From a virus: DNA of 25,933 nt. Where the stretch lies: positions 1 to 25,933 of the IMG/VR virus record IMGVR_UViG_3300031886_000034; one strand, 5' to 3'. How positions within the stretch are numbered: position 1 is the first letter of the stretch; the number at the start of each line of letters is the position of its first letter. Below, one piece after another: positions 1 to 25,933 of this stretch. Position numbers and translations under genes: made by a program. The notes under the pieces are model-generated. The model saw only the letters and a program-made list of their open reading frames with translations, did no database searches and was not told the origin of the DNA.

Positions 1-3000
1 ATTATTGATGACCTGCTGGACATGGCTCCTTCGGGCTTTGTCCGCGAGTTTCCTGATGGCAAACCCGTCGCTTACCCACGGGATGAGGTCCCTCGCCGCA
101 AGCGGTCTCGGGAACTTCGCGACGGCATGCGCTCCGGAAAACCAAAGACAAGGTTCATCCGTGACGGACTAACCGGTGAGTTCCGGGAGGTCCAACGAGG
201 AGAATATAAAACTGACTGGTACAACGCTGGCTCGACCGATGAAATCGGCCGGAGGAGACTTCCCTACTCGGGCCGTGGTGGTTTCACAGATACTCCCGCT
301 ATACCTCTTGAGGAAGATTACGACTCGACCCCCGAAGGTCTTCAGAAATTCCACGCAGATCTGATCGATCAGATGTCTCATCTCTTGGATGGCATACGTT
401 CATACAACAAACAGTTCGGCGAACTTGAAAACGAACTCGGCTTGCTCGACCCTGACGATGATGGTCCGCTAGACATATATTCGGACATGTCTCCGATGAT
501 TCACACCATCAAAGATCCAAACGAACTCGCAGAGAACTTCATGGAAGAATATGTTCGAATGGACTACACAACGGTCGACCCCTTAAGAGGTGACGACCCT
601 GTTCTCTTTACGGATGCTGAAGACAACGAGTGGGACGAAGAAGCGATCAGGGACACCATGCATCGGGCCCGTGGGATGCTTGATGATCAGGCTGAAAAGT
701 TTGCATGGAGTCGGCAATTAGACGAGATCATAGAAGATGAGTACGAACTCCGTAATCGCCTTAGGACGGAGCATGACATTACGTCCGACGAACTTCACGA
801 ATACCCGAGGGGCATCCTTGACGACAAGGATGGCGAACACCCTCTCGATGGGGATCCCATGCCGTTACGACGCAGTCAACGACGCGGCAGGTTCGAGGGC
901 GTGCGTTCCGCCCGTGCTGTGCCGGGACGACGCGAAGAGAGGGACGACTTCCAGAAGAACCTGAAAGAGACAGCAGATAGGTGGGGCTGGACGGTACCCC
1001 AATACAAGCGCTGGCGTAAACAACGTGCCAGGGGTCGACAGAGGGACGAAGAAATAGAAGATGGTGTTGAACCGGGCACCTACGACCCGCCCAGTCGTAA
1101 AGAGAGGCGGGCCCGAGCCAGGGAGGCGTTGAGACAAGGGGCGGAACGCGAAGGCGTGAGCATCCGTGAATACCGGGCTATTCGGGAGGAACGTCAGCAG
1201 GACAATCTCGACCTGCACTGGGACGACGAAGACAACAGCGGCCTTCAGCCGGGTCAAGTGGGCTTTGCTGGGGGCGTGCGCTCCCGGCGTACCAACGACG
1301 ATCTCAACAACCACACACGTCCTCTGGACGAAATTCTCTACCTGGATGACGGACCACTCAACCTGGAACAACGTGAGGCGCTCGACCACCTCATCCACCT
1401 CGTCGAAAATGAGGAAAGTGAAAACCGGGTAATGCCAGGCGAGACCGACGGAATAACCTCCATTCTGGCGGGAATCCGTGACAGGGGTCTGATGGAGGAC
1501 AAGCCCCTGACCGAGGACCAGACCTATGTTCTGGATGAACTCATCGACATCGTCAACGAAGACGGCGATATCGACTGGAAACACCTCACCCCGGGTCCGG
1601 CCGATTTCACTGACTCTGACGTGCGCGCGGACCGGCGGAACACGACCATCAGTCGGACGATCGATCGCCTGATCGAGTACCACCCGCCCCTCGAAGACGA
1701 CGACGACGACGACGAACACGACTTCAACGATGACTTCGAACGAATCGAAACTGACGATTTCGGCTATGGCGGCCTGCACTCCTCCCGGCGGTCCAATGAT
1801 GGCGATCGGGACCCCAGGCCCACCCATGACGCATTTGGGGATGAAATCGACTGGGAGGCCATGAAGGATGACGAGGCCGACTACTGGGAAAACAATATCC
1901 GGTCGCTCCGAGAGAGCAGAGGCTGGGAGGCGTGGGCTGATTCCGAAGACTTCGACAATGAGGGCTTGCGCTCAGCCGGCGACAACCGATACGCCCACAT
2001 GACATCAAGTGAATTGATGTATTGGGAAGAGGTTCTAGATGACATTCTCAAGGGTTGGGAGGGTGCAGGACCGGACGCAGATATCGACAAGATTGAAGAA
2101 CTCCGAGAGTCTGTTCGCATAGCGAACGACGCTCAGGACGCAATCGACATGGGTACCCCCGAAAACGCTGATGCCCTAATTGACATTCTTCAACGACACA
2201 TGACCACCGTTCCAGATCGCAATATGGGGGAAGCAAGGGACGTACAAGGTCTTATTGAGACTATTGAACAAGCCCGAGATAGTGGCGGTACATGGACTTC
2301 TGTAAATTTGGAAGATCGTGGCTACATGCTCGAGGACGGTCCAGATGGCATGCGCTCCCGGCGGGCCGTGCCGGGACGACGTCAAGCCAGGGAGGACCGT
2401 GAGCAGCGTGAGATAGAGATGGCAGAACGCCATGGCATGTCTATACCTGAGTACCGGAAATGGAAGAAGGACCGCCAGCAGTGGCGGCAAGAGGAAGCCG
2501 AACTCGACGACGGTGTTGAACCGGGCACCTACGACCCACCCAGTCGCAGGCAGGTACGGGCACAAGACAGGGAAGCACTAAGACGAGGAGCAGAACGCGA
2601 GGGTGTGAGCGTCCGCGAGTACCGAGCCATCCGGGAGCAACGTGAGCGGGACAATCTCGACCTGCATTGGGACGACGAAGACAACAGTGGTCTCCTGCCG
2701 GGTCAAGAGGGCTTTGCTGGCGGCACGCGCTCCCGGGTACTGCGGGGAGCCCTAGGTCCCATCGACTGGGATGCCTACGCAGACCACCCTGGCGCTCCAT
2801 CTGAAGAGAATCCCGGAGGAACGCGGGAATATTGGAATCAGCCTGTTACACCAAGACGCCCTAGCCTCCACCCGCCCCATCGGGATATGACTCTCGGTGA
2901 GCACTCGCTACACAAAGAAGCGGGAGTGAGGTCCGAAAAGAAGCCGGCGGTCCTGCGTCCAGGAGACAAGGTCACCGTCAACAATAGAGGCAAGACCGTT

Positions 3001-6000
3001 GAAGGAACCGTCGTCCGATTCGGACGCGGTGGAGCGAGCGGAAACGGCGTCGATTCTTATGTCGTGAGCATCCCCGGAGAACAAAGGTCGGTCTGGAAAC
3101 GCCCGGACCAGATTCTGGAAGGACTCCCGGCCACAAGTGGAGGTTTGCGCTCCCACGGCGACAACCGATACGCCCACATGACATCAAGCGAACTGATGTA
3201 TTGGGAAGAGGTTACGGATGACATTCTCAAAACTACTCGGGGTGCAGGGCCGGACGTAGACATCGACGCGATCGAAGAACTTCGAGAGTCCATTCGAACT
3301 GCGAACTTGGCTCAAGATGTAATTGACTTAGGCACTCCCGAACAGGCTGAAAACCTCGCCGACATTCTTCGACGACACATGACCACTATCCCGGACGAGA
3401 ATATCGGGGAAGCAAGGGACGTACAGGGCATTGTCGAAATTATCGAAAACGCCCTGAAGAGCGAAGGAACCTGGGTCTCAGTCACCCTGGAAGAGCGTGG
3501 CTTTATGCTCGACTTGCCCTCGATGGAGGGTGGTATGCGTTCCAGTAAGCGAGACGCAAAGATGCGACGCCAGCAGTCTCCAGTCCGTGGTGGTCGCCAG
3601 GGTCCAGGCGGAAAGGGCCATGCTGGCAAGCAGGGCAGGTCGTCGAGGGGTCTTCCAAAGCCGGCTATGTCCGATAAGGATTACTTCAAGGCCCTGAAGA
3701 AACTCTCACCCAAGAAGGTTCGAGAGTTGGCTAAAGAAGCCGGCGTCGACATGTCGGATATGACCCACTCTGATTTGATGCGAGCGCTCGCTGGTCAACG
3801 ACCCCGACCGGGCATACCGAACGTCCCCAACAGCAAGATTTATATCAAGCCGCGAGGGGCACCAGGGCAACCCATAGGGGGAGCACGTTCCCGTATGCGT
3901 ACCGCTGCCACTGATCGTGCTGCCACGCCGCAGGGGTTGGCTTCACGGACAAGGGCCCGCGCCTATAGGGCGGACCGGCAGACCGGTTCGGCGGATGGGC
4001 ATATCTGGGATCAATTGACTCCAGAGCAGCGGGAACTTGTCGCAGAGTCAGCGGCAGAACGCGCGAACTGGCTTTTGCAACGCTCCTTTGGGACGGGCTC
4101 GAAGAACACCAATTGGCTGGAAAAGTTTATTTCAGACATTCAGAACGGGAGAGAAGTACCCGCTCGTGGAGAAGCAAAGACGGGAACGGCCCGTCCCGTC
4201 GGCGAAGTAGATATAGATACCTTCCAGATTGAAACCAGGCGAGAACTGGAGATGTTCCACAGGTTCATCACTCAAGGTCGCGGTGCAGCAGGAAACGATC
4301 TATTCTCAAGATTCACAGGGAATAATGCTGCCCAGAAGAAAAAGCAACTGCAGCAAACCATGGACTACATCTCCGCTGAGTTCAACATGCGGATGTCCAA
4401 TAATTACGAATCGTTGGAGCACTTCCACGACAAGGACCTCGTCGGATCCCCCGGCAAGGATGTATCCGTTCTCCAAATAATGCGAAAGAAAGCAAAAGAA
4501 CGGGGAATCGCTGAAATCCCAGGCAACAAGAAACTGCTCTCCCCTGAGACCTACCGGGCTGGTCCCCGAAACAATCCCGACGGCACGCCGAAGATGGACC
4601 CCGACACTGGCGAGCAGGTCACCAGCAGCCAGCCACAGCACGTTTCGACTTTCTTTGGATTCGCTGGCGGTTTATCAGGCGAATCGTATGCCGAGGAACG
4701 TGGGACCAAGGCGCGAACGGGTCGGCGAAAGACGCGCACCGACAAGGAAGCGCGACGACTCGCTGACCATGGCATCTTCGAAATGGGTCAGAAGCGAAAG
4801 GCCAGAAGGGCACGGGCAGCCGCACGACGGGGTGAGGGCCAAGCCGATCCTGGTATGCAGGAAGCCGATACGAGTACTACCCTCGAAGAGCGAATCCGGC
4901 GTGCAAAGCGGAAGGCTCGCCTCCGCTTCGGCCGGAAGAAGAACGTCGGAGAATTGAACGCCAGCGTCAGGAAGGGGCGCGAGCAACAGAGACTTAAGCG
5001 CTCCACAACTGAGACGGTTCAAGGCGCTGGGGCAACGGAAGCATTCCCCGAGTGGGACAAGGCCGAGGGTCTCCCAGTCTTGGACGACGCCATGGTGGTT
5101 GCTCTTGATGGCATTGCCGGACGATGGTGGACGCGCGAAAAGAGCCTCGGGACGAGGGACCCCGACTATGTGTCGGGTGCGACAGCAAAAACTGACTCCG
5201 AGGTCCGGCGGGAAGCCGAGAATGCGGCCAAGGAGGCTGGCAAGAGTGCCGCAGACGTCACGAAGGCTGGAGATAAGGCTGTAGCAAAAAACGACATTAT
5301 GAACCAGTCGATCACTGCTGAAACACAGTTGATTCGTGACATGTATCTCAACCTTGGTTACAACGGAACCCCGCTAATCATCGGCGACAGGGAAGCACAA
5401 GCCGCATTGGACGACGGATGGACCCCTGTTCAGCGCGGCTTGGGCGGCAACCTTTCGCACCCGGACAGGGCAGAATCTCACGAGATAATGAGAAAACGAG
5501 CCCGCGAGTATATGGATAGCGAAAAGCGCTTCTACTCGGGCGGTGGCGGTCACGGGCCTCTGGACGACTGGGCCAGGCCCTTTGACCCGGCCGTCGGTGA
5601 AACGGATTCTCGCGCCGGCAAGACGGGCTCGTTGGCTGGGAACTACGGCATTGGGACACTGGCATTTATCAGTCCTGAGAACAAGACGGTTTCTCACCAG
5701 AAACTGAAACGGATCAACGACGAACATCAGGCCATCGTTAAGGCTGTGGAAGACATTTTGAAGACGCGCAGCGAAGGCGGAACGTTCGACGACGTTCTGG
5801 ACTTTCTCAGAAAGAACCCGGACGCTTCGCTCATCGAAGAACTCGACCGCCTCCAGAAGGCCCGCAAAATAAAAGTCCATAAACGGAGAAGTCACCGTCT
5901 GTTGAAAGGTGCCAACGCGGGAACCGGAACAGCAAAACAAGGTACAGGCAACGACCTTGACAAATTGGAGAGCCGATTTGCTGACCCCCTAGAGGTCGAC

Positions 6001-6417
6001 TGGAAGAAGACCGAAATGGGGGCTCTCGTCCATCAGGTTGTACAGAGGGTTGAGGCAGCGATTGCGGCCAATGACGACGCCGAGGCCAGGAAGCACGGGA
6101 AAATCCTAAAACTCCTTGACTACATGTCCAGCGAGCACGAGCATCTCACCGCTCCGTTGCTCGGATACGATGCTATTGGTAGGCACGCCGGTGTGACGAA
6201 GTTCATCAACAGGAGCGCCATGGTCATCCACGAAAGGCCGATGGGCCTAGGTGCGACCTTTGGGCATCCGGATGGGCCGATTAACAACGAAGGTGACGGA
6301 GTAATCCAGTTGGTTGACGAATTGTCTCCCGGACACTTCGAAGAGTCAATCAAGGCCGAACGTGCAGGCAAGCCCTTTAGGGGCGCTAGAGGCAAAAAGA
6401 AGAAGGGGCAGAAGTAA
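1..6417 (+). CDS. Giant modular virion-associated protein with G-x-R-S-delimited modules (5' end open)
   Basis: The first ATG is at 22 (2131 aa), but codons 1-21 are open in the same frame and no Shine-Dalgarno precedes that ATG, so the gene probably begins left of the window. Numbering from ATG 22, a G-[MVLTA]-[RH]-S tetrapeptide occurs at residues 35, 293, 418, 584, 648, 776, 901, 968, 1041, 1171 and 1287 and cuts the protein into modules. Modules 297-421 and 780-904 are duplicates, as are 652-779 and 1045-1174. Residues about 972-1035 look like a KOW/SH3-type barrel (RPGDKVTV). Residues about 1215-1250 resemble a small SAP/Rho-N-like helical domain. An acidic DDDDDD tract lies near 560. 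Residues about 1590-1660 are very Arg/Lys-rich. Residues about 1774-1900 resemble a phage ADP-ribosyltransferase, with TPVQRGLGG around R1805. It lies upstream of the capsid gene, so a MuF-like or internal virion role is inferred. No prohead protease was recognised. Confidence 0.8.
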   Translation: MIDDLLDMAPSGFVREFPDGKPVAYPRDEVPRRKRSRELRDGMRSGKPKTRFIRDGLTGEFREVQRGEYKTDWYNAGSTDEIGRRRLPYSGRGGFTDTPAIPLEEDYDSTPEGLQKFHADLIDQMSHLLDGIRSYNKQFGELENELGLLDPDDDGPLDIYSDMSPMIHTIKDPNELAENFMEEYVRMDYTTVDPLRGDDPVLFTDAEDNEWDEEAIRDTMHRARGMLDDQAEKFAWSRQLDEIIEDEYELRNRLRTEHDITSDELHEYPRGILDDKDGEHPLDGDPMPLRRSQRRGRFEGVRSARAVPGRREERDDFQKNLKETADRWGWTVPQYKRWRKQRARGRQRDEEIEDGVEPGTYDPPSRKERRARAREALRQGAEREGVSIREYRAIREERQQDNLDLHWDDEDNSGLQPGQVGFAGGVRSRRTNDDLNNHTRPLDEILYLDDGPLNLEQREALDHLIHLVENEESENRVMPGETDGITSILAGIRDRGLMEDKPLTEDQTYVLDELIDIVNEDGDIDWKHLTPGPADFTDSDVRADRRNTTISRTIDRLIEYHPPLEDDDDDDEHDFNDDFERIETDDFGYGGLHSSRRSNDGDRDPRPTHDAFGDEIDWEAMKDDEADYWENNIRSLRESRGWEAWADSEDFDNEGLRSAGDNRYAHMTSSELMYWEEVLDDILKGWEGAGPDADIDKIEELRESVRIANDAQDAIDMGTPENADALIDILQRHMTTVPDRNMGEARDVQGLIETIEQARDSGGTWTSVNLEDRGYMLEDGPDGMRSRRAVPGRRQAREDREQREIEMAERHGMSIPEYRKWKKDRQQWRQEEAELDDGVEPGTYDPPSRRQVRAQDREALRRGAEREGVSVREYRAIREQRERDNLDLHWDDEDNSGLLPGQEGFAGGTRSRVLRGALGPIDWDAYADHPGAPSEENPGGTREYWNQPVTPRRPSLHPPHRDMTLGEHSLHKEAGVRSEKKPAVLRPGDKVTVNNRGKTVEGTVVRFGRGGASGNGVDSYVVSIPGEQRSVWKRPDQILEGLPATSGGLRSHGDNRYAHMTSSELMYWEEVTDDILKTTRGAGPDVDIDAIEELRESIRTANLAQDVIDLGTPEQAENLADILRRHMTTIPDENIGEARDVQGIVEIIENALKSEGTWVSVTLEERGFMLDLPSMEGGMRSSKRDAKMRRQQSPVRGGRQGPGGKGHAGKQGRSSRGLPKPAMSDKDYFKALKKLSPKKVRELAKEAGVDMSDMTHSDLMRALAGQRPRPGIPNVPNSKIYIKPRGAPGQPIGGARSRMRTAATDRAATPQGLASRTRARAYRADRQTGSADGHIWDQLTPEQRELVAESAAERANWLLQRSFGTGSKNTNWLEKFISDIQNGREVPARGEAKTGTARPVGEVDIDTFQIETRRELEMFHRFITQGRGAAGNDLFSRFTGNNAAQKKKQLQQTMDYISAEFNMRMSNNYESLEHFHDKDLVGSPGKDVSVLQIMRKKAKERGIAEIPGNKKLLSPETYRAGPRNNPDGTPKMDPDTGEQVTSSQPQHVSTFFGFAGGLSGESYAEERGTKARTGRRKTRTDKEARRLADHGIFEMGQKRKARRARAAARRGEGQADPGMQEADTSTTLEERIRRAKRKARLRFGRKKNVGELNASVRKGREQQRLKRSTTETVQGAGATEAFPEWDKAEGLPVLDDAMVVALDGIAGRWWTREKSLGTRDPDYVSGATAKTDSEVRREAENAAKEAGKSAADVTKAGDKAVAKNDIMNQSITAETQLIRDMYLNLGYNGTPLIIGDREAQAALDDGWTPVQRGLGGNLSHPDRAESHEIMRKRAREYMDSEKRFYSGGGGHGPLDDWARPFDPAVGETDSRAGKTGSLAGNYGIGTLAFISPENKTVSHQKLKRINDEHQAIVKAVEDILKTRSEGGTFDDVLDFLRKNPDASLIEELDRLQKARKIKVHKRRSHRLLKGANAGTGTAKQGTGNDLDKLESRFADPLEVDWKKTEMGALVHQVVQRVEAAIAANDDAEARKHGKILKLLDYMSSEHEHLTAPLLGYDAIGRHAGVTKFINRSAMVIHERPMGLGATFGHPDGPINNEGDGVIQLVDELSPGHFEESIKAERAGKPFRGARGKKKKGQK
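910..1284 (+). repeat. Internal duplicated module A, copy 1 (125 codons)
   Basis: This module codes for AVPGRR..., two short G-x-[ST]-[VI]-x-[EQ]-Y motifs (GWTVPQYKRWRKQR and GVSIREYRAIREER), DGVEPGTYDPPSR and NLDLHWDDEDNSG, and it ends with GVRS. It matches 2359-2733 at the same length. The breakpoints fall exactly at G-x-R-S tetrapeptides. Confidence 0.85.
1975..2358 (+). repeat. Internal duplicated module B, copy 1 (128 codons)
   Basis: The module begins just after GLRS and ends with GMRS. It shares RYAHMTSSELMYWEE, a GEARDVQG segment and an LE(D/E)RG(Y/F)MLE-like end with 3154-3543. It is predicted mostly helical and acidic, and its function is unknown. Confidence 0.85.
2359..2733 (+). 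repeat. Internal duplicated module A, copy 2 (125 codons)
   Basis: This is the second copy of the 910-1284 module, with the same order of motifs: GMSIPEYRKWKKDR, DGVEPGTYDPPSR, GVSVREYRAIREQR, NLDLHWDDEDNSG. It ends with GTRS. It is diverged but has the same 375-base length, so this is an old in-frame duplication of a whole module. Confidence 0.85.
3154..3543 (+). repeat. Internal duplicated module B, copy 2 (130 codons)
   Basis: This is the second copy of the 1975-2358 module. It lies directly after GLRS and ends with GMRS. The two copies are separated by module A copy 2 and two unrelated modules, so whole G-x-R-S units appear to have been shuffled or duplicated. Confidence 0.85.
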
Positions 6418-6743
6418 TGGAGATGAACAAGGTCCTAGAAAAGATCAGGGAATACGAACACCTTCACAACTTTCCACCTTTTTCAATCAAACGACAGACT
6501 GAACGTGACGAGTTCGCCAGCGACTTCATGGGTGTAGACGTACTCCACGACGACCCTTTCGCAGAGGTTGAGAAAGTATGGTCCGAGCAACTCAAGGAAG
6601 CCCGGATGTATTCACAACGTTACGGGAACGATTGGAAAGGGGCCCGAGACGCTGCCGCCAAAATCGCAGACATTGACGTTGACAAAGTCACCTCTTACGA
6701 GGTCCTTCGATCTCCGAGTGGCCTCAGCAACTCTGGCTACTGA
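6417..6743 (+). CDS. Hypothetical protein, 108 aa, in virion operon
   Basis: The ATG overlaps the stop of the giant gene by one base (TAATG), and a purine-rich GAAGGGGCAGAAG lies upstream, so translation is probably coupled. The product is acidic, soluble and mostly helical, with no signal peptide or membrane segment. I do not recognise a family. Its place between the giant modular protein and the zeta-kinase protein suggests a virion or assembly role, such as a chaperone or internal protein, but this is positional inference only. Confidence 0.75.
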   Translation: MEMNKVLEKIREYEHLHNFPPFSIKRQTERDEFASDFMGVDVLHDDPFAEVEKVWSEQLKEARMYSQRYGNDWKGARDAAAKIADIDVDKVTSYEVLRSPSGLSNSGY

Positions 6744-6751
6744 TTTGCGTG

Positions 6752-9472
6752 ATGGGCAAAAATAGTGACCTCGTCGCGGACAAGGTAACCGCTTTACGAC
6801 TTGCGGAACGCATGGGTTGTCGCGGCGCGCACCAACACCCCGACGGGAAATGGATGCCCTGCGAGACCATGGAGGAGTACGAAAAACTCAAGGACAATAG
6901 GCCCACCTCCCAGAAGACCGGCCTAGACATCATCGAGCAGAACCGTCGTTACCGCTCCAGGAAGGGCAAAAAGAAACGAGGATGGGAACCCCTTGGCGAA
7001 AGAGGGTTGACCTCGATTGACACCATGCCCGGTGGTGGTTTGGTCGGCGGTAGAAGCGGCAGCATTAAGGCTCTGTGGGCACCGCGGGTCGGGGACACGG
7101 ACGTATTTACCAATGCCCGCCAAGCCCGACGAAGAGCAAGGGAACTCGGATGTATCGGAGTTTCCCGCCGTCGTTCCAACTCCGGCAAGACCGTTTGGAC
7201 GCCCTGCTCCAATATGACGGACTACCAGAAGCGCACTGGATCGACTGCGTTTGGACGCAACTGGCAGCGTCAGCAGGCACGGCGAGAAATGCAAAGCGCC
7301 GTTGAGCGAGAAGTTCGCCGGCAGTTACGGCGCAAAGAGTCCCTCACCGAAATGCTTTACGCAGAAAAGGCGCTGGGCCAGAAACTCCGACGCGCTCGAA
7401 TCGCTGCAACAGCACGGTTTGACCCCAATGCGGTAGACGCGGACGCTGACGCAATCGTCCAAGAGGGCACCCCTTTTGAGCGACCGGCCCTGCCGGGCCG
7501 GAGACTTGCCCGGCGAGCGGAACGCATGACCCGTCGCATGCAGGCCAGACAGACGCGACGGAGAATTGAACGGGACCCGGAATATCCAGACAGCCCCATG
7601 TCTGATGCTGAAATTGACGCGCAGTATGCAGATTGGTTGGAACGGAATCCAGGGTATATCGACGATGCCACCGAGCATGTCCAGGTCATGCTCTCCCCGC
7701 AGGCACATCAGGCTGCAGAGGGTCTACGGAGTAGGGCATCCAGTGGTGGCGACGGTAGGAAGTCCTCGAAGATAGAGCAGGCAAAGAAGAAGATTCTGGA
7801 TCGAATCAAACCGGAACACCGAAACAAAGATAAACGCACGATTCACTGGGTATTTGGCTCACCCGGCACCGGTAAGAGTCATCTTGTCAAAACAGGTCGC
7901 ATTGACGCCCCCAAGAAAGATGAGGCAGTCCATGTCAATCCTGATGATCTGAAACCCCATCTGCCTGGTTACGAGGAAGTCAATGGGGATTCCCATACCC
8001 ATATGGCATCCGTCCACGAAGCGGCAGACCTTATGGACTCTGCAGCCGAAGAGGGCATGGACATGGTTGTTCAGGGGACGGGAAAAAATAATCCTCTAAT
8101 AGCAAAGCATGTTCAGGACGAGTCCGGCTATGGGGATAAAAAAGTTCGCGAGCGCAAAAAGAATGTTAAGTCCGTAGCCCATCTGGTATACGGCGGTAGT
8201 GCTGATACCACCAACGACCGGATCGACAGGCGCAATGCCGACCCTCACTCAAAGCAGAGGAATAGGCCATTCGGTTCCGATAGGGAACTACTAGAAGAGC
8301 GTATGAGACTCGCGGACCAAATCGAACGCGGCTGGTACGACGAAGTATTTATCTATGACAACAGCGCAAATGTTAAAGATCCACCACTTGTCGCGTACCG
8401 AACCGCAGACGGAAATTTCGAAATCCTTAATAGGCAAAAATTCAACGACTTCTTCGGCGACCAACGCCATCCGCTTGATGCGCATGGCCGAACCGGCGCG
8501 AAGCGTGTGGAAGAGGCGTGGACTGGCCAACGTGATGGTACGCCCGTCTCATCTGGGGAACGTGGTCGCGGCTGGAGGCCGGATCGGCACTTCGACTCGC
8601 CCATTCCGGGAGATGGTCGCACCTATCGCGAGATTCTTGACGGGTTGGGGTACGGGGAGCAAACCAAGAAGCGGCCCAAGCCGCTACAGGGACCCCCAAC
8701 GCCACGAGGAATGGGTCATGAAGGGCGGATGGCTCGCAGGATCCAAGAAGAAGAGGAGGCCAAAAAGCCCGTAACGACGTCGATAGATCCTGCCACGGTT
8801 CGAGCGAACCGTCGTGCCGACCGAGATGCAAGCCGTGATATCGACGACTACGACAGGGATCCCGACGGCTGGCGAAACCGGTTCAGGCAACGCAGGCAAG
8901 AAAGTGCCGACCAGCGACGCGAACGTCGCGGGGAACGTCGCGAGGGAGTAAGAAGTAGGCGGTCCGACGAATGGGAAGGTAAAACGCTCACCGAACTGGC
9001 CCAAGAACTAGCCGACGAAGATGATGCGGCCTACGCCGCGGAATATGAAGAGAAGTACGGGCACCCACCCCCCGAAGGGGACGGGAATTGCTGGTCGGCC
9101 GCCTCGGAAACTGCCCTTGAGATGGACCGTGAGGGAACCATCGACATCGACGGCATGGGAACTTTCGAACCCAAAAACATTGAGGTGGTTCACGGCACCC
9201 CCTACGGCACTGGCGGAGACGCAGAAGGATTGTGGTACGGCCATGCGTGGACCGAGTTTGATATTGAAGTAGATGTCGGAAGAGAGGAACCCGTAGTCAT
9301 GAGGTGGGTTCGGGACGCATCAAACGGCAATAACCATATTCTTCCAACAGACTTCTATTACAAAGTCGGGAACATCGACAAGAACGATTTACATCGATAT
9401 ACCATTTCGCAAGTTCATGACAAGAGAGACGAGCATGGCCAGGACGGGCAATGGAATCGATGGGAGAGGTGA
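6752..9472 (+). CDS. Multidomain virion-operon protein: twin GC..PC motifs, zeta-toxin-like kinase, C-terminal Cys-His-Asp domain
   Basis: The ATG at 6752 (906 aa) is preferred; a GTG one codon earlier is also possible, and no clear Shine-Dalgarno is seen. Residues 1-320 carry two copies of a small motif, GC(R/I)G...W(M/T)PC (C23/C37 and C134/C152), followed by Arg-rich helices. GLRS at 324 and GVRS at 732 split the protein into three parts and match the tetrapeptide in the upstream giant protein. The middle part has a P-loop GSPGTGKS (369-376), then VNPDDLK (D398) and an Arg-rich RIDRRNADP segment, the layout of zeta-toxin kinases. Those enzymes phosphorylate UDP-N-acetylglucosamine, but the substrate here is unknown. 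The last part has NCW (C780), GHAW (H831) and RDAS (D855), the order of a papain- or transglutaminase-like triad. Such domains next to a capsid gene could be virion cargo. The kinase assignment is fairly firm; the triad is tentative. Confidence 0.85.
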   Translation: MGKNSDLVADKVTALRLAERMGCRGAHQHPDGKWMPCETMEEYEKLKDNRPTSQKTGLDIIEQNRRYRSRKGKKKRGWEPLGERGLTSIDTMPGGGLVGGRSGSIKALWAPRVGDTDVFTNARQARRRARELGCIGVSRRRSNSGKTVWTPCSNMTDYQKRTGSTAFGRNWQRQQARREMQSAVEREVRRQLRRKESLTEMLYAEKALGQKLRRARIAATARFDPNAVDADADAIVQEGTPFERPALPGRRLARRAERMTRRMQARQTRRRIERDPEYPDSPMSDAEIDAQYADWLERNPGYIDDATEHVQVMLSPQAHQAAEGLRSRASSGGDGRKSSKIEQAKKKILDRIKPEHRNKDKRTIHWVFGSPGTGKSHLVKTGRIDAPKKDEAVHVNPDDLKPHLPGYEEVNGDSHTHMASVHEAADLMDSAAEEGMDMVVQGTGKNNPLIAKHVQDESGYGDKKVRERKKNVKSVAHLVYGGSADTTNDRIDRRNADPHSKQRNRPFGSDRELLEERMRLADQIERGWYDEVFIYDNSANVKDPPLVAYRTADGNFEILNRQKFNDFFGDQRHPLDAHGRTGAKRVEEAWTGQRDGTPVSSGERGRGWRPDRHFDSPIPGDGRTYREILDGLGYGEQTKKRPKPLQGPPTPRGMGHEGRMARRIQEEEEAKKPVTTSIDPATVRANRRADRDASRDIDDYDRDPDGWRNRFRQRRQESADQRRERRGERREGVRSRRSDEWEGKTLTELAQELADEDDAAYAAEYEEKYGHPPPEGDGNCWSAASETALEMDREGTIDIDGMGTFEPKNIEVVHGTPYGTGGDAEGLWYGHAWTEFDIEVDVGREEPVVMRWVRDASNGNNHILPTDFYYKVGNIDKNDLHRYTISQVHDKRDEHGQDGQWNRWER

Positions 9473-9477
9473 TTTGA

Positions 9478-9642
9478 ATGGCATCTCAAGCCAAACTCGC
9501 GGAATTCTTGAAGAAACTCGACAAAAAGAAGTACGAGGACATCTTCCCGACGTCTGTCGCTGAAATCGGGAAACAAAAAGTTCCACTTAAGCGCTATCAG
9601 CAGGAAGCACAAAAACTTAACAACCGTAGAGAGTTGCCATAG
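9478..9642 (+). CDS. Hypothetical small protein, 54 aa
   Basis: The ATG lies 5 bases after the preceding stop, with GAGAGGTG about 6 bases upstream. The product is a short basic helical protein (FLKKLDKKKYEDIF, KRYQQEAQKLNNRREL) without a membrane segment. It lies directly upstream of the capsid gene, where small scaffolding or assembly proteins can occur, but no family is recognised. Confidence 0.7.
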   Translation: MASQAKLAEFLKKLDKKKYEDIFPTSVAEIGKQKVPLKRYQQEAQKLNNRRELP

Positions 9643-9742
9643 AAGCGTCCTAGACGTTGTAATGTATTAGTTACTGGGACGGGTGCTTACCTAGACCTGA
9701 CAAGCAACTATCCATTCAATTTCACTCACGAGAGGTGAGACT
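9643..9742 (+). promoter_or_regulatory. Leader region of the major capsid gene
   Basis: This is the longest gap in the right-reading virion block, just before its presumably most expressed gene. It has a direct repeat CCTAGAC (9649-9655 and 9690-9696) and a strong Shine-Dalgarno GAGAGGTGAG just before ATG 9743. A dedicated capsid promoter is plausible, but no convincing -35/-10 pair could be picked by eye. Confidence 0.35.
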
Positions 9743-11062
9743 ATGTCAGAAGACGCTTCCCGTCTTGGCGAATTGCAGTCAGCGCTTCGTACCAAGATGG
9801 ACGACAACAAGGCCATCGCCGATTCCTTCCAGATCGAAGACGGCGTTGTTCAGGTCGATCAGGACCAGAAGTCCGCATTCGACAAGAACATGGCCGACAT
9901 CAAGGAGATCCAGAGTCTCATTGATGGAGTCAAGTCACTGGAAGAGGTTAGCGCCTGGGGCGCACAGCCGGATTCGACCGCTTCGGTCGCCGCTGCTGCC
10001 GCTGCTGGTTCAGCCCTTTCCCTGCCGGCTCAGTACAAGAGCATCGGCGAGCAGTTCACCGATTCGGAGGAGTTCAAGCACCTCCTAGGCGGTCGCAACG
10101 GCGCCAACATGCCGAACCCGTGGCAGTACGAGGGTTCGCTGACGACCAAGGAACTCAGCGTCAAGGACGTTTACTCGGCATTGCCCACAGGCACTCCGGG
10201 TTCCTTCGGTACCATCCAGCGTGATCCGATCGTCATCCCGCCGCAGCGGACCAAGCGAGTTCGGGACCTTTTCCCGACCCGTCGGACCACTGCTGCGATC
10301 ATCGAGTACTTCCGGATGACCGGATTCACCAACGCTGCTGCAGCGGTTTCGGAGCGCTCAGGTTCGCCTGAGGTCTTCACGGCCAAGCCGCAGTCAGCAT
10401 TCACGTTCGTCGGCGAGCAGGCCCCTGTGCGGACCCTCGCTCACTGGGAGGCTGCTCACCGCAACGTCCTGGCCGACGAGCCGCAGTTGCGGTCAATCAT
10501 CGACAACGAGTTGATGTACGGCCTCAGGCTGCAGGAAGACTCCCAGATCCTCAACGGGAATGGCTCAGGCGAAAACCTGACCGGAGTCCTCCAGACCACA
10601 GGTATCCAGACCTACTCATGGTCTGCCGGCGCATTCACTCCGGTTCCGGATACCAAGGCTGACGCTCTTCGGCGTGCGGCAACCCTGGCGTTCCTTGCTT
10701 ACTACGAGCCCACGGGCGTCGTGATGCATCCGAACGACTGGGAAGACATTGAGTTGACGAAGGATTCGAACGGCCAGTACCTGGTCGCCGTATCCGTCGC
10801 CCTCGGTGGCGAGCCTCGCGTCTGGCGTCTGCCGGTCATCGAGACCCCGGCGATCGCGGAGGGCACTGCCCTTCTCGGCGCTTTCGGTACCGGTGCCCAG
10901 TTGTACGACCGCGAGCAGGCCAACATCCGCGTGAGCGAGCAGCACAGTGATTTCTTCGTGCGCAACGCCGTGGTGATCCTGGCTGAGCAGCGTCTCGCCC
11001 TTGCCGTCAAGCGGCCCGAAGCATTTGTGAAGGTTACCTTCAACAACGCTCCGACCTCGTAG
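9743..11062 (+). CDS. Major capsid protein (HK97 fold)
   Basis: The 439-aa product forms the icosahedral head shell. It has the layout of the phage capsid family (PF05065). Residues 1-70 form a charged coiled-coil delta-like domain, followed by an Ala-rich linker (VAAAAAAGSA). From about 120 comes the HK97 core, with DPIVIPPQRTKRVRDLFPT, the E-loop/spine region around residue 190, LADEPQLRSIIDNELMYGLRLQEDSQILNGNG, and a C-terminal GAQLYDREQANIRVSEQH...ALAVKRPEAFVKVTF strand. The start has a strong Shine-Dalgarno. Codons are C/G-ending and uniform compared with the giant gene upstream, which fits high expression. Processing of the delta domain is not certain; GVKS near residue 61 is the closest match to the G-x-R-S motif. 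A terminator follows immediately. Confidence 0.93.
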   Translation: MSEDASRLGELQSALRTKMDDNKAIADSFQIEDGVVQVDQDQKSAFDKNMADIKEIQSLIDGVKSLEEVSAWGAQPDSTASVAAAAAAGSALSLPAQYKSIGEQFTDSEEFKHLLGGRNGANMPNPWQYEGSLTTKELSVKDVYSALPTGTPGSFGTIQRDPIVIPPQRTKRVRDLFPTRRTTAAIIEYFRMTGFTNAAAAVSERSGSPEVFTAKPQSAFTFVGEQAPVRTLAHWEAAHRNVLADEPQLRSIIDNELMYGLRLQEDSQILNGNGSGENLTGVLQTTGIQTYSWSAGAFTPVPDTKADALRRAATLAFLAYYEPTGVVMHPNDWEDIELTKDSNGQYLVAVSVALGGEPRVWRLPVIETPAIAEGTALLGAFGTGAQLYDREQANIRVSEQHSDFFVRNAVVILAEQRLALAVKRPEAFVKVTFNNAPTS

Positions 11063-11107
11063 CGGTAGCCAATGAAGGGGCCTACTAACGGCTCCTAACC
11101 AATACCA

Positions 11108-11153
11108 AAAGACCCCCGGTCGCCCGCCACGGTGGTAGGCCGGGGGTCTTTCG
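11108..11153 (+). terminator. Rho-independent terminator after the capsid gene
   Basis: A 12-bp stem, AAAGACCCCCGG (11108-11119) with CCGGGGGTCTTT (11140-11151), has a 20-base loop and is followed by TTTCGGTTTT. The A run on the left arm could also let it work in reverse. It separates the capsid transcript from the small genes and nuclease downstream. Confidence 0.9.
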
Positions 11154-11176
11154 GTTTTCCTTACAAGGAGTAACGC

Positions 11177-11311
11177 ATGCCCCCCGAGGACCACGAATGG
11201 GATCCTGATGACGAGTTGTATTGGCGCGAGGAAGCGTTCGGTGAGCATCCCGTCCTTAACCCCTGGGGTGACCCCCACAAGGTTATTCAGATAGCCCCCA
11301 ATAACGACTAA
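11177..11311 (+). CDS. Hypothetical acidic small protein, 44 aa
   Basis: The start is supported by a good Shine-Dalgarno, AAGGAG (11165-11170), 6 bases from the ATG and directly after the terminator. The product is Asp/Glu/Trp-rich (HEWDPDDELYWREE) and ends at TAA 11309-11311. No family is recognised. It overlaps the putative -10 element of the next gene. Confidence 0.6.
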   Translation: MPPEDHEWDPDDELYWREEAFGEHPVLNPWGDPHKVIQIAPNND

Positions 11312-11314
11312 TAT
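11309..11314 (+). promoter_or_regulatory. Putative -10 element of a leaderless promoter (gene at 11321)
   Basis: TAATAT ends 6 bases before ATG 11321, which has no Shine-Dalgarno. A TTCAGA at 17-bp spacing is a 4/6 match to the -35 box. With this geometry transcription would start at or next to the A of the ATG. The same TANNNT-6-start spacing recurs at three other genes in the window. Confidence 0.45.
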
Positions 11315-11320
11315 GTAGGT

Positions 11321-11509
11321 ATGGGCCGAAACCCAAATGCTGCTAATGAAACATGGGACCTTTGGGAACGTGTCGGCGATGGGTTCCAAGGCACGCCCGA
11401 GGAACTAGAAGACCTCGTCGACGAAATGTCAGATCACCCGAGAGCCGCCAGGCGCCGCAAAGTCTCCGAAAAGGACAACGATGTCAAGTTTCGACCCGAA
11501 CACGATTAA
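11321..11509 (+). CDS. Hypothetical protein, 62 aa
   Basis: The product is a short soluble charged protein with an acidic helix, GTPEELEDLVDEM, then a basic RAARRRK patch. There is no Shine-Dalgarno, but TAATAT lies 6 bases upstream, suggesting a leaderless mRNA. The 3' end overlaps the nuclease gene by 29 bases, consistent with one transcript for this gene, the nuclease and the hydroxylase. No family is recognised. Confidence 0.65.
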   Translation: MGRNPNAANETWDLWERVGDGFQGTPEELEDLVDEMSDHPRAARRRKVSEKDNDVKFRPEHD

Positions 11510-11870
11510 CCAATTCTGCTATTCCGCCAAAGTCGAGCGAGTAGTTGATGGTGACACCGTCGACTTTCTTGTCGACCTCGGATTCGACATTCACCACAAG
11601 ATTCGTGTACGCCTCTATGGGGTGAACACGCCGGAGAGTCGGACAAGGGATCTTGAGGAGAAGGCACTGGGCCTCAAGGCGAAAGACTATGTAGTGGACT
11701 GGCTGACCCGCCATCCCGAAATCATCATCCAAACGATGAAGGACAAGTCGGGCAAGTACGGCCGCACCCTAGGAACCATTTGGTCCGATGCCGAAGGTAC
11801 GGCGTGCCTCAACGCCGATCTACTGGACAGCGGTAACGCCGTGGAGTACTTCGGAGGGGCCAGGACCTGA
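11481..11870 (+). CDS. Staphylococcal-nuclease-like (TNase) protein
   Basis: The 129-aa protein has the SNase OB-fold pattern: VVDGDTVDF (residues 21-29), RVRLYGVNTPE (42-52) and GKYGRTLGTI (91-100). The residues corresponding to the family's catalytic set, R44, E52 and R95, are all present. Family members cleave DNA or RNA with Ca2+. There is no signal peptide, so it acts in the infected cell or is packaged rather than secreted by the Sec route. The start ATG lies inside the end of the preceding gene, with AAAGGA upstream. The last codon and stop overlap the next gene (CTGA). A role in host DNA breakdown or DNA repair is inference. Confidence 0.85.
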   Translation: MSSFDPNTINQFCYSAKVERVVDGDTVDFLVDLGFDIHHKIRVRLYGVNTPESRTRDLEEKALGLKAKDYVVDWLTRHPEIIIQTMKDKSGKYGRTLGTIWSDAEGTACLNADLLDSGNAVEYFGGART

Positions 11871-12403
11871 ACACCTTTCAAGAACTGCAACTCTGGAGCA
11901 GCGCAGAGTGCGTTCGTCCTCGCGTCCACGCCGAAAAAGCAATCTCTCATCAGGCGACCGTTGTCGGCGGGCCAACCAAAGGTGTCCGCTCAGCGACTAG
12001 ACGCCAGTTGGATTACCACACATACGGTGAAGCGATCATCGAGAACCTGCTGACCGTCTGCAAGCAGAACAATGTGTGGGGGTTTTCCACGTTCAGCGGG
12101 GAGTCAGGACTTCCTTCTGTCGATGTCGTCCGTTACGGGCCTGAAGACTTCTACAAGTCGCATACCGACTGGGGCAACAAGCACCAGAACCGCAAAATTT
12201 CCTTCACGATCCAACTTACCGATCCCAGTCAATATGAGGGTGGCGACGTTTGGCTTTATGACGGTCCGGAAGCCTGGCGCGTCAGCAGAACACAAGGTTC
12301 GATGACGATCTGGCCTTCATGGACGCTCCACAGCGTGGATCCCGTTCTAACCGGAGAACGGTGGTCGCTTGTCGGGTGGGTTTTAGGACCGCCGTTTATT
12401 TAA
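11867..12403 (+). CDS. Fe(II)/2-oxoglutarate-dependent hydroxylase (PKHD type) with probable CTG start
   Basis: The conserved core reads SHTDWG (H99, D101), a distal TLHSVDP (H155) and GERWSLVGWV (R165), the H-x-D...H iron site and 2-oxoglutarate-binding arginine of prolyl-4-hydroxylase-like enzymes. The first ATG/GTG/TTG in frame is TTG 12008, but the open frame upstream encodes the usual N-terminal part of the fold (SAECVRPRV, ATVVGG, VRSATRRQ). CTG 11867 has GGAGGGG at 11853-11859 and forms a 4-base CTGA overlap with the nuclease stop. This gives 178 aa. Such phage enzymes hydroxylate proteins, DNA bases or small molecules; the substrate is unknown. The 3' end overlaps the convergent nrdJ gene by 8 bases. 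Confidence 0.82.
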   Translation: MNTFQELQLWSSAECVRPRVHAEKAISHQATVVGGPTKGVRSATRRQLDYHTYGEAIIENLLTVCKQNNVWGFSTFSGESGLPSVDVVRYGPEDFYKSHTDWGNKHQNRKISFTIQLTDPSQYEGGDVWLYDGPEAWRVSRTQGSMTIWPSWTLHSVDPVLTGERWSLVGWVLGPPFI

Positions 12404-14318
12404 TCGGACAAGCGCCAGTACTGCAATCGTCAAAGTCGATAGCGTCAGCAGCCACAGACACCAGTGGGACCGAAAAATCGATCTTTCCGACTGACTTCTC
12501 ATATTCTTCCTCCGTTATTTCTTCGTATGGAGGTAGCGGGAAATTGTGATCAGTGTGCAACAGGAACGACACACTCTTGATTGAGTTCTTATAGTTCTTA
12601 GTCAACCATTCCTGGATCTCCGGCAGTTCGTCATGTTGATAATAAACTGTTACCGATACGGCGTTGTCAGCCCATTCGGTCTGTAGCCGCTTAATCCATT
12701 CCAATTGATCAACCGCTGTCATCTCACTTGCCAAAACCGCACCTTCTGGAGATTGACAAGGAAACTCAACGACCTGACTGGTGCGATCCTTGCGGCCATC
12801 CAGCCCTACATCCCATTGAACCTTGTAACCGCGGTTACGGCATGCTTCCACCAGCGGATCCGTTGAGCGAAACCTGACCCGGCGAATGTAGTGGCGAGCA
12901 AACGCGGGGTGTACGCCAGGGGTCACCCCCGGCAGCAGGGACAGCGTTCCGGAAGGTTGGACCGTGGTCAGGCGAACCGACTTGGGTAAGCCGTGCTTCG
13001 TCGAATATTCATCATCCAAACTGGATAGATATTCATAGATTTGCGACATCCAACCCAACTGCTTCTCAGATGCCTGCAACACTCCTGTCACGGACTGACC
13101 CAACCTCGAGTTCTTGGCAACAATCTTGGTCGTCTTCTCATAAGGGTACTCAAGCCGCGTGACCTGCTTCTGCGCCAGATAAAGTAAGCGGGAAATCTCC
13201 CGCATCTGCTTTAGCGACTCCATGTTCGGAAGAAAAATCGTCGCCAGATTGCACGACTCCCCGTCCCCGAGCGCAATCTCGGCGCAGGGGTTAAACCCCT
13301 CAATGCTGTTATCTGTCTTGCTCTCTCCGAGGCGTCCAACCCTTCGAGCCAACTTACGATTAACCAATCCATACGGCTCTCCATTGCCGTTATACCCCTT
13401 CCACAACTCCGGCAGGATCTCGTCGTAGGAATCGGCATAAATGCTGTTATTGCTGTGCGACCTCCAGGCGGGAACAGTTCCCGTCGCCCAGTTCTTGGCC
13501 CGGATGAACAGGACGTCATCGGGGTCACCGATGGCGATCTCAGCGGAGCGTCGTGCCGAACCAGACACCACCACTCGTCCAATTATGTTACATATATCTA
13601 GAACATCCACAGACCGCAACTTCTTGCCTTCTCGACCTTGCATCACCGCGCAAATGTCGGCAATTCCATCAATCAGAGCGCCAGGTCCCGAAGCAGTGCC
13701 ACCGAACGTCTTGAGTTCGGCTCCCGACTCCCGAATCAGAATCGTGGAGTACGAGAACGACTTGCCCGTATCGAAAAACGACTTGAGTGTGGAGTGCAGC
13801 AGCCGGCTCCACCCCTGTCGAGAGTCTGGCACGATGATGTCAGCGTCATTGGTCCGATCATGAGTGATTTCTACGCCGGCTTTCACCTTGGGCAATTCGT
13901 GGATTTTGGCTCGCTCCACTGAAAAACCGACGCCTCCGCCCAGCATCAGCATGTCGAAGATGAATTCGAAATCTTCCACCGTCTCAACGTTCACGAAGTA
14001 ACAGTTGTTGAGGCTCGCACCGCCCATGTTCTGAACGAGAGGTGTTCCCAATTGCCACAATCCCCTGCCAGCGAACGAGCAACGGAGGTTGAACATATGG
14101 TCAAACAGAAGTTCGGCCTCGGCCTGCGTATACGGCACGCCAATCTCGATGGCGCCGTTAACGACCCGCTGGATTGTCTCCGGCCAAAGTTCAGTACGGT
14201 CGTGCCCGTTCTTGCGGCTGTAGGTGCGGAGATAAACTACTTCTCCTAAACCACCAAACCCCCATGGCGCTAATTGTGTCCTGTAAGCGTCAACAAAGGA
14301 GTCTGTGATTTGAGGCAT
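12396..14318 (-). CDS. nrdJ: Adenosylcobalamin-dependent (class II, monomeric) ribonucleotide reductase
   Basis: The 640-aa enzyme reduces ribonucleotides to deoxyribonucleotides for phage DNA synthesis, probably at the triphosphate level. It matches the monomeric RTPR type. SLNNCYFVN holds C106, and FNPCAEIALGDGESCNL holds thiyl-radical C345, partner C356, N343 and E347. The C-terminal CSTGACPIK has the swinging disulfide pair C632/C637. It is about 100 residues shorter than the Lactobacillus enzyme. It needs no separate small subunit or activase but depends on B12 from the host. The ATG at 14318 has no obvious Shine-Dalgarno. A perfect TTGACA on this strand lies at 14398-14403 across the end of the preceding gene, without a good -10. 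It converges with the hydroxylase. Confidence 0.95.
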   Translation of the reverse strand: MPQITDSFVDAYRTQLAPWGFGGLGEVVYLRTYSRKNGHDRTELWPETIQRVVNGAIEIGVPYTQAEAELLFDHMFNLRCSFAGRGLWQLGTPLVQNMGGASLNNCYFVNVETVEDFEFIFDMLMLGGGVGFSVERAKIHELPKVKAGVEITHDRTNDADIIVPDSRQGWSRLLHSTLKSFFDTGKSFSYSTILIRESGAELKTFGGTASGPGALIDGIADICAVMQGREGKKLRSVDVLDICNIIGRVVVSGSARRSAEIAIGDPDDVLFIRAKNWATGTVPAWRSHSNNSIYADSYDEILPELWKGYNGNGEPYGLVNRKLARRVGRLGESKTDNSIEGFNPCAEIALGDGESCNLATIFLPNMESLKQMREISRLLYLAQKQVTRLEYPYEKTTKIVAKNSRLGQSVTGVLQASEKQLGWMSQIYEYLSSLDDEYSTKHGLPKSVRLTTVQPSGTLSLLPGVTPGVHPAFARHYIRRVRFRSTDPLVEACRNRGYKVQWDVGLDGRKDRTSQVVEFPCQSPEGAVLASEMTAVDQLEWIKRLQTEWADNAVSVTVYYQHDELPEIQEWLTKNYKNSIKSVSFLLHTDHNFPLPPYEEITEEEYEKSVGKIDFSVPLVSVAADAIDFDDCSTGACPIK

Positions 14319-14399
14319 AGGGAGACTGATTTCTTTCCGAACGGCGGGCGGACCAGGGTGTACCTACCGATGGTACAGCATCCGAGAATACGGAAACTG

Positions 14400-14741
14400 T
14401 CAAATCAATCCTAGGTTTTCGGCTTCCTCATAGGAAACCTGGGACCCTGCTGGGTGCCTCAAGATCTTCGTCGTTCGGCCCGGCGTAATCTGGATTTCTT
14501 CGAAAATATCTTCCTCGACGTACACCGTTTGAACGTGCTTGAGGGTTTCCAACTTGTCATCCATGCCGGCCAGCCGAGTGGGCTTCGGTAAATCCCCCCT
14601 GCAATCCCCGGTGGGATGACCGCACACGGGACAGGGCGAACGGTCTGCATGCAGAATGTAACCACCGGTCGTACCCGGCATCATCAGCGGACTACGCCGC
14701 TCCACATGGATCTCGTAAGGCTGGAATTGAGGATCGTTCAC
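14400..14741 (-). CDS. Hypothetical protein with CPVCGHPTGDC zinc-knuckle-like motif, 113 aa
   Basis: The motif CPVCGHPTGDC near residues 37-47 looks metal-binding and recurs, in my recollection, in small actinophage proteins of unknown function. The rest is charged, with a VEEDIFEEI strand and a C-terminal SYEEAENLGLI. The GTG start at 14741 lacks a Shine-Dalgarno, but TACAAT ends 6 bases upstream, suggesting a leaderless transcript. The start is embedded in a 17-base palindrome. Expression may be controlled there. Confidence 0.75.
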   Translation of the reverse strand: MNDPQFQPYEIHVERRSPLMMPGTTGGYILHADRSPCPVCGHPTGDCRGDLPKPTRLAGMDDKLETLKHVQTVYVEEDIFEEIQITPGRTTKILRHPAGSQVSYEEAENLGLI

Positions 14742-14756
14742 CTACAGATTGTAGGT
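14740..14756. promoter_or_regulatory. Palindrome over a putative leaderless promoter and GTG start
   Basis: ACCTACA-GAT-TGTAGGT is a perfect inverted repeat with 7-bp arms. On the minus strand it contains TACAAT (14748-14753), which ends exactly 6 bases before GTG 14741, and it overlaps the first bases of that start codon. It could be an operator over the -10 region or, less likely, an RNA hairpin hiding the start. Confidence 0.45.
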
Positions 14757-14763
14757 CACAATC

Positions 14764-14976
14764 CTATTCCCAATCGGCAGTGACGTGTTCGACCTCGGCC
14801 TGCGTCTCAATCCAGACGCGGGCACCGCAATGATCCGGCGTCTGTGAATGGATGATCTCGCAGGGACCGTGGACCTTGACCCTCGTCAGGTGGGTCGAAC
14901 CCTTGTACGTCCGGTCAATGATCGCCGGCTCACCCTTCTTGACCTTCTGCTGATGGACATGGATGACATGCTTCAT
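14764..14976 (-). CDS. Conserved actinophage-type small protein (CGARVWIET), 70 aa
   Basis: The start is placed at ATG 14976 (KHVIHVHQQKVKKGEPAII), preceded by AAAGGCAGAG. A longer open frame to 15126 would overlap the upstream gene and is unlikely. The C-terminal HCGARVWIETQAEVEHV resembles a widespread small actinophage protein, predicted as a beta-rich domain (GPCEIIHSQ). Its function is unknown. It lies between two other small conserved phage genes. Confidence 0.75.
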   Translation of the reverse strand: MKHVIHVHQQKVKKGEPAIIDRTYKGSTHLTRVKVHGPCEIIHSQTPDHCGARVWIETQAEVEHVTADWE

Positions 14977-14987
14977 TTTCTCTGCCT

Positions 14988-15242
14988 TTATCCTTGTCCC
15001 TGTTTGGCGAGAATCGTTTCCTTGGACTCTGATACCTGCTCTCTGGGAACAGGCGTCGTGGGGGGATCTCCGGTACCGCCGTTTAGATAGTTTACCCGGG
15101 CTGCGGCTTCCTCTGGAGTTGCCCACCTTGTCTCACAATAGAACTGGTTATATGGCTTGCCATCATGGCTGTACTTGGTGAGATGGTAGCCAACTTCGTA
15201 GCCACGATCCGAACCGTCACGATGGTTGATATAGATGTACAT
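14988..15242 (-). CDS. Conserved actinophage-type small protein (VNYLNGG), 84 aa
   Basis: ATG 15242 shares one base with the stop of the secreted-protein gene (TGATG), so translation is probably coupled; an in-frame TTG one codon earlier is less likely. The sequence YEVGYHLTKY...ATPEEAAARVNYLNGG has the layout of a common small actinophage protein of unknown function. The tail is Pro/Thr-rich. Confidence 0.75.
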   Translation of the reverse strand: MYIYINHRDGSDRGYEVGYHLTKYSHDGKPYNQFYCETRWATPEEAAARVNYLNGGTGDPPTTPVPREQVSESKETILAKQGQG

Positions 15243-16237
15243 CAATTATTCCAAACGTTGTCGAGTTGACCGATCATGCCACCGGAGCGAAGGAACTCAA
15301 CGGCGGTGGATAGACGGAAATGATACTTGCCGGGCGTCCCCTGTGGATAACGATCCTCAAGAAGGATGATCGTTTCCATGAAAGGCCAGCCCTCGTATTG
15401 GGCTGTCCATAGGTCATACCCCGCCGGGAGGGGAGCGGGTGTCGCTTGTAAGGCAGACGGGGTATCCTCAGGCGCTGCGGGTGGGGGCGTCGGATTTTCA
15501 ATGGCCTGAGTAGTAGTAGTCACTGGCGAAACCGGGCTGGGTGTCGCTTCAACTATGGCCAGTGTCGTAGTGGTCACAGGCGCTATCAGAGTGGTTGTCG
15601 GGGGTGTGACGGCCAGTGTCGTAGTTGACGGAGTGGACTCCGTCAGATCTGTGTCAGTGCAATTGCTCTTCCAGAATACCCAGTTGGACACTCCGGCAAA
15701 CTTGTACTCCCAATAAACATCCTCATAATGGCGACCGTATCCGTCATGGCCTAAAGCCCATTCCACGACTACGCCCGTTTCCACAAGCGCCACAGGTGAA
15801 GTGACATACAGGAAGACGCCATGATTACTGAGAACAACATGGGTGGAGGCAATAGACCCGGAAGCAATCAAACTCTCAACTGTCGTTTCCAGTTCCCTGA
15901 TACACGGAGATTGCGTCTGCCGGGTTTCCGGCGTATAGGTGGGCGGATGGTCTAGCGGTGGGATCGGAGCAGCCTGCCAAACGCCGGTCTGCCCAAGGCG
16001 ACACTGGTGTTCCCAGTTTGTGTAGCCAGCCAGTCCCGGCCTCTCGCCCCACCACGGATCGTCGAACCGAAGCATGTCACCTGACTGGTAGTCGATATAC
16101 CAGACCTGCTCATCTATGGACCGGGTGTCTTCCGGATCACATGGTGCGTAAACCTTGTCGTGGCTAGCGCTGGCTGTTGCCGCCATGCCAAACCAAACGA
16201 GCCCAGCAGTAATAACGACCGCGATCAAACGTCGCAT
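15242..16237 (-). CDS. Secreted protein with signal peptide and Thr-rich TTTL linker, 331 aa
   Basis: The N-terminus MRRLIAVVITAGLVWF followed by TASASHD is a typical Sec signal peptide with cleavage near residue 25. Residues 25-210 form a Cys- and Trp-containing extracellular domain (YTNWEHQC, YWEYKFAGVSNWVFW). Residues about 211-265 are a low-complexity linker with repeats such as TTTLAV, PTTTLIAP and VTTTTLAI. A small C-terminal domain follows (YDLWTAQYEGWPFMETI). The start has AAGGGG about 7 bases upstream. Linkers of this TTTL style are common in actinobacterial, notably Acidimicrobiia, exported proteins, so the gene may be host-derived. The function is unknown; superinfection exclusion or surface modification are possibilities. 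Confidence 0.8.
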   Translation of the reverse strand: MRRLIAVVITAGLVWFGMAATASASHDKVYAPCDPEDTRSIDEQVWYIDYQSGDMLRFDDPWWGERPGLAGYTNWEHQCRLGQTGVWQAAPIPPLDHPPTYTPETRQTQSPCIRELETTVESLIASGSIASTHVVLSNHGVFLYVTSPVALVETGVVVEWALGHDGYGRHYEDVYWEYKFAGVSNWVFWKSNCTDTDLTESTPSTTTLAVTPPTTTLIAPVTTTTLAIVEATPSPVSPVTTTTQAIENPTPPPAAPEDTPSALQATPAPLPAGYDLWTAQYEGWPFMETIILLEDRYPQGTPGKYHFRLSTAVEFLRSGGMIGQLDNVWNN

Positions 16238-16262
16238 TAGAACCCCTTCGATATGTAAAAGA

Positions 16263-17288
16263 TTAAACGAGGCTCAATATGGCCTTGTGTGCAATCTGCT
16301 TACGCTTCGACACCCAAGAGGTGAAGTCCATCGACGAGATGGCCTTAGCGTCAGCGTCACCCTCACGGGTGTGATCCAGATACTCACCAAACGCGTTGTA
16401 GGTCGACCATCCGTTATACCCGTAGCCGGTCGCGTTCTTCTTCGAGGCGTACAAGCCACGCACGGTCATCTGAACCTCGTCGCGATGCGCACGCTGCCTG
16501 TCCGTGGATTGTGCCGACTCCGGGAAGACGGCATCGAACACCTTGTCGAAATGACGAGACCCAGCAGGAACCGGAATATGCAGCAACTGCTCGGCCATGG
16601 CCTGAAACTCTTTGGCCCATTCAACGGAGATGTTCAATACATCCCGAGCCGCTTCCATAGCCTGATCGGCGTTACGCGTGTGCTTGGCTCGGAACATGCT
16701 CTTGGCCTTGCGGAGACCCAAAATCACCGTGTTCTTGCATACACCACGAATCGGGGTATTGGCGAACGTGATTGGAGTGCGACCATCATGGCCGTTCAAA
16801 ACCAAGAGGTAACGGTCGATCTTGTCGTTGACCCCCTGCGGATCGATAATCAGTGACCCGAGGTCAAGACAGGCGAAGAACTCTCGTCCCTCGCGGAGTA
16901 CACCGACCGTGTCAACGACAGCGTCTCCCTTGGATGCGCCCACAATGTCGAGCGCCCGGTTCAGGCAGTCGCGATTCTGCTCCACCACAAAGCGGGTACC
17001 CACGGTGGCTAGCCCATCGAATGAGCCGTCAGGGTTGGAGCGCACAGTGGCCCGGCTGTTCGTGATGATGACCGGGGTTCCGTCCGGGTTGTACAGGACC
17101 TGCCCATTGCCATCAACAGCGGCGACCTCTGTAAGGACGACGTCGAAGTCTGCCCGTGCAGCGTCCAGCATGGCCTCGGCCTTCTGTAGGCCGACCATCG
17201 GAGTGCCCAAGCGATGCCATGGAATCTCCCGGTTGGCATAAGCCATTCGGGCTGTTCCGTCTTCGTTCATTTCTAGTTCGTGTGCCAT
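16263..17288 (-). CDS. DUF932 family phage/plasmid protein, 341 aa
   Basis: The sequence follows the phage/plasmid-like DUF932 pattern. It opens with MAHELEMNEDGTARMAY and REIPWHRLG, continues through RFVVEQNRDCLNRALDIV and TPIRGVCKNTVILGLRKAK, and ends with TGYGYNGWSTYNAFGEYLDHTR. The length is typical. Family members occur in phages, plasmids and integrative elements near replication genes, but their biochemical role is not established. A TAGAGT ends 6 bases before the ATG and a GGAG lies between them, so the mRNA could be leaderless or have an extremely short leader. The 222-base region upstream probably carries its promoter. Confidence 0.88.
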   Translation of the reverse strand: MAHELEMNEDGTARMAYANREIPWHRLGTPMVGLQKAEAMLDAARADFDVVLTEVAAVDGNGQVLYNPDGTPVIITNSRATVRSNPDGSFDGLATVGTRFVVEQNRDCLNRALDIVGASKGDAVVDTVGVLREGREFFACLDLGSLIIDPQGVNDKIDRYLLVLNGHDGRTPITFANTPIRGVCKNTVILGLRKAKSMFRAKHTRNADQAMEAARDVLNISVEWAKEFQAMAEQLLHIPVPAGSRHFDKVFDAVFPESAQSTDRQRAHRDEVQMTVRGLYASKKNATGYGYNGWSTYNAFGEYLDHTREGDADAKAISSMDFTSWVSKRKQIAHKAILSLV

Positions 17289-17510
17289 ATCTCCACTCTA
17301 GCCTAATCAAACTGAAACCACAACAAGTGACGGTAAGGACCTGCCGGCGCCGTAGGTACGGTTATCGCATCAGAAGCGGCCGACGAGGCCCCTACCTAAC
17401 CCCCGCACCCGAGCCTGGTTTGGTTATCGTGCGCCACACGGAGCGGGGGGGTGTACATGACCGGCGCAGGCAGTCAAGGGTGCCGGAGGAGGCATGGCCG
17501 GTCGAAATCG
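17289..17510. other. Intergenic regulatory region between HhH gene and DUF932 gene
   Basis: This 222-base gap has no credible gene. It holds an 8-bp direct repeat GGTTATCG (17360-17367 and 17422-17429) and an inverted repeat GACCGGC/GCCGGTC (17459-17465 and 17497-17503) just after the stop of the left-reading HhH gene. There is no T run to mark an intrinsic terminator. A minus-strand TTGACT, 16 bases from TACACC, is a weak promoter candidate. Confidence 0.4.
17295..17300 (-). promoter_or_regulatory. Putative -10 element of a leaderless promoter (DUF932 gene)
   Basis: TAGAGT on the minus strand ends 6 bases before ATG 17288. TTGTGG lies 17 bp further upstream and matches -35 only weakly (3/6). 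The geometry equals that at 11309-11314, 14748-14753 and 19883-19888. Confidence 0.35.
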
Positions 17511-18383
17511 TCAGGCGGCTTCCTCCAAGTCCTTGAGGGCCGCGTTGTACAGGTCGCGCAGAATCTCCTTACCGGTGATCCTGATGGCGGCACCCTTCTT
17601 GCGGGCGTCCGGCCATTCGGGACGAGCCGTCTCGTAGTGCGCGCGCTTGGCGTCATAGACCGCCCGGTACGGGCTGGGGGCGTCCACCTTCCCAGTGGGA
17701 GTCGTGCCGCCCTTCCTCATCATGCAGCGGGTCGCCATCTGGTTGACGGTCATCTTCGCAGTCGGGTTGCCCAACTTGAGGGCGTCATCCTGCGTCATGC
17801 CCTTCTTGCGCTTGCGGCTGGGGTCGCCATGACCGCAGTACGACCACAGGTCGGAAACCCGGCGAATGAACGGCTCATCCTCAACAAGGATCTTCTCGTC
17901 CTCGTCATCCCCGCCCTCTTCCCAGTGTGCGGGAAAGGCCACGATGGGGTGACCGATCTCACCCAGCAGGCGGGCAACGGTCTTGTCGCCGATCCCCCGC
18001 TGGTCAAGAAAAGCCTGCATGTGGGGACCACAGATGGCCTTCATCATGTTGGTGAGTTGCTTGATCGCCACCGTTTCGGCCTTCACGATCAACTCGTAGG
18101 CGCCCTCATCAGGCACGTCAACAGGCTGCATGTTCTCGTCGAACATGATTCGCCCATCTTCGTCACGGATCTTGTCGCGATACGCCGACCGGCAAAGCAA
18201 CTTGAAGTCACCGGACGAACGTGACGGGCAATCCTCGCCCATGCGGTCAAGGAGGGTGGCGTAGAACCGGTTTTCGAGACCGATTCGTGTCCTCTCCAAG
18301 TCAGACAGAGTGCGGCCAATCGACCGGATCTGGCTGTACTCGTCCCTTATGGATTCCTGCGTCTGCAGGTCTATCTCAAGCAT
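17511..18383 (-). CDS. Helix-hairpin-helix protein resembling IS110-type transposase C-terminal region, 290 aa
   Basis: The N-terminal 120 residues are mainly helical. Then FLDQRGIGDKTVARLLGEIG (about 126-145) is a helix-hairpin-helix DNA-binding element, followed by RRVSDLWSYCGHGDP and a basic RKRKKGM. This order recalls the C-terminal half of IS110/IS116 transposases (GIG..TA..LLAEIG then L..YCG), but the N-terminal DEDD catalytic domain of those enzymes is not seen and no element ends were found. It is therefore more likely a phage DNA-binding protein than a mobile element. GAGAG lies about 8 bases before the ATG. Confidence 0.8.
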   Translation of the reverse strand: MLEIDLQTQESIRDEYSQIRSIGRTLSDLERTRIGLENRFYATLLDRMGEDCPSRSSGDFKLLCRSAYRDKIRDEDGRIMFDENMQPVDVPDEGAYELIVKAETVAIKQLTNMMKAICGPHMQAFLDQRGIGDKTVARLLGEIGHPIVAFPAHWEEGGDDEDEKILVEDEPFIRRVSDLWSYCGHGDPSRKRKKGMTQDDALKLGNPTAKMTVNQMATRCMMRKGGTTPTGKVDAPSPYRAVYDAKRAHYETARPEWPDARKKGAAIRITGKEILRDLYNAALKDLEEAA

Positions 18384-18493
18384 GATAATGCTCTCTTTCT
18401 TCCCCGGTTTGGGTATCGGTGGGGATCTATTTGGTTAGAAAATTCCGGCGTGCGTCGTATGGATGTCGTACACGTTGCGGCCGGGCAAACTGT

Positions 18494-19051
18494 TTAGACG
18501 GCGAGCCTGAACTCGATATCGGCCGTCTCGACCATGTCGTTCAGGCAGCGCTTGCCAGCCGCCTCGACCTGCTCGGCCAACTTCACGATCTGGTGAGCCT
18601 TCGCCGCGTAGGTCTTGCTGATCTTCGCGTAATGCTCGGCGATCTTGTGAAGTTCCTGAACCGTCGCCTCGCCCCAAGTCACCTTGTAGGACACGCCCTG
18701 AACGTCGACATGGGTGAAGTCGATGACCTGATCGCGCCAAGTCCTGCTGGTGACACCCTCGAGCGAAGTGCCCTGCAACGTGGGCATCGGCTCTCCGGCT
18801 TCGTTGAGGAACACCTCAGTGCTGTCGCTCTGGCGGGCCGACTCGACGGCCTCGGCGCGGAGCGCGCCCTTGACCTCGCGGCGGATGTCCCACAGCATCT
18901 TGTAGACGCCCTCGCGCAGGAAGTTCGCGGTGTCGCGCTTGGAGAAGAGAGAGGTGGCGTGGGCGCAGACAGCGTCAACGACCTCATCCTCTCCACGGTT
19001 CTGGTCTTCGCGGTACATGGACTCCACGATGGAAGTCAGGGTCTCGGCCAT
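18494..19051 (-). CDS. Hypothetical phage protein, 185 aa
   Basis: The ATG at 19051 is chosen over an upstream in-frame start at 19081 because GGAG lies 5 bases before it. The product is soluble and largely helical, with an acidic N-terminal half and a C-terminal coiled-coil-like region (ELHKIAEHYAKISKTYAAKA). I do not recognise a family. The 110-base gap to the HhH gene (18384-18493) shows nothing recognisable, so both may share one left-reading transcript. Confidence 0.75.
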   Translation of the reverse strand: MAETLTSIVESMYREDQNRGEDEVVDAVCAHATSLFSKRDTANFLREGVYKMLWDIRREVKGALRAEAVESARQSDSTEVFLNEAGEPMPTLQGTSLEGVTSRTWRDQVIDFTHVDVQGVSYKVTWGEATVQELHKIAEHYAKISKTYAAKAHQIVKLAEQVEAAGKRCLNDMVETADIEFRLAV

Positions 19052-19181
19052 GTCGGCTCCTAATCGGTCGGCTCGGACCAAGGACAGTACCCACGGGCCA
19101 CCGTCAACGCAACGTCAACTCGAAAAAATTTCCAATTTCCATAGTCGCCGCAGGTCAGGGGCCAAAAGAAATTGTGGCCGG
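19052..19181 (-). promoter_or_regulatory. Probable promoter/operator region with direct repeats
   Basis: This 130-base gap carries a direct repeat CGTCAAC (19102-19108 and 19113-19119, 11-bp period, about one helical turn; TTGACG on the coding strand) and a tandem AATTTCC near 19128-19140 beside an A6 run. The repeats suit a regulator-binding site for the left-reading gene at 19051. No clear -10 was identified. Confidence 0.35.
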
Positions 19182-19835
19182 CTAGATGACAGAAGGCGGT
19201 TCGAGGAAATCCTGGATGCTCATGCCCTGGTTCAGAAGGACGAACCACGCCTCCTCGAACTCGTCCTGGGTCACATGGGAGACCTCGCCCATCAACGCCT
19301 CGGCGATAACCGACAGGATCGGAGCGTCCCGGAAGACATGACCGATCCCGTTAGAATAAGCGGAGTTGTCGTCCCAGACGATGTGTCGCCCCAGCAGATA
19401 CTGGTACGGCGTGCTCATCAGCATCGCCTGCGGCCGGTGCTTCTGGTTGATCCAGACATGGCTGCTCGTCAGACACTCGCTGACCTTCTTCATGTCGTGA
19501 TTCGCAAACGCCTCGGCCAACTCCTGCCCCTCCAGCAAAAACGGCGCCTTACTCATGTACCCCTCGGCCACGAACGTGATCGAGTCACACCAATGGAGGG
19601 ACCTCAACGCGCCGCAAGCCAAAGCGACGTTAGGCAGACGCTCATCGACCGGCCGCCTCATGTCCTCGCGAGAAAACCCGACCATGACCGCCAACCGATC
19701 CGCACGCCACCCCAAGACCATGAACGGCAGATCCTCGCCGATCCCGAACTCGTCCACGACATTCTGCTTCGCCAACTGCGTGCTCGTGATAGCAAGCGCC
19801 ATCTTGGCGTACTTATCGGGATAGCGGTCCTCCAC
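19182..19835 (-). CDS. Hypothetical protein, 217 aa
   Basis: The GTG at 19835 is the only start near the upstream stop that keeps the whole frame; ATG 19802 is an alternative. There is no Shine-Dalgarno, but TAATCT (19844-19849) lies 8 bases upstream. The protein is soluble, with a mixed alpha/beta look (LPFMVLGWRADRLAVMVGF, CDSITFVAEGY) and Trp/His-rich segments (SSHVWINQKHRPQAML). No family is recognised. It is divergently oriented from the basic-protein gene at 19895. Confidence 0.75.
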   Translation of the reverse strand: MEDRYPDKYAKMALAITSTQLAKQNVVDEFGIGEDLPFMVLGWRADRLAVMVGFSREDMRRPVDERLPNVALACGALRSLHWCDSITFVAEGYMSKAPFLLEGQELAEAFANHDMKKVSECLTSSHVWINQKHRPQAMLMSTPYQYLLGRHIVWDDNSAYSNGIGHVFRDAPILSVIAEALMGEVSHVTQDEFEEAWFVLLNQGMSIQDFLEPPSVI

Positions 19836-19894
19836 GAATCGCCAGATTAGTCCAAGTAACCCTCAGCGACGGGTACGCCGACTAACATGGAACC
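19836..19894. promoter_or_regulatory. Divergent promoter region between 19835 (-) and 19895 (+)
   Basis: In only 59 bases there is a minus-strand TAATCT (19844-19849), 8 bases before GTG 19835, and a plus-strand TAACAT (19883-19888), exactly 6 bases before ATG 19895. Neither gene has a Shine-Dalgarno. Two back-to-back leaderless promoters are the simplest reading. Confidence 0.45.
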
Positions 19895-20329
19895 ATGGCA
19901 CAGAAGAAACAGACCGCCAAAAAGGGCGGCACCACAAAACAGTCCACCCCTAAACGGGCCAGGAACAAAGACGGAACGTACAAGGGCGACGACAAATCGA
20001 CCCCCAACGTCAACGAGGCTTACGAGCAAAAGCCGGGAACCAAGGCGACAACCAAGCCGCGGAACCCCGCAGCGAAACAACGCGAAGCGGAAAAAACCCC
20101 GGCAAAAAAGAAGCCGGCAACCGCCAAAAAGAAGCCCGCAACAAAAAAGCCCGCAGCCCAAAAAGCGCCCGCAAAAAAGAAGCACACCTACGCTCCGGCA
20201 GTCAAAACAATCCAGGTCCCACCACCAACTTCAGAGCCGGTCGCACCGCCCCCACTCAGCCGCTACATCCCACCAGAAGAAAAAAAGTCGCGGCTCGCCC
20301 GCTTCTACTCCTGGCTCGTCGGCGAATAA
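19895..20329 (+). CDS. Lys/Ala/Pro-rich basic protein, histone-H1-tail-like, 144 aa
   Basis: The N-terminus is basic and holds a KDGTYKGDDKSTPNVNEAYE segment. Residues 50-96 are low-complexity repeats of the AKKKPA type (TPAKKKPATAKKKPATKKPA), as in histone H1 tails and actinobacterial HupB tails. The C-terminus is PPEEKKSRLARFYSWLVGE. Strong nucleic-acid binding is expected, and DNA compaction or host nucleoid interference is inferred. The coding strand is extremely A/C-rich. Translation of the next gene is coupled by a one-base overlap (TAATG). The repeats could be hard to sequence. Confidence 0.78.
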   Translation: MAQKKQTAKKGGTTKQSTPKRARNKDGTYKGDDKSTPNVNEAYEQKPGTKATTKPRNPAAKQREAEKTPAKKKPATAKKKPATKKPAAQKAPAKKKHTYAPAVKTIQVPPPTSEPVAPPPLSRYIPPEEKKSRLARFYSWLVGE

Positions 20330-20490
20330 TGGTCCGCCCCTCCGACGAAAGAATGCAAGCCGCCAAAATCCTCGGCGTCGACCCCACCGACCTCACCGAC
20401 GACGAAGCGCGAGCCGTCCTCAAAAAGAACCTCGCCCCCAAAGAGGACATCCGCATCCGCAACGCCCTACGGGATGTACGCAACAAGTGA
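20329..20490 (+). CDS. Hypothetical small protein, 53 aa
   Basis: The ATG shares one base with the preceding TAA, indicating coupling. The product is a charged, helical protein (AAKILGVDPTDLTDDEARAV, then KEDIRIRNALRDVRNK) without a membrane segment. Codon use matches the strongly C-biased neighbours, which supports it as a real gene. No function is recognised. Confidence 0.65.
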   Translation: MVRPSDERMQAAKILGVDPTDLTDDEARAVLKKNLAPKEDIRIRNALRDVRNK

Positions 20491-20495
20491 TAAAC

Positions 20496-20511
20496 TGGTT
20501 TAAATAAACCA
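20496..20511. promoter_or_regulatory. Perfect 16-bp palindrome between two small genes
   Basis: TGGTTTA-AA-TAAACCA has 7-bp perfect arms. It lies 5 bases after the stop of the 53-aa gene and 25 bases before ATG 20537, in an AT-rich spot inside GC-rich surroundings. It is a candidate operator. It lacks a T run and is not a convincing terminator. Confidence 0.4.
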
Positions 20512-20536
20512 CCACCGTCCACCACACGGAAAAACC

Positions 20537-20839
20537 ATGGCCACCACCGCCTCACTCCTCGAATCCTACATCGTCGACCTCACCCACACCTCCGAAGAAG
20601 AAGGCGACGACCACCACACCCAAACCAACCAAATCATCACCACCTGCATCGAAATCCTCCTCCTCTCAGAAGACGAACTCGAAACCGTCTACCCCTTCGA
20701 CGGCGACGAATGGGCCAAGAAAATCGAAGCCCGGGCCCTTGTCATTGCTCAACGCAGGTCGCTCCTAACCACCCTCCTATGGATAACAGTATGCACAGCA
20801 ATAAGCATCACCACATACGCCATAGGAGCAGGACTATGA
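20537..20839 (+). CDS. Tail-anchored small membrane protein, 100 aa
   Basis: The N-terminal 70 residues are acidic and soluble (EEEGDDHH, LLLSEDELETVYPFDGDEWA). Residues about 75-98 form one hydrophobic membrane helix, TTLLWITVCTAISITTYAIG, giving a C-tail-anchored layout with a cytoplasmic N-terminus. Holin or antiholin-like, or membrane-exclusion, roles are possible, but one helix alone does not decide. The stop overlaps the next ATG by four bases (ATGA). Confidence 0.7.
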   Translation: MATTASLLESYIVDLTHTSEEEGDDHHTQTNQIITTCIEILLLSEDELETVYPFDGDEWAKKIEARALVIAQRRSLLTTLLWITVCTAISITTYAIGAGL

Positions 20840-21000
20840 GATTAAACAAACCCGAACTAAATACGAAATATTCAGCCGACACCGCCCCCCGCCCACGCAA
20901 CTCGGCTCCCGAAAGCCCCGCAAGACCCCCTGCCCGACCCCCTCACACACACCCACTCGACCGTTCACCCCAATGCTGCTTCCACATACCCCAAAGGTGA
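20836..21000 (+). CDS. Hypothetical Pro/Arg-rich small protein, 54 aa
   Basis: ATG 20836 overlaps the previous stop (ATGA), with AGGAG about 10 bases upstream. The product is Pro/Arg/His-rich (RPRNSAPESPARPPARPPHT) and ends QCCFHIPQR, with no recognisable domain. It is supported only by the start signals and the tight packing, so it could be spurious. Confidence 0.45.
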   Translation: MRLNKPELNTKYSADTAPRPRNSAPESPARPPARPPHTHPLDRSPQCCFHIPQR

Positions 21001-21004
21001 CCAT

Positions 21005-21445
21005 ATGCCCACCACGCTGATTGCCCCTGAGAAGCCCGTAGAGGCCCCTCTAACGCCTTCGCGGTATGGAATGGTATCCGTACCCGTTACTAGGCGTAGG
21101 GCCCTGTTCGTAGCCCTCTTCGGAACCCCTACGAAACACGAATTAGGAATCCTCTATAGGTGTGGCTCCAGCACGCTCAGATTCGTTCGTGGATATTGGG
21201 CTAACCTCATGCTCGCAGGTTGCCTGTGCGGTTTCGGTGGTATAGCCGCCTTGGCTGTCTCGCTGCAGGACAACTACTCGTGTACGCCTGGTAGTCACAC
21301 AGTCTCATCAGGTGAGAGTGTGTACAACGTTGTGAACAAGAGATGCTCAGGCAACAGGCAGGTCGCGATGCGTGACATCATCGAACTCAACAATGGTGAG
21401 GCCATAATCAATGTAGGTGATGTGCTACTCATACCTGCAGGCTGA
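21005..21445 (+). CDS. Membrane-anchored LysM-domain protein, 146 aa
   Basis: AAAGGTG lies just before ATG 21005. Residues 1-60 are cytoplasmic and basic (TRRRALF). Residues about 64-88 are a transmembrane helix (ANLMLAGCLCGFGGIAALAV). Residues 97-145 form a LysM domain (HTVSSGESVYNVVNKRC ... LLIPAG) that would sit outside the membrane and bind peptidoglycan. There is no catalytic domain. A role in lysis, cell-wall anchoring or superinfection control is inference. The codon mix (AGG Arg, varied third positions) differs from the C-rich genes immediately upstream. The next gene converges after 29 bases, with no clear terminator. Confidence 0.85.
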   Translation: MPTTLIAPEKPVEAPLTPSRYGMVSVPVTRRRALFVALFGTPTKHELGILYRCGSSTLRFVRGYWANLMLAGCLCGFGGIAALAVSLQDNYSCTPGSHTVSSGESVYNVVNKRCSGNRQVAMRDIIELNNGEAIINVGDVLLIPAG

Positions 21446-21474
21446 TGATCGCTTGAGCCACACGGGTAACTAAA

Positions 21475-21735
21475 TCACCACTTCTGTATAGGACAGTGCT
21501 TGTTAGGTAGCCTCACCTTCACAGGCATGAAGCACTTACAGATACGACACTGCTTGACCCATGACCTGTAGTGGTCACACCCCATACAGATAGCCAGCCT
21601 TGTAGCAGGCTCGTTGAGCCACAGTGATGCATCCTCCCCCTCGTCACCCCATGCCAGGTCCTGCCCTGCCCCACTGTCGTCATCGTCTAGCCAGCCTCCA
21701 TCAAACTCGTAAGGCTCCATGGGTGTACTACTCAC
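21475..21735 (-). CDS. Small zinc-binding phage protein (CxCFM...CP..KW), 86 aa
   Basis: Cysteines C50, C53, C63, C66, C68 and C81 form a compact zinc-binding C-terminus (CRICKCFMPVK, then CPIQKW), resembling a small phage zinc-protein family (DUF6171-like). The N-terminal half is acidic (DDDDSGAGQDLAWGDEGED). GTG 21735 has GAGGGTGG directly upstream and overlaps the preceding gene by 8 bases; ATG 21720 is the alternative. The function is not known. The gene lies in a strongly CpG-poor stretch. Confidence 0.75.
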   Translation of the reverse strand: MSSTPMEPYEFDGGWLDDDDSGAGQDLAWGDEGEDASLWLNEPATRLAICMGCDHYRSWVKQCRICKCFMPVKVRLPNKHCPIQKW

Positions 21736-22045
21736 CCACCCTCACCACCCTGGCCCACTTCTTAATAGCAGGGCCTAGTACAGGGTCATCATCTACGTTG
21801 GCTATGTATGTCCTCAGTCCAGCCACCAGTTCATCAGTCAACTCCACTCCCTCAATGAAGTCATCCTTCAGTGTGTCCAACTCCCCCCTCAGCCACATGA
21901 TCTCCTCTACCCCTGCCTTCACAGCGTTGGCTACCCTAGGTGCACCCTGCTCCTGACACGCCTTGATCAGTGCATAGAGAGTGATCAGTACATCCACCTC
22001 TCCTAGTTCCTCTAAGTCTGAGAGATCCATGCCCTGCCACCTCAC
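21728..22045 (-). CDS. Hypothetical acidic helical protein, 105 aa
   Basis: GTG 22045 overlaps the stop of the upstream gene by four bases (GTGA); ATG 22030 with GAGGTGG upstream is an alternative start. The product is acidic and helical (SDLEELGEVDVLITLYALIK, VEEIMWLRGELDTLKDDFIE) with no recognised family. It is very CpG-poor, like the adjoining zinc-protein gene. Confidence 0.7.
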   Translation of the reverse strand: MRWQGMDLSDLEELGEVDVLITLYALIKACQEQGAPRVANAVKAGVEEIMWLRGELDTLKDDFIEGVELTDELVAGLRTYIANVDDDPVLGPAIKKWARVVRVGE

Positions 22046-22533
22046 TCACCCCCCACTGGTGTGAGGTGTGTAGGTGATAGTAGCCGTGTTCCCTCACTGT
22101 CATAGGAGGAGGGCACCCCCCTCTCCCATGCCTCATCCATGTCTATCCACCCCAGCACCTGTACCTCCCTGAACTCAGGGGGTATGGCCTGTGCTACGAA
22201 TAGCACCAGCCCCATGCCTACCTGGTGCCTGCGTACAGCAGCATGTAGGGATGTGCGTACACGACGTACCTCTATGTTGTGCCCCACATCGGGCGTGTCA
22301 CGCCGTGCCCTGTGCTCACTGGCTGGCCACACATGCCCTGACCAGTACCTGTTGGTGGCCTTGGCTACAGCCAACTCACACACACAGGCAGCCACCTGTG
22401 CAGTGCGGTCATCCTCCATACGCTCAGCGTCATACCAGGGTGCGTTGCCCTTACCCCAGTTGGCGGTGTATCTGCGTGCCCCCACCAGGGAGGCGTGCTC
22501 ATACTCCCAGGCCTCCAGCGTGATGATCAACAT
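22042..22533 (-). CDS. PD-(D/E)XK-like nuclease-fold protein, 163 aa
   Basis: ATG 22533 is preferred because the longer frame (to 22656) would run over the end of the upstream gene. A helix AQVAACVCELAVAKATNRYW (E53) precedes RRDTPDVGHNIEVRRVR, where D82, E88 and R90 resemble the D...E-x-K core with Arg in place of Lys, and then VLGWIDMDEAW. This is the arrangement of a widespread phage restriction-endonuclease-like family of unknown target. Catalysis is unproven given R90. No clear Shine-Dalgarno is present. Confidence 0.65.
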   Translation of the reverse strand: MLIITLEAWEYEHASLVGARRYTANWGKGNAPWYDAERMEDDRTAQVAACVCELAVAKATNRYWSGHVWPASEHRARRDTPDVGHNIEVRRVRTSLHAAVRRHQVGMGLVLFVAQAIPPEFREVQVLGWIDMDEAWERGVPSSYDSEGTRLLSPTHLTPVGGE

Positions 22534-22549
22534 GCACCGCGCAGTGTAC

Positions 22550-23155
22550 CTACCCAGAGAGCCGCATGTCGCATTTTGTGCAAAACTCTGCCCATGGGTA
22601 CACTTTGCGGAAGGCAGGGGGGTGGCTACAGTCAAGGATGTCAGTGGCCTTGGCATTCATGACCTCACGCACGAGTGCTGACAGGGACACCCCTGCTACC
22701 TCAGCAGCACGCTTCCATCGTTCACGGTCATGTTCGGTAGCCCGTATGAGCACCTGCTTGTCAGCCGGCCCATCGTCCTCCTTGGACATGGCCGACACGG
22801 TGAGGTCCATGTCTTCGGCTATGTCGTGCATGGCAGCCTCGATATTGTCGTCATAGGCAGGGTCACCCACCTCGGCCTCTTTCAGGTCCAGGGGGTTGTA
22901 ACTCGAAAAGGTCGTTCCTGTGAACCCCGTGTCAGGGGTCAAACTCACAGCAGGCGCGCTTTCTGGCACGGGTGACTCCACGGGTGTAGCAGGAGACCAG
23001 TTGTGCGCATCGGGATGAATACGGTTCGCACTGGGGGCGTTCATAGGGAGGGGGGGTAGAGGTATCGACATGGAGACGACCACACCGTCCCTCATCTGGA
23101 CGGGGTCGAAATCCGACGCCGCATCTTCCGTAATGGGCTGTTCCGGATTAGACAT
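22550..23155 (-). CDS. Ribbon-helix-helix protein with C-terminal zinc ribbon, 201 aa
   Basis: ATG 23155 (MSNPEQ) is chosen; ATG 23164 is three codons earlier. Residues 1-130 are Pro-rich and probably disordered. Residues 134-168 (QVLIRATEHDRERWKRAAEV then SLSALVREVMNAKA) match a MetJ/Arc-type ribbon-helix-helix DNA-binding fold. C176/H178 and C192/C195 (CSHPP ... CTKCDMR) look like a zinc ribbon. A transcriptional or plasmid-type repressor role is inferred. It overlaps the end of the HTH gene by 8 bases. Confidence 0.75.
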   Translation of the reverse strand: MSNPEQPITEDAASDFDPVQMRDGVVVSMSIPLPPLPMNAPSANRIHPDAHNWSPATPVESPVPESAPAVSLTPDTGFTGTTFSSYNPLDLKEAEVGDPAYDDNIEAAMHDIAEDMDLTVSAMSKEDDGPADKQVLIRATEHDRERWKRAAEVAGVSLSALVREVMNAKATDILDCSHPPAFRKVYPWAEFCTKCDMRLSG

Positions 23156-23831
23156 CTTCACCATCCAAGATTTCTTCTGTTTCGTCAGAGGTTAGTTCAT
23201 CAACTATCTCCGCATCGACAACATCTTCAATGTCGCTATGGAGAACATCCGAAAACCGGTCTCCCAGAGAGGCCGATATTTCGTCTTTCGAGATGACGCC
23301 CGATCTGGTCATCAATTCGAGCAATTTCTTCGATTCAGTCTCCGGATCAAAGTGGTCCACGGGTATGGAACCCGTTCCACCGGCACCCGCCAGGGAGACC
23401 CGAATGTTCTCCTGGTGACCGACGTTAATTTGGATATTTTGCCCTGATTCCGGATGGGCTTCCATTCCAAGCAACTTTGTACGCCGATCCATGATTGAGA
23501 GCACCTGCTGGATGGCCTTCATGTCCGGTTCTACCGCTACGTCGGTTCCATCGTCCAAGGTGACTCGCCTGTGCTGGGTAAGGGGCCAAATCGCACTTTG
23601 CAGAGAGTCCAAACGCTCCAACTCCATACGAAGCACTTCCGGATACGCCATTAGCGCTTCAGCGTTCAATTTCTCGAGTTGCCGATTAACCGCTTTCCCA
23701 ACAGCCCCTACAGAGATCCCAAATCGTCGAGAAATCTCCTGATTGGACACGCCGGCCTGACGCATCTTGAAAACACGCACATCCCGTTCAGCAAGGAACT
23801 CACGGGTAAGTGATTGAGACGTTTCAGCCAT
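23148..23831 (-). CDS. HTH DNA-binding protein, terminase-small-subunit-like, 227 aa
   Basis: Residues about 25-50 form a helix-turn-helix (QAGVSNQEISRRFGISVGAV). A helical region at 63-122 includes RMELERLDSLQSAIWP and VLSIMDRRTKLLGMEA, which resembles actinophage small terminase subunits that recognise the packaging site. The tail is acidic. Small terminases normally lie beside the large subunit, which is not in this window, so a transcriptional regulator is the alternative. ATG 23831 lacks a Shine-Dalgarno; TAACAT (23840-23845) lies 8 bases upstream. An in-frame TTG at 23840 is less likely. Confidence 0.75.
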   Translation of the reverse strand: MAETSQSLTREFLAERDVRVFKMRQAGVSNQEISRRFGISVGAVGKAVNRQLEKLNAEALMAYPEVLRMELERLDSLQSAIWPLTQHRRVTLDDGTDVAVEPDMKAIQQVLSIMDRRTKLLGMEAHPESGQNIQINVGHQENIRVSLAGAGGTGSIPVDHFDPETESKKLLELMTRSGVISKDEISASLGDRFSDVLHSDIEDVVDAEIVDELTSDETEEILDGEDV

Positions 23832-23950
23832 AGGACTCAATGTTAGGACACCGGGGCTGCGGAAATGGGAAGAAACCGCTTGCCACGGAGTCGCACGGGT
23901 GCTAATCTTGAGTTACGGCGAACCGGTCAACTCCTCGGAGCACCTAGAAG
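23832..23950. other. Intergenic region upstream of the HTH gene
   Basis: This stretch has no credible gene. It holds a minus-strand TAACAT (23840-23845), a -10 candidate for the HTH gene. It precedes the plus-strand hairpin at 23951-23985, so a short plus-strand transcript may originate here. No tRNA-like fold was found. Confidence 0.35.
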
Positions 23951-23985
23951 CCCCCACTCGGATCCCCCTCCGGAGTGGGGGTTTT
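23951..23985 (+). terminator. Rho-independent terminator (plus strand)
   Basis: CCCCCACTC (23951-23959) and GAGTGGGGG (23973-23981) form a 9-bp stem with a 13-base loop, followed by TTTTC. The T run is on the plus strand only, so it ends a rightward transcript, although no plus-strand gene lies just upstream. Confidence 0.75.
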
Positions 23986-24030
23986 CTACGTCTGACCATG
24001 AGTCATTCGCATTCACACGGCAAGGAAATG

Positions 24031-24162
24031 ATGAAAACTCTGATAAAAGCACTAGTTGACGCATTCAAGATGCGTCCCCATTACTACCCGATCGATCGCA
24101 CCTCTTGGACCGACAAGTACGAGCGCGAACTGAACCAGCACTACATGCACGGGCGTTTCTGA
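24031..24162 (+). CDS. Hypothetical small basic protein, 43 aa
   Basis: ATG 24031 (or ATG 24028) follows AAGGA at 24022-24026. The product, MKTLIKALVDAFKMRPHYYP..., is short, with Tyr/His-rich residues and a weakly amphipathic N-terminal helix. It runs against the leftward operon and ends one base from the stop of the primase gene. The good ribosome site is the main support. Confidence 0.5.
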   Translation: MKTLIKALVDAFKMRPHYYPIDRTSWTDKYERELNQHYMHGRF

Positions 24163-24163
24163 C

Positions 24164-25921
24164 CTAAGTCCGGGTCCATTCCAGAACCTCGAACGGGAAT
24201 CGCACGCCTCGCTTCATCTGTCGAGGCCAATGTCGCTCGTCACGGGCACCCCTGAAATGGGACACCGTGTAGACGTAATCCATCGTGTTTGTGGGATCTG
24301 GCGTGAGGGAGATTCCGAATTCCGGCCATCTTGACCAAACGGCAGACCCGAATGGACGCAATTCACGGGTAGTCGCGGAAACCCCCAGCGGAGCATGGTG
24401 TTCCAACCAGAGGCCGCATCCGTAGATGACGCGGAGAGTGTCAAGGTACTTTGCGACCTCTGTAGCGATCGCTTCGCTCGTTCGACCCCCCGGATCAATG
24501 AACGCCTTGTACAGGGGACCCAAAAGTAGCAAATCTGGCTCAACCTGCTCGATGACGTCTTCCAAAGCAAGCCTGTCGCTGGGCTCCAGTAGATTGAAGC
24601 CATCGGGCTTCATGAACAGGTGCGCATCCGACTTGTCGGCGTATCCCAAGTTGCGGGCCGCGTGAATGATCGTTCTGGAGGTTCGACGGATGATCTTCTC
24701 GGGATTCTCAAGGTCAACGCTCAACGTGCGGATACGCGGCATCTTCTGAAAGGAGAATGGCTGCACTCCGATCGCCGGCAGGATCGCGCACTGCCTCAAC
24801 AGCATCGTCTTGCCAACACCCTCAGCCGCTACGACAATGACCCGCTCCTGACGTTCCAGTAGCCCCGGTATCAACCAGTCGTAGGAATCGTCGTCGTCTT
24901 CGCCTACGAACTCGGTCCAGTTGACCAATCGGCCGGCGTTTGCTGCCACGGGTGCTTCACGGGTGCCCAACAGGAGAGTCGCCCGATTGATCACGGAAGC
25001 AGGTGATCGTTCCTCGTCTAACAGGGACCGCAGTTTCGAAATCGTTTCCTCAGCCGGTGACAGAGGCTCCTCGTCCCCTTCGATCTCTTCTTCGAACTCA
25101 AGGGTCGAGGCTTCTAGTTCAGCAGGTTCGTCTTCGACAAATGGGATGAGTTCTTCCGTTGAACCCCCCAACTGGACATGCTCTGTTATGTCCTTCGCTG
25201 AGGGGCACATCCAGATCGCTACGTCGCAACCCGCCTCTCCGAGTCGCGCGGCTACGTCACGGGCGTGTGGCCGACCGGCTATGTCGTTATCAACGATTAT
25301 GTCGACCGTTGCTCCGGCAAGGGCTTCCGTGTGGATGTCTAGCCACTTCCCGGCACCTCCGGGCATGGTGGTCGCGCAGCCACCCATACGGGTAATCGTG
25401 TCGCAATCCTTCTCACCCTCCACCACCCAAATGGGCTCGCCCTGCTCCTTCTGTCTGAGGACGTTCGGAAGGTTGTACAGAACTTTGGGTGTATCGCCCA
25501 ACTGGTACACCCACCCGCCAGCACCATCTGGCTTGCGCTGTCTAAAAGTCTTTCGACCCCCTGGCTCCTCGTATCTCACCTTCTGGAACAGCAGGGCTCC
25601 GCTTGCATCCTGGTAGTCATACGACGCTATGAACTTGAGCGCCTTACGTTTGACTTTGGGGTATTCCTTGTCACGGGTGGATTCGCTGAGGTCCTTCGGC
25701 TTCAACGCTGCTGTGGTGATGTCGAGGGAACGACAGACGTCCTCTACTCCACAGCCCCCGTTCCTGTGACAGAACAGCAGCACTGTCCCGTCCGACTTCT
25801 CATGAATCGACAGCGATGGGTTGCGGTCATCCTGTCGACACGGGCACCTGGCTTCCCACCCGTTTGCCGACTGAACTACTCCATCCAGACGGGCGAGTAG
25901 ATCATCCGTGTGTTGGAACAT
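24164..25921 (-). CDS. DNA primase/helicase (zinc finger, TOPRIM, RecA/RepA-like ATPase)
   Basis: The 585-aa protein starts at ATG 25921 with GGAAAG about 8 bases upstream. Residues 26-57 carry a zinc finger (CPCRQDDRNPSLSI, then CHRNGGC). A TOPRIM domain follows, with VVEGEKD (E168) and DNDIAGR (D211, D213), as in DnaG/T7 gp4 primases. After an acidic linker (about 262-300) comes a P-loop ATPase: Walker A AAEGVGKT (365-372), Walker B VEPDLLLL (D463) and LWLEHHA, the layout of RepA/AAA_25-type helicases rather than DnaB. It synthesises primers and unwinds DNA at the phage fork. The leftward transcript continues toward the HTH gene, interrupted only by a small antisense gene. Confidence 0.93.
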   Translation of the reverse strand: MFQHTDDLLARLDGVVQSANGWEARCPCRQDDRNPSLSIHEKSDGTVLLFCHRNGGCGVEDVCRSLDITTAALKPKDLSESTRDKEYPKVKRKALKFIASYDYQDASGALLFQKVRYEEPGGRKTFRQRKPDGAGGWVYQLGDTPKVLYNLPNVLRQKEQGEPIWVVEGEKDCDTITRMGGCATTMPGGAGKWLDIHTEALAGATVDIIVDNDIAGRPHARDVAARLGEAGCDVAIWMCPSAKDITEHVQLGGSTEELIPFVEDEPAELEASTLEFEEEIEGDEEPLSPAEETISKLRSLLDEERSPASVINRATLLLGTREAPVAANAGRLVNWTEFVGEDDDDSYDWLIPGLLERQERVIVVAAEGVGKTMLLRQCAILPAIGVQPFSFQKMPRIRTLSVDLENPEKIIRRTSRTIIHAARNLGYADKSDAHLFMKPDGFNLLEPSDRLALEDVIEQVEPDLLLLGPLYKAFIDPGGRTSEAIATEVAKYLDTLRVIYGCGLWLEHHAPLGVSATTRELRPFGSAVWSRWPEFGISLTPDPTNTMDYVYTVSHFRGARDERHWPRQMKRGVRFPFEVLEWTRT

Positions 25922-25933
25922 CGTGATCTTTCC

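Follow-up and report, generated by a model that had tools for sequence, protein, structure and literature searches.

The window, that is the whole stretch of DNA analysed, comprises the 25,933 nucleotides of IMG/VR virus record IMGVR_UViG_3300031886_000034, and all of the features described below lie on its plus strand. It opens with a giant ORF (22–6417) of 2131 amino acids counted from the first ATG; the frame is open to the contig start, so the true N-terminus and with it the residue numbering may lie upstream. This ORF is followed by a 108-residue ORF (6417–6743), found by comparison with relatives to be conserved next to the giant ORF, by a 907-residue ORF (6749–9472) and by the gene for an HK97-fold major capsid protein (MCP; 9743–11062), which places the giant ORF among virion genes, 3.3 kb upstream of the MCP. 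As a whole the 2131-residue protein gave no Pfam match at E <= 0.01, and searching it in parts yielded sub-threshold Pfam matches only. Its C-terminal region (approximately residues 1747–2074; 5260–6243) is conserved and common to relatives, and a Foldseek search with the C-terminal part of the protein found no fold match. A label of ADP-ribosyltransferase for this region, based on likeness by eye, was dropped for want of Pfam or Foldseek support.

The translated giant ORF was scanned for the tetrapeptide G-[MVLTA]-[RH]-S. The eleven sites listed by the first-pass annotation were all recovered at the residues given there: GMRS at residue 35 (124–135), GVRS at 293 (898–909) and 418 (1273–1284), GLHS at 584 (1771–1782), GLRS at 648 (1963–1974), GMRS at 776 (2347–2358), GTRS at 901 (2722–2733), GVRS at 968 (2923–2934), GLRS at 1041 (3142–3153), GMRS at 1171 (3532–3543) and GARS at 1287 (3880–3891). 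The further GIRS at residue 124 (391–402), possibly a chance copy, was also found. The site at 968 falls in an aligned region common to relative L006, which reads EGMRS there. Both internal duplications break at the motif, as had been claimed: residues 293–421 correspond to 776–904 and residues 648–779 to 1041–1174, such that copy B1 runs from the site at 293 to that at 418, A1 from 648 to 776, B2 from 776 to 901 and A2 from 1041 to 1171. The description of the protein as partitioned by the tetrapeptide holds for these motif-delimited modules but not for its full length, since the motif is restricted to the first 1308 of the 2131 residues. A variant form, GLAS, is present at residue 1305 (3934–3945); GMAS and GFAS are the motifs of relatives G032 and G030, respectively.

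The 907-residue ORF contains a DUF3721-type N-terminal domain, a zeta-toxin-like kinase and a C-terminal Cys-His-Asp module. GLRS (residue 325; 7721–7732) directly precedes the kinase module (7751–8461), which was identified by Pfam and by a Foldseek match to epsilon/zeta structures (E about 1e-6), and GVRS (residue 733; 8945–8956) directly precedes the papain/transglutaminase-like Cys-His-Asp module (8954–9448), a possible peptidase. A second shared element, ARFDPNAVDADADAIVQEGTPFERP (7412–7486), combines a DxDxDG-like loop with EGTPFERP. In an AlphaFold model of this ORF, which is of moderate confidence only, both motifs lie within or at the end of helices predicted with low to moderate confidence and adjoin low-confidence stretches (331–338 and 732–741); they are not clearly in open loops, and the model speaks neither for nor against accessibility of the sites. 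Among the two large window ORFs only that of 907 residues has a recognised effector, the zeta toxin, in addition to its Cys-His-Asp module.

Over-representation of the motif was assessed by shuffling. In 5000 shuffles of the giant protein 0.36 copies were expected, with a maximum of four, as against the 11 observed, which bears out the earlier claim of an excess over chance. G.RS (11 copies) is the commonest pattern of the form a.bc in the giant protein. When every three-residue pattern spanning up to six residues was ranked in an unbiased scan of the two large window ORFs taken together, G.RS came first (14 copies versus 1.6 expected; Bonferroni-corrected 2e-4). Shuffling within stretches of 10 or 20 residues, which controls for linkers rich in Gly, Ser and Arg, left 0.7–0.8 copies expected in the same two ORFs versus 14.

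A direct search with the 2131-residue protein detected no relative in IMG/VR or among isolated phages, and relatives were therefore reached via the MCP. This search matched 402 IMG/VR stretches, and the 80 best matches were taken forward; the relatives were thus selected by MCP similarity and include near-duplicates (G012/G014 and G003/G016). The stretch from the protease to the MCP was read for 28 genomes. An S78 prohead protease was present in 29 of 34 relatives' contigs, with its presumed catalytic His, Ser and Glu conserved across relatives. The S78 domains sit inside open frames of 474 to 4905 residues, and in many relatives they form the start of motif-bearing giant ORFs; the giants are encoded between the S78 protease or portal-size ORF and the MCP, and the window contig begins downstream of the position expected for the S78 gene. 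Among the matches listed, no isolated phage exceeded about 49% identity in the MCP or about 43% in the protease. Genome contigs gave conflicting host assignments (Acidimicrobiia, Actinomycetota, Phycisphaerae, Gammaproteobacteria and Verrucomicrobiales MAGs), and for this reason the host label is drawn mainly from the nearest isolated phages; the phage family is aquatic and probably actinobacterial.

Many relatives carry giant ORFs upstream of the MCP with four to eight G-phi-R-S sites, and others that lack G-phi-R-S carry a different recurrent motif instead. Each genome uses one of G(M/L/V/F)RS, GMAS, GFAS, (G/R)(L/F)SSG, (I/V)(S/T)GxM or STRS. Five motif classes were tabulated in 29 genomes, the window included. 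A motif was present in 23 of these (22 besides the window; weakly in G025), and the classes are almost mutually exclusive. Genomes of the G-phi-R-S class hold at least ten and up to 50 copies (0.3–1.5 expected), with hardly any copy of another class. G-phi-A-S occurs 14 times in G032 and 17 times in G030, [GR][LF]SSG 13–19 times in G012, G013, G014, G017, G024 and G033 (0.1 or less expected) and four times in G025, [IV][ST]G.M 15–19 times in G015, G028, G029 and G020 (0.3 expected) and STRS 35 times in G011 (0.4 expected). A single class spans up to five giant ORFs of one genome, several of them unrelated, and up to 23 copies occur in one protease-containing ORF of 3661 residues. The signal in the unbiased three-residue scan was weaker for G007 and G005, and six of the tabulated relatives with an S78 protease showed no clear motif. 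Most of these six have smaller ORFs, and Pro-rich repeats were seen in several. The motif is confined to the giants of the protease-to-MCP stretch: no copies were found in the MCP of the window, in the MCP or portal-size ORFs of the relatives' stretches, nor in the MCP and later ORFs of G003 and G016. The classes were named after inspection of the data, which is partly offset by the unbiased scan and by the domain test described below. Inter-domain linkers are indeed rich in Gly, Ser and Arg, and the motif might accordingly be put down to chance or to linker composition; local shuffles over 10–20-residue stretches nevertheless gave 0.1–2.4 expected copies versus 14–50 observed across the genomes, and this excess and the mutual exclusion of the classes already contradict such an account, to which next to no probability is given.

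The relatives' giants were then compared with Pfam. They contain S78 protease, DUF3721, zeta toxin, pentapeptide repeats, ArdC-N with MPTase-PolyVal, NUDIX, DnaJ, GNAT (weak), KTSC, UvrD helicase, RNase_T and sigma70 region 4/HTH domains, with several effector domains in one polypeptide, as is the case for polyvalent proteins. In twelve giant ORFs none of 115 motifs lay inside a Pfam domain versus 14.4 expected (circular shift, p < 1e-4), and a motif stood between neighbouring domains in 17 of 20 pairs (separation alone, p = 0.05); the unseparated pairs were ArdcN-MPTase (twice) and S78-DUF6321, whose domains are 19–28 residues apart. Zeta-toxin, ArdC/metallopeptidase, pentapeptide, NUDIX, DnaJ, UvrD and RNase_T modules are set apart in this manner. 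In G012, for example, the UvrD helicase is flanked by motifs at 1895 and 2548 and ArdC starts eight residues past a motif. The ends of BLAST matches were found near motifs in a modest excess (0.149 versus 0.088 by chance). Some ORF families keep an almost fixed spacing between the last motif and the C-terminus (142–149 residues in protease-region ORFs of the G-phi-R-S and STRS classes). The protease ORF is split in two in G005 and G011, at points that do not match a motif.

A repeated peptide of this kind could also serve as a docking or cargo-loading element, left uncut, that tethers the giants to a head component and is repeated for avidity. Binding, too, would be compatible with genome-specific recognition and with repeated copies in one protein, and in many relatives' giant ORFs the first motif is preceded by the second shared element, (A/R)FDPxAxDxDxDGxVQEGTxFxRP, a close form of which is the element in the 907-residue ORF of the window. 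Docking would, however, require neither a strict inter-domain placement, which is what the absence of motifs from domains indicates, nor that the motif follow the boundaries of duplicated modules, which it does. This explanation is considered rather unlikely.

Motif classes were mapped onto the MCP tree, in which G011 (STRS) pairs with G026 (GMRS; support 100/99) and G031 (GMRS) with G032 (GMAS; support 100/100). In local alignments GLRS and GMAS are swapped at homologous boundaries between G031 (residues 546 and 1886) and G032, and GMRS and STRS between G026 (residue 3512) and G011; for several other sites STRS lies near the aligned position. Ahead of the C-terminal domain of the protease ORF stands GMRS or GLRS in one group of genomes and STRS in G011; ahead of that of the second giant ORF stands GMRS in G003 and G016 and ISGRM or ISGKM in G015, G028 and G029. 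Replacement is concerted. The first-pass annotation had held that homologues without the tetrapeptide at module boundaries would refute a signal. Some homologues do lack G-x-R-S, but it is another genome-wide tetrapeptide that stands at those boundaries. At the DNA level the copies are mostly distinct words (20 of 20 in G003, 12 of 13 in the window and 29 of 51 in G026), and selection therefore acts mainly on the peptide. Taken from sequence comparison, this points to a peptide recognised by something genome-specific. Module shuffling, in which the motifs would be recombination seams at module ends that are homogenised within a genome, would account for the duplicated modules that break at motifs, and a preference for TCN over AGY among the motif Ser codons in several genomes hints at shared descent of the copies. 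The diversity of the DNA words argues against it, as do the Arg-to-Ala switches at homologous G031 and G032 sites, which would need several independent changes; shuffling is regarded as improbable.

On the available comparative evidence the giants are probably virion polyproteins in which effectors are joined by a site cut by a phage protease, most likely S78. In this scheme each giant ORF would consist of effector (polyvalent) domains in series, linked through a short recognition site that would take the form G-phi-R-S in the window phage. The S78 prohead protease, whose gene lies upstream in the relatives and whose domain in many cases forms the N-terminal part of one of the polyproteins, would recognise the site as the head matures and cut the chain into effectors of one domain each, to be ejected along with the DNA. 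The earlier proposal that a signal recurs at the module ends of a virion-region polyprotein is well supported and extends to 22 other genomes; cleavage by a maturation protease is the best explanation but, like the choice of protease, the packaging and the ejection, is inferred from comparison. S78 is favoured as the enzyme, being present in the relatives, conserved, head-specific and in many cases part of the polyprotein itself. Against it, the MCP does not vary around K-D-[VI]-[YF] from one motif class to another and no G-phi-R-S is conserved in the MCP delta region, so that S78, if it also matures the MCP, must use another site; the motif common to the giant ORFs is not one shared by every presumed substrate. 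The six relatives with S78 but no clear motif, and the protease-ORF splits away from motifs, tell against it as well.

Cleavage at the motif by another enzyme, for example the embedded MPTase-PolyVal metallopeptidase, the Cys-His-Asp module or a host protease at work once ejection has taken place, is unlikely but retains some weight. An MPTase-PolyVal is present in some giants, and such metallopeptidases are proposed as processors by Iyer et al. (PMC5512222). In the window and in G011 a motif stands immediately before the Cys-His-Asp module, as does an LASRR variant in L003 and L004, and the MCP sequence does not track motif class. Neither module, however, was detected in every motif-bearing genome examined, whereas S78 was detected in nearly all, and motif switches between sister phages would be hard to account for by a host protease.

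Both polyvalent proteins and shared motifs for prohead proteases are already known, each on its own. For the polyvalent proteins of phages and conjugative elements, processing by embedded peptidases has been predicted, assemblin-like peptidases being given a part in virion assembly, and a parallel has been drawn with viral polyproteins (Iyer et al., 2017; PMC5512222). The giants resemble these in being large multidomain proteins encoded beside virion genes, and the relatives' domains overlap with that set (MPTase-PolyVal, ArdC-N, zeta toxin, GNAT, NUDIX and helicase); they differ in that no recurrent inter-domain or genome-specific motif was found described in the portion of that source seen, and in that assemblin-like peptidases are C-terminal there, whereas S78 is N-terminal in the relatives' giant ORF. 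Prohead-protease motifs are lineage-specific, AxE in SPN3US and SxE in phiKZ, with T4 also compared (PMC5694885, PMC10052503). In those phages, as proposed here, a single protease processes several head proteins, internal head and ejection proteins among them, at the same short motif, which varies from phage to phage. There the cut follows Glu, mostly removes propeptides and includes the MCP among its substrates (PMC5694885, PMC10052503), whereas the motif of the relatives is based on Ser, Gly and Arg, recurs between effector domains up to 23 times in one protein and is missing from the MCP. The isolated phages Cantare, Gray and GMA6 have MCPs that are 46–49% identical, a homologous S78 protease and effector-like genes (VIP2-like ADP-ribosyltransferase and RNA ligase) between portal and MCP. 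In these phages, unlike the relatives, the effector-like genes are mostly separate and the protease is of normal size and directly before the MCP, and no such motif was found in ORFs of over 600 residues upstream of the MCP. In the open-access papers searched no precedent was found for the combination of a repeated genome-specific inter-domain motif, concerted switching and an N-terminal S78, and neither the motif itself nor a polyprotein tied to a prohead protease turned up outside the works cited here.

Opinion is about evenly balanced on the fuller reading, in which the effectors packed by the phage family come as self-processing polyproteins that are headed by a prohead protease of their own and carry dozens of inter-domain sites per genome that form a lineage-specific key (GMRS, GMAS, GFAS, LSSG, ISGxM or STRS), all sites changing in concert with the protease. 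If the proposed processing is correct, it would provide sequence-level evidence for polyprotein-like processing of polyvalent phage proteins, and the predicted cut sites would give the boundaries of single injected effectors, many of which lie in protein that has no annotation. The sister genomes that differ in motif would then represent a natural experiment in which the specificity of a protease and dozens of its targets change together. The motif also offers a simple tool for dividing giant phage proteins into modules for annotation.

The C-terminal module of the 907-aa ORF (window 8954-9448) carries a papain/transglutaminase-like Cys-His-Asp pattern, GNCW ... GHAW ... DASNG, and has relatives in the MCP-linked IMG/VR genomes G011, L003, L004, L038 and L047. 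A DxDxDG loop followed by EGTxFxRP recurs in the window (7412-7486) and in the giant ORFs of the relatives, usually as one copy per giant ORF located 5' of the first motif, and is possibly a tether or assembly element. The relatives L074 and L075 share an additional extension at the C-terminal end of their post-portal giant ORFs, which has no counterpart in the window and for which Pfam gave no match over the curated cutoff.

A ribonucleotide reductase gene (window 12396-14318, minus strand), with RNR_Alpha, barrel and B12-dependent insertion domains, adjoins the head genes on the opposite strand to them. An ORF at window 17511-18383 (minus strand) was matched to phrog_4285 (E = 2e-22), annotated in PHROG as a transposase.

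The protease-to-MCP regions of the motif-less relatives G018, G021, G022 and G034 contain Pro/Ala/Lys-rich repeats and smaller ORFs, which suggests an unprocessed arrangement in these genomes.
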